DNA of 64,000 bases from a candidate division KSB1 bacterium (GTDB lineage Bacteria > Zhuqueibacterota > Zhuqueibacteria > Residuimicrobiales > Krinioviventaceae). Position numbers and translations under genes: made by a program. The notes under the pieces were generated by a model. That model saw nothing but the letters and a program-made list of their open reading frames with translations, ran no database searches and was not told the origin of the DNA. Each line of letters begins with the position of its first letter. The stretch's first letter is position 1. The stretch lies in the NCBI GenBank assembly GCA_034521575.1, contig JAXHMJ010000002.1, positions 1,065,089-1,129,088 of the forward strand. Reading direction: 5' to 3'. This document shows, piece after piece, positions 1 through 64,000 of the stretch.

Positions 1-443
1 CCCCGGCGTCCGACAAACTCTTTTTTGACGTGGGGATGTAAAATAGTTATCATTTGATTTTTGCAGTAAAACTCTACATTCAAATGACTGTATTTTGGCT
101 GGACGAACAGCAAAAAATTACCCAGAAACTGATCCATCCTGCCGCCACAAGCATGTAGAATTCGGATATCAGTTGCCGAGTGCTCAACACAATAGTCAGC
201 AGCAAGTTCAAGATCTGTCTTGTCTTTGTCCGCCGGATAGCGAATAATCTGATTCTGCGAAAACTGTTTCAGGATATCCGGGACCAGGGAATCGAAATCT
301 CCTATTACCATTTCCGGCTGGAAGCCGTCACGGATGGCATACTCCGCCCCTCCATCAACAGCAACCAGATGATCACAGACATCGATGTGATCTTTGAGCG
401 GTGGGTCATAATCTCCATTGGCAAAAATGACGTATCGATTCAT
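1..443 (-). CDS. Thiamine pyrophosphokinase, partial (C-terminus beyond window)
   Basis: Transfers pyrophosphate from ATP to thiamine, making thiamine diphosphate in the cytoplasm. The reading frame is open from an ATG at 443 to the window edge (about 147 residues; the family is usually 210-230). The N-terminal catalytic domain shows the family signatures in order: VDGGAEYA near residue 29, IGDFDS near 47 and YPADKDKTDLELA near 70, then CGGRMDQFLGN in place of the usual GGRLDH segment. The start is supported by GGAAAGG about 8 bases upstream; the only other upstream ATG runs into a stop at once. It lies 49 bases after the alkaline phosphatase gene on the same strand and may share its transcript. 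The thiamine-binding C-terminal domain is outside the window. Confidence 0.9.
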   Translation of the reverse strand, partial: MNRYVIFANGDYDPPLKDHIDVCDHLVAVDGGAEYAIRDGFQPEMVIGDFDSLVPDILKQFSQNQIIRYPADKDKTDLELAADYCVEHSATDIRILHACGGRMDQFLGNFLLFVQPKYSHLNVEFYCKNQMITILHPHVKKEFVGRR

Positions 444-492
444 TCAATGTACCTTTCCGGAGCAGGCAACATCTGCTGTCTCGGTTGCAGAC

Positions 493-1806
493 TTAATTGG
501 TTGCCAGAGATTTGAGAATAATGCCAATATCCGTATTATCCAGATAAGAACCACGAACCGAATCCTTTTTAACAGCTACGAGTTTAAAATTATCAGCACC
601 TTTCCCGATTGCCTGCAGTGGAACAAGCGAGTTGGTATGGCTGCCTGAGTGCCATTCCATACCCGGCATTTTGTTTTTGCCATTATTTACAATAGGAGTC
701 CATACGGGGTCATCCTCACCGGAACCAGGACCTGTCAAATATCCTGTCTCATGATCAGCCGTCACCACGAGCAGGGTATTTTTCCAGCTGCTTTCCGATT
801 CGATCCAATCGACTATAGCATTAACGGTCTCTTCCATTTGTACAAATTCTTCGATCATTCGGGGGCCGTTATTTCCATGACATGCCCAATCAATAGCCCC
901 TGCTTCAACCATAAGCACAAATCCATCAGGATCATCATCGAGCACATTGATAGCTCCCCGGGTCATCTCTTCAAGTGTGGGCACCGTTGAAATCAGAGGT
1001 ACGCCGAAAGGCTCCTTTTGTTCTTCACCGCCATCACGGCTGACTTGCAGTGATGATGCCACAGGAGCCAGTCCCAATACACGTTCAGGCGTGGCACCGT
1101 TCATTAATTTCTTGAAAGCATCGCGATCCTGTACCAAGCCCCATTTGTGGGGACTGCTTTCATCGGCGGAATCAGAATTAACAGTGTTCCAGAGAGATTC
1201 CGATAGGTATTGGTAATCCGGCTCATTTAGGCGATTGCCATTATTATCAAAAAAAGGATGACCTGCGCCCATGATTACATCAACAGCGCTCTCAAGAATC
1301 ATTTCCCTGGCGATTTCATGGTAATTATGCCTGCTGTCATTATGTGCAACAAAGGCAGCCGGCGTTGCATGCGTAATCGGCACGGATGTCACAATACCCG
1401 TCATTTTTCCCAACTGTTCAGCTTGTTCCATGAGGTTAATCAGAACATTTTTTTCCTGGTCCACACCAATTGCGCCATTGTTAGTTTTGACACCACAAGC
1501 CAATGCTGTTCCAGAAGCAGCTGAATCCGTGCATTTCTTCATAACATAATCGAATTCAGACCATGCCATTTCAGAATCATATCCATGGCCCGTGGCTGGA
1601 TATGTCGTACAAGCCAACTGCACAGGAAATGATTGACTGATCAAACTGTCTGTTTCTCCGTAGATATAGCTGCTCGCGGCCTGCATTTGGTAAAACCCGG
1701 CACCATCACCAATCACGATAATGATGTTTTCGGGTGTATCGCTCGAACAGGCAAACAGTACCGACAATAAAAGCATCAATGACAAAAGAAATACATTGGC
1801 TCTCAT
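493..1806 (-). CDS. Alkaline phosphatase family lipoprotein
   Basis: A periplasmic or outer-membrane-anchored phosphomonoesterase of the alkaline phosphatase superfamily, releasing phosphate from organic esters. The first 20 residues form a signal peptide ending in a lipobox (SVLFAC), so the mature protein is probably lipid-anchored. Metal-site and catalytic motifs are visible: VIGDGAG near residue 32, TDSAASGTALACGVKT near 94 with the Ser nucleophile, THATPAAF near 145, EAGAIDWACHGN near 302 and TADHETG near 350. Length 437 residues fits the family. The ATG at 1806 is preceded by AAAGGA at normal spacing. No Pho-box was searched for. Substrate range cannot be told from sequence. Confidence 0.93.
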   Translation of the reverse strand: MRANVFLLSLMLLLSVLFACSSDTPENIIIVIGDGAGFYQMQAASSYIYGETDSLISQSFPVQLACTTYPATGHGYDSEMAWSEFDYVMKKCTDSAASGTALACGVKTNNGAIGVDQEKNVLINLMEQAEQLGKMTGIVTSVPITHATPAAFVAHNDSRHNYHEIAREMILESAVDVIMGAGHPFFDNNGNRLNEPDYQYLSESLWNTVNSDSADESSPHKWGLVQDRDAFKKLMNGATPERVLGLAPVASSLQVSRDGGEEQKEPFGVPLISTVPTLEEMTRGAINVLDDDPDGFVLMVEAGAIDWACHGNNGPRMIEEFVQMEETVNAIVDWIESESSWKNTLLVVTADHETGYLTGPGSGEDDPVWTPIVNNGKNKMPGMEWHSGSHTNSLVPLQAIGKGADNFKLVAVKKDSVRGSYLDNTDIGIILKSLATN

Positions 1807-1935
1807 AATACGTCCTTTCTTTTTTTAACTAAAACAGGTAACTATCAGATTAATCTTCCAAAAGAAAAGAGTAATGTAAGAAAAGTTTTTTTAGGATGCA
1901 AATACTGTTAGATAAAAGGAAAGAGTGGGAAGGAA

Positions 1936-1971
1936 AAAGCCGTATTCTGCGTGCATGCAGAATACGGCTTT
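1936..1971 (-). terminator. Rho-independent terminator after the HEAT-like gene
   Basis: A perfect 15-bp stem (1936-1950 with 1957-1971, loop 1951-1956). Read on the minus strand it is followed by TTTTT, placing it just after the stop of the small HEAT-like gene and before the alkaline phosphatase gene. Confidence 0.85.
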
Positions 1972-1977
1972 ACAGCT

Positions 1978-2374
1978 TTATGAATTGTTTTGTAACTGTT
2001 TCACCATACCGTTGAGTGCATTGCGAGCAATTTGATTCGGATCTTTCTCTGCCTGCTCTTTGATGGCGTCAAGCGCTTTTTTCGCTGTTCAATTTCATCA
2101 GCGACATGGCAGCAACGATTCGGGCCTGATAAGCAGAATCTTCCTGCAACATAGTCAGCAAAGCATCTTCAGCTTTTAAACAGTTGCGCTCTGCCAGTTT
2201 TTGTGCAGCCTGTATCCGTTTATCAGCCTTTTCATTGTCAAGCTGCTGAACGAGTTTCTGATCCTTTGCATCAAGTTGAGAAACGTCTGCTTTTGGAGAA
2301 GCTTTTGCAAATGCACCAAAAACAATTACCAATGACAGAATAGCGACCCAGCCAAGCATTTTTTGAATGTTCAT
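1978..2374 (-). CDS. Small secreted HEAT-repeat-like protein, frame broken near the end
   Basis: A small exported protein of about 131 residues once the frame is restored. Residues 1-25 are a signal peptide (hydrophobic stretch WVAILSLVIVFGAFAKA). The rest is helical and alternates charged and small residues in a HEAT-like pattern (RIQAAQKLAERN, AYQARIVAAMSLMKL). The first frame stops at 2069. Removing one base from the run of six T at 2077-2082 continues the protein through DAIKEQAEKDPNQIARNAL to a TAA at 1978, next to the terminator. The ATG at 2374 has GGAGGAT upstream. It is monocistronic and divergent from the hydrolase gene. The 158-bp divergent spacer (2375-2533) is AT-rich and must hold both promoters. 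Function unknown; HEAT-type helices suggest protein binding. Confidence 0.7.
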
Positions 2375-2533
2375 GACATCCTCCAGTTTTTATTATTTGT
2401 CTTTGCAGTATGGTTAATTTTCATACCAGTGTACGATACTTGACCAAAAGGTTTCAAAATTTCTCATTTTCAGCTTTAAAATGATAAAATAAATTGCTAT
2501 TTTTAATGTATTATTAATTTAAACAAACAAGTC

Positions 2534-3607
2534 ATGAAAAATATAGTAATAGGAATTCATGGATTAAAGAACAAGGTGACTGTAGAAAGCCTGTATGCCT
2601 GGTGGGATATCAGTTTGCACCAGGCGCTACGCAATGCAGGTTTGAAAAACTTTCCGTTTCGACTTGAACTCATCTATTGGGCAGATCTTTTGTATCCCTT
2701 TCCCCTGGATCCTGTTATAACAGATGAAAAAGATCCGCGATATCTGAGCTTTCCATTTAAATATCTCACTCCGCCATCTGAACCCAGCGGCAGTACCTTG
2801 CGACGTCTGACACGCAATGGCATAGAAAAACTTGCCGATTTTTTAATGCATTCGGACAGTATCTATCATAATCTGGAAGATTTATCCGAAAAATTTATCC
2901 GCCATCATTTTCGGGATCTGGATGTTTACCTGAATAATGGAACCGGCTATCATGAAGCTCAAAGTCGAAATGTAAGGCAAGCGATTACCGAGCGAGTGAT
3001 TGAAACCTTGCATCGGCACAAATCCCAAAAGATCATGATCATTGCACATTCGATGGGCTCGATTATCATATATGATGTTTTGAGTTCTTTGCTCCAGAAC
3101 GACATTCAAATTGACACTTTGGTGACCCTGGGCTCCCCTCTTGGACAATCCACAGTTATGGGTAAATTATCGGGACAAAATCCTGTAAAGCAGAAACTTA
3201 AAACACCCGAAAACATTAAAAACTGGTACAACCTTTCCGATATACGAGATATCATAACCATCAATTACGACCTGGAGGATGATTTTTATCCCAACTCAAA
3301 GAATGTAAAACCCCAGGATTATTTAGTAAACAATAATTATACATGGGAAGACAAAACCAATCCACACTCTGTTTTTGGATATTTACAGACCCCACAATGC
3401 GGACAGGCATTATTTGATTTTTTGGTCAAAGACATGTCCTCCTGGCAGCTGACAATATCAAGCTATTTGCAAAAATTCAGGGAGCACATATTAAAGAGAG
3501 AAGCAAATCTTTACAAAAGTATTCCGATCCGGCAAGAAGAAAAAATCAAAGCAGGAAAGCCCGCCCTTTCCCCCGAAGAACGGTTTAAAGAACAGCTCGA
3601 AAGCTGA
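2534..3607 (+). CDS. Alpha/beta-hydrolase, putative serine esterase or lipase
   Basis: A 357-residue cytoplasmic protein with an alpha/beta-hydrolase core and no signal peptide. It opens with IVIGIHGLKNK, a typical oxyanion-hole HG strand. The nucleophile elbow IIAHSMGSII near residue 172 fits GxSxG-type serine hydrolases (here A-H-S-M-G). Candidate acid and base residues are D in the NLSDIRDI segment near 238 and H in TNPHSVFGY near 278. The tail after residue 300 is charged and probably helical. Relatives include DUF676-like lipases, but the substrate is not predictable. It is a single gene, convergent with the Mla-type operon. Confidence 0.75.
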   Translation: MKNIVIGIHGLKNKVTVESLYAWWDISLHQALRNAGLKNFPFRLELIYWADLLYPFPLDPVITDEKDPRYLSFPFKYLTPPSEPSGSTLRRLTRNGIEKLADFLMHSDSIYHNLEDLSEKFIRHHFRDLDVYLNNGTGYHEAQSRNVRQAITERVIETLHRHKSQKIMIIAHSMGSIIIYDVLSSLLQNDIQIDTLVTLGSPLGQSTVMGKLSGQNPVKQKLKTPENIKNWYNLSDIRDIITINYDLEDDFYPNSKNVKPQDYLVNNNYTWEDKTNPHSVFGYLQTPQCGQALFDFLVKDMSSWQLTISSYLQKFREHILKREANLYKSIPIRQEEKIKAGKPALSPEERFKEQLES

Positions 3608-3630
3608 TATTGGCAAATCTCTGATCCTGT

Positions 3631-4391
3631 TTATCTGTGAGAAACAAGTCCGGCGCCCTTTTTAAAAAACGCATTCACTTTATCGATTCCGCAATCAAGT
3701 GTTTCTTTTAATGTGCCTTCAAACAAAACCTTTCCGTCATCCAGAAATAAAACCCTGTCGGCTATACGATAGATGCTGGCGAGGTCATGGGTTACAATAA
3801 CGATTGACATTCCCAGTTCATCACGCATTTTTAATACAAGCTGATCCAAAGCTTCCAGCGTTACGGGATCCAGGCCGGCCGAGGGTTCATCGCATAACAG
3901 CAAGGCGGGATCAAGTGCGATGGCTCTTGCCAGAGCAGCACGTTTTCGCATCCCGCCGGACAACTCTGAGGGCAGTTTCAGAAAAGCATGATTGAGCTCG
4001 ACCAAATTGAGTTTGACTCTAATTAAACGTTCAATGATACGATAAGGTAAATTCGTATGCTGCTCAAGGGGGATAGCCACATTTTCCGCGACGTTTATTG
4101 AGTTTAGCAAAGCGCCATTCTGGAATAACACCCCTATACTCAAAAGGAGCTCATTAAATTCAGGTTCATCCATATCCGTGATTTCACGGCCAAAAATTTG
4201 AATTGACCCGGACCAGGGCAGGTAAAGCCTGATTAAATGTTTGAGCAGTGTGGTTTTACCGCATCCACTGGAGCCAATGATAACAGTAATCTCGTGCTTT
4301 TCGCAATCATCGAAACGTCATCAAGTATCAAAGAGTCATTAAATCCGCTGGAAATTGATTTTACATTTATGACCAGGTCATTTTGATTCAT
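3631..4391 (-). CDS. MlaF-like ABC transporter ATPase, one frameshift
   Basis: ATPase subunit of an MCE/Mla-type lipid transporter that moves phospholipids between inner and outer membrane. The complete gene runs from an ATG at 4391 (MNQNDLVINVKSIS) to 3631, about 253 residues, normal for MlaF. Walker A (GSSGCGKTTLL) lies just after a frame break at about 4297-4310, where one base is missing between LDDVSMIA and KHEITVII. Downstream are the ABC signature LSGGMRKRAALARA, Walker B LLLCDEPSAGLD and the H-loop VTHD. It is the last gene of a four-gene operon, 24 bases after the permease gene. In a conserved ATPase the break is more likely sequence error than decay. Confidence 0.88.
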
Positions 4392-4415
4392 AATTCTACC
4401 AGGCTTGCTTTTTCA

Positions 4416-5522
4416 TTAAAATCCACTTTTTATGTTAAAATAAAATAATAAACCAAGGATACTATCAGCCAATATGACCAAAAATATTGACGCAACTACA
4501 GATGCAGTGGTCATGCGTCCCACATCAGCAGCGCCGCCTCTAACCCGGAACCCATAAAATGCACCGACCATGACAATGATCCAGGCAAATATGATACTTT
4601 TGACAAGACCTGTTAATATATCTTTAAGAACAAGCGCCTGAATAACTTGATTATAAAAGGGGGACACGCCCACATCAAGATACGTCACACCGATCACAAA
4701 CGCACCCAAAATCCCCAGGATCATTGAAAGAATGGTCAGTAAAGGCATCATGAGAGTAATCGCATGGATTTTGGGAACCAATGTGTATCGGATCGGATTG
4801 AGTCCCATGGCTTTTAACGCATCTGTTTCTTCAGTTACGACCATGGTCGCAATCTCGGAGGCAATTGAAGAACCGCTTCTACCGGCGAATAAAATGGCTG
4901 TCATAATCGGCCCCATCTCCCGGGTCATTGAGATCGAAACCAAATCCGCTATGTAAATACTGGCGCCGAAGTGCCGCAATTGGGCTGCGGATTGCAGAGA
5001 TAGAATAAACCCAATCAGAAACGAGATCAGGGCAACAATAGGGAACGCATTCATTCCTATTAAAATGCTTTGGTTGATGAATTCTCCTTTTTTTGCACCT
5101 TTACGGGAGAATAGGCCAAGAAAAGAAAAATAAAAAGAATCCGCCGCTAAAAAAATCGCATTCTTTTGTAATTGCCAATAAGCATGAGCCTTTTCTCCCA
5201 TCCGTTCAAGCCATCCCGTCTTTTTTTGTACGGATTGCGGCGCTATTGAACGGGAGCTAAACGTATTTAGGGCTTTGGTTATTTTTTCCGGAACATGGAT
5301 CAGTTCAACCTTGACCTCTTTTTGTGAGGCATGGTCCAGAATTTCATCCAGCAGAACAACACCGCTGCTGTCGATGCGGGATAAATCGCTCAAATCAATT
5401 TGGTATTCCGTATAATCTCCCGAATCCACGATTGAGAGCAACCGTTTATATAATCCTCCGGTGCTTTCAAGGGTGGCGCTTCCGGATAGAAACACTTTAT
5501 TTTGCCTGACTATAATCTGCAT
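4416..5522 (-). CDS. MlaE-family permease with N-terminal STAS domain
   Basis: Inner-membrane permease of an MCE/Mla-type lipid transporter. Residues 1-95 form a STAS domain (RIDSSGVVLLDEIL), the role played by separate MlaB in Escherichia coli. Residues from about 130 are the MlaE permease with five or six membrane segments and the conserved loop TREMGPIMTAILFAGRSGSS, followed by EIATMVVTEETDALKAMG. The length of 368 residues fits a MlaB-MlaE fusion. The start overlaps the end of the upstream lipoprotein gene by 26 bases, implying coupled translation. The energy-coupling partner is the MlaF-like ATPase just downstream. Confidence 0.92.
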   Translation of the reverse strand: MQIIVRQNKVFLSGSATLESTGGLYKRLLSIVDSGDYTEYQIDLSDLSRIDSSGVVLLDEILDHASQKEVKVELIHVPEKITKALNTFSSRSIAPQSVQKKTGWLERMGEKAHAYWQLQKNAIFLAADSFYFSFLGLFSRKGAKKGEFINQSILIGMNAFPIVALISFLIGFILSLQSAAQLRHFGASIYIADLVSISMTREMGPIMTAILFAGRSGSSIASEIATMVVTEETDALKAMGLNPIRYTLVPKIHAITLMMPLLTILSMILGILGAFVIGVTYLDVGVSPFYNQVIQALVLKDILTGLVKSIIFAWIIVMVGAFYGFRVRGGAADVGRMTTASVVASIFLVILADSILGLLFYFNIKSGF

Positions 5523-6129
5523 GTTTATCCAAATAATTTGTAATTTTATTTTTAAACTGTTCCAGCGTAAAAACGAGACTATGGTTCAATGTCTTTACAA
5601 ATCCATTCATGCTGGGGTCATCAAATTTATCAATTAAAGTTGCTTCATGCTTTATCAGAGCAATTTTGTTATCAGCCTGTTGAAATTCAAAAAGAATATG
5701 GATATGAGCAAGATCTCCAGCCTTGGTTTGAATTCGTTCTATACTCTTGACCTCGCCAATAATGATATAATCCGGATTATAACTGATTCCCCGGTTGATC
5801 CGCCGGAACACATTCTTGTATTCAAAATAATCATACACCAGAGCAGGGATTGCATAAGAAGGACGAACAGCCCAATGATGATAATAATAATAATTCAGTT
5901 CATTTGATTGTGTGCGGACCACCATTCGGGTTTGATCAAAGGCACGGGCAACTCTAAAATCCAGGACATCAACAATCACATCAAACGTGGTATCAGCCTG
6001 TTCTACAGCGGGATAATCCTGATTTGTGAATTCAAAAATAAAATATTTTCTGGCAGGTTGTTTATGACTGCAGCCCGCCAGCATCATCAATGATACGATC
6101 ACAAAGGCGTAAAATAAGTGAAATTTCAT
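5497..6129 (-). CDS. ABC-transport auxiliary lipoprotein (PqiC/YmbA-like)
   Basis: A predicted outer-membrane lipoprotein of 210 residues. The start is the ATG at 6129, which has GGAG at good spacing and puts a signal peptide first (MKFHLFYAFVIVSLMMLAGC, lipobox LAGC). An upstream in-frame start would add 15 residues and hide the signal. The body has the ABC-type transport auxiliary layout: IVDVLDFRVARAFDQTRMV, a tyrosine-rich NYYYYHHWAVRP segment and a final helix. Such lipoproteins pair with MCE proteins in Pqi/Let/Mla-like systems and probably contact the outer membrane. Family assignment rests on layout and context, since sequence conservation is low. Confidence 0.8.
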   Translation of the reverse strand: MKFHLFYAFVIVSLMMLAGCSHKQPARKYFIFEFTNQDYPAVEQADTTFDVIVDVLDFRVARAFDQTRMVVRTQSNELNYYYYHHWAVRPSYAIPALVYDYFEYKNVFRRINRGISYNPDYIIIGEVKSIERIQTKAGDLAHIHILFEFQQADNKIALIKHEATLIDKFDDPSMNGFVKTLNHSLVFTLEQFKNKITNYLDKHADYSQAK

Positions 6130-6130
6130 A

Positions 6131-7114
6131 TTATTTCTCCAAATTAAAATCAGGCGCATTTTCTGGTTCAGCACCGAATATAAGGATGGATGGATCTTCG
6201 CTGATCATCCGTGAAAACTGGGTCAGATTGTCCGAGGTTTCTTTCAGACGTTCAATGGTATACACCAGATCCGTACGACTTTTTGCAAAACTGATCTCCA
6301 CATCGCGCAGCATATTATTGGTTCTTTCCAGAGTGGTATTGATTTCCAGAAACAGTTGAACAAGTTCCGCTTCTTTGAGCGCGCTTGTCACATCAGCCAA
6401 ATTGGTCGCAATCTGTTTCAATGTATCAGAACCGGTAAACTCTTCTACATTCAGTAAAATTCTATTGGCACTGTTTGTGAGTGAATCCAATCGCCGGGCA
6501 AAGTTGGATGCATTATCCAAAGTTAAGCCCACGTTCTGCCTGTTGTTTTGAACCAGGGCTTCAATTTCACGCATGGTTTTATTAGACTGATCGGCAAATT
6601 GTATAAAACGATTCAAATTATCCTCACTTGTAAATTCTGCCAAATTATTAAGAATAATCTCGGATTTTGCAGCCAGAGATTCAGCATGCCCGCTGATCTC
6701 TTCAGTAACAGATTTTCCGGCATCTATAAACGAGCCGGGCGACAAGAATTCCGCTTTATTGCTACCGCTTTTCAACTCGATTATTTTGAGACCGGTTATG
6801 CCCAACATGGCAATTTTCGCCTCGGTATCCATTTTGATCGGAGTGCCTTCTTCCAGACTCACTTCAACAATGACTCGCTGGATATCCTGGGGATCAATAG
6901 AAATATCGCTGACATACCCTACCTGTAATCCCTGGTACTTGACCGCACTGCCTTGCTGCAATCCGGATACAGAGACATTGCGAAAACCGATATAATAAAC
7001 ATCCCAATTTTCAAGAAACATGGGCGCCACAATCACTCCGATCGAAACCACCAGAGCCACAATAGCTACCACTATAAAAATGCCCAATCGGACACGTTGT
7101 GCACGAGTAACCAT
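6131..7114 (-). CDS. MCE-domain protein (MlaD-like)
   Basis: Membrane-anchored MCE protein that forms the periplasmic lipid-binding ring or tunnel of the transporter. An N-terminal membrane segment (residues 8-33) is followed by one MCE domain (about 36-115: GSAVKYQGLQVGYVSDISI, then ILGITGLKIIELKSG-like strand). A long alpha-helical, probably coiled-coil, tail follows to residue 327. The ATG at 7114 was chosen over an in-frame TTG two codons upstream. It is the first gene of the operon, with one base separating its stop from the lipoprotein start. The helical tail is longer than in Escherichia coli MlaD and closer to YebT/PqiB or chloroplast TGD2-like forms, suggesting a structure that spans part of the periplasm. 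Confidence 0.9.
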   Translation of the reverse strand: MVTRAQRVRLGIFIVVAIVALVVSIGVIVAPMFLENWDVYYIGFRNVSVSGLQQGSAVKYQGLQVGYVSDISIDPQDIQRVIVEVSLEEGTPIKMDTEAKIAMLGITGLKIIELKSGSNKAEFLSPGSFIDAGKSVTEEISGHAESLAAKSEIILNNLAEFTSEDNLNRFIQFADQSNKTMREIEALVQNNRQNVGLTLDNASNFARRLDSLTNSANRILLNVEEFTGSDTLKQIATNLADVTSALKEAELVQLFLEINTTLERTNNMLRDVEISFAKSRTDLVYTIERLKETSDNLTQFSRMISEDPSILIFGAEPENAPDFNLEK

Positions 7115-7155
7115 AATCAAAAACCTGTTTTATAATTCAAGTATTATACCATTGA

Positions 7156-7623
7156 TTATTTTGAATACCAGACTCCGCGCCTCCAGGCATGCTTTCGGCA
7201 TATTTCCATCACAGAGTCATCCGGATCACCGAGATCTGAGACGTATGTATTGGCTTCAGCCTGCCACTCTTTTCGCATTCCGGGTATAACCGTACCCACC
7301 GCTGGATGCATTAGAGGAAATTTCAAGGCAAGGGCCGGAAGGTCCCAGCCCGTCGGCTCGATATCCGTTTTCAAATCATTGACATGTTCTACTGTTTTAC
7401 GCAGGCGCTCGCCTGAATGCTTTTGCAATGACGCGTTCACTTTTACCGTCTCCGTATTTCTGGGCCGTATCAATAAATTTACACCCAGATCAAGGGCTCG
7501 ATTGAGAGCAGCTATAGAATCACTCTCGGATTGTCTGCCCCAGCCGCTCTCTCCTATTGCCCAGGCACCAAAGCCGATTTCAGAGACATTCAATCCTGTT
7601 TTCCCAGGTTGTCTGTATCGCAT
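7156..7623 (-). pseudogene. Aldo/keto reductase pseudogene (internal deletion and frameshift)
   Basis: Remnant of an NADP-dependent aldo/keto reductase. It starts normally at 7623 (MRYRQPGKTGLNVSEIGFG). After ALDLGVN the frame is wrong: dropping back one base near 7474-7481 restores the catalytic FIDTAQKYGDGKSERVI segment, where D and Y would be active-site residues, but this frame stops soon after. The following residues in the open frame are already the C-terminal part (LALKFPLMHPAVGTVIPGM, the NADP-binding end). About 150 central residues holding the catalytic Lys and His are therefore missing. This double damage differs from the single-base breaks elsewhere in the window and indicates a dead gene. 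Confidence 0.85.
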
Positions 7624-7909
7624 TTTCTCTCCTTTTCCATAATAATATAAAATTAATTTCAGAAAAACAAAAGTATTTACCTCATGCCACAAAAAAAACT
7701 TGGACTATAACACAAAGTATACAGCTTGTTATATTACGAGCGGTTTCGTAAAATATTTTTAGCTAAAGCATTGTTTTATAATATCATTTTTTAAAAAATC
7801 TATTATGTTCTGGCAAGTAATTTGCATCAATATAAATATTATGCAGATTAATACACATGTAACATATTTTGCACTGTTTGATCATCCCAGTAAAAACCAG
7901 GGTCAGGAA

Positions 7910-8533
7910 ATGGATTTGACACACACAGAGTTGACAGATCATGTCTATTCACGTCTCAAACGTAAAATTCTGGATCGAGAACTGCTTCCGGGGCAAAAAA
8001 TCCTTCAGGAAAAACTGGCTGCCGAACTGGGAGTCAGCCGCTCTCCTCTTTTAAAAGCCCTGGCCCGACTTGAAAACGAACTGCTGGTTGAAAGTATTCC
8101 ACGCCGCGGCATGTTTGTTAAAAAAATAACCCCCAAGGAGATTATAGACATTTTACAGTGCCGTGCTGTGTTTGAAGGTTTGGCTGCACGTCTGGTGGCT
8201 GAACACGCCGCCAGTGAGGACATTCAAAAACTGCACAAAATATTCGAGCCTTTTCAGTATCAGCATGATATAGATCAGGCATTCTACGAACAAGCGGACC
8301 GCGAATTTCATAGTTGTATTATCAATCTATGTGAAAATGATGTCATTCAAAGAATGCGTTTGTTGAACAACATACATGTCCTGCATTCGCAAATCGGCTT
8401 GGTACGTTCGCCCGAGGAAACATTATCAGAGCATTTGCGAATCATATCTGCCATCGAAAACAGGGATGACCAGGCTGCAGAATCTGCCATGCGTATTCAT
8501 ATCGAAAAAGCAATTGATAAATTAAAGCATTAA
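7910..8533 (+). CDS. GntR-family (FadR/FCD-type) transcriptional regulator
   Basis: DNA-binding repressor or activator of about 207 residues. The N-terminal winged helix-turn-helix contains VYSRLKRKILDRELLPGQKI and LAAELGVSRSPLLKALARLE, the GntR signature. An all-helical FCD ligand-binding domain follows (RAVFEGLAARLVAEHA; metal-binding-type residues D, H and H in DREFHSCII, then LSEHLRII). The ATG at 7910 begins just before the DNA-binding domain; earlier in-frame starts at 7805 and 7841 add a non-conserved leader. It is divergent from the aldo/keto reductase pseudogene and followed by a transporter remnant, suggesting it once controlled a sugar-acid or similar catabolic locus that has decayed. 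Confidence 0.88.
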   Translation: MDLTHTELTDHVYSRLKRKILDRELLPGQKILQEKLAAELGVSRSPLLKALARLENELLVESIPRRGMFVKKITPKEIIDILQCRAVFEGLAARLVAEHAASEDIQKLHKIFEPFQYQHDIDQAFYEQADREFHSCIINLCENDVIQRMRLLNNIHVLHSQIGLVRSPEETLSEHLRIISAIENRDDQAAESAMRIHIEKAIDKLKH

Positions 8534-8562
8534 CTCTTATTATTGATAATCTCGCCGACTGA

Positions 8563-8703
8563 CAGATAAAAGCTTCCGATATTTTATTTGCAGTAATTAC
8601 AGATTTGTTCATCGGGATTGCATTATATATCATTCTGGCTATTATTCTGCCTGATAAAAGACAAGAACCTATTGCCGGAAAAGCCGAAACGGAAACCCAT
8701 TAA
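8563..8703 (+). pseudogene. C-terminal remnant of a membrane transporter
   Basis: An open stretch of 46 codons with no start codon, beginning after a stop at 8560-8562 and ending in TAA at 8701. It encodes one hydrophobic helix (LFIGIALYIILAIILPDKR) followed by a short polar tail, which looks like the last membrane segment and tail of a multi-pass transporter. No body of such a gene is present upstream, where the GntR gene ends at 8533. It is interpreted as deletion debris; the transporter family cannot be named with confidence. Confidence 0.45.
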
Positions 8704-8722
8704 CCCTAAAAAATAATTAAAC

Positions 8723-10078
8723 TCAGGATACTATTTTATACTTTTTTATCTTATCCCGAAGGGTCTTACGATCAATCCCAAGTATTTCCGCTGCTTTTGA
8801 TTTATTCCCCTCTGTATGCTGCAGAACACGCTCGATGTGCTCAGCTTCTATCTCGGCAAGACTTTGCAGAGAACTTCCAGAATGCCGTACCGAGTAACGC
8901 ATATGTTCTGGCAGATCAGGAACGTTGATTTTGCGTAAATCCTTCATAACCACCAGGCGCTGAACCAGATTTTCAAGTTCTCTCACGTTTCCCGGCCAGC
9001 TGTAAGACTGGAATACTTTATAAACCTCATCCGAAAACTTGGGCGGTTTTCTGTCCAACTCTTTAGAATATTTCTCTGTAAAATAGTTGAATAACAGGAA
9101 AATATCATCACTGCGTTCAGAAAGCGGCGGCAGATTGATAGTTAATACATTAAGCCGATAGTACAGATCCTCGCGAAATTGGCCGTTCTGCATCATGTTC
9201 CACAGTTCCCGGTTGGTCGCGGCGACAATTTTGACATCTATTTTCTGAGGTTGACTCGACCCGACTTTGATAATCTCTTTTTCCTGCAAAACGCGCAATA
9301 ACTTGGATTGAGTCGGAAAACTGGTGGTTGCAATCTCATCCAGAAAGATAGTGCCTTTGTCAGCTTTTTGAAAAAATCCTTCCCGACTCTGATGTGCTCC
9401 GGTATAGGCCCCTTTTTCATTTCCAAACAATTCACTCTCCATCAGAGATTCGGGTATCGCTGAGCAGTTAACAGCAACAAACGGTTTGGCGGAACGTGGA
9501 CTGGAACGATGTATTGCCTGAGCAACCAGCTCTTTACCGGTTCCACTTTCTCCGGTAATGAGTACGGTAGCCGGAATCGTAGCAGCCTTGGCAATGTCCG
9601 AGAGCACCCGTTTCATAGGCTCCGATTCACCAATGATACCGAGATTATTGGCTTCAACGTATTGTTGGGTCGCTGATAAAAGTTTCCGCCGTTCCACTTT
9701 TTCCAGAACACTGTCAATGGCGGCAAACAAGGCTTCGTCGCCAATCGGCTTTTCAAGGTATTCTTCAGCGCCGGTTTTCACCGCTTTTACAGCGTCTCCT
9801 ACAGAAGCATACCCGGTAACCATGATAATACCAATATTTTTAAAATTTTCCTTGATATGACGGGTCAGGTTAATCCCGTCAATTGAAGGCATCACCTTAT
9901 CTGTTATTACAAGGTCAATTTGATTGTTGTTCAAGCTTTTAATTGCCTCATCCGCACTGGAGGATGTGAGGACATGAAAATTAGGCTTTTCCTTGATCTT
10001 TCGTTCAAGTAATTTTAATGTAAAAACAGAATCATCAACTACCAGAATCTTTTTCTTGTTTTTGTCTTTTTTAGCCAT
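8723..10078 (-). CDS. Sigma-54-dependent response regulator, NtrC family
   Basis: A 451-residue transcription activator. Residues 10-125 are a receiver domain with phosphorylatable Asp in DLVITDKVMPSIDG. Residues 150-385 are an AAA+ domain with Walker A GESGTGKELVAQAI, the sigma-54 contact loop as GAYTGA, and Walker B GTIFLDEI. The last 45 residues are a Fis-type helix-turn-helix (NKSKAAEILGIDRKTLRDKI). It activates promoters using RNA polymerase with sigma-54 once phosphorylated. It lies 25 bases after the hybrid kinase gene, making that kinase its likely partner. GAYTGA in place of GAFTGA is a tolerated variant. Confidence 0.95.
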   Translation of the reverse strand: MAKKDKNKKKILVVDDSVFTLKLLERKIKEKPNFHVLTSSSADEAIKSLNNNQIDLVITDKVMPSIDGINLTRHIKENFKNIGIIMVTGYASVGDAVKAVKTGAEEYLEKPIGDEALFAAIDSVLEKVERRKLLSATQQYVEANNLGIIGESEPMKRVLSDIAKAATIPATVLITGESGTGKELVAQAIHRSSPRSAKPFVAVNCSAIPESLMESELFGNEKGAYTGAHQSREGFFQKADKGTIFLDEIATTSFPTQSKLLRVLQEKEIIKVGSSQPQKIDVKIVAATNRELWNMMQNGQFREDLYYRLNVLTINLPPLSERSDDIFLLFNYFTEKYSKELDRKPPKFSDEVYKVFQSYSWPGNVRELENLVQRLVVMKDLRKINVPDLPEHMRYSVRHSGSSLQSLAEIEAEHIERVLQHTEGNKSKAAEILGIDRKTLRDKIKKYKIVS

Positions 10079-10103
10079 CGACTAATTTCCCGGTATCCAA
10101 ACG

Positions 10104-13100
10104 TTACTCGTTCTCCTGGAGCATAAGATTCAGAGCTTTGATTACCCTGGTGCTTTCATTTTTGACATCAGTTCCGAGATTCTCATAATCTTCTCGTTGT
10201 TTATCTTTTGCGGCCATTTCCAGAGTTTTTGATTTTTCCGACAATTCCATGGCGCCAACAGTAGCGCTACTCGATTTCAAGGTATGAGCCACTCTGGTAA
10301 TGGCTTCATCATTGGAATTTTCCAAAGATTTTTCCAACTCGGCCACCAATTTTTCGGTTTCTTCAATAAAAACAGTGATCATATCGTTCATAAAATCCGG
10401 ATCATCCAATCCGATATTGTCTTTGAGGATATCGATATCGACAATATCCTGGAGATTGGAACTGTCAAAGGTATCTTCCTCAACCTGAACTTCCGGTTCA
10501 TCTTCTTCCCGGACAAGTTCAGTATCTGTGGTGACAGATCTTTGAATCACCTTTACAAGTTCTTCCAGTTGTACAGGTTTACTAATATAGTCATCCATAC
10601 CTTCGTGCAGATACTTTTCACGATCTCCTGCCATGGCGTGTGCAGTTAAAGCAATAATCCGAGGCCGTTCATCTCCGTACCTTTTGATGAGTTCTTTGGT
10701 TGCCTGAACCCCGTCCATACCCGGCATCTGGATATCCATGAAAATGATATCAAAATGTTTCTTTTCTACAGCGTCTACAGCTTCTTCACCATTGTCTACG
10801 ACTTGAGCCTGATAGCCGAGTTTTTGCAAAACTCGTAATGTAAATTTCTGATTTACCTTATTGTCTTCTGCAATTAAAATATCGAATGGAAATCTGTCCG
10901 CCATTTCCGAATCGAGTGTAAATTTTTTCGGCCCGACCGGCTTTTTCGGATGTTTGACTTTTGTGAACAGATCAAGTATGACTTCATACAATTGAGACTG
11001 CTTGACTGGTTTGGGAAGATGCACATCGATATTGGCATCTTTTACCCGTTGTGGATTCTCATTGGTGCCGATTGAGGTGAGGAGAACTTTGGGGACTTTA
11101 TCCACAATGTCATCCATTTTCATGGCCAGGGTTAGTCCGTCCATTTCGGGCATCATCATATCCAAAATGGCAATGTCATATTCATTGCCTTCTTTTAACA
11201 GCTTGATGGCCTCTTCACCGGAATCCGTGTCCGTGGGCGTCATCCCCCAGGACATGGCCTGCAGAGCGAGTATACGTCGATTTGTATCATTATCATCCAC
11301 AATCAACACACGTTTGCCTGTCAATTCAGAGTGGGCATAAACTGCTGTATCATCAGGCTTGTGATATTTGCCTTCAGCCTGAATGGTAAAATAAAATGTA
11401 GAACCTTCACCGAGAACACTGTCCACGCCCATGGAACCGCCCATCAGTTCTGACAACCGCTTACTGATAGCAAGCCCCAATCCGGTACCGCCAAATCTAC
11501 GGGTGATGCTGGCGTCAACCTGACTGAAAGATTTAAACAGAGCGCGTCTTCCATCTTCAGAAATACCCATCCCCGTATCTTTAATTTTGATTAAAACGTT
11601 AAAGAGACCGGGTTTGACCTCGGTACTGCTGACAGTAACGATCACTTCGCCTTCATCCGTAAATTTTATTGCATTGTTGATCAGGTTATTCAAAATCTGG
11701 ATCATACGTGTCTTGTCGGAAATGAGTTCGGTGGGGGCCGGCCCTTCAATAAAGTAACTCAATTCGAGTTTTTTCTTGGCCGCGTTACTGGCATGCAATT
11801 CCAGACATTCCTCAATGGCCTTTCTCAAATTAAATTCTTCATGCTCCAGTTCAACCTTGCCCGATTCTATTTTTGAAAAATCCAGGATGTCATTGATCAC
11901 AACCAAAAGGGAATCACCGCTGTTTTTAATAACTTCAGCGTATTCCCGCTGCTCATTGTTCAATTCTGTTTGCAGCAGCAGATTTGTCATACCCAGCACA
12001 CCATTCATAGGTGTACGGATTTCATGGCTCATATTGGCTAAAAATTCGGAACGGGCTCGAGTGGCGTCTTCGGCCAGTTTTTTAGCTTCTTCCAGTTCTT
12101 CGTTCTGCTTTTCGAGTTCTTCACGTGTTTTCTTTAACTCGGTAATATCGCGTGAGACCCCGACCATACCGATGATCTTTCCGTTTTCATCTTTAAAAGG
12201 CACTTTGGTAGCGGTTACCCAGCGGGACCAGCCGTCGGGGCGCTTGATCTTTTCAATTTTTCCAATTAAAGGCTTTCCGGTACGGATGATTTCCTGTTCA
12301 TCATTATACGCTTCCTGGGCCATGTCCTGGCTCAGGAAATCAAAATCGGTTTTACCTACCGCTTCTTCCGGATCATCAATTCCCATCACTTCTGCCTGTG
12401 CCTGATTGATGCGGATAAAGCGGGACTTGGCATCCTTGAAATAAATCGTATCCGGAACATTTCTCAACAACGTTTTCAAAAGAGACTTTTCATAAGCCAG
12501 TTTTTCCCAGATACCGCGTTCTTCTGTGATGTCTTCAATGAATTCAATGATCCCGGAAACGCTGCCTTCTTCATTCTTATAAGTCACTTTATCCGAGCGA
12601 ATCCAGCGTATCCCTTTTTTGGTTCTGATCTTTTCGACCTGACCTTTTCCCGGTTTTCCGCGTCTGGACATAACAGTGTCATCCAGTTTCTTGACACTTA
12701 ATCGCTTAAAGAGCTTTTCCTCTTTGGCGCCGATCACATCATTTGCGTTAAAACCGATCAAATCACAAAAATGCTCATTCGCCTGAATAACGCGGTTGTC
12801 AAAATCCTTAAACATGATACAGGAAGGCACTGTCTCGTGGATAATATTTAGAACATCAGAACGCACTTTGAGATTCTTTTGAACCTTTTCGTATCTTACA
12901 AGCTGTTCTTTCAGCTGACTGGTTTTCTGGTTCAGCAACTGTTGAGAATCATCAAGTTCGTGCTTGTATTTATTCAGAGTTTTGTAGACCTTGGCGTATT
13001 TCGTCACGTTTTCCAGAATGACCAAAATACCGCTGATATTTTCTTCTTTATCTGTAAAAGGCAGCAACGTGACATTAAAAATAGAATTCTTATCATTGGA

Positions 13101-13340
13101 TGCTTCAAGTGTGATAAACTCCATATCGAAGCGTTGTTGCTGGCCGTCCAGTAATTCGTTCAAGATAGAGGTTGATTGGTTCACTTCCGGTAAAAAAGTG
13201 TCCACTTTTTGACCCATCAATTCATCCCGAGTGGGGCGAAATGTCTCACTTGTCAGAGACACTTCTCTAATTTTCAGTTTGCTATCAGTTCGAACATAGG
13301 ACAGATTTTTAAATCGGAGGATATAATCACAAATATTCAC
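10104..13340 (-). CDS. Hybrid sensor histidine kinase (PAS repeats, HisKA, HATPase, two receivers, HPt)
   Basis: A 1078-residue hybrid kinase with no obvious membrane segment, so probably cytoplasmic. Domain order: PAS-like region (about 1-125), coiled coil, PAS (165-280), PAS/PAC (285-405), HisKA with phospho-acceptor H in FLANMSHEIRTPMNG (about 440), HATPase with GTGLGLAISKRL, a first receiver (RVLIVDDN, DMMMPEMDG), a second receiver (ILIAEDN, FMDIQMPGMDG) and a C-terminal HPt (RVAHTLKSSSATVGA). It can therefore run a full phosphorelay and pass phosphate to the NtrC-type regulator encoded 25 bases downstream. The start is a GTG at 13340 with GAGGG upstream. The gene is intact over 3.2 kb. 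Confidence 0.95.
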   Translation of the reverse strand: MNICDYILRFKNLSYVRTDSKLKIREVSLTSETFRPTRDELMGQKVDTFLPEVNQSTSILNELLDGQQQRFDMEFITLEASNDKNSIFNVTLLPFTDKEENISGILVILENVTKYAKVYKTLNKYKHELDDSQQLLNQKTSQLKEQLVRYEKVQKNLKVRSDVLNIIHETVPSCIMFKDFDNRVIQANEHFCDLIGFNANDVIGAKEEKLFKRLSVKKLDDTVMSRRGKPGKGQVEKIRTKKGIRWIRSDKVTYKNEEGSVSGIIEFIEDITEERGIWEKLAYEKSLLKTLLRNVPDTIYFKDAKSRFIRINQAQAEVMGIDDPEEAVGKTDFDFLSQDMAQEAYNDEQEIIRTGKPLIGKIEKIKRPDGWSRWVTATKVPFKDENGKIIGMVGVSRDITELKKTREELEKQNEELEEAKKLAEDATRARSEFLANMSHEIRTPMNGVLGMTNLLLQTELNNEQREYAEVIKNSGDSLLVVINDILDFSKIESGKVELEHEEFNLRKAIEECLELHASNAAKKKLELSYFIEGPAPTELISDKTRMIQILNNLINNAIKFTDEGEVIVTVSSTEVKPGLFNVLIKIKDTGMGISEDGRRALFKSFSQVDASITRRFGGTGLGLAISKRLSELMGGSMGVDSVLGEGSTFYFTIQAEGKYHKPDDTAVYAHSELTGKRVLIVDDNDTNRRILALQAMSWGMTPTDTDSGEEAIKLLKEGNEYDIAILDMMMPEMDGLTLAMKMDDIVDKVPKVLLTSIGTNENPQRVKDANIDVHLPKPVKQSQLYEVILDLFTKVKHPKKPVGPKKFTLDSEMADRFPFDILIAEDNKVNQKFTLRVLQKLGYQAQVVDNGEEAVDAVEKKHFDIIFMDIQMPGMDGVQATKELIKRYGDERPRIIALTAHAMAGDREKYLHEGMDDYISKPVQLEELVKVIQRSVTTDTELVREEDEPEVQVEEDTFDSSNLQDIVDIDILKDNIGLDDPDFMNDMITVFIEETEKLVAELEKSLENSNDEAITRVAHTLKSSSATVGAMELSEKSKTLEMAAKDKQREDYENLGTDVKNESTRVIKALNLMLQENE

Positions 13341-13441
13341 AGCACCCTCACTTGTTTTTTACCATTGCCTTGACTTTGCATATAAAACATTTCACTCTGA
13401 CCCGAATAGAGTCGACTCTCCTTCATGTAGCTGCAACTGCG

Positions 13442-13807
13442 CTAATAAATCAGACTATTCACTTTGGTCAGCAATTCTCTCATATCAAACGGTTTGCTAA
13501 TTGTATATTTTGCTCCCAAAAGTTGAGCGGTTTTCAGAGAGCTGGCGGCATCGAAATAACCGCCTCCCGATATAGCAATAATCTTGATATCAGGGATATT
13601 CATCTTCATTTTCATGATAATTTCTATCCCATCTTCTTCCGGCATAAAAATATCCGTGATGACAAGATCAAATTTATCTTGTTTTGTGGCTGCTACACCT
13701 TCTTTTCCATTCCTTGCGACGTAAACAAAATGACCATCAATTTCCAGCATCTCTTTGAGAATTTCTCGGATGTTCTCCTCATCATCAATCACTAGAATCT
13801 TTCCCAT
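13442..13807 (-). CDS. Single-domain response regulator (CheY-like)
   Basis: A 121-residue stand-alone receiver: ILVIDDEENIREIL at the start, phosphorylated Asp in DLVITDIFMPEEDG near residue 53, the switch Ser in IIAISGGG and Lys in TISKPFDM. There is no output domain, so it acts through protein contacts or as a phosphate shuttle. The ATG at 13807 has GAGG at good spacing; an overlapping TTG one codon upstream is less likely. It lies about 100 bases before the hybrid kinase on the same strand and probably belongs to the same relay. The AT-rich 230 bp upstream (13808-14043) presumably held promoters for this gene and, before the IS insertion, for carAB. Confidence 0.93.
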   Translation of the reverse strand: MGKILVIDDEENIREILKEMLEIDGHFVYVARNGKEGVAATKQDKFDLVITDIFMPEEDGIEIIMKMKMNIPDIKIIAISGGGYFDAASSLKTAQLLGAKYTISKPFDMRELLTKVNSLIY

Positions 13808-14038
13808 CAACCAACCTCATAACAAAACAAATGCTTTCCAAACTGTTGCATCAAGAATATAACAAGAAATAATTCAAATACAAACAAGATATTCAGAGAT
13901 TTATCTCCGTTTAATCGAGGAATTTATGACTGCAATTTCTGTTCCATAAAAATTGTTTTTGCCAGGCAAATATTTTGATTGTCGATGAAATAGTTTTTGT
14001 GATTTTATAATATTATAACTATCTTATACTCATTTAAC

Positions 14039-14060
14039 TTTTACCTAAATTGAGCGGTTT
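14039..14060. repeat. IS left end: target duplication plus inverted repeat
   Basis: Bases 14039-14043 are TTTTA, repeated exactly at the other end. From 14044 the left inverted repeat reads CCTAAATTGAGCGGTTT and matches the right end at 15 of the first 17 positions. The CCTAAATT tip resembles the ends of ISEcp1 and other IS1380-family elements. Confidence 0.9.
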
Positions 14061-14076
14061 TTAAAAAAATAAAAAA

Positions 14077-14152
14077 CCTTTTGGGTTTATAATAGTTTGT
14101 TATTATTTTAGTTGTGTAACCAATAAAAAGAATAACAACAAAACCCAAAAGG
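14077..14152 (+). other. Hairpin in the IS leader, before the transposase start
   Basis: CCTTTTGGGTTT at 14077-14088 is exactly complementary to 14141-14152, and inner bases (near 14095-14104 and 14131-14139) also pair. The stem lies just before the transposase ATG at 14163. In outside-initiated transcripts it would hide the ribosome site, a known way for IS elements to limit transposase from read-through. Confidence 0.6.
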
Positions 14153-14162
14153 TAGCCATAAT

Positions 14163-15555
14163 ATGCAGAAAAAAACCGATACAACGCAACCTAAAATATC
14201 AAAAATTGAGATCACAAAAGATAAAATTAGCGGTCGTGGTGGTCTGTTGTTTTTTCTTAGATATATTGACCAAATTCGATTCTATTCTCTATTTGAAAAC
14301 GTTTTTAGCTTTTTAAAAGGCTCTTCTAAAGGACTGGGATACCGTCAGTTTGTCAAACAGCTTTTTGCTTGGTTTATTGATGGTACGGATATGTCAATCT
14401 GTTCTTTTGATCGTCGAAAAAACGATGAAGCCTATGCTGCCGTGCTCGAAAATCGCCCGGAACAAATGGCAACATCCCATCAAATCAAAAGGATGTTTCG
14501 CAAGTTCAGTTTTGTTGGGCAAATGATATTTCGGTCTCTTTTGTTGGAGATGTTTATTTGGCGACTTATTATTGAACAACCCAAAGAAGTTATTCTTTTT
14601 GGTGACAGCGTAGTTTTCGACAATGACGGCGCTAAAAAGCGTGAAGGCTCAAATGTGACCTATAAAAATAAAAAAGGATTCCAGCCTATGCAAATTAGTT
14701 GGGGGCCTTATGTTGTTGATGCGCTGTTCCGAGCCGGAGATGTTCATTGTAATCATGGCAGCGACTTTATAAAGTCAGTGGGGCGTCTGGTCAAAGCTAT
14801 TCGACGTCGCTATAAAGATGTTCCAATCATTCTGCTAACAGACAGTGGTTTTATGGATGACCAGAACTTTCGGTTCTTTGAACAACGCCTTGGTATTCAT
14901 TATGTTTGTGCCGGGAAAATATATAACGATATTAAACAATATGTTAACAATCTTAGTTATGATGCTTTTCGTTCTTATAGACAGACATGGACTTTTGTCG
15001 AATTTGCTAATCGCCTCAAATCATGGAAGACATTTCGCCGTTGTATTTTTACCTCTCAGAAAGCTGAGGAAAATGGTCAACTCTTATTTGATTTTGCACA
15101 ACCGGATTCAGTAATCTATACCAATATAGGCCGAAACAGTGAGCTGGATGAAAAACTAATCAATGCTGGTAGTGGCAATTATCTCAAGGCCGAAAAGATT
15201 ATCGAGTTAAACCACAGTCAGAGGTAGAGCTGAATTAGTACACCGATCACAGAAAGAATTTGCTGGAAGAGAACAGTTACCATTTAAGCGTTTCGGTATG
15301 AATAGAGTTTTTTACTATTTGATGATCATCAGCCATTTTCTTTTTGAAGCATATAAAAGGGACATCCCCTGTGAAGCAGTACCAGTTACCGCTTACCCCA
15401 ATACCTTTCGTCGGATCATGATTGATTTTGCAGCCAAAATTGTGACAACAGGCGGAAAAATTATACTAAGGGTAACACAGACAGTCTATGATTCCCTGAA
15501 GATTTTAAAATTATGGTCATTCATTGAGGAGTATGAACCCGCATTTGTGACGTAA
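14163..15555 (+). CDS. IS1380-family transposase, one frameshift
   Basis: DDE transposase that cuts and joins the IS ends. The first frame (14163-15227) holds the N-terminal region and the first two acidic residues, in VILFGDSVVFDNDG near residue 148 and IILLTDSGFMDD near 222. A break at about 15215-15227, after IIELNHSQR, shifts the frame. The second part (AELVHRSQKEFAG, then LPFKRFGMNRVFYYL and the C-terminal helices) continues in another frame to TAA at 15555. Joined length is about 463 residues, normal for the family. The Glu expected in the R-x3-E-x6-K-type motif lies after the break, so the product as written is inactive unless the break is a sequence error. Confidence 0.88.
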
Positions 15556-15715
15556 AACATAATAAAAATTAATCGTATTAAAGAGCTAAAACAATGGGAG
15601 AAGTATGCCGTTACACTGATAATTCTCTGACTTTAATGAAAAATCGAGTTCAAAAAGCAAGGTTGATTGCGTAATAAGAAGTTATTTCAGATGAAAACAA
15701 ATAGAAAAAGACGGC

Positions 15716-15744
15716 ACCGGCAACATTTTGCGCCGGTTTTATTT
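15716..15744 (+). terminator. Terminator-like stem at the IS right end
   Basis: ACCGGC (15716-15721) pairs with GCCGGT (15732-15737) followed by TTTATTT; a further outer GGCACC/GGTGCC pair is present. It would end transposase transcription inside the IS and shield carA from read-through. Confidence 0.55.
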
Positions 15745-15755
15745 GGTGCCCTTAT

Positions 15756-15777
15756 AAATCGATCAATTTAGGTTTTA
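15756..15777. repeat. IS right end: inverted repeat plus target duplication
   Basis: Bases 15756-15772 read on the minus strand as CCTAAATTGATCGATTT, matching the left end at 15 of 17 positions. They are followed by TTTTA (15773-15777), the second copy of the target duplication. Confidence 0.9.
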
Positions 15778-15809
15778 ATTACCCAAGCACTCCTAACTTT
15801 TGAAGACAA

Positions 15810-16883
15810 ATGGACAAACGTAAAATTAAAGCACGGCTGGAGCTTGAAGACGGCTCTGTATTCACAGGACTTTCGTTTGGCGCACCTTTGAGTATTGCAG
15901 GTGAAGTCGTTTTCAACACAAGCATGGTGGGCTATCCCGAAAGCCTGACAGATCCGTCGTATGCAGGCCAGATACTGGTATTAACCTATCCGCTGATTGG
16001 AAACTATGGCGTCCCTCCTGCAGACCAAGCGGATCAGTTAACAAAGCATTTTGAATCGGATCGAATACAAATATCCGGTCTCGTGATCTCAGAGTACTCG
16101 ATGCACTATAATCATTGGAACGCAGCCCAAAGTCTCTCCGACTGGTTGACCGATCATAATGTGCCGGGACTGTCCGGGATTGATACACGGATGCTGACCA
16201 AGCGCCTTCGCGAAGAAGGCACAATGCTTGGACGCATCCTCAACGTATCCGAGCAACCTGATTTTTACGATCCAAACAAAATTGATCTTGTTGAGCGGGT
16301 CACCTTAAAAGAACCCAAAGAATACGGCAGCGGCGAGAAAAAGGTGATTTTGATCGACTGCGGAGCAAAAGATAATATTGTCCGGTCGCTGGTCAGACGG
16401 GATTTGACAGTAAAACGCGTCCCGCATACATATGATTTCAGTCAGGAAGAGTATGACGGCGTGATGATCTCCAATGGCCCCGGCGATCCCAAAATGTGTA
16501 AACAAACGATCGAAATCGTGCAAAAGGTTATCAAACGCAGCAAACCGATCTTTGGAATATGTATGGGAAATCAAATTCTTGCTCTGGCAGCCGGGGGTGA
16601 CACCTATAAGCTGAAATTTGGTCACCGCAGCCAGAACCAACCCTGCGTGGAAGTCGGGACCAAACGCTGTTATATTACGTCACAGAACCATGGATTTGCT
16701 GTGGACGGCAGGACTCTTCCTCCGGGATGGGAACCGTGGTTTACAAACGCAAATGACAACACCAATGAAGGTATCAGACATACAACCAAACCCTTCAAAA
16801 GTGTGCAGTTTCATCCCGAGGCTGCTCCGGGTCCACTGGATACGGCTATTTTATTTGACGATTTCAAAAGGATGCTTCTATGA
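15810..16883 (+). CDS. carA: Carbamoyl-phosphate synthase, small (glutaminase) subunit
   Basis: Hydrolyses glutamine and channels ammonia to CarB for carbamoyl phosphate, the precursor of pyrimidines and arginine. At 357 residues it has the CPSase small-chain N-terminal domain (KARLELEDGSVFTGLSFG, FNTSMVGYPESLTDPSYAGQ) and a class I glutamine amidotransferase domain. The nucleophile Cys is in FGICMGNQILALAAGG near 251, and His and Glu are in VQFHPEAAPGP near 333. It overlaps carB by four bases (ATGA), so translation is coupled. The IS element ends 32 bases before this start, so the native promoter probably lies left of the IS or has been replaced. Confidence 0.97.
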   Translation: MDKRKIKARLELEDGSVFTGLSFGAPLSIAGEVVFNTSMVGYPESLTDPSYAGQILVLTYPLIGNYGVPPADQADQLTKHFESDRIQISGLVISEYSMHYNHWNAAQSLSDWLTDHNVPGLSGIDTRMLTKRLREEGTMLGRILNVSEQPDFYDPNKIDLVERVTLKEPKEYGSGEKKVILIDCGAKDNIVRSLVRRDLTVKRVPHTYDFSQEEYDGVMISNGPGDPKMCKQTIEIVQKVIKRSKPIFGICMGNQILALAAGGDTYKLKFGHRSQNQPCVEVGTKRCYITSQNHGFAVDGRTLPPGWEPWFTNANDNTNEGIRHTTKPFKSVQFHPEAAPGPLDTAILFDDFKRMLL

Positions 16884-19800
16884 TAGAAAAACCCAATAAA
16901 ATAATCATTCTTGGCAGTTCTGCATTAAAAATCGGAGAAGCAGGTGAATTCGATTATTCCGGAAGCCAGGCTATAAAGGCCTTAAAGGAAGAAGGGGTGT
17001 ATACCATTCTGGTCAATCCCAATATCGCCACCATCCAGACATCGGATCATCTTGCAGATCAGGTTTATTTTTTACCGGTTACGCCGCATTTTGTAGAACA
17101 GGTCATTGAAAAAGAAAAACCCGATGGAATTTTGCTGTCATTTGGTGGACAAACTGCTTTAAATTGCGGCGTCCAGCTCGAAAAAGACGGCATTCTGGCC
17201 CGTTATGGCGTCAAAGTACTGGGCACTCCGGTAGAGACGATCAACAATACAGAAGACCGCGATCTTTTTATTCAAAAGCTGAACGAAATTGATGTAAAAA
17301 CACCAAGAAGTTTTGCGGTATCCAACGTTGAAGAAGCGCTGGCGCGGGCGCGTGAAATCGGATTCCCGATCATGCTCAGAATCGCATTTGCTCTGGGCGG
17401 ACTCGGTTCAGGCCTCTGCCATGACGAAGAACACGTTCGTGAGCGGGCGCAGATGGCGTTGTCCTATACAGATCAGATCCTGATTGAAGAATATTTGTTG
17501 GGCTGGAAAGAAGTCGAGTACGAAATTGTCCGGGACCAATACGACAATTGCATCTCGGTTTGCAATATGGAAAATCTGGATCCGATGGGGATCCATACGG
17601 GCGAAAGTATTGTCGTTGCGCCGAGCCAGACGTTGACCAACAGTGAATATCACAAGCTGCGTGAAATTGCCATCCGTACGGTTCGGCATCTTGGTGTTGT
17701 GGGGGAATGTAATATACAGTATGCGCTTGATGCCAAATCAGAAGATTACCGGGTTATTGAGATCAACGCGCGATTATCTCGAAGTTCAGCTCTGGCGTCC
17801 AAAGCGACAGGATATCCCCTGGCAGCAGTTGCGGCAAAATTATCGCTTGGCTATGCGCTGATTGATATTCCCAATTCAATCACCAAAATCACAAAAGCCA
17901 GTTATGAACCGGCCCTGGACTATATTGTGGTTAAAATTCCACGCTGGGATCTGAAAAAGTTCCGGCAGGTTTCCAACCGTCTCGGCTCAGGCATGAAATC
18001 CGTTGGCGAGATTATGGCAATCGGACGCAAATTCGAGGAAGCCCTGCAAAAAGGATTACGAATGTTGGAAATCGGCGCAAACGGTTTGCTGCAAAACGAA
18101 AAGATCAAGATCGATGATATCGAAAAAGAACTTGCCGAGCCCACAGATATGCGGGTTTTTGCCATTGCAGAGGCCATAAAATCTGGATATTCCGTTGATG
18201 ACATTCATCATTTATCTTATATCGACAAGTGGTTCCTGTATAAATTTCAAAACCTGGTCAATATTGAACAACAGCTGTTAAAAGTGGGAGAACAGCGCTG
18301 CCCGCAGGATCTTTTACTGGAAGCCAAGCAGCATGGATTTTGCGATAAGCAGATCGCAGGCGCTCTGGAGACCACGGAATTGGATGTCAGGGATCTCCGC
18401 AAAGCATACAATATCATTTCTTATGTCAAGCAGATTGACACACTGGCTGCTGAATATCCGGCACAAACGAATTATTTATACCTGACCTATAATGCCTCGG
18501 AAAATGATCTAAATTTTACAGAACGCAACTCCGTCATGGTTCTTGGCGGCGGCGCTTATCGGATCGGCAGCTCGGTAGAATTTGACTGGTGCTGTGTAAA
18601 TTCAGTCATGACCCTGAAAAAACTGAACTACAAAACCATCATGGTCAATTATAATCCGGAAACAGTGAGTACGGACTATGATGAATGCGACAAACTCTAT
18701 TTCGACGAACTCACCTTTGAAACCGTACTTGATATCTATGAGAAGGAAAACGCGGTCGGTATTATCCTGTCCATGGGCGGACAAATTCCGAACAATCTGG
18801 CTGTTCAACTGGATCAGGCGGCTGTCAATGTACTCGGCACATCGGCCAAGAACATTGATAATGCCGAAAGCCGCCACAAATTTTCGCATATGCTGGACGA
18901 ATTGAAAATTGATCAACCGGAATGGAATGAACTCCAGTCTATTGACGGAGCCATTGAATTCGCGCGCTCCGTCAACTATCCGGTATTGGTTCGTCCCTCC
19001 TATGTACTCAGCGGTGCGGCAATGAGCGTGGCATCCAACGACAATGAATTGAAAAAATTTCTCAACAAGGCATCAGATATTTCCAGTGAACACCCGGTGG
19101 TCATTTCAAAGTTTATAGAGAACGCCAAAGAGATTGAAATTGATGCAGTTGCCCAGGAAGGTGAACTCCTGGTATACGCTATCAGTGAGCATGTGGAGAA
19201 TGCTGGAGTTCACTCAGGGGATGCGACGTTGGTGCTTCCTCCACAACGCACCTATCTTGAGACCACAAGACGCATCAAAAAGATCGCCCGCAAGATTGCT
19301 CAAACCTTGCAAATCAACGGCCCCTTTAATATGCAATTCGTTGCCAAAGACAATGAAGTCAAAGTGATCGAATGTAATGTGAGAACTTCACGCAGTTTTC
19401 CGTTCGTATCCAAAATCTTTAAAGTAAATTTCATTGATATTGCAACACGGGTCATCATGGGACATCATGTCCCGAAAATCGACCGGTCTGTTTTTGACCT
19501 TGAATATGTTGGAGTCAAGGCGCCTCAATTTTCATTCACCCGACTTGTTGGCGCGGACCCCACTCTCGGTGTTGAGATGGCATCGACCGGAGAGGTGGCC
19601 TGTCTGGGTGACGACTTTGAAGAAGCATTTTTAAAAGCGCTGTTATCTGTCGGATACAAACTGCCGATCAAAAATGTACTTCTTTCCACCGGCCCCATTG
19701 AATCAAAAGCAGAATTTCTAAACAGTTCGTCTCTGATGCAGAAAATGGGCATCAATTTTTACGCCACTGAAGGCACTGCAGATTTTATGCAGGCGAATGG

Positions 19801-20071
19801 CATATGTGTTACTAAACTGCACTGGCCCTTGTCTGATAAAAAACCAAATGTGATCGAATATCTGGAGAACGAAAAAATCGACCTTGTGATCAACATTCCG
19901 AAAAATTTTCAAGAAGAGGAATTGACAAACGACTATACAATCCGGCGAAAAGCTGTAGACTATGCAATCCCCTTGTTCACAAATCTGAAACTGGCAAGAC
20001 GATTTATTGAATCCATATCCCGAAAATCAATAAAGCAACTTAAAATAAAGAGTTGGGAAGAATACCAATAA
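16880..20071 (+). CDS. carB: Carbamoyl-phosphate synthase, large subunit
   Basis: Makes carbamoyl phosphate from bicarbonate, ammonia and two ATP. The 1063-residue chain has the expected duplicated layout: carboxyphosphate half (KIIILGSSALKIGEAGEFDYSG, then the ATP-grasp segment IMLRIAFALGGLGSG), oligomerisation region, carbamoyl-phosphate half (RNSVMVLGGGAYRIGSSVEFD, VLVRPSYVLSGAAM) and a C-terminal MGS-like allosteric domain (FYATEGTADFMQANGI). The first half has SSALKIGEAGEFDYSG where many CarB have SGPIVIGQACEFDYSG. It is intact over 3.2 kb and coupled to carA. Confidence 0.97.
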   Translation: MIEKPNKIIILGSSALKIGEAGEFDYSGSQAIKALKEEGVYTILVNPNIATIQTSDHLADQVYFLPVTPHFVEQVIEKEKPDGILLSFGGQTALNCGVQLEKDGILARYGVKVLGTPVETINNTEDRDLFIQKLNEIDVKTPRSFAVSNVEEALARAREIGFPIMLRIAFALGGLGSGLCHDEEHVRERAQMALSYTDQILIEEYLLGWKEVEYEIVRDQYDNCISVCNMENLDPMGIHTGESIVVAPSQTLTNSEYHKLREIAIRTVRHLGVVGECNIQYALDAKSEDYRVIEINARLSRSSALASKATGYPLAAVAAKLSLGYALIDIPNSITKITKASYEPALDYIVVKIPRWDLKKFRQVSNRLGSGMKSVGEIMAIGRKFEEALQKGLRMLEIGANGLLQNEKIKIDDIEKELAEPTDMRVFAIAEAIKSGYSVDDIHHLSYIDKWFLYKFQNLVNIEQQLLKVGEQRCPQDLLLEAKQHGFCDKQIAGALETTELDVRDLRKAYNIISYVKQIDTLAAEYPAQTNYLYLTYNASENDLNFTERNSVMVLGGGAYRIGSSVEFDWCCVNSVMTLKKLNYKTIMVNYNPETVSTDYDECDKLYFDELTFETVLDIYEKENAVGIILSMGGQIPNNLAVQLDQAAVNVLGTSAKNIDNAESRHKFSHMLDELKIDQPEWNELQSIDGAIEFARSVNYPVLVRPSYVLSGAAMSVASNDNELKKFLNKASDISSEHPVVISKFIENAKEIEIDAVAQEGELLVYAISEHVENAGVHSGDATLVLPPQRTYLETTRRIKKIARKIAQTLQINGPFNMQFVAKDNEVKVIECNVRTSRSFPFVSKIFKVNFIDIATRVIMGHHVPKIDRSVFDLEYVGVKAPQFSFTRLVGADPTLGVEMASTGEVACLGDDFEEAFLKALLSVGYKLPIKNVLLSTGPIESKAEFLNSSSLMQKMGINFYATEGTADFMQANGICVTKLHWPLSDKKPNVIEYLENEKIDLVINIPKNFQEEELTNDYTIRRKAVDYAIPLFTNLKLARRFIESISRKSIKQLKIKSWEEYQ

Positions 20072-20087
20072 ACCATAAATTCTGATT

Positions 20088-21142
20088 GTGTTGCCCTTGA
20101 ATTTTAGATCACAGAAACTGGATGATATTTATTATCTGAACAGCCAGCCCACCGCGCTGCATCGACTTTTCTATGCTGCAGGGTTGGTCATTACGCTTAT
20201 ACTTGTCGGGACTTTTGGTTATATATTTTTAGAACAATGGGGGTTTTTAGATTCACTTTATATGACAGTCATTACACTGGCCACTGTCGGATTCAAGGAA
20301 GTACATATTCTCAGTGATTCCGGCCGCATATTTACAATATTTTTGGTCATAGGAGCGATCAGCATCGGCGGATATGCAATTGGTACCATTGCTGCATTTC
20401 TGACAGAAGGCCAATTATTCAAACTACTCAGGGGACGCAAAATGGCAAAGAAATCACCCATCTTGAGAAACATATCATTGTCTGCGGCTTTGGTAAAATT
20501 GGAAGGAAAATTTGTCGCCACCTCTATCAGGCCGGCAAGACCTTTATTGTTATTGATGTAGATCCGGAAAGAATTGATGAAGCCATCCAGCAGGACTACC
20601 TCGCTGCAGTTGGAGATGCTTCTGAAGACGATATCCTGATCAAAGCCGGCATCAAACAGGCCAAAACGCTCATGAGCGCTATTTCCAATGATACAGCGAA
20701 TGTCTATCTTGTACTCTCTGCGCGCAACTTGAATGAAAACCTGGAAATCATTGCCAGGAGCAGCGGCGAATCTTCAACCAAAAAACTTGAACGCGCCGGA
20801 GCGGACCAGATCGTATCTCCCTTTGAGATGGGAGCCCGCAGAATGGCCGCTCACATTATTCAGCCGGAGATCATTGAATTTGAAGATATGTTTTCCGTTG
20901 AAAAAGAATACGGATTACAGGTACAAAAATTAAAAGTACAGAAAAGCAGTCAATTGATTGACAAACGCTTGAATGAATCATCTCTCAAAGCAAAAACCAA
21001 AGGCGGACTGGTCATCGGCATTGAGCGCGACGGAAACATGCTTATCAATCCCCCCGGATATACAGTTATCAAAAGCGGCGATATTTTTCTGGCCATTGGC
21101 AATGATGAACAATTGGAATTAATGCGGAAAATACTTAAATAA
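20088..21142 (+). CDS. Two-TM potassium channel with TrkA-N and TrkA-C domains, one frameshift
   Basis: An inner-membrane ion channel regulated by a cytoplasmic RCK module. Two membrane helices (about 28-48 and 80-100) flank a pore helix and filter TLATVGFKEV. The frame breaks at about 20438-20442; adding one A to the AAAA run joins RGRKN to GKEITHLEKHIIVCGFGKIG, the Rossmann glycine motif of TrkA-N. TrkA-C follows from about residue 255 (SSLKAKTKGGLVIGIERDG). Restored length is about 351 residues. The start appears to be GTG at 20088, 16 bases after carB. The filter has Lys where the second Gly of TVGYG is usual, a feature of some RCK-linked channels. Confidence 0.85.
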
Positions 21143-21192
21143 CCGAGCGCTGTTTGTTTTTGTAAAGAAAATAGTATACAGTCAAAAATATA

Positions 21193-21221
21193 TTGACATT
21201 AATTTAAATAGTTATTATATT
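21193..21221 (+). promoter_or_regulatory. Sigma-70-type promoter for the tRNA pair
   Basis: TTGACA at 21193-21198, a 17-base spacer, then TATATT at 21216-21221. The predicted start near 21228 is about 32 bases before tRNA-His. This is the clearest housekeeping promoter in the window. Confidence 0.8.
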
Positions 21222-21259
21222 AAAAGACTTTGCAGTACATGAATATGTTCTGCAAATAC

Positions 21260-21334
21260 GGTGGGCGTAGCTCAGTAGGCTAGAGCTCCAGGTTGTGGCC
21301 CTGGCGGTCGCGGGTTCAAATCCCGTCGCTCACC
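21260..21334 (+). tRNA. tRNA-His (anticodon GTG)
   Basis: Cloverleaf with acceptor GTGGGCG/CGCTCAC, D arm CTCAGTAGGCTAGAG, anticodon stem CCAGG/CCTGG with loop TTGTGGC, and T arm CGGGTTCAAATCCCG. A G at 21260 opposite discriminator C at 21334 matches the extra G(-1) that identifies tRNA-His. The 3-prime CCA is not encoded. It is co-transcribed with tRNA-Glu. Confidence 0.95.
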
Positions 21335-21349
21335 CGTAAAAAACATAAT

Positions 21350-21421
21350 GTCCCGTTCGTCTAGTGGTTAGGACTCAGGATTTTCATTCCTGCAACAGGG
21401 GTTCGACTCCCCTACGGGATG
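21350..21421 (+). tRNA. tRNA-Glu (anticodon TTC)
   Basis: Acceptor GTCCCGT/ACGGGAT, D arm GTCTAGTGGTTAGGAC, anticodon stem CAGGA/TCCTG with loop TTTTCAT, T arm GGGGTTCGACTCCCC, discriminator G at 21421. The 3-prime CCA is not encoded. It starts 15 bases after tRNA-His and is followed at once by a terminator. Confidence 0.95.
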
Positions 21422-21425
21422 CCGA

Positions 21426-21457
21426 AAAGCCGATATAATCGCATATCGGCTTTTTTT
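21426..21457 (+). terminator. Rho-independent terminator of the tRNA pair
   Basis: An 11-bp stem AAAGCCGATAT/ATATCGGCTTT (21426-21436 with 21443-21453, loop 21437-21442) runs into seven T at 21451-21457. Confidence 0.92.
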
Positions 21458-21615
21458 GCTTCAGAATCCCCCTACGCTTGTTTTCCTACAGTATTTTCAT
21501 TGCAAAGTCGGATATTTTTTGTAAATTATATTTTATACCAGCATCGAAAATGAAGCACATTCATAATTTTATTGATTCTAAACTTTCTTTTTTTTAAATT
21601 ACAATTCTGATTATT

Positions 21616-23679
21616 ATGGATAAAAAGCTCAGTATTGTCATAGTCAGCTATAATGTCCGGGCATTCCTGGAACAGGCGATCCGATCCATACAGAAAGCGG
21701 CGCACTCATTGGCCTATGAGATTCTCATCGTTGACAATGCCTCTTCTGATGGCACCGTGCCGTTTGTAGAAAAAGAGTTTCCATCTGTAAAAATTATCGG
21801 CAACTCGGATAATGTCGGTTTTGCCAAAGCCAACAATCAAGCGATCCGGGAAAGCAGCGGCGAATATATTTGCCTGATCAATCCGGATACGATTGTTCAG
21901 GAAGACACTTTTACAACATTGCTCAAGTTCTTTGAAAATCAATCGGACGCTGGATGTGTCGGATGCAAAATTCTGAATCCCGACGGCTCTTTGCAACTGG
22001 CCTGTCGCCGCAGTTACCCCACTCCGTGGGTTGCATTCACAAAAATCATCGGATTGGCCGCCTTGTTCCCTAAAAGCAAACTGTTTGGACGCTATAATCT
22101 GACCTATCTGGATCCGGAGCAAACGTCCAGGGTCGAAGCTATATCCGGCTCATTTATGCTGGTCAGACGCCGTGTTATACAAGAGGTCGGCGGTCTGGAT
22201 GAATCCTTTTTTATGTACGGAGAAGATCTGGACTGGTGTTATCGAATCAACCAGGCCGGTCACTCGATCTATTATGTTCCCTCTACTCAGATCATCCATT
22301 TCAAGGGAGAAAGTTCCAAGAAAAGCCCGTTTCAGCAACGCCGGTTGTTTTATGAGGCCATGCGATTGTTTGTCAAACGTCATTTTCATAAAACCAGCGC
22401 TCTTTTACCTTCCTGGTTGCTCATTGCTGCGATATATATCAGTTCTTTTTTCTCTTATGTCTCGACGTTTGCGCAAAAATGCATATGGCCCGGCATTGAC
22501 TTTGTTATGTACACAGTATCGCTAGGCATTGCTGTTTTTATTCGATTCAATCCAGAATTTCCCTGGCAACCCTTTATCCTGGTACATATTGTGTATTCAA
22601 CCATCTGGCTGCTGAGTTTTTCCGGCCTGGGATTGTATTCCAAAAACAAATTATCAATTGGGAAAACAGTTTCAGCCGTTATTCTGGGATGGATGATTAA
22701 CAGTGCGCTCACTTTCTTTTTCAAACAATATGGATTTTCCAGAGCTGTTGTGCTGTGGGCCGGCTTGCTGAATTTAATTCTGATGCCCGGCTGGCGGTTC
22801 CTGATCACCTTTTTAACCCAGCGGGGTTTCAGCTGGATTCCTAAATCTTTAAAAAATTCATTGTTGAGCAGACAAACCCTGGTGGTCGGTGATAAAAGCA
22901 GTACCCGCAATTTGGTAAACCGCCTTCGAACTGTGGTCAATGGTATCTACGCAGTAAAAGGCATCGTGCTCACAGGCAAAGAATTCGAGTCCGAAATTGA
23001 TGATATCCCGGTGATTGGCTTGATTGATCAATTGCCTCAGATTATTGAACGGGAATCCGTGCATGAAGTAATCTTTACCACGGAACGCGTTCCCTATGAT
23101 AAAATGCTCAAAGCCATGGCCGCTTCGAAAAACTTGCAAATCAATTTCAAGATGGTTCCCAACAATCTGGATGTGGTCATCGGCAAAGCCACGCTCGACT
23201 ATATTGATAAAGTGCCGTTTATTGATCTTGAATATAAATTACATTCTGGCCTGAATCCTTTTGCCAAAAGAGTGTTCGACATTTTTATAGCTCTGACGGG
23301 CATGGTTGTCACGACCCCCCTCTATCTCATTCAGCGCTTTTTATTGGGTAAAACAGCCAAAGAACAGAGTATTTATTTGAATAATAACCGAAAACGTGAT
23401 GTTCTTTTTTATACAAATAATATTTTTTTAAATTTACAGCTTTATAAAACCATACTGACCGGCGGCCTGTCAATGGTTGGACGCGACCTTTTCAGACCCG
23501 TCACTCAATCTTCTATCGCCCAGACAATAAAACCTGGACTGGCGGGACTGGAGCAAATTCACAAACAAAAACAATTAACAGCAAAAGACCGCACGCGTTA
23601 TCACTTGTATTATCTGAGGAATTACAGCCCTGTTCTGGACATAGAGCTGTTACTCAAATCAATGATTCACAAAAACTAA
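21616..23679 (+). CDS. Family 2 glycosyltransferase fused to a degenerate polyprenyl sugar-phosphate transferase
   Basis: A 687-residue inner-membrane protein for surface polysaccharide assembly. Residues 1-230 are a GT2 domain of rhamnosyltransferase type ([37 protein letters not shown] for the metal site, [18 protein letters not shown] for the base). About five membrane helices (255-400) and a Rossmann-like CoA_binding_3 region ([16 protein letters not shown], near 415) follow, as in WbaP/WcaJ-type enzymes. The C-terminus keeps the lead helix ([15 protein letters not shown]), LSMVGRDL and [11 protein letters not shown], but lacks the catalytic KFRSM and DELPQ segments. The sugar-transferase half is therefore probably inactive and scaffolding. 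accA follows 11 bases later, so the two are likely co-transcribed. Confidence 0.85.
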
Positions 23680-23690
23680 AATGGTGTTTT

Positions 23691-24557
23691 ATGCCCAAAG
23701 TAATACTTGATTTTGAAAAACCAATTGTAGAAATAGAAAAGCGAATAGCTGAATTGCGTGAATTCTCTTTGAATGAAGATATTGAAATTCACAGAGAAAT
23801 TGAACGGCTTGAAGCAAAAGCCCGGAAATTGCGTAAAGATACATATTCGAAACTGAATCGCTGGCAGCGCGTTCAACTGGCACGGCACCCGGAACGGCCT
23901 TACACGCTGGATTATGTCAAACGAATATTTACCGATTTTATGGAGCTGCATGGTGACCGCAACTTTGCGGATGATCCGGCCATTCTCGGCGGAATTGCAA
24001 AACTGGATGGTATGCCGATCGCCGTTATCGGCCATCAAAAAGGACGCGATACCAAGGAAAAGATCGAACGAAATTTCGGCATGCCTCACCCGGAGGGGTA
24101 CCGAAAGGCTCTGCGTATTATGAAGCTGGCCGGTAAATTTCATAGACCGATCATTACCTTCATTGATACTCCCGGCGCTTATCCGGGAATCGGCGCAGAG
24201 GAGCGCGGTCAGGGCGAGGCCATTGCCCGAAACATGTTTGAGATGTCACAGCTTCCTGTTCCCATTATTTCCGTCATTATCGGTGAAGGGGCGAGCGGCG
24301 GCGCTATTGGAATCGGTGTGGGCGATCGCGTGATTATGCTGGAAAATACCTGGTACTCTGTTATCACACCGGAGGGATGCGCTGCCATCCTGTTCAGAGA
24401 TCAATCCAAAAATGAACAGGCCGCTGAGGCCATGAAAATTACGGCCAAGGATATGCTCAACCTGAAACTGGTTGACCGGATTGTGAAAGAACCGGTTGGC
24501 GGCGCACATTGCAATTTTGATCAAACCGCCAATCTCTTAAAAAAAGCACTAGTTTGA
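23691..24557 (+). CDS. accA: Acetyl-CoA carboxylase carboxyltransferase subunit alpha
   Basis: With AccD it transfers carboxyl from biotin to acetyl-CoA, giving malonyl-CoA for fatty-acid synthesis. The 288 residues cover the family (Escherichia coli has 319; the C-terminal tail is shorter here). Visible motifs: [64 protein letters not shown] and the oxyanion segment [17 protein letters not shown]. It directly follows the glycosyltransferase gene. The partner subunit accD is not in the window. Confidence 0.96.
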
Positions 24558-24678
24558 CCAAATGCGCGAGTTGTAAAAATATACCGCCCTCACAACTTGT
24601 AAATTCACGAATCGACAAATATGCCAACTATGGCGTTTATAAAGAATAAATTATAATCCACAAAATGAGGATACATCA

Positions 24679-24945
24679 ATGGTAAGTGAAGAATTGTTGA
24701 ATATCCTGGCATGTCCTTCATGCAAAGGCGATTTGGAGTACAACCAGGATCAGGATACCTTGATATGCCGCAGCCGGCACTGCCCGACATGCGGTATGCC
24801 TGTTGACGCCAGCGGAACCTGTCAAAACACGGAATGCGGTGTAAAGTCAGACGCTTTTGTTGGCTTGATCTATCATGTACAAGATGACATTCCCAATATG
24901 CTGATCTACGAGGCAGATAAATTCCCGCTAAACCAGGAGTCATGA
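24679..24945 (+). CDS. Trm112-like protein with inserted zinc ribbon
   Basis: An 88-residue small protein. The N-terminus (EELLNILACPSCKGDLEY) and the C-terminus (IYHVQDDIPNMLIYEAD) match the two halves of Trm112/YcaR-like proteins, which activate methyltransferases or stay as small zinc proteins in bacteria. Between LICR and VGLIY lies about 30 extra residues with four Cys (CPTCGMP and CQNTEC), which looks like a second zinc knuckle and lengthens the usual 60-residue form. The intervals before (24558-24678) and after it show no other gene. A terminator follows at 25063. Confidence 0.8.
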   Translation: MVSEELLNILACPSCKGDLEYNQDQDTLICRSRHCPTCGMPVDASGTCQNTECGVKSDAFVGLIYHVQDDIPNMLIYEADKFPLNQES

Positions 24946-25062
24946 CCGCAGTCAGAATCAACCGGACAGCCCGGCAATAAATATGATTTCGTTTGCCTCG
25001 ATTAGGGAAAAAAGGACTTGCAATAGTTTTATTATTTAACTACCTTTATTACTTGTTACTCA

Positions 25063-25086
25063 AAGCCGCCATTGTGCGGCTTTTCC
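25063..25086 (+). terminator. Terminator between the Trm112-like gene and scpA
   Basis: AAGCCGC (25063-25069) pairs with GCGGCTT (25076-25082), loop of six, followed by TTCC and more T. It separates the accA/Trm112-like transcript from scpAB. Confidence 0.7.
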
Positions 25087-25114
25087 TTTGCAATCAACCT
25101 GTTTAAGCAACGAA

Positions 25115-25843
25115 ATGCCATATAAAGTCAAACTTGAATCTTTTGAAGGTCCGCTGGATCTTTTACTTTTTCTCATTAAAAAAAATGAAGTGGACATTTA
25201 TGATATCCCGATATCCACGATAACACATCAATATCTGGAATACATTGATATCATAAAAATGCTTGATATTGAGGCTGCGGGTGATTTTATTTATATGGCA
25301 TCAACCCTGATGCGCATCAAAGCACAGATGCTCTTGCCCCGTCCTGAAGTGGAAGACGACCTTGAAGAAGTCGAAGACCCCCGTCAGGAGCTGGTCTACC
25401 GCCTTTTGGACTATAAGAGATTCAAAAAAGTCGCGAATGATCTGGCTGAACAAGAAAAAACAGCTCGCCATTATCATCCTCGCGGTCATTTCAAGTTTGA
25501 ACAGGGAAATATTCAGGAAGAAATTGATAATATTTCCAAAGTTTCGCTATATGATCTTATATCAGCATTTAAAAGACTTTCTCAGCGTCGTGAAAAAGTA
25601 ACCTTTCACCGGGTTCAGGAGTTATCTGTAAACCTCGAGGAACGGATTGCCCATATCATGAGTGAACTCGAGAAAAATACAACCATGCTGTTTTCATCAT
25701 TATTCAAAGAATCGGATGACAAAATCGTCTGGATTGTTACATTTATTGCCATTCTGGAACTAATTCGTCAAAAACACATCCAGGCTACCCAGAATGAGGT
25801 TTTCGGAGAAATACAACTCGTATACGTAAATGGATACAACTAA
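25115..25843 (+). CDS. scpA: Segregation and condensation protein A
   Basis: Kleisin subunit of the SMC-ScpAB complex that bridges SMC heads and helps compact and segregate the chromosome. The ATG at 25115 gives the standard start (MPYKVKLESFEGPLDLLLFL); an in-frame TTG 27 bases earlier is less likely. Conserved features: LIKKNEVDIYDIPISTIT, then ASTLMRIKAQMLLPR, an acidic linker (EVEDDLEEVEDP) and a C-terminal winged helix (VTFIAILELIRQK). Length is 242 residues. It overlaps scpB by 14 bases, the usual scpAB arrangement. No smc gene is in the window. Confidence 0.95.
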   Translation: MPYKVKLESFEGPLDLLLFLIKKNEVDIYDIPISTITHQYLEYIDIIKMLDIEAAGDFIYMASTLMRIKAQMLLPRPEVEDDLEEVEDPRQELVYRLLDYKRFKKVANDLAEQEKTARHYHPRGHFKFEQGNIQEEIDNISKVSLYDLISAFKRLSQRREKVTFHRVQELSVNLEERIAHIMSELEKNTTMLFSSLFKESDDKIVWIVTFIAILELIRQKHIQATQNEVFGEIQLVYVNGYN

Positions 25844-26474
25844 ACTTGCACATATTCTCGAAGCGCTTATTTTTGCTTCGGATTCCCCCATTTCCTTAAA
25901 ACAACTCTCTGCAATTGTCAAAGAAGCATCTGCAGATAATATCGAACAAGCTCTGGAACAGATCAAAACAGACTGTGAAAACCGGGGCATTGTATTAAAG
26001 AAAATTGCAGGCGGTTATCAATTCGCGACCCGAGCAGAGTATGCACAATGGGTGGGTAATATGCTGGAAACCAAAGCCAGTTCCCGTTTATCACGGGCAG
26101 CGCTTGAGGCCCTGGCTATCGTCGCATTTAAACAGCCTATCAGCCGGGTAGAAGTTTCGGCGATCCGTGGTGTCAATTCAGATGGCGTCATGAAAAAGCT
26201 TCTGGACCTCAAACTCATCACAATTGCAGGACGGGATGAAGGCCAGGGACGCGCTCTGCTATTCAAAACCACGACTGAATTCTTGCAGTATTTCGATATA
26301 AATGATATTTCCGATCTCCCCCGCCCCAAAGAGATAGAAGAACTCTTGGCAGAAGGAGAAGGCGGCAAACTCTTGCAGGAATTGCCCGAAGGAATCTCCA
26401 ATGACGCGGAAGAATCTTCCGAGGACCCGGATGATAAAGTTGAAAGCGCGGCTCAGAATGATGAGAATCAATAA
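25830..26474 (+). CDS. scpB: Segregation and condensation protein B
   Basis: Partner of ScpA in the SMC complex, with two winged-helix domains. Signatures are LAHILEALIFASDSPISLKQL at the start (split by one residue at 20), GGYQFATRAEYAQWV, LSRAALEALAIVAFKQPI and then VSAIRGVNSDGVMKKLLDL. The final 45 residues are an acidic low-complexity tail (EESSEDPDDKVESAAQ). The 214 residues fit the family. It overlaps both scpA and the following rluB gene, showing tight coupling through the operon. Confidence 0.95.
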   Translation: MDTTKLAHILEALIFASDSPISLKQLSAIVKEASADNIEQALEQIKTDCENRGIVLKKIAGGYQFATRAEYAQWVGNMLETKASSRLSRAALEALAIVAFKQPISRVEVSAIRGVNSDGVMKKLLDLKLITIAGRDEGQGRALLFKTTTEFLQYFDINDISDLPRPKEIEELLAEGEGGKLLQELPEGISNDAEESSEDPDDKVESAAQNDENQ

Positions 26475-27168
26475 ATATCTGGCAGCGTGCGGATTCGGCA
26501 GCCGAAGGTCAGTAGAAGCGCTGATCACATCCGGGCAAGTTAAAATTAACGGGAAACCTGTCAGCGATTTATCTGTACAAGTTAATGAAGAAAAAGACAG
26601 TGTTTATGTCAATGATAAAAAGGCTTTACTGCCGAATCTCGATATCTATATTTTGCTTAACAAACCACGCGGATATATCACAACAAACAAGGATGAGCGC
26701 GGAAGAAAAAGTGTAATCGACCTTGTCGATATTAAGCAGCGTATATTCCCGGTCGGTCGACTGGATGCACAGAGCGAGGGATTGCTCCTCCTCACCAACG
26801 ACGGAGAAATGGCCAATCGTCTTATGCATCCGAGATACAAGTTCTCCAAAATATATCGAGTCAAACTGGACAAGCCACTGGATAGAGCTGATTTTCTTCC
26901 CATTGTGAAAGGGATTGAACTTGAAGACGGCAAAACAGCGCCGGCAAAAGCCAGATGGTACACCGATGAACCGGATCGGGTCGAGATTGTACTTAAAGAA
27001 GGAAAAAACCGACAAATCAGACGAATGTTTGAGACACTCGGTTATTCAGTGAAATCGCTGAAACGCATTACTTACGGACCCTTGAAACTTTCAGGCGTCA
27101 AGCGCGGTGAATGGCGATATTTAAATGCCAATGAAATTCGAGAACTGAAACAACAGACTTGCACGTGA
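26461..27168 (+). CDS. rluB: 23S rRNA pseudouridine synthase, RluB/RsuA family
   Basis: Isomerises a uridine to pseudouridine in rRNA, probably 23S position 2605 by homology to RluB. The ATG at 26461 (MRINKYLAACGFGSRRSVEA) starts the S4 RNA-binding domain directly; an ATG one codon earlier is equally possible, and earlier in-frame starts lie inside scpB. The catalytic Asp is in VGRLDAQSEGLLLLTNDG near residue 102, and the C-terminal KEGKNRQIRRMFETLGY signature is present. Length about 235 residues. It overlaps scpB by 14 bases and ends in TGA overlapping the next gene's GTG. RluB versus RluE/F or RsuA is inferred from scpAB linkage. Confidence 0.93.
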   Translation: MRINKYLAACGFGSRRSVEALITSGQVKINGKPVSDLSVQVNEEKDSVYVNDKKALLPNLDIYILLNKPRGYITTNKDERGRKSVIDLVDIKQRIFPVGRLDAQSEGLLLLTNDGEMANRLMHPRYKFSKIYRVKLDKPLDRADFLPIVKGIELEDGKTAPAKARWYTDEPDRVEIVLKEGKNRQIRRMFETLGYSVKSLKRITYGPLKLSGVKRGEWRYLNANEIRELKQQTCT

Positions 27169-27848
27169 ACACAAAAAAAATCATCACCATTGACGGGCCG
27201 GCCGGTTCAGGAAAAAGCTCAACCTCAAAGCGTGTTGCTTCCGAGCTGGGTTATACTTATCTCGATTCCGGTTCCATGTACCGAGCGGTTACCCTGAAAG
27301 TGCTGGAATTGAATATCAACCCGCAATCCGACAGACAGGTTCAAGAGATTGCGGAAAAAGCAGAGATCGAGCTGATTTCTCAGAACGGTCAAAATCAAAT
27401 CTTGCTGGATGGTAAAGATGTGACCTCTGAAATCCGGGAGCCCAAAATTTCAAAAACCATTTCCAGCGTGGCTGCCAATAAAGGTGTGCGCTCCATTTTG
27501 GCCGAAAAGCAAAAAGAGATCGGCAAATACAGCGGCATTGTAGCCGAGGGCCGTGATATGGGAACGGTGGTATTCCCCGATGCTGATCTTAAAATCTATA
27601 TGACGGCTTCAATTCAGGCCAGAGCTGAGCGCCGATACAAACAATTGCTGGAATCCGGAATAAAGGTTGATCTTGACAAATTAATTTCCGAAATTAGAGA
27701 ACGTGACAAAATGGACAGCACAAGAAAGCACAGTCCATTGCGTCAAGCCGATGATTCTATTATCCTCGATACATCCAATATGTCTTTGGATGATCAGGTA
27801 AACTGGATTGTTGATAAAGCAAAAGCTCTTGGAGCAAACGTCAGTTGA
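27165..27848 (+). CDS. cmk: Cytidylate kinase
   Basis: Phosphorylates CMP and dCMP with ATP. The GTG at 27165 overlaps the rluB stop as GTGA, giving MNTKKIITIDGPAGSGKS; a TTG six bases upstream is the alternative. P-loop GPAGSGKSSTSKRVA, substrate residues in YLDSGSMYRAVTL, VAEGRDMGTVVFPDA and the lid region RDKMDSTRKHSPLRQADD are all present. Length 227 residues, normal. The cmk-ispH-rpsA order is a widespread conserved neighbourhood. Confidence 0.96.
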   Translation: MNTKKIITIDGPAGSGKSSTSKRVASELGYTYLDSGSMYRAVTLKVLELNINPQSDRQVQEIAEKAEIELISQNGQNQILLDGKDVTSEIREPKISKTISSVAANKGVRSILAEKQKEIGKYSGIVAEGRDMGTVVFPDADLKIYMTASIQARAERRYKQLLESGIKVDLDKLISEIRERDKMDSTRKHSPLRQADDSIILDTSNMSLDDQVNWIVDKAKALGANVS

Positions 27849-28705
27849 ATATTATTATTGATCCGCATGCAGGCCCTTGTCCAGGTGTTGAACGGGCCAT
27901 TGAGATGGTTGAAAAGCATTTGGATTCAGAACGGTTAACAGCAATAGGCCCGATCATTCACAACTCTGTAGAAGTCAAACGGCTCGAACAAAAAGGGCTG
28001 AGTACAGTAGAACAGGACCAGGTAAACGATAACCGGAATTTAATCCAAACAAATTCTGTTTTTATTCGGTCGCACGGCATTTCTTCCGATTTACGCACAA
28101 AACTGAAAAAATGTGCTGATATTATAGACGGGACATGCCCAAAAGTAACCGCGATACAGAAGCGAATCCAGTCATATTATGACAAAGGATACCATATCAT
28201 CATAACGGGCAAGGAAAATCATCCTGAAGTTGAGGGTCTAAACGGCTATTGTGACGGCAACGCTACAATTATCAAGAATGAATCGGATATAGAGAGTATT
28301 CCAGAGTCGGAACACTATTTTTTGCTGTCTCAGACCACATTTTCACAAGCCCGTTTTCTCGAGCTAAAGGAAGCCGTATTATCGAAATTCCCGAACACAG
28401 AGTACAAAGACACCACGTGTACCCAGGTTCGAAAGCGACATGAAACTATTCATCAGTTTGCCGCCACTGTTGATGTTTTGCTGCTGGTCGGTGGCAAAAA
28501 CAGCTCAAATACCCGGGTGCTTTATAACAGGGCCCGGCAAATCAATCCACGAACCTATTGGATTGAAAGGTTCGAGGAGATTGATGAAATTTGGCTTGAG
28601 AACAGCAGCACAGTAGGCCTTACAGGGAGCGCTTCCACTCCTGTCTGGCAACTGCTTGAACTACAAAACAAAGTATCCCAATTGGGACTTAAAAAGGAGG
28701 AATAA
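27845..28705 (+). CDS. ispH: 4-hydroxy-3-methylbut-2-enyl diphosphate reductase
   Basis: Last step of the MEP isoprenoid pathway: an iron-sulfur enzyme reducing HMBPP to IPP and DMAPP. The three cluster Cys are present (GPCPGV near residue 12, IDGTCPKV near 99, DTTCTQV near 197), along with the substrate residues (IIHNSVEV, NHPEVEGL with His-Pro-Glu, LSQTTFS, NSSNT, SASTPVW). Flanking residues differ from the usual GFCFGV and DTIC contexts, so it belongs to a divergent branch. Start is TTG at 27845, overlapping the cmk stop (TTGA). Length 286 residues. It is followed 7 bases later by rpsA. Confidence 0.92.
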   Translation: MNIIIDPHAGPCPGVERAIEMVEKHLDSERLTAIGPIIHNSVEVKRLEQKGLSTVEQDQVNDNRNLIQTNSVFIRSHGISSDLRTKLKKCADIIDGTCPKVTAIQKRIQSYYDKGYHIIITGKENHPEVEGLNGYCDGNATIIKNESDIESIPESEHYFLLSQTTFSQARFLELKEAVLSKFPNTEYKDTTCTQVRKRHETIHQFAATVDVLLLVGGKNSSNTRVLYNRARQINPRTYWIERFEEIDEIWLENSSTVGLTGSASTPVWQLLELQNKVSQLGLKKEE

Positions 28706-28712
28706 TACCAAC

Positions 28713-30695
28713 ATGGAAGAAACACTGAACCCTAAACCACTTGAAAACGCAGATAATGATAATGATCAGGCAGATCAGACCATGGCTGAGTCTGAAACGG
28801 CTCAATCTGCTTCAAGTGCAACAGCCACAAACTCCGATTACGCACCGGAGACATTATCATCAGATGAATCTGTAGCTGAACAGGCCAATCCGGGTGATGT
28901 CTACCACGACAAAGAAAAACTGGATGAGCTTGAAAAGGAATATTCAGACAGTGAATTTAACGAGTTTTCAAAACTGTATGAAGACACGCTGATCGATTTT
29001 AAACAGGGCGAAGTCGTTCAAGGCAAAGTTCTGGCCATCGGCGACAAAGAAGTTTCAGTAGACATTGGTTTCAAGTCCGAAGGCAGTGTTCCTATTGAAG
29101 AATTCGATGATCCCGAAGAGTTAAAAATCGGAGATGGTGTTGATGTTTTGATCGATGAAATTGAAGACGCAGATGGTCACCTTGTTCTTTCAAAAAAGAA
29201 AGCTGACTTTATGCGCACCTGGGAACAGGTGATCAAGTCTTATGAGAATGACCAAATTCTCAAAGGCAAGTGCATGCGGCGAATCAAGGGCGGTATCGTC
29301 GTGGATCTTGGTGGTGTGGATGCATTCCTGCCGGGTTCACAAATTGATGTACGACCCATTCGCGACTTTGACTCTCTTATCGGCCAGGAGATGGAGTTTA
29401 AGATTGTAAAGGTTAATCATTTGCGCAAAAACATCGTTGTCTCGCACCGGGTACTCGTTGAAGAGGAAATGAAAGGACTGCGCGAAAAAATCCTTGCGAA
29501 TCTTGAGCGCGGACAAATTTTAGAAGGTACGGTTAAAAACATTACCGATTTTGGTGTGTTTATCGATCTTGGCGGTGTTGACGGACTGCTTCACATCACC
29601 GACCTGTCATGGGGACGTGTGTCGCATCCTTCGGAAGTTGTCGCTCTTGATGAAAAGATCAAAGTGGTCATCCTCGATTTCAATGAAAAGAAAGACCGGA
29701 TTTCCCTGGGTCTCAAACAGCTGCAGCCGCATCCATGGGAGGATGTTGAGAAAAATATCCTGTCGGTTCCATAGTCAGAGGTAAAGTGGTCAGTCTTTCA
29801 GATTACGGCGCTTTTGTTGAACTGGAAAAAGGCGTTGAGGGTCTGATCCATATTTCCGAGATGTCATGGACTCAGCACATCAAACATCCATCCAAGGTTT
29901 TGGCAGTGGGTGAAATGGTTGATGCCAAAGTTCTCAGCATTCAAAAAGAAGAGCGAAAAATTTCGCTCGGTCTGAAACAGCTTGAACCCGATCCCTGGGA
30001 GTCTCTGGCAGAACGTTATCCGGTCGGCTCGCGTCATAAAGGGATTGTACGCAATCTGACCAATTTTGGCGCCTTTGTTGAACTGGAAGAAGGCATTGAT
30101 GGTCTGGTGCATATATCCGACTTGTCGTGGACCAAAAAGATTCGCCACCCCGGAGAAGTTGTTAAAAAAGGCGATGAGATAAAAGTTATCGTTCTCAACG
30201 TGGACCGTGACAACAGAAGGATTTCCCTGGGTTATAAACAAACACAGGATAATCCCTGGGATCAATTTGAAGATAGATACCAGGTTGGCACACAGGTCAA
30301 AGGTAAAGTTGTCAGACTGATAGAGAAAGGCCTGCTCGCAGAGCTTCCTGACGGCGTTGATGGGTTTGTACCCATTTTCTCAGCTGGCCAAGGATAATAT
30401 TGATAAACCGGCTGATCACTATCAGATCGATAATATCATTGACCTGACAGTCATTGAATTCAATAAAGAGAACAAAAAAATCGTTCTTTCCGAGAAACCG
30501 TCTGATCAAGTCTCGGAGAAAAGCTCAGATTCAAAAACTGAAGCTTCGCCAGAAGAGGCAAAGCCGTCCGAAAAGAAAGAAGAGACTTTTACTTCCGAAG
30601 AAGCGGAATCAACCCCTGAACCTGAAGAAGAGGAAAAACCCAAAGCCTCCGATTCAGATGAGCAGCCTGATCAGGAAAAGGAAGAAGAAAAATAG
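28713..30695 (+). CDS. rpsA: 30S ribosomal protein S1, two frameshifts
   Basis: RNA-binding ribosomal protein that recruits mRNA to the 30S subunit. The start ATG at 28713 has a strong AAAGGAGG 12 bases upstream. The restored product is about 660 residues: an acidic leader of 100 residues, six S1 domains, and a ~95-residue tail rich in Glu, Lys, Ser and Pro. Domains 3-5 show the repeated GVFIDLGGVDGLLHITDLSW and GAFVELEEGIDGLVHISDLS patterns. Frame breaks occur at about 29748-29756 (one A missing in an A run, before YPVGSIVRG) and about 30371-30379 (one extra base before FSQLAKDN); they cancel, since the total is 661 codons. It ends in TAG next to a terminator. Confidence 0.92.
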
Positions 30696-30701
30696 CGATA
30701 A

Positions 30702-30733
30702 AAAAAAGCCGGATTATAAAATCCGGCTTTTTT
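30702..30733 (+). terminator. Bidirectional terminator between rpsA and the convergent minus-strand genes
   Basis: A 14-bp perfect stem AAAAAAGCCGGATT/AATCCGGCTTTTTT (30702-30715 with 30720-30733, loop ATAA). A runs on one side and T runs on the other let it act on both strands; its right arm overlaps the stop codon of the minus-strand membrane protein gene. Confidence 0.92.
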
Positions 30734-30989
30734 ATTTCATTTTTGCTTTTATCCAAAATCCCGCCTGTGAAACAATAATCCCCATCCAGAAAACTGCAAA
30801 CGTTGCTCGCTGGCTGTACTCCCCCAACAGCAGATCTGTCAAATAATAAACAGCAATCAAGCCAACAAATAAATGGCTGAATATAGCATACTTTTCATCA
30901 AGATGACGCTTGACCAGCCGTTTCAATACCAGAGACAACCCGGTAACCAAAATAAACGCTGAGAATAAAAGAAGGCTCAGATGTTTCAT
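30732..30989 (-). CDS. Small membrane protein, unknown function
   Basis: An 85-residue protein with three predicted membrane helices: SLLLFSAFILVTGLSLVL, then a basic loop KRLVKRHLDEK, FSHLFVGLIAVYYLTDLLL and FAVFWMGIIVSQAGFWI. No known family is recognised. It follows the Yip1-like gene by 16 bases on the same strand, so it is likely co-transcribed, and it ends inside the bidirectional terminator. Confidence 0.7.
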   Translation of the reverse strand: MKHLSLLLFSAFILVTGLSLVLKRLVKRHLDEKYAIFSHLFVGLIAVYYLTDLLLGEYSQRATFAVFWMGIIVSQAGFWIKAKMK

Positions 30990-31005
30990 GCATCCAGCCT
31001 GGCGA

Positions 31006-31593
31006 TCATACCGGCGGAAGATTCTGCGGGATCACGGATCCCGCAATTGCATAGACAATCGCCAGTACAACAATACTAATCAGCGAAATGACCACCGTAA
31101 ACGTCAATGATTTTTCTTCAGAATTTTCCAGCAGTATCGGCAATCCAATATACAAAAGATAGATCGAATATAAAGAAAGAATCTGTAGACCGCTTAATGC
31201 CGGTACGATTGAAAAAACAGAAAGAATAAAATAAGGAATAAAACTGAAAACAATGAGCTTTAAAGCTGCATTTTCATTTTTAACTCCGGTCAATTTGGGC
31301 GAGATTGCGCTGGTTAAAAAAGCAATCAGATAAATGCCGGCCAGGAGAAACACATACAGCAAAATAGCCCAAACCAGTCCCGCGAAAAACGGAACCCGGT
31401 AATGGCCGAGAAATGGAACATTTTGACCGACAATAGAACTTCCAAGGAATCCTGATACTGCAGGTATTGCAGCCAGATACAGCAAGTATTTCTTGAACAA
31501 ATCGATTTTTGAAAGCTCGAGTTCCTTAATATGTCGCCAGGCGTTGACGGGTGAAATCAGTAAATCTTTGATAAGCTCAATGACATGTTCCAT
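31006..31593 (-). CDS. Yip1-domain membrane protein
   Basis: A 195-residue integral membrane protein with five membrane helices after an amphipathic start (LIKDLLISPVNAWRHIKE, the usual beginning of bacterial Yip1 proteins). The helices include YLLYLAAIPAVSGFLG, LVWAILLYVFLLAGIYLIAF and SLISIVVLAIVYAIAGSV. The function of bacterial Yip1 proteins is unknown. The ATG at 31593 has GGAGGATT upstream. It lies 71 bases after dnaE on the same strand. Confidence 0.78.
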   Translation of the reverse strand: MEHVIELIKDLLISPVNAWRHIKELELSKIDLFKKYLLYLAAIPAVSGFLGSSIVGQNVPFLGHYRVPFFAGLVWAILLYVFLLAGIYLIAFLTSAISPKLTGVKNENAALKLIVFSFIPYFILSVFSIVPALSGLQILSLYSIYLLYIGLPILLENSEEKSLTFTVVISLISIVVLAIVYAIAGSVIPQNLPPV

Positions 31594-31664
31594 AATGAAT
31601 CCTCCAAAAGTTCAATATCTACTTTGACTTGTGTAAATTGAATTGTTATGGCTGCGATGTTAGT

Positions 31665-34600
31665 CTAACTGCCAATCCAGACGTTCTCGCGTCCTACAAT
31701 ATTTCGTAATTGAGTTAATATTTCTAAATTCGGATTAATCTGATAGACTCTGGACCGGACCAGAAACGCGCCTGTCTCCGGCACCTTGATATTAAAATAC
31801 ACCGGCACGTTGCCGCTATTTTTTTCAAACACATCCAACAGTTGATCCACATGGTGTTCGGTCATATCAGTGGTATTCACATTCAGACAAAGATTCTTCG
31901 TGAACCGTTCTCTTGCCTCATCAAGAGAGGTCACAGAATCCACAATGATTTTGGCATCTGAATTTTCTTTCTTGTTGATTTTTCCGGTAATCACAATAAC
32001 CTTGTCTTCCTGCAGGTACTCTTGATAGCTGCTGTAGGTATCTGCAAATGCAAGACCTTCCATAGAACCAGTCAGATCCTGTACGCTAAAAAAAGCCATG
32101 CGTCTGTTTTTAGAATCAATATGGTTTTTTAAATGTGTGATCATTCCGCATATTCTGACTGAGGTTTTCTCGCGCAGATTAAAAGCCTGGTCCAGTTTCA
32201 CGGTTGAAAAAGCATCAATTTGTTCACGGAATTCATCAAGCGGATGACCGGACAGATAAAAGCCGAGAACATTTTTTTCCCGCTCAAGTTTTTCATTGTC
32301 CGTCCAGTCTTTTTTCGATTCCAGCTCGGGTTCGGATACTTCCAATGCTTCATCACTCATATCAAAGAGGGAGCCTTGTGCCCGGTCTTTTTGTCCGTTC
32401 CTGAGCTTGGAGGCAAAACCGAGCGCAGCTTCAACAGCAGAATGCTTTTCAGCACGATTACCAGCCAAACTATCCAAAGCGCCGGCCTCTGTTAAACTTT
32501 CCAACACTTTTCTATTAAGTCCGTTGCCATTCATTCGTTTGGCCAGATCAAACAATGTTTCGAAACGCCCTCCTTCTTTTCTTGCATTCACAATACTGTC
32601 AATAGTACCATAGCCAACATTTTTCACAGCTCCCAGCCCAAATCGAAGACCAGAGTCGGTCACCACAAAGTCGGTATAGCTTTCATTTACATCCGGCAAA
32701 AGGACATTGAGTCCCATTCGCCGCGATTCCTCAATTAAGATGGTCACTCGATCGGTATTCCCCATTTCTGAACTGATGGTAGCAGCCATAAATTCAGCCG
32801 GATAGTGTGCTTTAAGATATGCCGTCTGCATAAGCTACAATTGAATAACATGCGGCATGCGCCTCATTAAAGCCATAACTGGCAAACTTTTCCATATAGG
32901 TGAATATTTCAACCGCTTTTTGCTCGGGAATATTATGCAGATTTTTGCACCCTTTAATAAACTGAATGCGGTGCTTTTGCATTTCCTTTATTTTCTTTTT
33001 TCCCATGACACGCCTGAGCATATCCGCATCACCCAGAGAGTAACCTGCAAGCTCACTGGCAACTCGCATAACTTGTTCCTGATAAACAATAATACCATAG
33101 GTGTCTTTTAAGATCGGCTCCAGCAATGGATGCAGATAATCAATATCTTCCCTGCCGTACTTTCGATTGATATAGGAATCAATATTGCTCATGGGACCGG
33201 GACGATAAAGCGCATTCATAGCAATCAAATCGTTAACACAGTTGGGTTTTAGTTTTCGCATGTATTCCTGCATACCGGAACTCTCAAACTGAAAAATGCC
33301 AACTGTTTGTCCCTCACAGAACAGTTCATATACTCTGGGATCGTCAAGCGGTATATTTTGAAGATCAATATCATCACCACGGGAACGTATAGCCGCGATG
33401 GCTTTATGAAGAACCGTCAATGTCCGCAGACCGAGAAAATCCATTTTGAGCATACCGCACTCATCCAGAACCTTCATTTCATACTGGGTGGTAATATCGC
33501 CTTCTTTGGTTTTGTAAAGCGGGATATAATCCGTCAACTCTCCCGGAGCAATCACAACACCGGCTGCGTGTGTCGATGAGTGTCTGGCCAGACCTTCCAA
33601 AACTGTACTATATTCAACAAGGCGCCTGTGTGTTTCATCCTGTTTGGCAAGCTCGGACAATTCAGAGACTGTATCGAGAGCCTGCTGCAGGTTTTTGGAT
33701 TGTGTGGGGATAAGTTTGGCGATCTTGTCTACATCCCCGTAACTCATTTTGAGAACGCGACCCACATCGCGCACAACCGCACGGGCGGCCATAGTCCCAA
33801 ACGTAATAATTTGACAGACGCTGTTTTCGCCGTACTTGTCTTTTACATAATCAATGACCTCTTCGCGCCGTTCATAACAAAAGTCAATATCAATATCCGG
33901 CATACTGACACGTTCCGGATTAAGAAAACGCTCAGAAAAAAAGTCCATAACCAATGGGATCAAGATCCGTTATATATAAACTGTAAGAAACAAGACTTCC
34001 GGCTGCCGAACCGCGTCCTGGTCCAACCGGTATATCCTGTTCTTTCGCCCAATTGATAAAGTCCTGAGTGATGAGAGAATTCCCGCATAGCCCATATCGT
34101 TTATGATTTTGAGTTCAAAATCGAGACGTTTCTTTCAACTTTGGCGTCACATTCTCATATCTTTTTTCAAGCCCATTATAAGCAAGTTTCTTTAGATACG
34201 CTTTCAGGTCTTTGGCATCGCTTTCATTGGGAATTTCAAATTCCGGCAGATGATATTCCTTAAAATTCATTTCCAGATTGCATTTTTCAGTGACCTCGAG
34301 TGTATTGGTCAATGCTTCAGGGTGATCGGAAAACAGGGCGGCCATTTCATCAGCGGTTTTAAAGTACAACTCATGAGTATTGTAACGCATCCGGTTTGTA
34401 TCTTCTATGTCTTTGCCGGTTTGCAAACACAACAACGCGTCATGAGCTTCCCAATGATCTTTTTTCAGATAATGGATATCATTGGTTGCGAGGACTTTGA
34501 TTCCTGTTTGCTCACTAATCTGAAAAATGCCCTCTCTTACGGTATCTTCCTCCTGGATGCCGTGCTTTTGAACTTCCAGATAATAATCCTTACCAAATAA

Positions 34601-35098
34601 TGAACGATATTGTTCAGCAGCATTGATACCATCCTGCAAGCCGTTTTTCAGGTAACGTTGGGACACTTCTCCCTTGAGACAAGCGCTCATTGCAATCAGA
34701 CCTTCATGGTATTGCTCCAGCAATTCCATATCTATGCGCGGCTTGTAGTAAAATCCTTGCAGATAACCGAAAGACACAAGCTTCATTAAATTCCGGTAAC
34801 CGTGCATATTTTTAGCCAGCAGAACCAGATGGTAAGCCGTGGGCCGATTCTTTTTGGCCCCTTCCTTATCAAAACGGCCGTCCGGAGCCACATATACTTC
34901 CGAACCGATAATCGGCTTGATATCATTTTTAAGGCATGTCTGATAAAATTCGATAGCGCCGAACATATTTCCATGATCGGTGATCGCAAGAGCCGACATA
35001 CCCAATTCTTTTGTTCGCTCCACCATATCAGGTATACGGCAGGCACCATCCAGCAAACTGTAATGTGTATGATTGTGCAAATGAATAAAATCGGACAT
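31665..35098 (-). CDS. dnaE: DNA polymerase III alpha subunit, at least four frame breaks
   Basis: Replicative polymerase. The intact start at 35098 ([20 protein letters not shown]) opens a PHP domain; the catalytic Asp pair is in [16 protein letters not shown], with [15 protein letters not shown] before it. The finger and C-terminal OB-fold parts run to TAG at 31665. Breaks lie at about 34128-34136 (extra A in GAAACG, before [16 protein letters not shown]), 34075-34085 (before [15 protein letters not shown]), 33934-33945 (a run of seven T/A) and 32825-32832 (extra base in [15 protein letters not shown]). Restored length about 1145 residues is normal for DnaE. Since all motifs survive, sequence error is likelier than decay, unless a second dnaE exists elsewhere. 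Confidence 0.93.
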
Positions 35099-35118
35099 AT
35101 CTGCTATCCCGTCACTGT

Positions 35119-36069
35119 TTACAGATTCATATATTTACGAACCAATCCAATATACTCGCTATCCGGATAAGAATCCAAAAAGGATTGAAACGCCTGCTGA
35201 GCCTGTTCAGTTTGCCCCATGCGCCTGTAGGACAATGCAATCATGAGCTGTGCATCATCATGCTTGTCTGTGGGTTCGTATGCAAAAACCTTTTGAAATT
35301 CAATGACTGCCTTTTCATACTGCCCCAGACCAAAATAGGATTCAGCTATCCAGTATTGGCAATTATCCGCCATATTGCTGGACGGATAGTTTTGCAGCAA
35401 TGTCTGCATACTCTGAATACAGGCCTGATAGTTCTTTTGTTCAAACTGAGAGCGAGCCTGCCGGTAGGCATTCGAAAATCCGGAAGAACCGCTCGTCCCG
35501 CCAGACACGCTTCCGCCTGATTTGGCAGAACGCATTTTATTCTCCAATTGATCGAGCCGTTCCCCTCTATCTTCCAATACCTGACGCAGACTATCCAATT
35601 TCTTTGATTTTTGGTCGAGTGACATTTCCATTTTATTTAATGTCGTGGGGATATCCCCCACATCGGCGCTTCCTTCACTGACGGTGAATTCATCTTGAAA
35701 TTCAAGCGCAGATTGTTCACTCTGCCGGGTATCACTTGTTTCTTCTTCAGTGTCGGCCCATATATCATCTGTTTCCGACCACCAATCATCGTTTTCATTT
35801 TGCGCTGAATCCCGGGTATCCCCGGCGTTATCCGAGGTCTCGACCTGATCAGGATCTTCATTAAGAATGGTCAGAATCTCATCATCCGTTTGTTCTGATT
35901 CAGCGGTATCCGGAGAATCTTCTGCATCTTCCAGCATTGCCAAAAGTTCCTGCCGAAACTGCTCGTCATCTTCCGTCATTGAATCCCGGGAGGATTGTTG
36001 CGAGGCGCATTGAAAAAGGAGCAATGTAAATCCTGCCAAGCCAAAGAGTAAAAACATTTTAAAATTCAT
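35119..36069 (-). CDS. TPR-containing lipoprotein, CpoB/YbgF-like
   Basis: A 316-residue exported protein. The ATG at 36069 has GAGGAC upstream and gives a lipoprotein signal (FGLAGFTLLLFQC). An in-frame start 39 bases earlier is less likely. After the Cys comes a long acidic low-complexity linker (residues 20-125), then a coiled coil (SLDQKSKKLDSLRQVLEDRG), a Gly/Ser hinge and three TPRs (YRQARSQFEQKNYQACIQSM, AESYFGLGQYEKAVIEFQ, ALSYRRMGQTEQAQQAF). Coiled coil plus C-terminal TPR is the CpoB/YbgF layout, which links the Tol-Pal system to cell-wall synthesis, but tol-pal genes are not nearby, so the role is only suggested. Confidence 0.8.
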   Translation of the reverse strand: MNFKMFLLFGLAGFTLLLFQCASQQSSRDSMTEDDEQFRQELLAMLEDAEDSPDTAESEQTDDEILTILNEDPDQVETSDNAGDTRDSAQNENDDWWSETDDIWADTEEETSDTRQSEQSALEFQDEFTVSEGSADVGDIPTTLNKMEMSLDQKSKKLDSLRQVLEDRGERLDQLENKMRSAKSGGSVSGGTSGSSGFSNAYRQARSQFEQKNYQACIQSMQTLLQNYPSSNMADNCQYWIAESYFGLGQYEKAVIEFQKVFAYEPTDKHDDAQLMIALSYRRMGQTEQAQQAFQSFLDSYPDSEYIGLVRKYMNL

Positions 36070-36100
36070 ATAGTCCTCGCGATTACGGTTAAATAACAAT

Positions 36101-37820
36101 TTAATCACTGATTTCTTCTGCTTGCTGAATCAATGCAGCAGCCGAGTTCCTGAATGAATCGTCCAGGATTTTGCCGCCCATCAACCTTGCAATATTTTCA
36201 ATTCTCTGTTCATAGTCGAGCAGTTGTATCTGAGTATTCGTGGTTCCATCCGTTTCATATTTTTCAACGACAAAATGAGTGTGCGCCATACTGGCAATTT
36301 GAGGTAAATGAGTGATACATAATATTTGGTGGCTTTGGGCCAGTTTTCTGAGGCTGACGCCGACAGACTGAGCAATTCGACCCGAAACGCCTGCATCAAT
36401 TTCATCAAAAATGAGAACCGGGACATTATCAGCCTCTGCCAGTAAAGACTTTAAGGCCAACATCACCCGGGAAATTTCACCGCCCGAAGCGATCTTTGCC
36501 AGGGGCCGGGGAGGCTCGCCGGGATTTGAGGATATAAGAAATTCTATATGATCTATACCATTCTCTGTCACTCTGAGTTTTCTCGTCCCGTCCTGGACAT
36601 ATAATTCAGAATCTGTGTCTGTCTGTTTATTATCAACAGAAAAACTCGCTTTTTCCATCCCAAGTTTTAACAATTCTTTATTCACATTTTGCGCCAGATA
36701 TTCTGCTGATGAATTTCTCTTTTCAGACAATTTCAAAGCAAAATCCGTCAACGAGTCTCTAACTGTACCCATTTTATTCTCAAGGGATTTGATTGTCTCA
36801 TCGACATTGTCAATCCGGCCGAGCTCGTTTTCAAACAATTGTTTTTTATCCAGTATTTCCTGTATCGTTGGCGCGTATTTTTTCTTGAGTCCGTTTAAAG
36901 CGGCAAGCCGCGTTTGAATGCGTTCCAGTGCACTGGAATCAAAGGTGATTTTAGAAGTATATTCACGCAATGATTCCGCCACATCCTGGACAGCAATTCT
37001 CGCGGATTCGCACTCCTCCACCAGTTGAAAAAGCTTTGAATCAATATCCGAACAATTTTTCAGAGAATTTTCTGCACCTTTGATGACTTCCACAACAGCG
37101 CCATTTTTCTCATAAAAATCGTTATAGATTGCATTCACCTTTTCATATAAATACTGTGAATTGGATAATATGCGTTCTTGTTTTTCTAGTTCACTATCCT
37201 CATCCGGCATGGGGGCCACTTTGGAGATTTCTTTTAGCTGAAACTCGATATAGTCTCTGGATTGTTCAAGTTCCTGTTGATGTGCAATCACGGAATCCAG
37301 TTCTTTTTGCAAAGCCTTTAAACGCCGATAGGCCAGGGCAACAGACTGGCGCAAATCCTCGTTTTTTGCATAGGCATCCAGATAAAACACATGTTCACGC
37401 GGCCGCAATAAAAGCTGATGTTCGTGCTGACCATGCACATCAACCAGCAAATCACCCAGGCTGGAAAGAACTTTGAGCGGTACCGGCGAATCATTGATAA
37501 AGCTTCGCGTTCTGCCGTTACGGTTCAATTCGCGGCGCAGTAAAAGAGCAGCCCCTATCGAATCCAGGCTCGTTTTCTTTAAAGAATGGTTTTAAAAAAT
37601 CGGGTCGCTGCAGCAGAAATTCCGCTTCGAAAACAGCCTTGTCGGCATTCTGACGCACACTTTCCTTGTCCAGGGTATCGCCAAGTATCGCACCTACGGC
37701 GCCCACCAGGATTGATTTACCGGCTCCGGTTTCACCTGTTATAATATTCAGTCCCTCTCCGAACTCTATGGAAAGTTCATTAATCAGGACGTAATTTTTG
37801 ATATAAAGACTTTTTAGCAT
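36101..37820 (-). CDS. recN: DNA repair protein RecN, one frameshift
   Basis: SMC-like ATPase acting early in double-strand-break repair. The N-terminus (MLKSLYIKNYVLINELSIEF, then Walker A GETGAGKSILVGAVG) starts at 37820. The frame breaks at about 37551-37567, where one extra base separates KENEPGF from LLLRRELNRNGRTRSF. The main part has the HGQHEHQLLLRP motif, long coiled coils (about residues 160-390), the signature LASGGEISRVMLAL and Walker B VLIFDEIDAGVSGR. Restored length about 573 residues is normal. It is 88 bases after the propeller gene and 31 before the CpoB-like gene. Confidence 0.94.
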
Positions 37821-37908
37821 AGCATCGCAGAATATTGTTCATCTAAAAGTAACAACAAAAAAGGATATTTTGCAAGTGATATTTCCCCCGAAGGTAGAAT
37901 TTTCAGAA

Positions 37909-40106
37909 TCAGGGGTTGATAACTGCGACTTTTCCGACGGTGCGTTCACCGTCTTCTGCAGTGATCAGGTATACATACACACCGCTTTGCACAGTCTCTC
38001 CATTATTATTTTTTCCGTCCCAAACAGCTTGTGCACCAGGGACTTGATCCTCGGGGATTGTGCGGACAAGCCGACCTTCTGACGTAAAGATTTTGATGGC
38101 GGAATTGATCGCCAGTTTATTCATATAAAATAACGCACCGTTCTGGTCAAGAACGAACGGATTCGGATATCCCATGACCTTGTCAAGAGTTTCTTCAGGT
38201 TGTGTAAACGGAGTCCTCAGAACAGAAAGCCCATTTGTTGTTCCAATATAGAGGTCACCGGAGCTTTTATCCAACGCAAAACATGTGATATTATTTGACA
38301 CAAGCGGACTGTCATTGGTGGAATAGTGATCCCAGCTTACACCATCAAATTGCATAACAGAAAGACCGCCCTGGGTGCCAAACCATTTATTATTACGCGG
38401 ATCGATAAGGATTGCATTGATTACATCATTAATAACATTATAGTTGGTACTCACACTGCCGGCGAACCAGTAATTGAGTCCCTCCAATGTACCAATCCAC
38501 ATGGTACCGTCCAAATCATAGGCCACCGCATTAACACGGTCACTTTCCAGTCCCTCCGCTGTATTCAAATAACCGCTCAAATCATCATCCGATTTATCAA
38601 GTAACGACTCTCCATAGTCAAGTACAGACAATCCTGAGACATCCGTAGCAATCCAGATCCTGTCGCTGTTGTCAACCGTCAGCCTGGACACTTCACTCGA
38701 ACGGATACCATCCGCAGTGCTCCAGTGCTGCCAGTTTCCTTCCGGATCGCGTACTGCCAGCACTTTTCTATCAGCTGCAAGATAGTTCGAAAACCATAAA
38801 TTATTATCAGGGTCACATAGAATATCCCGAACGACAATATAATTTGGATCAGAACTGATTCCGGCCAGGTTTCCATCCATGGAACGCATTACATCAAACG
38901 TGACAGAATCATCATTGACCTTTATAAAGCGAACCACTCCTCCGCCCCAGGACCCAGCCCAGATACGATTGTTTTCATCCACCTCGATGGCGCGAAAATC
39001 ATCAGAGGGCAGGCCATTCTTCCGCTTGAACGATTTCCATGTGGAGCCATTGTAAAAATTAATGCCGTTTCCGGCAGAGGTTGTCCACAGATGACCATCC
39101 TGATCGATGACCATATCGGAAAAACTGTTGGTACCGGGACCGTTCGGAAAACAATTCTCTACAGAAAGAGAACCTATACTGCCGGAAAAATTAATCAATC
39201 CGTAACCGGGCTGACTTGCCCACAACTCATTCTGTGCATCAGATATCAAATCGTTCGCGTTATGAATCTCGTTTGAAATGGTTTGCCATTCCCCGGCTTT
39301 ATTTTGAGCATAAATACCATTACGGGTAATCAAGCTTAATCTGTCATTCCACATCGTTATGGAATTTACAGATTCATCATTAAAACCCAGCCGCACCCAC
39401 TGATCAGTCTGGAACTGGTAGAGTCCGTTTGTTGCGCCTGCATAAATATTGGAATTTAATTCAAAAAAGGTCAGAACAGATGCAGAATTGAAATGATCAT
39501 CGCTGGAATATGATTTCCAGCTCGCCGGAATCTGCAGATTCGGATAGTTTGTCTCGTTTTGGAGGACTTTGCCGTCCTGGGCAAGCCAAATGTGTTCACC
39601 ATCATTAAAAACATGGTCAACTTTTCCGATCTCAGCGATCCAGTAAAGCTCCCACCTGTTGATTGCGTCAAGACGCAATTGTGCAAGTCCGTTTATCAAA
39701 TCCGATTAGCACAAATTCATCATTAATATGAATATCTTGTATGGTCGATTGATTCTCAAAACCGCGATAAAACTGCCAGGTTTTTGTCCCGGTATTGTAA
39801 ACCTGAATGAATCCATTACTTAATGCAGTTCCAAATATAACCTCTTGCATCGTATTCAATACAGGTTATATTGATACCTTCTAAACCTTCCGTATTGGTA
39901 ATAGAATTAAATTCTTTTGTCCGGGTATCCAGAGTCAAAACCCCGCCGTTGGTGGCACACCAAATTTCATCACCGACAAGAACCATTTCCTCAATATCAG
40001 TCAAATTGGTGATGGTTTTCCAGCTGCGTATATTCTCAGATCCGGCAATATTCAGCGTGACAAGTAAGAGAAAAAACAGACCGTATCGTATTTTCTGAAA
40101 AATCAT
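37909..40106 (-). CDS. Secreted beta-propeller protein with FlgD-like C-terminal domain, two frameshifts
   Basis: A large exported protein of about 732 residues. The signal peptide is at the start (YGLFFLLLVTLNIAGS). The body is made of two-component-regulator-type propeller blades with repeats such as GLPSDDFRAIEVDENNRIWA, LWTTSAGNGINFYNG and WIGTLEGLNYWF. The last 85 residues are a FlgD-like Ig domain starting at MGYPNPFVLDQNG and ending in SGVYVYLITAEDGERTVG, typical of secreted FCB-group proteins and possibly a secretion or anchoring signal. Breaks lie at about 39826-39840 and 39695-39705 (extra T in TTT). It has no kinase part, so it is not a sensor kinase. It begins 8 bases after ribH, inside the riboflavin-recN gene string. 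Confidence 0.82.
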
Positions 40107-40114
40107 GGGGAATC

Positions 40115-40582
40115 CTATTCAAGAGATGAAAACAGATCGGCCATTTCTATTGCGCCGAGGGCGGCATCCCAGCCTTTATTTCCGGATTTTGTACCGGCCC
40201 GTTCAATGGCCTGTTCAAGAGTATCCGGGGTGATGACTCCATAAGACACCGGACATCCCGCTTCTAGTGAAGCCTGTGCAATGCCTTTGGTCACCTCGGC
40301 GGCAATATACTCGAAATGCGGAGTATCGCCGCGAATCACAGCTCCCAGACAAATAACGGCGCTGTATTTTCCGCTTTGCGCCATTTTTTGGGCCGCAATA
40401 GGAATTTCAAACGCTCCAGGCACCCAGACCACATCCACCTTGTCCATATCTGCAGCATGCCGAGTCAAGCAGTCAAACGCGCCGTCAAGCAGTTTACTGC
40501 AGATCAGCTCGTTAAAGCGGCTGACCACGATTCCGAACGTCTTGTTTCTCGCATCAAGTTGTCCTTCATATATTTTAGGCAT
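40115..40582 (-). CDS. ribH: 6,7-dimethyl-8-ribityllumazine synthase
   Basis: Condenses 3,4-dihydroxybutanone 4-phosphate with the pyrimidinedione to give lumazine, the penultimate step of riboflavin synthesis. The ATG at 40582 ([20 protein letters not shown]) has AAAAAGGATG upstream; an ATG three codons earlier is the alternative. Active-site segments are [47 protein letters not shown] and [15 protein letters not shown]. Length 155 residues. It overlaps the end of ribBA by 8 bases. Confidence 0.97.
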
Positions 40583-41831
40583 TGTGTTCATCCTTTTTTG
40601 TTTGGCATGCGCTATTTGATTGATCACTGAGTAATATCATATGACCCAGTTTGTCACGTTTCGTACGAAGATAATTTTCATTAACAACATTAGGCAGAAT
40701 TTCAATAGGCAATCGTTCCACAATTTCCAATCCATACCCCGTAAGTCCGACTATTTTTCTCGGATTGTTGGTAAGCAGCCTAATTTTCCGGATTCCCAGC
40801 TCACTCAGTATCTGCGCTCCCAAGCCATAGTTTCTGAGATCAGCTGCAAATCCCAGCTCTTCATTGGCTTCTACTGTATCTTTGCCGTTATCCTGCAAAT
40901 GATACGCTTTTATCTTGTTGACCAGTCCGATTCCCCGGCCTTCCTGGCGCATATACAGTACCACACCCCGTCCCGCTTTTTCAATGGTTTTGAGCGCCTG
41001 TGTGAGCTGATCGCCGCAGTCACAGCGCAATGAACCCAAAAGATCACCTGTTATACATTCAGAGTGCACACGAACCAACACGGGTTCATCCGTATCAACA
41101 TCTCCTTTAATAATGGCCAGATGCTCTTTATTATCCAGGGCATTGGAGTAAATTCTGAGCTGATAATACCCGTACTTTGTCGGTAAATTTGCAGACGCCA
41201 CACAGTGGATCAGATTTTCAGTTTTGTGTCGGTATTCGATCAAATCCCGGACTGTGATGATCTTCATGTCAAATTCATCAGCCAGCTGCAGCAACTCCGG
41301 CACTCTGGCCATGGTGCCATCTTCATTCAGTATTTCACAAAGCACACCGGCCGGCCGAGCGCCGGATAATCTGGCCAGGTCCACGACGGATTCAGTATGT
41401 CCTGCACGCTTGAGAACACCGCCCTCTTCGGCAGAAATAGGAAAAATATGACCGGGTTTTGCAAAAGATTGAGGAGTAGAATCAGGGTCTACCAGATCTT
41501 GTATGGTTTTCGCGCGGTCATGCGCGGAGATTCCTGTGGTGATTCCGTACCGGGCGTCAACGGAAACGGTAAATTTTGTTGCCATGTGAGCCGTATTATG
41601 CTGGACCATGGGATACAGTTCGAGATCATTTAATTTATCGCGTGACATGGCCACACAGACAAGTCCCCTGCCTTTTTGTGCGAGAAAATTTATCTTTTCA
41701 GGAGTGGCTTTTTCTGCCAGCAGGATAAAATCACCTTCATTCTCCCGCTCTTCATCATCTACAACAATGATAATTTCACCCCGTGTCAGAGCATCAACAG
41801 CCTCATCAATGGTATTAAATTTCGATTTCAT
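40575..41831 (-). CDS. ribBA: Bifunctional DHBP synthase / GTP cyclohydrolase II
   Basis: Supplies both branches of riboflavin synthesis. Residues 1-200 are 3,4-dihydroxy-2-butanone-4-phosphate synthase ([20 protein letters not shown], then [18 protein letters not shown]). Residues 205-400 are GTP cyclohydrolase II with zinc Cys in [20 protein letters not shown] and catalytic [17 protein letters not shown]. The 418-residue length is typical. It starts 3 bases after the riboflavin synthase gene ends and overlaps ribH, so the four rib genes are one unit. Confidence 0.97.
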
Positions 41832-41834
41832 GTA

Positions 41835-42467
41835 TTAAAATCCCAATTCTTCTAATTTTTTTTTAGTCAATTCCCTGCCCGCGGGTGCAACCATTTTATG
41901 AACATATTTCGCCAAAATGTCCGTTTCCAGATTCACAAAATCTCCTGTTTTTTTCGACGCGAGCGTAGTGGAATTCAGCGTGTGTGGAACAACTGCTATT
42001 GTAACTCGGTTCGTATTAACAGCTGCAACCGTCAGACTGATCCCGTCAATGGCAATTGATCCTTTTTCCACAACAAATTCATTCAATGTATCCGGTATAT
42101 TGATCTCAAAGCTCATACCTTGCTGAAGAGGCATTCTTCTCAGAATTTTGCCCACTCCGTCAACATGCCCTTGAACAATATGTCCTCCAAGGCGCTGGTT
42201 GAGCATAAGCGCCTTTTCCAGGTTAACACGTTCTCCAGGTGATTTTGTTCCCAACGTAGTTCGGTTTAGAGTTTCTTGCACCGCATCTACTGTAAATGCA
42301 TCATCCGAGCGTCGGATGACTGTCAAACAGATACCGTCCACTGCAATGCTGTCTCCAATTTGGGTGTCGGCCAAAAAATGTTCCGACGTTATGGAGAGAT
42401 GTGCGGCATCCCCCTTTATTACCAACGCCTGCAATATACCGACTTTTTCAATCAGGCCTGTGAACAT
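41835..42467 (-). CDS. ribE: Riboflavin synthase, alpha chain
   Basis: Dismutates two lumazines to riboflavin. The ATG at 42467 (MFTGLIEKVGILQALV) gives the family start; a TTG two codons earlier is an alternative. The two lumazine-binding repeats are visible: SIAVDGICLTVIRRSDDAFTV with VNLEKALMLNQRLGGHIVQG, and SIAIDGISLTVAAVNTNRV later. Length about 210 residues. It starts 2 bases after the ribD stop. Confidence 0.96.
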   Translation of the reverse strand: MFTGLIEKVGILQALVIKGDAAHLSITSEHFLADTQIGDSIAVDGICLTVIRRSDDAFTVDAVQETLNRTTLGTKSPGERVNLEKALMLNQRLGGHIVQGHVDGVGKILRRMPLQQGMSFEINIPDTLNEFVVEKGSIAIDGISLTVAAVNTNRVTIAVVPHTLNSTTLASKKTGDFVNLETDILAKYVHKMVAPAGRELTKKKLEELGF

Positions 42468-42469
42468 GA

Positions 42470-43603
42470 TCAATTTTCATTTTTTTGAGTATCATATCTC
42501 GCTGAAATCATAATATCAGAGGATAAGCGTTTGATTTTTAAATTTTTTAACTCCAACGCCTGATTCATATTTCTTATTCCCAGGTCCCCTACGGAATCAA
42601 GACCGGCGCCCAAAAGCTTGGGGGCAATAAAAATAATAACCTCATCCACATTGCCGGTACGCAGGCATTCCGTATGCACTCCGCTTCCCCCTTCAACCAA
42701 AACGGATGTGATGCCAAGTTCACCCAGTTCCTTCCAGAGTACTTGCTGGGGTATATGGCCGTTATCATCTGCATTCAGAACCAGCACTGTTGAGCCACGC
42801 TCCACAATGCGCTGTACTTTCTCTTTGGAGGCTTGACTTGAGGTCACAATAATGGTCCTGCTCGCCAAATCATCTGCGATGACATTGGAGTCGAGAGGCA
42901 CTCTTAACTTACTATCCAGGACAATCCGTCTGGGCAGCACCCCTTTTGTTTCATGCAGAGTCAGATGCGGATCATCATTGAGGACAGTCCCGATCCCGAC
43001 CAGTACCGCATCGTGCCTGGCACGCAATCGATGTCCGGCTTTGCGTGCTTCTTCCGAGGTCACCCACTTGGAATGGCCCGTACTTGTTGCAATTCGCCCA
43101 TCCAGGGTCTGAGCAATTTTCAAGGTGATGAACGGCAGGCTGGTTTGGATGAACTTTACGTATCCTTTATTCAATTCCTGACATTTTTCTTCGAGAATCC
43201 CAACATCAACGCTAATCCCCTTGGATCTCAAAATTCTATACCGCGTCCGGATTCCTGCGGGTTTGGGTCTATCATGCCTACCACGACACGGCTGATACCC
43301 GCTTCATACAATACGTGCCGTGCAAGGCCCTGTCTTTCCGGTCCTCGAACAAGGTTCAAGAGTCACATACAAGGTAGCGCCAAGAGCATCGTCTGCGGCA
43401 TGTTCTAAAGCATTCACCTCAGCATGCGCCTGTCCGAAAAGTTGATGATACCCCTCTCCTACAATATTTCCGTCTTTTACGACAACTGCGCCCACCATTG
43501 GATTTGGACTGACCCGCAGACGTCCGCGCTCAGCCAAGTTCAATGCCCTCTTTATAAAATCCTGATCAGATCCAGAATCATTTTTTGTTTGTTTTGAAGA
43601 CAA
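42470..43603 (-). CDS. ribD: Bifunctional pyrimidine deaminase/reductase RibD, two frameshifts
   Basis: Second and third steps of riboflavin synthesis. The N-terminal deaminase has zinc motifs HAEVNAL and EPCSRTGKTGPC; the C-terminal reductase begins at PFITLKIAQTLDGRIAT and includes LVEGGSGVHTECL. Breaks at about 43310-43320 (before VLYEAGISRVVVGMIDPNPQ) and 43228-43240 (before ILRSKGISVDVG) cancel, leaving 378 codons, a normal size. The start appears to be TTG at 43603, since no ATG fits. No FMN riboswitch was recognised in the 280 bp upstream. First gene of the rib unit. Confidence 0.92.
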
Positions 43604-43884
43604 GGGTATGTTACCTGTTTAATGATCATATCAGTTAAAGCGAAACATAGAGTGCAGAAAAGTCTGTATGCCGCGCTACACAACATCATTTAGCTCGAAA
43701 AATATAAATATAATACTATATTGATGCAAGATAAATTTCAAATAATACACAATGAAACTGAATACTCATTCGGTTCTGTCCGATCGGCAAAGTTAATTGC
43801 CTTTACATTTAATTTCTTATGAGCTTTCTTTGTTTTCACAGTGAATTTTATTATCTTGGGGTAAATTTTACAACTGAATTTTTT

Positions 43885-45289
43885 ATGAAAAAACGATTTA
43901 AATTTATTTTATCATTTGGTGTTCCGCTTTTGATTCTGTTGTTGCCGTCAGAATGGCTTGGAATTGAGGGGTTGACAGTCGTTGAACACCGGCTTGTTGC
44001 AATTTTTCTCTGCGCCCTGTTTCTGTGGGTAACAGAGCTTGTGCCAATCTACGCCACTTCAATACTTATTATTGTCCTTTTACTTCTCATGCTGTCCGAC
44101 ACTGCTTTTCTGGGATTACGATCTGCGATCGCACCGGACAACGCCCTTGATTACCGGAAAATCATGGCATCCTTCGCCTCTCCGGTTATTTTCCTCTTTT
44201 TGGGTGGATTTTACCTGGCGGCAGCGGCTGCCAAATACAGACTCGACACCAACCTGGCCAGAGTTTTGCTAAAGCCCTTTGGAACGCAACCCAAGTATAT
44301 CATGTTCGGACTCATGTTTACGACAGCAGTCTTTTCAATGTTTATGAGCAACACCGCCACAGCAGCTATGATGCTTACCATTCTCATGCCGATTTTAAAG
44401 CTGTTTCCGCATGATGATCCCGGCAAAATCGGATTTGTACTGGCAATCCCCTTTTCTGCAAATTTGGGAGGAATTGGGACGCCAATCGGGACACCTCCAA
44501 ACGCTATTGCATTAAAATATCTCACAGGCGCAGACTCTGTGTCTTTTGCTCAGTGGATGACATTCGGTATTCCATTTGTACTGGTCAATCTTCTGTTTTG
44601 CTGGTTTTTAATATGGCGATTCTATCCATCCCGCGTGGAAGCGGTGAATCTTGATATTAAAGGACATTTTTTAAAAGGTTGGCGTGCCATTACCATCTAT
44701 ATCACCTTTGGTATTACCATTTTTCTAATGGTTGACCGATTTTATGCATGGCATTAATTCGTACACGGTGGCCATGATCCCAATCGTCGTCTTTTCCATG
44801 ACCAACATTGTATCAGCCAAGGATATGAAAAGCCTGAACTGGGATATATTATGGCTGCTGGCCGGCGGTATCGCACTGGGTAATGCCATGGAAGAAACCG
44901 GACTGGCTCTTCATATAATCGACAGCATCCCGTTTGACACCCTATCTCCGCTACTGATTATTGGTATCGCGACAATGATCACCTTTACTCTGGCTAATTT
45001 CATGTCCAGAACAGCCACAGCCAACCTGATGCTGCCGATTATTGCAGCCATGGGAGCAAATCTGTCCTCAGTCGCTGTTTACGGTTCCAAGCTGCTGATC
45101 CTTACCGTCACACTCGCAGCTTCACTGGCTATGGCCCTGCCCATCAGCACACCTCCGAACGCGATGGCGCATGCCACCGGAATCATTCGGACCGAACACA
45201 TGGCCAAACCCGCACTGTTGATCGGTATCATGGGATTGATAGGACTGGCCGTATTGATGGTTATCCTGAAAGCGGTACACTTTGTATGA
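43885..45289 (+). CDS. SLC13/DASS-family sodium-coupled anion transporter, one frameshift
   Basis: Inner-membrane symporter of the divalent-anion family (sulfate, dicarboxylates or citrate). The restored protein is about 468 residues with 11-12 membrane helices. The two family hairpins are clear: MFMSNTATAAMMLTILMP with GGIGTPIGTPPNAIAL, and FMSRTATANLMLPI with MALPISTPPNAMAHATG. The frame breaks at about 44719-44735 in a run of T, between ITIFL and WLTDFMHGINSY. The ATG at 43885 gives a basic start before the first helix; no clear ribosome site is visible. The final TGA overlaps an ATG (45286) that probably begins the kinase gene. The exact substrate is unknown. Confidence 0.9.
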
Positions 45290-45391
45290 ACCGAAAAACA
45301 AGCAACATACCCTGATGATCTCTAATACATACGAGACCATTATTTTTCCGATCCAGGCAGCCGCGTTGCCTTTAACACTCATGACCTGATT

Positions 45392-46630
45392 ATGCGACAG
45401 GATAAATTTAACGATCGGCTTTATCTGCTGGAATCCGGTCAGCTGGATGGATATCATGAGCTGGCAGGAGAGCGGATTCGCTTGTTTACCGTCGAGCCTG
45501 ATATGTTTGTTGGCGTGCATAGCTTTTTTTCCAGTACGTTCAAGAGCGGCGCCACAGTCCTTGCACGTAAACCATCGGTATTGAGATTTCTCACCTTTGA
45601 CTCTATCGATCAGGACAAACTTGTGCATCAGTTCTATCAGGATTTTATGCCTGTAGTGGTGCATGAATTATTCAGCAGAACGCTCAACCTGCAGCAAGCT
45701 GCTCTGGACAAACATGAGACTTTGAACCAGCTCATCATGCATGAAAAACTGGCTTCTCTGGGACAAATGGCTTCCGGAATCGCCCATGAATTAAATAATG
45801 CCCTCTCGGTGTTGTCCAGAAATACAAAGTGGCTGTGCAGCAAATTTCAGGACATTGTTACCGTTGAAGGCGAGCGGGAAAAAAATCTTTTATACAATGC
45901 ACTGGAGAACGGTCGCGCCCTCTCCACGCGCGACACCCGGCAGTTGTATAAGCAACTCGAAAAAAATACGGACTATGACCGCCAGAGTATTCAACACTTG
46001 TCAGAAATGAATATAAAAATCGATGAATCCGATAATGAGCACATTACACCCAATACCATAAAAAACCTGTATTTTAAATGGCAATTGGCCACAACTCTGC
46101 ATGATATGAGCGTCTCCGCCAATCAAGCATCGCAAGTGATTAAATCTATGCGTTCATTAGGCTCTGAACCGAGAAAAAAATTAAACAAGGTAAGTATCCG
46201 CGAGACGATAAACGAGGCGCTGACTTTAATTTATCCCCAGTGCAAACATATCGATCTGCATATTGATATCGAAACCGATATTGAGATTCAGGCCAATCCA
46301 TCTGAACTGGTACAGGTCTGGACCAACCTCTTGACCAACGCGTGTCAGAGTTTGAGTCATGCAGAAACAGTAAAGCCTGAAATATACATCCACTCTTTTA
46401 AGCGAGATTCAAATGCGTTTATCGAGATTACGGATAATGGCCCTGGGATACCGAAGGAACTGATCCCTCATATATTTGAGCCGCATGTGACCACCAAAGT
46501 TGATGGACTGTCATTTGGTTTGGGTCTGGGACTGTCCATCGTTGAAAAATTACTGAGCTACTGCAACGGTACCATCCGTGTAGACAGCAAACCCGGCAAA
46601 ACAACGTTTTCTGTTAAAATAGCACTGTGA
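45392..46630 (+). CDS. Sensor histidine kinase with cyclic-nucleotide-like N-terminal domain
   Basis: A soluble kinase of at least 412 residues. From the first clean ATG (45392) it opens inside a cNMP-binding-like fold (DRLYLLESGQLDGYHELAGE, FTVEPDMFVGVHSFF). Sequence back to 45326 continues this domain (YIRDHYFSDPGSRVAFNTH), and the true start may be the ATG at 45286 that overlaps the transporter stop, with two small breaks between. A coiled linker leads to HisKA with H in MASGIAHELNNALSVLS, an unusual ~110-residue insert, and HATPase (NLLTNACQSLSHA, ITDNGPGIP, FGLGLGLSIVEKL). There is no membrane segment, so input may come from the adjacent transporter or a small ligand. Confidence 0.88.
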   Translation: MRQDKFNDRLYLLESGQLDGYHELAGERIRLFTVEPDMFVGVHSFFSSTFKSGATVLARKPSVLRFLTFDSIDQDKLVHQFYQDFMPVVVHELFSRTLNLQQAALDKHETLNQLIMHEKLASLGQMASGIAHELNNALSVLSRNTKWLCSKFQDIVTVEGEREKNLLYNALENGRALSTRDTRQLYKQLEKNTDYDRQSIQHLSEMNIKIDESDNEHITPNTIKNLYFKWQLATTLHDMSVSANQASQVIKSMRSLGSEPRKKLNKVSIRETINEALTLIYPQCKHIDLHIDIETDIEIQANPSELVQVWTNLLTNACQSLSHAETVKPEIYIHSFKRDSNAFIEITDNGPGIPKELIPHIFEPHVTTKVDGLSFGLGLGLSIVEKLLSYCNGTIRVDSKPGKTTFSVKIAL

Positions 46631-46639
46631 GGTGTATGT

Positions 46640-47148
46640 ATGGAACGATTAAACATAGTCTGTATTGATGACCAGGAAAATGTGCTTTATACCCTGCAGC
46701 GCGATCTGACCCTATTCCAGTCAGACCTCAACCTCTCATTCTGCGGATCAGCCTCAGAAGCCTGCCAGGTGCTTGAAGAGCTGGAATCAGCCGGACGATA
46801 TATCGCCATTGTGATTTGCGACCACATTATGCCGGATCAGAATGGAATTGATTTTTTGATTGAATTAAAGGAGGATGAACGCTTTTCGAAAATCAAAACC
46901 ATACTACTCACGGGCCTTGCCACCCACCAGGGATTGCCATACGCGCCATTAATCAGGCACATATTGACAGATACATCGAAAAGCCCTGGGATGGTAAAGA
47001 ACTCGTCGACACGATCAAGACATTGCTGACAGAGTTTATTTTTGATTCAGGGCTCGATTATTTACAGTACACCCCCTATTTGGATGAAAAAACCGTATTT
47101 GAGACGCTACACAATCCAAACAACCTCTATTCAAACCGGAATGATTAA
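46640..47148 (+). CDS. Response regulator with short C-terminal extension, one frameshift
   Basis: Receiver protein of about 169 residues once repaired. Acidic pocket IVCIDDQENVLYTL, phosphorylatable Asp in IVICDHIMPDQNG near 66, the switch Thr in ILLTGLAT. The break at about 46930-46945 hides the rest: IRAINQAHIDRYIEKPWDG (conserved Lys) and then about 45 extra residues (LDYLQYTPYLDEKTVFETLH) with no known output domain. It begins 9 bases after the kinase gene and is surely its partner. Its TAA overlaps the proB start (TAATG), so proBA translation may depend on it. Confidence 0.88.
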
Positions 47149-48315
47149 TGGCCAAGCAGGTAAAAATAAAAACTCCACAGTGGCAACGGGCTGTGATCAA
47201 AGTCGGAAGTGCACTTTGTGGCCCCAGGCAATACGATCAGCGCTCTGTATACGTCCGGGATAGCCCGGTTTATCAGCGCCTGCAGAAAGTCGGGCCGGCA
47301 AATCATACTGGTCAGTTCCGGAGCGGTTGCAGCCGGATTGACGCAAATAAATGCAAAGTATTCCAAACATCAACTCAATATTTCGGAAAAACAGGCTGTC
47401 GCAGCCATCGGACAACCGCTATTAATGGATCATTGGAAACAATTATTTGATTTTCCCTGCGCCCAGCTTTTATTAACGTATCAGGGGATAAATGATCGAC
47501 AACGGTTTGTAAATGCCAAAAATACCATTCTCAAACTGCTTGAACTGGACACACTCCCCATCGTGAATGAGAACGATACAGTCATCATTGATGAGCTCAA
47601 GGTAGGAGACAATGATAACCTCGCCGCTCATGTTGCCGTGCTTGCGGATGCGGACCTTTTGATTATTTGCTCTGATATTAACGGCTTGTATCAATCAGAT
47701 CCAAGACAAAACCATTCAGCCGGCTTTATTCCCGTGGTTGAAAACATTGACAGCTCCATATACAATCTGGCCGGAAAAGCGAATGATCCAAATGCCACAG
47801 GCGGTATGTTTACAAAAATTGAAGCAGCAGAGAAAGCAACGGCGCGCGGAATCAATACCGTTATTCTCAACGGGACGCGCCCCGAGTGCCTGACAAGATT
47901 ATTAGAGGGTGAAATATGCGGCACGATATTTAAAAAACATGACACTCCGATCAAAGCCAAAAAGCACTGGATGCTGCATGCACTTCCCGGTGCCGGTGAA
48001 ATCTGGATAGACCAGGGAGCGGCCAAAGCCATTGCTTTTAAAGGCGCCTCACTTTTGCCATCCGGAATTGTAGAAATCAAGGGGCAGTTCACTCGGGGTG
48101 ATGCCGTCGCCATTATCTTTCGTAGGTCCTCCGGAACTATACTGAGAATCGCCAAGGGCATCAGTCAATATGACGCTTCTGATCTTTTGAAAATTATTGG
48201 CAAGAAAAGTCATGCAATTGAAAAAATATTGGGGTACAGTTATACGAATGTCGCTGTTCACCGAGATGACCTGGTGCTGTTTTCCAGCCCAAAGTCCTTG
48301 AAAGATAAAATATAA
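47148..48315 (+). CDS. proB: Glutamate 5-kinase, one frameshift
   Basis: First step of proline synthesis: phosphorylates glutamate. The ATG at 47148 (MAKQVKIKTPQWQRAVIKVG) is followed by a break at about 47215-47220 (one extra T) after VIKVGSAL; the frame then continues VAPGNTISALYTSGIARFI. Kinase motifs: IILVSSGAVAAGL, IVNENDTV, VGDNDNLAAHVAVLADADLL and ATGGMFTKIEAA. A C-terminal PUA domain (LPSGIVEIKGQFTRGDAV) makes 389 residues in all, normal. It overlaps the response regulator stop and is 13 bases before proA. Confidence 0.93.
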
Positions 48316-48328
48316 AAAGGAGAGGATT

Positions 48329-49588
48329 ATGTCTGATTTATCCAAACAATTGATGGCTTTGGCCGATCAATGCCGGAGTGCATGTAAAATTACTGCACAA
48401 TTATCTACACATGTTAAAAATGATGTATTGCATAAAATGGCCAATTCTCTGATAGATCAAGCCCAATTTATCGTATCTGAAAACACCAAGGATGTTGAAA
48501 ATGCAAAAGCCAATGGTTTAAGCGCCGCCATGATCGACCGCCTGGTGATATCACATGCGGGATTATCAAAAATGGCCGCAGCCGTGCGTGAAATTGCTCA
48601 ATTGCCGGACCCGGTGGGTGAAATCACAAAAACCTGGAGACGTCCCAATGGATTACAAGTCTCACAGAAACGTATACCGCTCGGCGTCATTGGTATGATA
48701 TACGAATCCCGTCCCAATGTGACGTCCGATGCAGCAGCACTATGTTTCAAGGCCGGAAACAGTGTATTTCTAAGAGGCGGCTCCGAGGCATTTCACAGCA
48801 ATCAGGCCATAGCAGCTGCGTTGCATACCGGCCTGGAACAGGCCGGTCTTCCCAGGGCTATGGTCACCCTGGTCCCGACCCCCAACCGGAAAGCTGTTCA
48901 GGAAATGCTCAAATTATCAGATTATATCGACATTATCATCCCGCGCGGCGGTGAAGGGTTGATCCGGTTTGTCACCGAGAACAGCCGCATCCCGGTTATC
49001 AAGACGTTCAAGGGCGTATGTCATTAGTACGTCGATTCATCGGCGAATGTTGCTCAAGCGGTCGATCTTTTGATAGATGGCAAAACATCAAGACCGGGCG
49101 TTTGCAATGCATTGGAAACTTTGCTGGTGCACAAGGACATTGCCGCTGATTTTTTGCCGGATGCTGAAAGAGCAATGAACGCCAAAGGTGTGGAACTGCG
49201 CGGCTGTAATAACACCAGAAAAGTATTGCCGGACGTAAAGTCAGCCTCGGAGGATGATTATTTTGCCGAGTTTTTATCGCTTGTTCTCGCCGTCCGTGTG
49301 GTGGACAGTCTCGATGACGCCATTGATCATATCGCAAAGTACGGATCTGATCACACCGACGTTATTGTCACAAACGATTATTCAAACGCCAAAGAATTCC
49401 TCAGGCGTGTTAATTCCTCGGTTGTGCTGGTAAATGCATCTTCGCGTTTTTCCGACGGCGGTGAACTCGGTCTTGGAGCAGAAATCGGCATCTCTACCAC
49501 AAAGCTTCAGGCCTATGGGCCCATGGGACTCGAATCCCTGACGACCCAAAAATTCATCGTCAACGGAGATGGACAGATACGGCATTAA
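48329..49588 (+). CDS. proA: Gamma-glutamyl phosphate reductase, in-frame TAG
   Basis: Second step of proline synthesis: NADPH-dependent reduction of gamma-glutamyl phosphate. The ATG at 48329 has AAAGGAGAGG upstream. The N-terminal half shows [20 protein letters not shown] and [12 protein letters not shown]. At 49025-49027 a TAG interrupts the conserved FKGVCH-x-YVD segment; the frame does not change, and [20 protein letters not shown] (which starts the part containing the catalytic Cys in [12 protein letters not shown]) follows directly. Total 419 residues, normal. The stop may be a base error for a hydrophobic codon; dnaE and rpsA end in TAG, arguing against recoding. Confidence 0.92.
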
Positions 49589-49611
49589 AGACTGATACAG
49601 CTTACTCTGGG

Positions 49612-50313
49612 TCAACCAGACCTTAAAAGACCGTGATCCGCGAAACTGAAAAAAGAATCCTTGCCGATGATAATATGATCCAAAACTTCAATTTCAGCAT
49701 ATCGGCATGCTGTCACCAGTTTATGGGTCACTTTTTTATCCGCATCTGACGGATCGGGATGACCGCTGGGATGGTTGTGCAGCAGTATAATGCGGGCAGC
49801 AGATAACTGCACTGTTTTCAAGATGACTTCGCGCGGAGACACCACACTTTCGGACAAGCTGCCTTCGAATAGTGTTTTCTCGGCGATCAATTCATTGCGC
49901 GAGGTCAGAAACAGCACCCGAAATTCCTCACGATTTAAATCACGCATCCGGAGATTGACACACTGATATACATCTTCGGAAGAATGAATTCGGCGGTTTT
50001 GCGTTCCCCATTGCTGCTGCACCAGACGTTTGGATAATTCAAGAGCAGACTTTAGCTGCGCTGCTTTTGCAATTCCAATGCCGTTCACTTTGCATAAAGC
50101 TTCGGCAGGCTGGGTATCCAGACCGCGCAAGCCGTCAAATTCATTGAGGAGTTGACGCGCAAGGCCCATTGCAGATGCCCGGCCATTGCCGGTACGCAGT
50201 ATAATCGCCAACAGCTCGGCTTCGGATAGAGTATCCGGTCCATATTTTAAAAGCCGTTCCCGAGGTCGTTCATGTTCAGGCCAGGATTTAATGGTTTTGT
50301 AATCTCTAGTCAT
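49612..50313 (-). CDS. radC: RadC-family JAB-domain protein
   Basis: A 233-residue protein historically called a DNA repair protein; its actual role is unsettled. The N-terminus has the family WPEHERPRERLLKYGPDTLS and a helix-hairpin-helix (LCKVNGIGIAKAAQLKSAL). The C-terminal JAB/MPN metalloprotease-like domain carries the metal motif LLHNHPSGHPDPSDAD. The ATG at 50313 has GGGGG upstream; a start 7 codons earlier is less likely. It is convergent with proA, with only 23 bp between them and no strong terminator seen. Confidence 0.94.
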   Translation of the reverse strand: MTRDYKTIKSWPEHERPRERLLKYGPDTLSEAELLAIILRTGNGRASAMGLARQLLNEFDGLRGLDTQPAEALCKVNGIGIAKAAQLKSALELSKRLVQQQWGTQNRRIHSSEDVYQCVNLRMRDLNREEFRVLFLTSRNELIAEKTLFEGSLSESVVSPREVILKTVQLSAARIILLHNHPSGHPDPSDADKKVTHKLVTACRYAEIEVLDHIIIGKDSFFSFADHGLLRSG

Positions 50314-50345
50314 GGCACCCCCTTTTTTAATCAATACGCAGAAAT

Positions 50346-53300
50346 TTATTTTAATTTTATCATTTTCAGTGTCTTTTGTAAAACCCGGTTATCGGTTTCC
50401 AAAGCAATAGACAGCAAATAAACACCGCTGGACATATCCAACCCCCGTCTGTCTCTGCCATCCCACTTGATCCTGTGAATCCCCCTATCCATGCGCCCCG
50501 AATAGAGAGGGCGCACATGTTGCCCCCGTGAATTATAAACATCAATCTCCACGTGTCCCGGGGCGGGCAGCTGAATATCAATTTTAGTTTCCGGATTGAA
50601 CGGATTTGGAACATTTCGCACTGTAAAATATGTTTCGGGCTGCTGTTTTACACCGGCAACGTCTGTGTCCGAGTCAAGCTGAAACCAGGAATTAATACGG
50701 TCAAACCAGCTGAAGCGGCTCTTTCCTGAGGCATCACAAAAGTTTACCGGGTTAAAAGATAAATAAATCTGCTTTCGGCCTGCTCTTTTTATCATCATAG
50801 AAAATACCTGCTGCGCCATTGTCCAGCGGATACAAAAAACAGTCCTGTGCCGGATCAATGGATTCTATAACGTTTCCAATATGTATCTGCTCAAGAGTAT
50901 CCTGATGAGTCAAGCTCAATGTCAAATCACGCCAATACGGATAGTAAAAATTCCCGGAAATCATTGAAGAGACCGCAGATCTGGATTCATAACGGGCATG
51001 CAGCACATGATGGTAAAACAATGAATCCAGGGCTGTACCCTGTTCGATCAGATCATACCCCACATTAGAGCCGATAAGAATGAGATGATTATCGCTGTTA
51101 ACTATGGACATCAATGCATTTTGTTCCTCGGCGGTCAGGCTAAATTGCGCATCGTCCCCGCTGTACCAAATCCAGAGCGGCGCATCTACTGCTTTAGCTG
51201 GTATTAAACCGCGGACTTTATTAGTCCAAACAGAATATGAAAGATAACGTGATTCGAACAGATGCCTGAAATAATCACCGGCATCTGCTTCAACTGCATC
51301 ATTGATAAGAATGACCTGGGAAGGCCCGACATAAAAGCTTGTGTGAACCGGAAACAGCGGAATATTGTTCTCATTATAGAGCCAGAGCTCACAATCGACT
51401 CGGCCGGGACGGGCGGTCGGTGAAACCTGTATGTCAAAGGGCCGCGACTGCAACGGCAGTGTATCCTGTGCTGCAGCATTGCCAAAGTGAACTGAATCCG
51501 TCAGAACTCTTACAAACGGATTGTCCGTGCGCAAAATACCGTATGTTTCTCCAAGATCGATACCGTCATTATGCAGATGGAAGCGGCATTGAGCTGATTG
51601 TCCGGGTAAAAGATTGACCAGATTGTTGTCCCGTTCATCCAAAAGTTTAATCTGTTGCAATCGGATCGCATTTACACTCAGTTCCTGCTGCCGGCGTAAA
51701 ATCCAGTGATCAGGATCCAGATTAACGTCTGCGGGAGGTTCAGATACAGTGAGCTCGAACAGCCTGCGAACGCTTGCTATTCTGAAGCACGATCGTTGAA
51801 TCCCCGGCTGTAAATTGTAATTGCATATCAATCGGCATCTGATAGACAACATCATCCTGAACCTGATGGATCATGATCGATAAAAGATAGTTTCCACTCG
51901 ATGTTTTTTCCGTCTTCCACGTGTAACGGTAGAACGGATAGCCGGATTCATAAATCCACTGCTGAAAAAACGGCTCCAGGTCCATCCCGCTCACGGCTTC
52001 ACACACTGTCTGAAAATCCTTGGTCACTGCGGTCTTGAAATAAAATCGTTCTCTATACTCGTGGAGTAGTTCGAAAAACACGGTCTCCCCGACCACATGC
52101 CGCAGCATATGAAGCACCCATCCTGCTTTCATATAAGTCAGTTCATAATGAAAAATATCATCCTGAAGCGGATCTTCAACAAACACCGTACCCTCTCCCA
52201 GGTATCGCTTGTAATTCATCCATTGGCGCATAGCATCCGCTCCGCCCAGGTATTCTTTCCACAGAGCTTCTGCATACGTCGCAAAGCCTTCATTCAGCCA
52301 GATATGATGAAAATTCTCACAGGTGACCATGTTCCCCCACCATTGATGCGCCAGTTCATGAGCGATCAGAATTTCGCCCCAATATCCGAGACTGCTGATG
52401 GTCTGGTGTTCCATGCCGCCGCCCCACAGGAATTCAGCATGCCCGTATTTTTCTTCAGGGAATGGATATTCGCCGAAACGTTCAGAGAATACGGACATCA
52501 TTTCCGGTGTTTTGGCATAATTATTTTTTAACGCGCTCAGATGCTCAGCAAATACGTAATAATCCAATAAAATTGAATCTCCGGAAGCGGTAATATACCA
52601 ATCCTGATAATTGATATAGGGATGGATGGCAACTGAAACCAGATAAGTTGCAATGGGATACTGTTCATGCCAGTGAAAAGTACGCTTTTCACCCAAAGGT
52701 GTGGTCTTGACCAGGCGCCCGTTAGACGCGACGATTAAATCCTGTGGAACTGTAATATAAATATTTACTGAATCTGCCTTGTCCTTTGGGTAATCCTTGC
52801 AGGGCCACCAGGTTCTTGCGCCAAAAGGTTCACTCAGAGACCATATCATCGGTTTATTCTGATAAGTATCAAAGCCGAAATGCATTCTCGTGCCGTTCTC
52901 CGGATAACCGCTGTAATAGACGCTGAGAGAAAAGCTACTGTCCGGGGAAACAGGTGCGGATAAATTCACATGTATCAAATCATCAACATGTCCGAAGCTG
53001 AGTCGTTTTCCGCGATCTAAAACTGAATCCACCCTCATTTCGTCCAGTAGATTCAGTTCAATGTGGTGCAGGGAATCCAGAGCCCATGCCTTTACGGTCA
53101 TTTCCCCTGCAAGATACTCTTCCGCGACATCCAGATCAAGTTTCAAAGCATAGTAATGAACATCATATTTTTCTTGATTATCTGTAATAGTTCCAGCGCC
53201 TGTGAGCAGGCGCTTTGCCCTTTGTTCTTTGCGTTCGGCTTCAGCGCGCAGCCAGGATTCGGCTTTTTGAATATTTTGAGTAAGAGCGATGCTGGAAAAG

Positions 53301-53365
53301 CTCAATACTATCAACGCTGCCATAAAAATCGCAATAGTTTTTGAATGCGCACCGAAAATGATCAC
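50346..53365 (-). CDS. Secreted M1 metallopeptidase with C-terminal FlgD-like domain, two frameshifts
   Basis: An exported zinc aminopeptidase of about 1006 residues. A signal peptide (IFMAALIVLSFSSIA) leads to an M1 domain: GGGMEHQT in place of GAMEN, and zinc site IAHELAHQWWGNM with the third ligand in LNEGFATYAE. After residue 540 a second region has beta strands and a flavodoxin-like segment (VILINDAVEADAGDYFRHLF, then LWIWYSGDDAQFSL) like the class I amidotransferase-like domains of secreted FCB proteins. The end is a FlgD-like domain starting at NVPNPFNPETKIDI. Breaks are at about 51765-51785 and 50785-50792 (T5 run). The GTG at 53365 has GAGG upstream and overlaps the CAP gene stop. 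Confidence 0.88.
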
Positions 53366-54048
53366 ATGTCCTCACTGGAAAAATTCTGCGTTATTTTAAA
53401 AGCGCCCATATTATAAAAATCATGCTGGCGATAAAAAGCGGCGCCTATCCCCAGATATTTTAGATTGCTATTTAATATATTTCGTCGATGTCCGGGTGAA
53501 TTCATCCACTGACGAACCACAGTTTCTGCAACGTCAAGATAGGTTCTGTACTCCAGCGCCGGCCCCCGATGAGTATAGCTAAAGTATCCGCCATTTTGGG
53601 CAGGGGTGTAAACCGGTCGCCCGGACTTGTATTCAAGTGCAAATGCGATCGCAATATTTTCAGCGCGGTATCCCATGTTCAGGCCTACCTGAGACAACCG
53701 ATCCGCCAGATTCGTTTTTCCGGTCACCGGACTTTTGTGCGAAAAAAAATCATATATCACCATATCCAGGCTATAAGCCCGGGCCGCATACTCCAGTGCC
53801 GGAGAATGCTGAAAAGGCGGCAAATGCTTTTTGTATCTTTGCGCGTTGGTGGCATAAAAAACGGCAGCATGCAGCAATTTGTAATCGATTGAATCCGGCT
53901 GTATCCGTTTCGAAGCAGCAGGATAATCCTTAAAATCTTTAAAAGTGTAATCATTATAATCCGTATATGACCAGGCGCCGGGTTGTTGCACTCTGCCATT
54001 TGCACTGATCAAGAGTAAAGTCAACACTGTAAAAATCTGTTTAATCAG
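53362..54048 (-). CDS. Secreted CAP-domain (SCP/PR-1-like) protein
   Basis: An exported protein of about 228 residues. The CAP fold is shown by LLHAAVFYATNAQRYKKHLP, ALEYAARAYSLDM, FFSHKSPVTGKTNLADRL (with a His), YRAENIA and QWMNSPGHRRNILNSNLK. The function of bacterial CAP proteins is not settled. The start is uncertain: GTG (54030) or TTG (54027) would cut the signal peptide short. A CTG at 54048 has AAGGAG seven bases upstream and gives a proper signal (LIKQIFTVLTLLLISANG). It overlaps the upstream CNNM gene end and the downstream peptidase start. Confidence 0.82.
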   Translation of the reverse strand: MIKQIFTVLTLLLISANGRVQQPGAWSYTDYNDYTFKDFKDYPAASKRIQPDSIDYKLLHAAVFYATNAQRYKKHLPPFQHSPALEYAARAYSLDMVIYDFFSHKSPVTGKTNLADRLSQVGLNMGYRAENIAIAFALEYKSGRPVYTPAQNGGYFSYTHRGPALEYRTYLDVAETVVRQWMNSPGHRRNILNSNLKYLGIGAAFYRQHDFYNMGAFKITQNFSSEDM

Positions 54049-55273
54049 TTTGATTCTCCTTAACAGCCTGCACGTTCTGATCGATTCTCACTTTATTGAT
54101 CTTTGTTTTGCTGCTGTCCAGGACCATAATTTTAATATCATCCAATTGGACATAATCGCCGCGCTCAGGGACACGTCCCAATTTATTTTCGACCAACCCT
54201 GAAATGGTGACATAATCACCTTCCGGCAAGTCAAGGTTGTACTGTTCACGCAGGTGATCAATCTCAGCTCTGCCGTCGGCAACAATAGATTTTTCATCAA
54301 CAGATTTGATCAGAACCTCTGAAACATCATATTCATCTATAATGCTTCCGAATAATTCTTCAACAATGTCTTCGAGGGTAATTAAACCATCAGTACCGCC
54401 ATGCTCATCTACCACAATAGCTATACTTTTGCAATTTTGCTTGAATTCCTTTAATGCATCAAGCGCACGCATGTGTGCGGGAAACATCAATGGTGAACGA
54501 AGAGGCAGCACATCAGTAATCGGTTCCGTTAAAAAATCCAAAACATAGAGAAAGCCTTCAATCTGGTCAACATGTTCTCTGTAAATCGGGAGCCGGGAAA
54601 ATCCACTGTTGTGGAACAACTTTACAATCTCTTCCCGGTCTGTGTTGATTTCGCAGGAGACCATTTCTGTGCGGGGGATGCGCACATCATGGACACGTTT
54701 ATCGGCAATATTGATGGCGCGATGCAGCATCAGACGCCCCGTTTTATCAATCAACTCGCGATGTGCATATTCGCGTACGAGCATGGGCAGTTTGGTTTTT
54801 GAAAAAACAGAATTGATATTATCTTCATGGCTTTTGAATAGTTTAAGCAGCTGTTTTGAAAACAATTCCGAAATGTATATCAGGGGATAAAAAAGAAAAT
54901 AAAACATCATAAGCAACGAAGGCGAAGAAACTGATATACGGTTTGGGATCAATGTAGCAATAGACTTTGGAATAATTTCCCCAAAAATCAGCAGGAATGC
55001 AGATGTAACCAGCACCAGTACGGATTCATTAAAAAAAGCAGAGAAAACCACAATCGCAAGGGACGAACAAGCCACCATGACAATATTATTTCCCACCAGG
55101 GTGGTCGTTAAAAATGTTTGGTCGCTTTGTACCAGAAAATTTGAAAATTGCTTTTCCGGTTCCTGATGGGTCCTCAAACGCAGTTTAATTCGATTGGAAG
55201 AGATATAGGCGGTCTCGGACCCTGAAAATATCGCACTGAGCAATAATGTAAGAATAAATAAAAAAAGATACAC
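54041..55273 (-). CDS. CNNM/DUF21 and CBS-domain membrane protein (hemolysin-C-like)
   Basis: A 410-residue inner-membrane protein of the CorB/CNNM family, implicated in magnesium efflux. Residues 1-180 are the DUF21 domain with about three membrane helices (LTLLLSAIFSGSETAYISSN at the start, then FGEIIPKSIATLIPNRI). A CBS pair follows (VHDVRIPRTEMVSCEIN, SGFSRLPIYREHVDQIEGFL, IAIVVDEHGGTDGLITLEDI). A CorC/HlyC C-terminal domain ends the protein (YVTISGLVENKLGRVPERGD). Older names as hemolysin are misleading. It starts 8 bases after the IMPACT gene. Confidence 0.93.
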   Translation of the reverse strand: MYLFLFILTLLLSAIFSGSETAYISSNRIKLRLRTHQEPEKQFSNFLVQSDQTFLTTTLVGNNIVMVACSSLAIVVFSAFFNESVLVLVTSAFLLIFGEIIPKSIATLIPNRISVSSPSLLMMFYFLFYPLIYISELFSKQLLKLFKSHEDNINSVFSKTKLPMLVREYAHRELIDKTGRLMLHRAINIADKRVHDVRIPRTEMVSCEINTDREEIVKLFHNSGFSRLPIYREHVDQIEGFLYVLDFLTEPITDVLPLRSPLMFPAHMRALDALKEFKQNCKSIAIVVDEHGGTDGLITLEDIVEELFGSIIDEYDVSEVLIKSVDEKSIVADGRAEIDHLREQYNLDLPEGDYVTISGLVENKLGRVPERGDYVQLDDIKIMVLDSSKTKINKVRIDQNVQAVKENQTD

Positions 55274-55281
55274 TGAATTCC

Positions 55282-55890
55282 CTATTTCAATACAATCGGT
55301 GTTATACGCCCGGAGGACTCTTCCACAATATAATCAATAAAATCATCCATCCGGCTTGAACGCACTTTTAATTGATACGCCATATGATCATCAAATTGAG
55401 AATGCACAACTTTGGCATCATATTTTTCTATGCTTTTCATTAATGTGTTGGTCAGATCGTATGGACATTCAATACCCAACAGCCGTGTGCGATACTTTTT
55501 AATAATCTTTGCCTCGTTTACAGCATCTCCTGCCGCTTGACCATACGCACGAACGAGACCTCCGGTTCCCAGTTTTGTACCTCCAAAATATCGGGTAACA
55601 ATAACAAGAATATTTAACAGATCATTTCCTTTAATAGCCTGGAGGATGGGTTTGCCGGCAGTTCCAGACGGTTCGCCATCATCATTGAATCGTTCAACCT
55701 TGCCATTTTCCACACAATACGCATAACAATTATGTGTTGCATCATAATGCTGTTCAGAGACGCCAACTATGATTTCTTTGACCTTTTTTCTGTCAGTCAC
55801 CGGAAAGGCGCGTCCGATAAAGTGAGACCCTTTAACCCGGAGATCTATTTGGCTTTCTTTAGCGATCGTTTTGTACAGATCATTTTGCAT
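55282..55890 (-). CDS. IMPACT/YigZ-family protein
   Basis: A 202-residue cytoplasmic protein. The IMPACT N-terminal domain is clear: KGSHFIGRAFPVTDRKKVKE, YDATHNCYAYCV, FNDDGEPSGTAGKPILQAI and VTRYFGGTKLGTGGLVRAYG. The smaller C-terminal DUF1949-like domain includes ECPYDLTNTLMKSIEKYDA. The eukaryotic relative inhibits GCN2; the bacterial role is unclear. It is first in a run of overlapping minus-strand genes through the M1 peptidase. Confidence 0.92.
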   Translation of the reverse strand: MQNDLYKTIAKESQIDLRVKGSHFIGRAFPVTDRKKVKEIIVGVSEQHYDATHNCYAYCVENGKVERFNDDGEPSGTAGKPILQAIKGNDLLNILVIVTRYFGGTKLGTGGLVRAYGQAAGDAVNEAKIIKKYRTRLLGIECPYDLTNTLMKSIEKYDAKVVHSQFDDHMAYQLKVRSSRMDDFIDYIVEESSGRITPIVLK

Positions 55891-56277
55891 AACTCAATAT
55901 AATTATCCATTTATTTAAAATCAATAATCCATTCATCACCAAAATTAACAAATTGGAGAGACGCCACATGAATGTGAACAGCCTCCTTCAAATCGCTTCT
56001 GCTCGGTCCGTGAAAAAATCCATTCCGGTGTCACCAGATTCTCTGCCTTTATAAATTCAAATCATAGAGACAGTCCGGGCTTGTTCGGATCCTTTAATTG
56101 TTGTATCTGCCGCGCCGGCATAAAACTTTGAGCAAGACAGCACAACACGTTCGAATCCCGGTGACGGCGGCATATCTGCAACCCGCCGTTCACCGGGCAA
56201 AGCATGATTCCACCCAAAAAAGGTAGCGCTATTTTCCACATAAACAATCATCGTTAATAAACAGAGGCGGTCCTGGA
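55891..56277. other. 387-bp stretch without a recognised gene
   Basis: On the minus strand two overlapping open frames exist: one ending at 56057 (65-80 codons, containing FFGWNHALPGERRVADMPP) and one ending at 56062 (61 codons). Neither has a convincing ribosome site or recognisable family, and they share the same DNA, so at most one could be real. The half nearer 55891 has no open frame of note and probably carries the promoter of the IMPACT-family gene. Confidence 0.5.
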
Positions 56278-57870
56278 TTAACGTGCAACCGGATTCCATC
56301 CACCGACGGTCCAGACCTCAAGTTCCATACCGGGATCAGTTATAAAGGATTCATTCGAATTGTAATACCAACCCAGTATTTCAGAATCCCCGCCTCCCTG
56401 AGTGGTTATCAGAAAACGATTCGGAAGATGTCCAATTCCCATAGCTACCTCTCTCGGAGTTTGCTTATCACCGGCCTGTGGATCCATTGGGATCCAGCCA
56501 TATCCGGGCAAATAGACCTCGGGCCACCGATGAAAATATTCATCGATACTCGCATCATCGCCCCGCACAACAGCAGCGCCTACATAACGGGCCGGAATTC
56601 CCGCAGCCCGGCATAATGCAATAAAACTGAATGTATATTCCGAACAAGACCCGGTGCCGCGTTGCAGGACAAACGGGGCGACATTCCACCCACCCTCCAG
56701 TTTGTATTCCAATGTATTGCGGACATAATCATATATACGCTGAGCCATATAATACGGTCGTTGTTCATCATTTAAGATTTCTTTGAGTTTTGCTTGAATA
56801 AACGAATCATTGATACGGTACTTGCTGCCGTCAGCGGTGTAGGATTCGGCAATGTCACTCGGAATATCTTCAAGACCGCCCACATGATCGGGAAAAATGA
56901 AATAATCGACAGCATAGAGCTTTGCCCTTACACTCATCTCTGTTTCAATCGGCACAGGACCGGATTTATCATGATAGGAGAAAGCTGCAAATTCCTGATC
57001 CCAGCGATCCTTCAGACCTTTATAGTCCTCAGGTGAAAATTGTATAGATTCAATTTTCTGATACGGACGTTCCTCCGGAATCGCAACGTATACATTGAGT
57101 TGTTGAAGACTCCCCTGACCACGGGGAAAGGCATGATGTTTCAAAGTCACCTCGGTATACCGGCATTCCGAAAGTTTGTACAATTCCTTGTCCCTGCGGA
57201 CGCACTGGTACAAGCTGTCCGTTTCAAAATCGACATTCCATAAAAAACTGCCGTCCCAGGCAAGACCACTGCTGTAGGGCCCGGGGGTTTGACCGATTAC
57301 AAGTACACATCCGGATTCCGGGTCAATCATGTACAATTCGTCCTCACCCCGGTCGCTGCACCACAGATACTGACCGTCAAAGGTCAGGCCCTGGGTATTT
57401 CCGGCAGGCGCCTTGATCGTTTTGATTGCGGTTCCATCGGATAAATCCATTTTATGTATTTCTGAATCGCGACGGTCCGCCACCCAGAGTGTTTCACCAT
57501 CCCATGCCAGTCCGAACGGATTGCTGCACGGAGCATCAATTCGGAACATGACAGTACCATCCTGGGGATTGATTTTATAAATTTTGTTCTGAGCATCATC
57601 TGCGTTCCACAAAAATTCGCCGTCCCAGGCAAGTCCGGTCGGCCAGTAGCCGGGTGAGTTTATAGAATCAACGACTTTGCCGTTTTGATCAACACGCAGC
57701 AGTTTTTTTTCTTCATAATCCGCAATCCACAAACATTTTCCATCAAATGTCATTCCGGTAGAGTGGGAATAGGGTGCTTTAAAGCCTGTGACAATATCTC
57801 CGGGAACACCACGGACATTTCCGGCGATAAAAACAAGAGTTAGCAAAATAAATTGATAATATCGAAGCAT
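56278..57870 (-). CDS. Exported propeller protein with transglutaminase-like domain
   Basis: A 530-residue exported protein. The ATG at 57870 has GGGAGA upstream and begins a signal peptide (YYQFILLTLVFIAGNVRG). Residues 25-245 form a YncE-like propeller with five or six repeats (GLAWDGEFLWNADDAQNKIY, GLAWDGETLWVADRRDSEIH, GLTFDGQYLWCSDRGEDELY). Residues 270-525 hold a transglutaminase-like cysteine protease fold with Cys in GTGSCSEYTFSFIALCRAAG, His in FHRWPEVYLPGYGWIPMD and its Asp just after. Such enzymes cleave or cross-link peptides; the substrate here is unknown. It lies 20 bases after the symporter gene on the same strand. Confidence 0.88.
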   Translation of the reverse strand: MLRYYQFILLTLVFIAGNVRGVPGDIVTGFKAPYSHSTGMTFDGKCLWIADYEEKKLLRVDQNGKVVDSINSPGYWPTGLAWDGEFLWNADDAQNKIYKINPQDGTVMFRIDAPCSNPFGLAWDGETLWVADRRDSEIHKMDLSDGTAIKTIKAPAGNTQGLTFDGQYLWCSDRGEDELYMIDPESGCVLVIGQTPGPYSSGLAWDGSFLWNVDFETDSLYQCVRRDKELYKLSECRYTEVTLKHHAFPRGQGSLQQLNVYVAIPEERPYQKIESIQFSPEDYKGLKDRWDQEFAAFSYHDKSGPVPIETEMSVRAKLYAVDYFIFPDHVGGLEDIPSDIAESYTADGSKYRINDSFIQAKLKEILNDEQRPYYMAQRIYDYVRNTLEYKLEGGWNVAPFVLQRGTGSCSEYTFSFIALCRAAGIPARYVGAAVVRGDDASIDEYFHRWPEVYLPGYGWIPMDPQAGDKQTPREVAMGIGHLPNRFLITTQGGGDSEILGWYYNSNESFITDPGMELEVWTVGGWNPVAR

Positions 57871-57890
57871 AATAATCTCCCTGATAAATT

Positions 57891-59312
57891 TTAGTCTCCC
57901 TGATGTCTGAACCACAAGTGTTTGTGTTGGCCCAATGCCCGTTTTCTGGCAATGAACCCATAGGACACCGTAACAAATACGAGATAAAGAAACGAAATTC
58001 CAATAGCAATCAGCATGTAAAGCGGATCGCCGGTCTTGTAGGTTTGCAGGGGTAAATTGATGACGAGAATAAGCGGTATCATTAGAAAAAACGTAAGACC
58101 GGACGCATAGGCATAATCTTTTGCCACAGGCGATTCAAATTCCGGATCAACAGCGCGCAGCAGCGCCAGTCCTGTTGATAATGTTCCGGTCGATACACCA
58201 AAGATCAATAATGTTCGCAAAAAACGATGATCATAAAAAAGGCGTGAGCAGAACCAGATTGTAGCATAAAAGGTCATCACCGCGCCGACCACGGCCAGGA
58301 TAATAATCGGGAGCCAATACTGCCACACCGCCACCAGCGAAATTGCAGCAACAGCGCTTGCCACCATAATATCGACACTCAGACCGGTTATACGCGTCAA
58401 CGTCTTGTTATCTGCGATGTAATCAACCTTGCATTTAACCAACAAAGCGCGCAGCGTCAGCCCCATAAAAGCGGCAAAGATAAAATTAATACCCCATAGA
58501 TTTGTGGCCAATTCCACTCCCATGGGACCGGCAAGCGCCAAAAGCTCGCCGATTCCGGTTAAAAGCAACCAGGACATAAAATAGGCTGTTAAAACCAGGG
58601 CAATATGCAGCGAAAACGAATCAATGGCTTCTGTGTCTGTTTTCAATTCAGCGCCCACTTCCAATTTACTATCGCGCGGACGCACCCCGGTGCGGGTATA
58701 ATGGGTGTCAATGGACTCCAGTTCCTGTTCTGAAACCCAGCCTTTTTTGAGGGCATGCTGAATTAAAAAGATTCCTCCGAAACTGCAGAACACAAACCCA
58801 ATCGCGGCAAACGTCAAACCGATACTGCCTCCATTTTCCACCCCGTAGATACTCCAGGCCTCACCGATGGAATATGCCTGTCCGGGGCCTTGTGAAAAAC
58901 CGAGCGGCAGCATAAACCCGAATGAATGAAACAAATCAGGCATGAATGTGGCAATAAAAACCAAAGTCAGGGTCAAGCCCACAAATGCCTGCAGCGCCAT
59001 CTGAGAAATAATGGCAACCGCTGTGGGAAACGCATTTTTGCTCTGTTTTTTACCTTTCGGCCCCTGCCGCAGAGTCAGCGCAATAAAGGATAATCCCAAA
59101 AAATGATAAGTTAATTGCCCCAGTTGAATTGATGTGAGCCCAACCAGCGGAAAAATAAAATTATAGAGCGGAAGCAGAATAAATCCGGCTGTCAATGCGT
59201 TGGGGATCAGATATCTCTGAAAAAACTTTACTTTTGATCTGATGACTGTCGCAAGCAATAACGAACACGAAATTACCCCTAAATTGATAAACACATGCCA
59301 TGAAAAATTCAT
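57891..59312 (-). CDS. GltS-like sodium:glutamate symporter family protein
   Basis: A 473-residue inner-membrane transporter with about 12 helices. The two inverted halves typical of GltS are seen: residues 5-200 with IPNALTAGFILLPLYNF, then FSQGPGQAYSIGEAW, and a second half with FAAFMGLTLRALLVKCKVDY and GVSTGTLSTGLALLRAVDPE. The cytoplasmic linker near 200-230 is charged. Classical GltS has GHGTAAA where this has SQGPGQAYSIG, so substrate may differ from glutamate. It is divergent from the acyltransferase gene; the 132-bp spacer is AT-rich. Confidence 0.82.
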   Translation of the reverse strand: MNFSWHVFINLGVISCSLLLATVIRSKVKFFQRYLIPNALTAGFILLPLYNFIFPLVGLTSIQLGQLTYHFLGLSFIALTLRQGPKGKKQSKNAFPTAVAIISQMALQAFVGLTLTLVFIATFMPDLFHSFGFMLPLGFSQGPGQAYSIGEAWSIYGVENGGSIGLTFAAIGFVFCSFGGIFLIQHALKKGWVSEQELESIDTHYTRTGVRPRDSKLEVGAELKTDTEAIDSFSLHIALVLTAYFMSWLLLTGIGELLALAGPMGVELATNLWGINFIFAAFMGLTLRALLVKCKVDYIADNKTLTRITGLSVDIMVASAVAAISLVAVWQYWLPIIILAVVGAVMTFYATIWFCSRLFYDHRFLRTLLIFGVSTGTLSTGLALLRAVDPEFESPVAKDYAYASGLTFFLMIPLILVINLPLQTYKTGDPLYMLIAIGISFLYLVFVTVSYGFIARKRALGQHKHLWFRHQGD

Positions 59313-59444
59313 AGGGCCGTCCTGTTAGTTTGTATGGGTAGTTTTTTAGAGTTTCTAACAAAAGAAAATAATTAACTTGATAATTAGAAACAAGTTTTTA
59401 AATTTGAATTTAATTCATAGGCATCAAAAAGAAAAGGGCAAAAA

Positions 59445-60665
59445 ATGCAAAAGAAAACATTAAAGAAATTCAATCCGATCCTATGGTTTATAGCCTATGC
59501 AACGATCGCACAAGGTCTAAGACTATCCTATCATATCAAAGCCAAAAATAAAGCCCTTTTCAAACAAATAAAGCCGCCGTTTATACTGGTAGGCAATCAC
59601 GTGACATTTTGGGATCCGCCCATGGTGAACAGTTTTATCAAACAGCGCATCCATTTTGTCATGTCCGATGCAAATCTTCGAAATTCTATTGCCAGATGGC
59701 TCTTTATCAAAATGGCGGCGGTCATTCCAAAAACAAAAGCCAGATCAGATTCTTCCACCGTGAGACAGATGATGCGTTTGGCCAAAGACGGACGTGTGAT
59801 TTGCGTATTTCCGGAAGGCCGTGCCACATGGGACGGTCAAACTCATGAAATCTTTTATTCCACCAGCAAGCTCATCAAAAGCCTCAAAATTCCAGTCATT
59901 GTGGCCTTGACTCGTGGCGGCTACTTGACAAGGCCGCGCTGGAGTCGATCTCCCCACCGCGGTCGTATGCTTATAGAATACAGTCAGCTATTTGACAAGG
60001 AAGAGTTAAAGTTTGTTTCGGCTGAAGAGATTCATAAAAAACTTCAAAACGCTCTGTGGCACGATGATTATGAATATCAGACTCAATACGGGGTTAAATT
60101 CAAATCTAAAAATCAGCCTGAATACCTGGAGCGGGTTCTGTTTATCTGCCCGGTATGCAAGCAGCTAATTACTTTGGAATCGCACAAGAGTTTACTCTCC
60201 TGTAAAGCCTGCGGCTTTCAAAATGAATATACAGAGACCGGAGAACTGGTACCTGTTAATAATGCGAAACAACCCAGACGGCGTATTTATGACTGGACAA
60301 CCTGGCAAAGCAGTTATCTTGAAACTCTTGTCAAGAACAAACAAAAGGAGGACAAGAATCAACCTATTTTCGAGGATCACAATGTCACCGTTAAAACCGG
60401 TTTCAAATTTCAAAATTTAAAAGGCCATATGACCGGTACGCTTGCGATGTACGTGGATCGTTTTGAAATCCAGTCTCCAAACGGTGATCCCCAGATTCTA
60501 TATATCGAGGACATGACGGGAGTTCAGGTACTGCTTTCAAACCGATTTGAATTTTATCACAAAAACACCCTGTATAAATTTGATTTTGAACATCCAAACA
60601 CATCAGGTTACAAGTATATGCTCGCCGTGCAAAAAATTGCACCGGAACGAACAGAACTGGAATAA
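59445..60665 (+). CDS. PlsC-type 1-acyl-glycerol-phosphate acyltransferase with C-terminal zinc ribbon
   Basis: A 406-residue protein. Residues 30-220 are an LPLAT acyltransferase with the catalytic FILVGNHVTFWDPP (H-x4-D) near 47 and VICVFPEGRATWDG near 120. After residue 225 a zinc ribbon appears (VCPVCK-type: FICPVCKQLITL and LLSCKACGFQNEY), then about 130 residues without a known domain (MYVDRFEIQSPNGDPQILYI). It probably acylates lysophosphatidic acid or a related acceptor at the inner membrane. An Omp85-like gene follows 21 bases later. The ribbon fusion is unusual for PlsC. Confidence 0.85.
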   Translation: MQKKTLKKFNPILWFIAYATIAQGLRLSYHIKAKNKALFKQIKPPFILVGNHVTFWDPPMVNSFIKQRIHFVMSDANLRNSIARWLFIKMAAVIPKTKARSDSSTVRQMMRLAKDGRVICVFPEGRATWDGQTHEIFYSTSKLIKSLKIPVIVALTRGGYLTRPRWSRSPHRGRMLIEYSQLFDKEELKFVSAEEIHKKLQNALWHDDYEYQTQYGVKFKSKNQPEYLERVLFICPVCKQLITLESHKSLLSCKACGFQNEYTETGELVPVNNAKQPRRRIYDWTTWQSSYLETLVKNKQKEDKNQPIFEDHNVTVKTGFKFQNLKGHMTGTLAMYVDRFEIQSPNGDPQILYIEDMTGVQVLLSNRFEFYHKNTLYKFDFEHPNTSGYKYMLAVQKIAPERTELE

Positions 60666-60686
60666 AACCAATCAAAGGAAAATCTT

Positions 60687-62012
60687 ATGAAAAAACGTGT
60701 ATTGCTGTTGTGCATCTTTTCGTGCGCGCTTTCTGTGTGGGGACAGAACCAGGATTCGGAAGATATTGTTAAAACCGGGTGGAATGTCGGGCTGTTGCCG
60801 GCCATCGCTTATAATTCGGATCTTGGATTTGAATACGGCGCCATTGTTAATCTTTTCAATTACGGGGACGGTTCTAATTATCCAAATTATGACCATTCTT
60901 TATACCTGGAAGTATCGCGTTTTACCAAAGGCAGCGGCATCTTTCGCGCCTACTATGATACCCAATACCTGATTCCAAACATCCGTTTGACTGCAGATCT
61001 TAGCTATTTGCCGGATGAAGCCTATGATTTTTTTGGATTCAACGGCTATGAATCCGTCTATCATCCCGATTGGGAAGATGACACATCTGATGATTATAAA
61101 TCACGCATGGTCTACAAGTACCAGCGCAATTTGTTCAGAGCTAAAGCTGACTTTCAGGGTGGTATCAGTGGAGAAAATTTTCGCTGGATTGCCGGAGCCG
61201 CGGTCCGAAACTTTGACATTGCCCCTGTAGACATTGAAAAACTGAACAAAGGACTGGATAAAGAAGACAAGCTACCCTCTGTTGATGAACAACCCGGCTT
61301 GTACGAAAAATACCTGAACTGGGGACTGATACCGGAGGATGAAAAGAATGGTGGAACCATTGCAAGTGTAAAAGCAGGACTGGTTTATGATACACGCAAC
61401 ACTGTTCAGAATCCTTCAAAAGGGCTCTGGACGGAAGCGGTGCTCGTGGGCTCTCCCTCCTTTTTGAGCGATGAATCTTTTATCAAATTCAGCCTCACAC
61501 ACCGTCAGTATCATTCAATTACAAAATCCCTGACATTTGCGGGACGTTTTGGATATCAAACCACGTTAAGCGGTCATTCTCCCTTTTATTTTCAACCGCT
61601 CATGATTACGTCGGTCTATACAGGCGCATGGAATGAAGGCCTGGGCGGACAGAGATCAATCCGTGGTGTAAACAGAAACCGAATCGTTGGTGACGGCTTT
61701 GTGTATGGAAATTTTGAATTACGCTGGATCGTCTGGCGTTTCAACATCGGCAATCAAAACTTTTACCTCGGCCTCAACAGCTTTTTCGACACCGGACGGG
61801 TCACTGATGAAATTAACATCTCCCCTGCACAGTCTGATGAACAATCAGATCCATATTTCGATCCCGGCTCGGAATCATTGCACCATTCTGCAGGATTGGG
61901 TTTAAAAATCGCTATGAACTGGAATTTTGTGCTTTCTGTGGAATACGGACAAGCATTTGATGAACAGGACGGAGATTCAGGATTATATATCGCGTTGAAC
62001 TATCTGTTTTAA
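60687..62012 (+). CDS. Omp85-superfamily outer-membrane beta-barrel protein (no POTRA)
   Basis: A 441-residue outer-membrane protein. The signal peptide (VLLLCIFSCALSVWG) is cut near residue 19. The chain is rich in alternating strands and aromatic residues and ends in Phe (GLYIALNYLF), the standard barrel signal. The Omp85 surface-antigen barrel signature is GGQRSIRGVNRNRIVGDGFV, a variant of the LRGY loop, followed by YGNFELRWIVWRFN. No POTRA domain precedes it, unlike BamA and TamA, so it resembles short Omp85 relatives. The role could be lipid or protein delivery; the acyltransferase upstream hints at lipid. Confidence 0.85.
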   Translation: MKKRVLLLCIFSCALSVWGQNQDSEDIVKTGWNVGLLPAIAYNSDLGFEYGAIVNLFNYGDGSNYPNYDHSLYLEVSRFTKGSGIFRAYYDTQYLIPNIRLTADLSYLPDEAYDFFGFNGYESVYHPDWEDDTSDDYKSRMVYKYQRNLFRAKADFQGGISGENFRWIAGAAVRNFDIAPVDIEKLNKGLDKEDKLPSVDEQPGLYEKYLNWGLIPEDEKNGGTIASVKAGLVYDTRNTVQNPSKGLWTEAVLVGSPSFLSDESFIKFSLTHRQYHSITKSLTFAGRFGYQTTLSGHSPFYFQPLMITSVYTGAWNEGLGGQRSIRGVNRNRIVGDGFVYGNFELRWIVWRFNIGNQNFYLGLNSFFDTGRVTDEINISPAQSDEQSDPYFDPGSESLHHSAGLGLKIAMNWNFVLSVEYGQAFDEQDGDSGLYIALNYLF

Positions 62013-62054
62013 AATCCAGTATTTCTCCCGATCATTTATAGGTTGGACTAATTT

Positions 62055-62126
62055 AAACCGTTTGTTTGTTGATGTTACAAATACAGAGTATCAATAGCTC
62101 TGTATATCGACATGCAAACGGTTTTT
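62055..62126 (+). terminator. Nested inverted repeat, probable terminator of the barrel gene
   Basis: Outer arms AAACCGTTTG (62055-62064) and CAAACGGTTT (62115-62124) enclose inner arms ATACAGAG (62081-62088) and CTCTGTAT (62098-62105). The outer arm runs into five T at 62122-62126. The size and nesting are larger than a standard terminator. Confidence 0.65.
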
Positions 62127-62148
62127 AGTAATCACAAGAGAGGTTAAC

Positions 62149-62319
62149 ATGCGAATAAACGCACCCAGAAAATTTTGGTGGAATGTATCTGGAATATTAG
62201 GACTCTTGGGCATTATCGGACATTACAGTACGTTGCCTATTCTGTCAATGCATGCGTTCTGGTTCATGACCTTTGCATGGATATTTTTAATGGCCAGCAC
62301 CTTGTTCAAAAGTATGTAA
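62149..62319 (+). CDS. 56-residue membrane protein, unknown function
   Basis: A short gene with an excellent ribosome site (AGAGAGG, five bases before the ATG). The product has a basic aromatic start (MRINAPRKFWWNVSGI) and two membrane helices: SGILGLLGIIGHYS and AFWFMTFAWIFLMASTLF. It ends in TAA 15 bases before the HD-domain gene. The layout of two helices with a conserved-looking NAPRKFWW head suggests a small conserved hypothetical protein. A longer frame on the same strand (62175-62390) overlaps it but lacks a ribosome site. Confidence 0.75.
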   Translation: MRINAPRKFWWNVSGILGLLGIIGHYSTLPILSMHAFWFMTFAWIFLMASTLFKSM

Positions 62320-62334
62320 GCACACGGTTGTTTT

Positions 62335-62871
62335 ATGAACGCAAAAAAACTGCTCGAAAAGTATTACACCGATCATCAGGAAGCTTTTGATATATTACTA
62401 CCTCACAGTATTGCTGTGCAGGAAAAAGCCATAGACATTGCTGAACATTCCGGAAAACCTGACCTGGATATTTCCTTTATAAAGGAAGCATCACTACTAC
62501 ATGATATTGGCGTTTTCCGTACCTTTGCCCCTCCGATCGGATGTCATGGCAGCGAACATTATCTAAAACATGGTATAATTGGCCGGGAAATTTTGGAGCA
62601 TGAAGGCTATCGCCGACACGCACTGGTTTGCGAGCGGCATATCGGAGTCGGTTTAACGCGTGAAGATATTATCAAAGGCCGGCTGCCGCTGCCTGCACGC
62701 GATATGGTCCCCCTTTCTGATGAAGAAAAAATAATCTGTATTTCGGATTTATTTTTTAATAAAAGTGAGCCGGATCAACAGCGCTCTCTGGATACCGTGC
62801 GCAAAAAACTTGTAAAATTTGGTAAAACCTATCTTTTTGAAACATGGATACAGGATTTTAATGTCTCATAA
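62335..62871 (+). CDS. HD-domain phosphohydrolase-like protein
   Basis: A 178-residue cytoplasmic protein with an HD domain: first His in LLPHSIAVQEKAIDIA, HD pair in EASLLHDIGVFRT, later His in ISGREIL-like GIIGREILEHEGYRRHAL and ERHIGVG, and Asp in ICISDLFFNK. These form the metal site of HD hydrolases, which act on nucleotides or phosphoesters. The family commonly includes bacterial proteins annotated as HDIG. The substrate is unknown. It follows the small membrane-protein gene by 15 bases. Confidence 0.85.
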   Translation: MNAKKLLEKYYTDHQEAFDILLPHSIAVQEKAIDIAEHSGKPDLDISFIKEASLLHDIGVFRTFAPPIGCHGSEHYLKHGIIGREILEHEGYRRHALVCERHIGVGLTREDIIKGRLPLPARDMVPLSDEEKIICISDLFFNKSEPDQQRSLDTVRKKLVKFGKTYLFETWIQDFNVS

Positions 62872-62903
62872 CCTCGCTCAGGATGAATATTTTACAGACT
62901 CTT

Positions 62904-62927
62904 GATCTTGAAACCCGGTTCAAGATC
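62904..62927. terminator. Weak hairpin between convergent genes
   Basis: GATCTTGAA (62904-62912) pairs with TTCAAGATC (62919-62927) across a six-base loop. There is no T run, so termination is only suggested by its position between the convergent HD-domain and methyltransferase genes. Confidence 0.35.
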
Positions 62928-62943
62928 TTGAAAACATTCGAGT

Positions 62944-63618
62944 TCATTTTCGCGCCATGACCATATACTGACCGCCAAAAGGGACACGGGTCAGGTATTT
63001 TTCAAATATATTGAATCGGCGAAGACCTGCCGGGAAAAAAAGGATATAATCTGTTCTCAAATGCTTCAATAAAGCGCCGGAAAGCAGACTTTTAAACTCT
63101 GCAGGACGCAGCAACACCGCATCTTTATCAAACGGACACGTATTGACCGCATGTTGTGTCAATGGATTATAAGGGTTGTGTTCAAAAATAAACAAATAAC
63201 CCTGCAGTGCCAAAATAATACCGATATACTGCATCCAGTGATCGCGTTGATCCACAGGTATGTGATGAAAAACACAGGAAACAAACACCATATCCATAGC
63301 CGGTAATGGATCAGGCTTTTCATCCACATGAAAAAATGAAACAGACGGATTATTTGTCCTGGCAGTTTCCAGACTTTCTCTGGAGACATCACAGCCCCAT
63401 ACGCAAGCATCAGGAAATGCTAACTTTATAAATGGTATATTCCGGCCGGTTCCACAACCAAATTCAAGAATCCGTGCCGGCTGCTTTTTTAAATAGCGTT
63501 GAAGCGTTATTACCTTGTGCTCTGCATAGTAGGAAATATTCTTTCCCAGCTTGCCAATGTTTTGCTGTAATACATTGTCATACTGTTCAGCATATTCATC
63601 AAAATCAACTTTGGGCAT
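62944..63618 (-). CDS. SAM-dependent methyltransferase (class I)
   Basis: A 224-residue enzyme with a Rossmann-like SAM fold. Motif I is ILEFGCGTGRNIPFI near residue 49, followed by the acidic CVWGCDVSRESLETA and motif with MDMVFVSCVFHHIP near 107. It belongs to the Methyltransf_11/12 type, which methylates small molecules or lipids; the target is not predictable. The start at 63618 (MPKVDFDEYAEQYDNVL) is typical. Downstream neighbour is the partial membrane-protein gene. Confidence 0.88.
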   Translation of the reverse strand: MPKVDFDEYAEQYDNVLQQNIGKLGKNISYYAEHKVITLQRYLKKQPARILEFGCGTGRNIPFIKLAFPDACVWGCDVSRESLETARTNNPSVSFFHVDEKPDPLPAMDMVFVSCVFHHIPVDQRDHWMQYIGIILALQGYLFIFEHNPYNPLTQHAVNTCPFDKDAVLLRPAEFKSLLSGALLKHLRTDYILFFPAGLRRFNIFEKYLTRVPFGGQYMVMARK

Positions 63619-63687
63619 AATCCAGTTACCAATCTATTCTGTTCCAATGTTTTTCATGTCTCCGGGTTCTTTTATACATCACAATCT

Positions 63688-64000
63688 TTAGGGTTTCACC
63701 TTATAAATCAAGGCGTAGCGATTTCCGGCACCCAGCTTGCTGACAAATTCGAATCCCGGATGCTCTTCGGGCGTTTCCAGAAAAGAAATCGTCTTCCATC
63801 CCCTTGTTTCCAGTTTCCATTGATACCACGAATAATCGGATTCATAGATACGATTGTCGTAAAGCCAGGCCACATGCGTGACATCACGCGCTGTCAGCCA
63901 TTTACGCAGAGAATCCGGTTTGGTGTTGGGCAATTGCGTCAAATTCAGGAAAGTGCTGCTGTCCCGTCCTGAATAATATTGTGCAATATAGGGCTGAGAG
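63688..64000 (-). CDS. C-terminal part of an unidentified protein (possibly a membrane glycosyltransferase tail)
   Basis: The frame is open from the window edge to a stop at 63688, giving 103 residues of a protein whose start lies beyond 64000. The visible part is soluble: QPYIAQYYSGRDSSTFLNL, LRKWLTARDVTHVAW, then YSWYQWKLETRGWKTISF and GAGNRYALIYKVKP. Such a pattern resembles the C-terminal soluble domain of PMT/ArnT-like glycosyltransferases, but this cannot be shown without the missing part. Confidence 0.5.
   Translation of the reverse strand, partial: SQPYIAQYYSGRDSSTFLNLTQLPNTKPDSLRKWLTARDVTHVAWLYDNRIYESDYSWYQWKLETRGWKTISFLETPEEHPGFEFVSKLGAGNRYALIYKVKP

Follow-up and report, generated by a model that had tools for sequence, protein, structure and literature searches.

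Organization of the locus

The window (the whole stretch of 64,000 nucleotides analysed here) comes from a candidate division KSB1 bacterium and carries a block of genes for an SLC13/DASS-type transporter, a histidine kinase and a stand-alone receiver, followed by proB and proA (Table 1). This gene set and order, as given in the initial annotation, were borne out by the Pfam domains, and the junctions that it described were seen in the sequence: the TGA of the transporter gene overlaps an ATG, the kinase gene (TGA at 46628–46630) is separated by 9 nt from the ATG of the receiver gene at 46640, and the TAA of the latter overlaps the ATG of proB.

Table 1. Features of the SLC13–kinase–receiver block and its downstream neighbours (positions in the window).
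Feature	Position	Strand	Basis and remarks
SLC13/DASS Na+-anion symporter gene	43885–45289	+	two ORFs as sequenced (43885–44757, 44732–45289); frame change ~44727
ATGA, transporter stop/kinase start overlap	45286–45289	+	sequence; also in relatives
Soluble histidine kinase gene	45286–46630	+	Pfam cNMP_binding, HisKA, HATPase_c; 5' end broken between 45286 and 45392
Stand-alone receiver (CheY-like) gene	46640–47148	+	Pfam Response_reg; frame change ~46930–46940
TAATG, receiver stop/proB start overlap	47146–47150	+	sequence; not conserved in relatives
proB, glutamate 5-kinase	47148–48315	+	Pfam AA_kinase and PUA; frame change ~47203
proA	48329–49588	+	ORFs 48329–49027 and 49070–49588; frame change ~49025–49070; Pfam Aldedh on first part

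None of the five genes forms an intact open reading frame, and each contains frame-breaking indels. In the kinase gene the break lies between the ATG at 45286 and position ~45392, with an in-frame TAA just before 45329. The breaks consist of one or two bases gained or lost in short homopolymers, and essential genes are not spared, which points to errors in the assembly consensus and not to pseudogenes. Real pseudogenes or programmed frameshifts were considered and rejected, as assembly indels are the simpler explanation and proB, proA and ribD (just upstream of the block and likewise split) are also affected. Because the frames are broken, the open reading frames of the block need to be read against those of relatives. 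The four-nucleotide overlap at 45286 recurs in eight relatives and the ATGA was thus taken as the correct start of the kinase. A scan for promoters and terminators gave counts close to the shuffled mean.

The transporter

Both halves of the SLC13 protein in the window matched the Pfam families CitMHS and Na_sulph_symp (PF00939), and the protein is 62% identical over 465 columns to the intact protein of a relative (G011), which passes the DASS model TIGR00785 with 262 bits (cut-off 199). In a phylogenetic tree the SLC13 proteins of such blocks form one clade (support 100/100), separate from two other DASS proteins. The alignment of the clade with VcINDY spans 425 positions (E 6e-48), and the SNT motifs are kept in relatives (both read SNT in G011, G031 and the A2 consensus). 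The window copy, in error-prone sequence, reads SNT at the first motif but, unlike VcINDY, SRT at the second. The transporter is thus placed in the SLC13 (DASS) family, and a di- or tricarboxylate taken up with Na+ is its putative substrate; this could instead be sulfate or another anion. We know of no dedicated kinase for VcINDY or other DASS carriers.

The histidine kinase

The kinase is predicted to be soluble and is composed of a CRP-like roll, a DHp domain with a helical insert and a catalytic ATPase (CA) domain, in agreement with the soluble, cNMP-like-domain kinase of the initial annotation. The CRP-like domain matches PF00027 and the HATPase_c domain of the window protein PF02518 (E ~1e-21); identity to full-length orthologues that start at the corresponding ATG is 36–41%. 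The phospho-acceptor histidine of the DHp domain is present in 24 of the 24 aligned kinases. In the same 24 sequences the glutamate and arginine of the phosphate-binding cassette, the residues that bind cAMP, are missing (V, I or L at the glutamate site; S, T, A or C at the arginine site). A cyclic nucleotide is therefore unlikely to be the ligand, and cyclic-nucleotide sensing as such is not supported.

The cNMP-domain kinases of Nostoc and of Caballeronia and Deinococcus plasmids have the same domain order, with the insert at the same position of the DHp domain. The kinase could belong to a wide family in which the receiver is elsewhere fused to a thioredoxin-reductase-like flavoenzyme, and the version in the FCB group would report redox or energy state, with carboxylate genes as one of several targets. 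A receiver–Pyr_redox_2 protein adjoins the kinase in Caballeronia and lies a few genes off in Deinococcus, and a ferredoxin-dependent oxidoreductase and FAD enzymes adjoin kinases of the FCB group. The identity to these kinases is, however, just ~28%, and the receiver profile does not set the flavoenzyme receivers apart from others (85.7 against 94 bits). The stand-alone receiver of the block might descend from receiver–flavoenzyme fusions, but the scores of such fusions overlap those of other receivers. Control by redox state is possible but somewhat unlikely.

The receiver

Both halves of the window receiver align with intact receivers of relatives, and the phospho-acceptor aspartate is conserved in 15 of 15 sequences. 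The initial annotation had noted about 45 extra residues after the receiver, with no known output domain. The extension is real but shorter, ~40 residues in the window and 37–44 after the KPW motif in relatives, a conserved length. The lack of an output domain agrees with Pfam (PF00072 and no further domain in the intact G011 receiver) and with the structure model, in which the receiver fold ends in an elongated alpha5 followed by one more helix. The idea that the tail is a special output domain was accordingly rejected; some receiver paralogues, of 129 residues, have neither the alpha5 extension nor the helix.

Spo0F and CheY are among the Foldseek neighbours of this receiver-only protein, and there are extra receiver copies in one genome (three in G025). 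Both observations would suit a Spo0F-like phosphorelay shuttle, in which the kinase senses metabolic or redox state, phosphate is passed on to an unlinked DNA-binding regulator of the SLC13 or decarboxylase genes and the transporter is merely co-transcribed; known dicarboxylate systems do act via transcription, as KguSR does for a DASS carrier (PMC5318444). Against this, the neighbourhoods read have no recurrent gene for a phosphotransferase or a DNA-binding protein, and the receivers there adjoin membrane Na+ machines and not regulators. We regard such a relay as unlikely.

Conservation of the block

Full-length kinase orthologues were found in 15 of 82 genomes of the window phylum and in Ignavibacteriales; within the phylum the receiver family is present in exactly the same 15 genomes. 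SLC13–kinase–receiver triads occur in nine species (the window genome, G011, G031 and six Ignavibacteriales, with one of these contigs stopping short of the receiver), and all nine have the four-nucleotide transporter–kinase overlap, which in the other eight reads ATGA or, once, TTGA. The DASS clade of the block was present in 10 of 385 sampled genomes. The kinase was found in all ten and is adjacent in nine, the SLC13 gene of G087 being unlinked (hypergeometric 6.5e-14, ignoring kinship); shared descent links the genome contexts, and sister genomes contribute to several of the counts. Absence from close relatives, which the initial annotation had named as a refutation, is half borne out: the triad is present in distant lineages but both the kinase and the transporter clade are missing from the remaining nine genomes of the family. 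Since the coupling is kept far beyond the window genome and this SLC13 clade goes together with the kinase, the transporter-linked signalling suggested initially is a fair inference. A clade of SLC13-linked kinases was rejected (AU p 1e-4), although the SLC13 proteins form a single clade, which fits best with an ancestral triad from which the transporter was lost later.

With an invariant overlap, carrier and kinase would tend to be made in equal amounts and assembled together, and every sampled genome with the SLC13 clade also had the kinase. The DASS carrier might itself be the sensor and pass its signal to the soluble kinase by touching it, as happens within the CbrA fusion protein. Yet neither a carrier–kinase fusion nor a STAC-like domain was found, and the kinase functions without such a carrier in the 13 genomes that lack one; a sensing carrier of this kind is improbable.

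In the 23 other kinase loci read, proBA never lies beside the block; the adjacency is confined to the window genome. The proposed coupling to proline synthesis and osmotic control was rejected on this ground, and proBA is a bystander, simply the next genes downstream in the window. For proBA, the reading as a chance operon of unrelated housekeeping genes stands. Extended to the whole block, with no regulatory relation among the genes, this reading is contradicted by the conservation of the triad and its overlaps across phyla, and we consider it extremely improbable.

Na+-pumping decarboxylases and other partners of the kinase

The beta subunit of a Na+-translocating decarboxylase is encoded in 12 of the 13 kinase genomes without SLC13 and in none of the nine with it (p 2e-5; counted by lineage 7/8 against 0/4, p 0.01). 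This exclusivity is a post hoc observation, with a fresh check limited to seven Ignavibacteria genomes, where the pump is encoded in the single kinase genome that lacks SLC13 and in none of the six that carry it. One kinase genome (G019) has neither. In four genomes an orphan receiver adjoins the operon of this pump, a methylmalonyl-CoA decarboxylase (directly after it in three, convergent in the fourth). The kinase lies directly downstream of 2-oxoacid:ferredoxin oxidoreductase genes (KorAB) in five genomes, and aconitase adjoins it in one clade. Several kinase–receiver loci have no carboxylate gene, their neighbours being MscL, aldo/keto reductase, gatB and creatininase. Of the osmotic or carbon control that had been envisaged, the osmotic part fell and carbon control is favoured by KorAB, the Na+-pumping decarboxylase and aconitase as partners.

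Discussion

As judged from gene content and conservation, the block may be a conserved operon of a Na+-linked carboxylate symporter and its own cytosolic two-component pair, which would fit Na+-linked uptake or decarboxylation to the carbon or energy state of the cell; we hold this reading with as much belief as doubt. The SLC13 symporter would be translationally coupled to the pair. An intracellular signal would be read by the CRP-like domain of the kinase without the usual cyclic-nucleotide binding, the kinase would autophosphorylate on the conserved DHp histidine, and the phosphate would pass to the stand-alone receiver. Because the receiver has no output domain it would act by protein contact, the likeliest target being the Na+-coupled carboxylate machinery or an unlinked regulator. 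As relatives without the importer mostly have the Na+-pumping decarboxylase, the pair probably tunes the Na+-linked use of organic acids, and would match dicarboxylate uptake or decarboxylation to carbon or energy state. In a bolder and decidedly unlikely version, the receiver-only protein would be a phosphorylation-controlled subunit, of the SLC13 symporter in some lineages and of a Na+-pumping methylmalonyl-CoA/oxaloacetate-type decarboxylase in others, and would set Na+/carboxylate flux directly and not via gene expression.

In the operon-encoded CitS-OadGAB-CitAB system of Klebsiella, the kinase CitA sits in the membrane and has its ligand domain in the periplasm, and the regulator CitB binds DNA. 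The citrate fermentation pathway of this system combines a Na+-coupled carrier, a Na+-pumping decarboxylase and a two-component system (PMC3539929), the same components that are found among the partners of the block. In the block, however, the kinase is soluble, with an N-terminal CRP-like domain and no periplasmic-type sensor, the receiver is not followed by any output domain, and carrier and pump stand in for one another among the kinase genomes. KguSR of uropathogenic E. coli is likewise a two-component system tied to a DASS-family carrier, the 2-oxoglutarate carrier C5038 (PMC5318444), but KguR is a predicted sigma54-dependent activator, unlike the receiver described here. In CbrA and other STAC transceptors a sodium-symporter-type SLC protein is tied to a histidine kinase (PMC13022988). 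CbrA is a single SLC5-STAC-PAS-HK polypeptide, whereas the block encodes separate SLC13 and kinase proteins, with no STAC domain in the Pfam results. In the literature covered, which left out most subscription journals, no earlier description of SLC13 with cNMP kinases was found.

The kinase family, with a CRP-like domain that has lost the cAMP residues and a DHp domain with a helical insert, is widespread. If our reading is correct, uncultured bacteria of the FCB group would have a two-component system that partners Na+-coupled carboxylate machines, senses through a soluble protein and lacks an output that binds DNA. The swap between symporter and decarboxylating Na+ pump offers a concrete, testable prediction of what the pair may regulate.

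Layout of the block and sequence quality

All genes of the initial annotation were found, with order and strand as it gave them, and its three junctions were as described. The block genes are not intact in the window.

Features of the block and its surroundings in the window
Feature	Position	Observation
ribD		upstream of the block; split
SLC13 transporter	43885-44757 and 44732-45289	two frames
Second SNT motif of the transporter	44995-45020	SRT (FMSRTATANL); SNT in relatives
Transporter-kinase junction	45286-45289	ATGA overlap
Kinase 5' end	before ~45392	frame lost
Kinase-receiver junction	46631-46639	9-nt gap
Receiver	joining near 46935	two frames
Receiver-proB junction	47146-47150	TAATG overlap
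proB, proA		each broken into different frames, like transporter and receiver

The SLC13 and receiver breaks are single points after which the protein goes on in another frame (tblastn, intact relatives). At least six breaks fall within ~6 kb (43250-49070; ribD, SLC13, kinase 5' end, receiver, proB and proA). Most of them change one or two bases in a short homopolymer, and essential genes are hit too, a pattern that resembles the consensus errors of long-read assemblies. This assembly (5 contigs, 5.26 Mb) seems not to have been polished, and the ORF calls in the window are unreliable. Judged by comparison with relatives, the ATG of the ATGA overlap is the right kinase start. The SRT motif may be a sequencing error or a real change.

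The three proteins

The transporter belongs to the DASS/SLC13 family (Pfam; an intact orthologue matched the curated model TIGR00785), with VcINDY as the nearest solved structure. The kinase has cNMP_binding, HisKA and HATPase_c domains, and Response_reg is the sole domain of the receiver. AlphaFold models were built from relatives' alignments. The receiver model (mean pLDDT 88.6) is a plain receiver fold in which the fifth helix is long and one further short helix is present. The kinase model (mean pLDDT 77.8) comprises a CRP-like roll, a DHp domain whose two long helices are separated by an insert of four short ones, and a catalytic domain, the overall arrangement being uncertain (pTM 0.53).

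The CRP-like domain could be aligned to E. coli CRP, and the positions of Glu72 and Arg82 were readable. A canonical cyclic nucleotide is an unlikely ligand, because the aligned kinases have V/I/L and S/T/A/C, respectively, at these positions (24/24). The DHp insert (GRxLSSREVR ... AETG; ~residues 195-250 in the kinase model of locus L045) is conserved in the same 24-member alignment. It is not private to these kinases: cNMP kinases of Proteobacteria, Cyanobacteria and Deinococcus have the insert position in common with them, and kinases of Nostoc, Caballeronia and Deinococcus plasmids have the same domain order as well. Receiver-Pyr_redox_2 proteins adjoin the kinase in Caballeronia and lie nearby in Deinococcus; profile scores favour neither answer to whether the FCB receiver derives from such fusions. 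On the Caballeronia plasmid pNK83 (L168), a receiver-Pyr_redox_2 flavoprotein lies between two cNMP-domain kinases, with a dicarboxylate/amino acid:cation symporter beside them on the opposite strand.

Distribution and phylogeny

A first search of 60 genomes, the window's included, gave full-length kinase orthologues in eight relatives (38-41% identity) and none in the window's own family. By profile, the kinase occurs in 15/82 genomes of the phylum (window's included) and 7/294 of the Ignavibacteriales class; a scan of genome contigs gave KSB1, Calditrichota and Ignavibacteriales records. The receiver profile, below E 1e-39, picked out exactly the same 15/82 genomes. Profile A2, which stands for the SLC13 clade, gave matches in 3/82 phylum genomes at E 1e-60, and in 6/294 of the Ignavibacteriales class and 1/9 of the phylum of G087 at E 1e-100; all ten carry the kinase, adjacent in nine.

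The neighbourhood search that the initial annotation had proposed yielded conserved triads in other genomes: besides the window, G011 (L033), G031 (L037/L051), L045, L046, L050, L156 and L161; L049 has the same order and ends after the kinase. The transporter-kinase junction is a 4-nt overlap in 9/9. As an arrangement, the core block is real and conserved, and we found no prior description of it in the literature searched. Downstream of the receiver in L045, L046 and L050 lies a convergent gene for a large protein similar to the window's kinase-like ORF 10104-13340. The kinase-receiver pair also occurs without the transporter (G019, G022, G025, G027, G032, L044, L052, L053). Elsewhere the kinase lacks an adjacent receiver and follows 2-oxoacid:acceptor oxidoreductase genes (G067, G075-G078), as a lone kinase directly after 2-oxoacid:ferredoxin oxidoreductase alpha/beta genes in L043, L047, L048, L137 and L141; the receiver is then found elsewhere in the genome. 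The suggested coupling to proline synthesis is unsupported, proBA lying beside the block in the window only among the loci read.

The kinases linked to SLC13 do not form a clade (AU p 1e-4); the window's kinase is a long branch of unsure placement. The SLC13s form one well-separated clade, the unlinked G087 copy included, in which the window and G011 pair as kinship predicts. The simplest account is an ancestral triad with later loss or replacement of the transporter.

Relation to Na+-translocating decarboxylases

In G025, G038 and G079 (L196, L195, L200), the gene for an orphan receiver paralogue of 129 residues comes right after an operon for a Na+-pumping methylmalonyl-CoA decarboxylase (methylmalonyl-CoA epimerase - decarboxylase alpha - small subunit - biotin carrier - Na+ pump beta). 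G025 has three receiver copies, and in G067 a receiver is convergent to such an operon. Across the phylum, the pump beta subunit (model TIGR01109) was present in 11/15 kinase genomes versus 12/67 others (p 7e-5), or by genus in 6/10 versus 10/49 (p 0.02), and in 0/3 SLC13 genomes. This exclusivity was noticed after the fact, and the Ignavibacteriales class then served as a fresh test: the pump (60/294 overall) was absent from 6/6 kinase genomes with SLC13 and present in G088, the sole kinase genome without it. Combined, leaving out G086 and G087, the pump occurs in 0/9 kinase genomes with SLC13 versus 12/13 without (p 2e-5), and by lineage in 0/4 versus 7/8 (p 0.01), with kinship not fully corrected.

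Functional implications

In Klebsiella, citrate fermentation brings CitAB together with a Na+ citrate carrier and the oxaloacetate decarboxylase pump (PMC3539929), and KguSR controls a DASS carrier (PMC5318444). These established analogues are alike in logic to the block, which differs in its soluble kinase and lack of a DNA-binding output. The receiver may act by touching the membrane machine directly, by passing the signal to an unlinked regulator or through redox control, all of which are compatible with the data. The genes that turn up repeatedly beside these loci (Na+/carboxylate symporter, Na+-pumping decarboxylase, KorAB-type oxidoreductase and aconitase) point to Na+-linked dicarboxylate metabolism as the process that the kinase-receiver pair probably serves.
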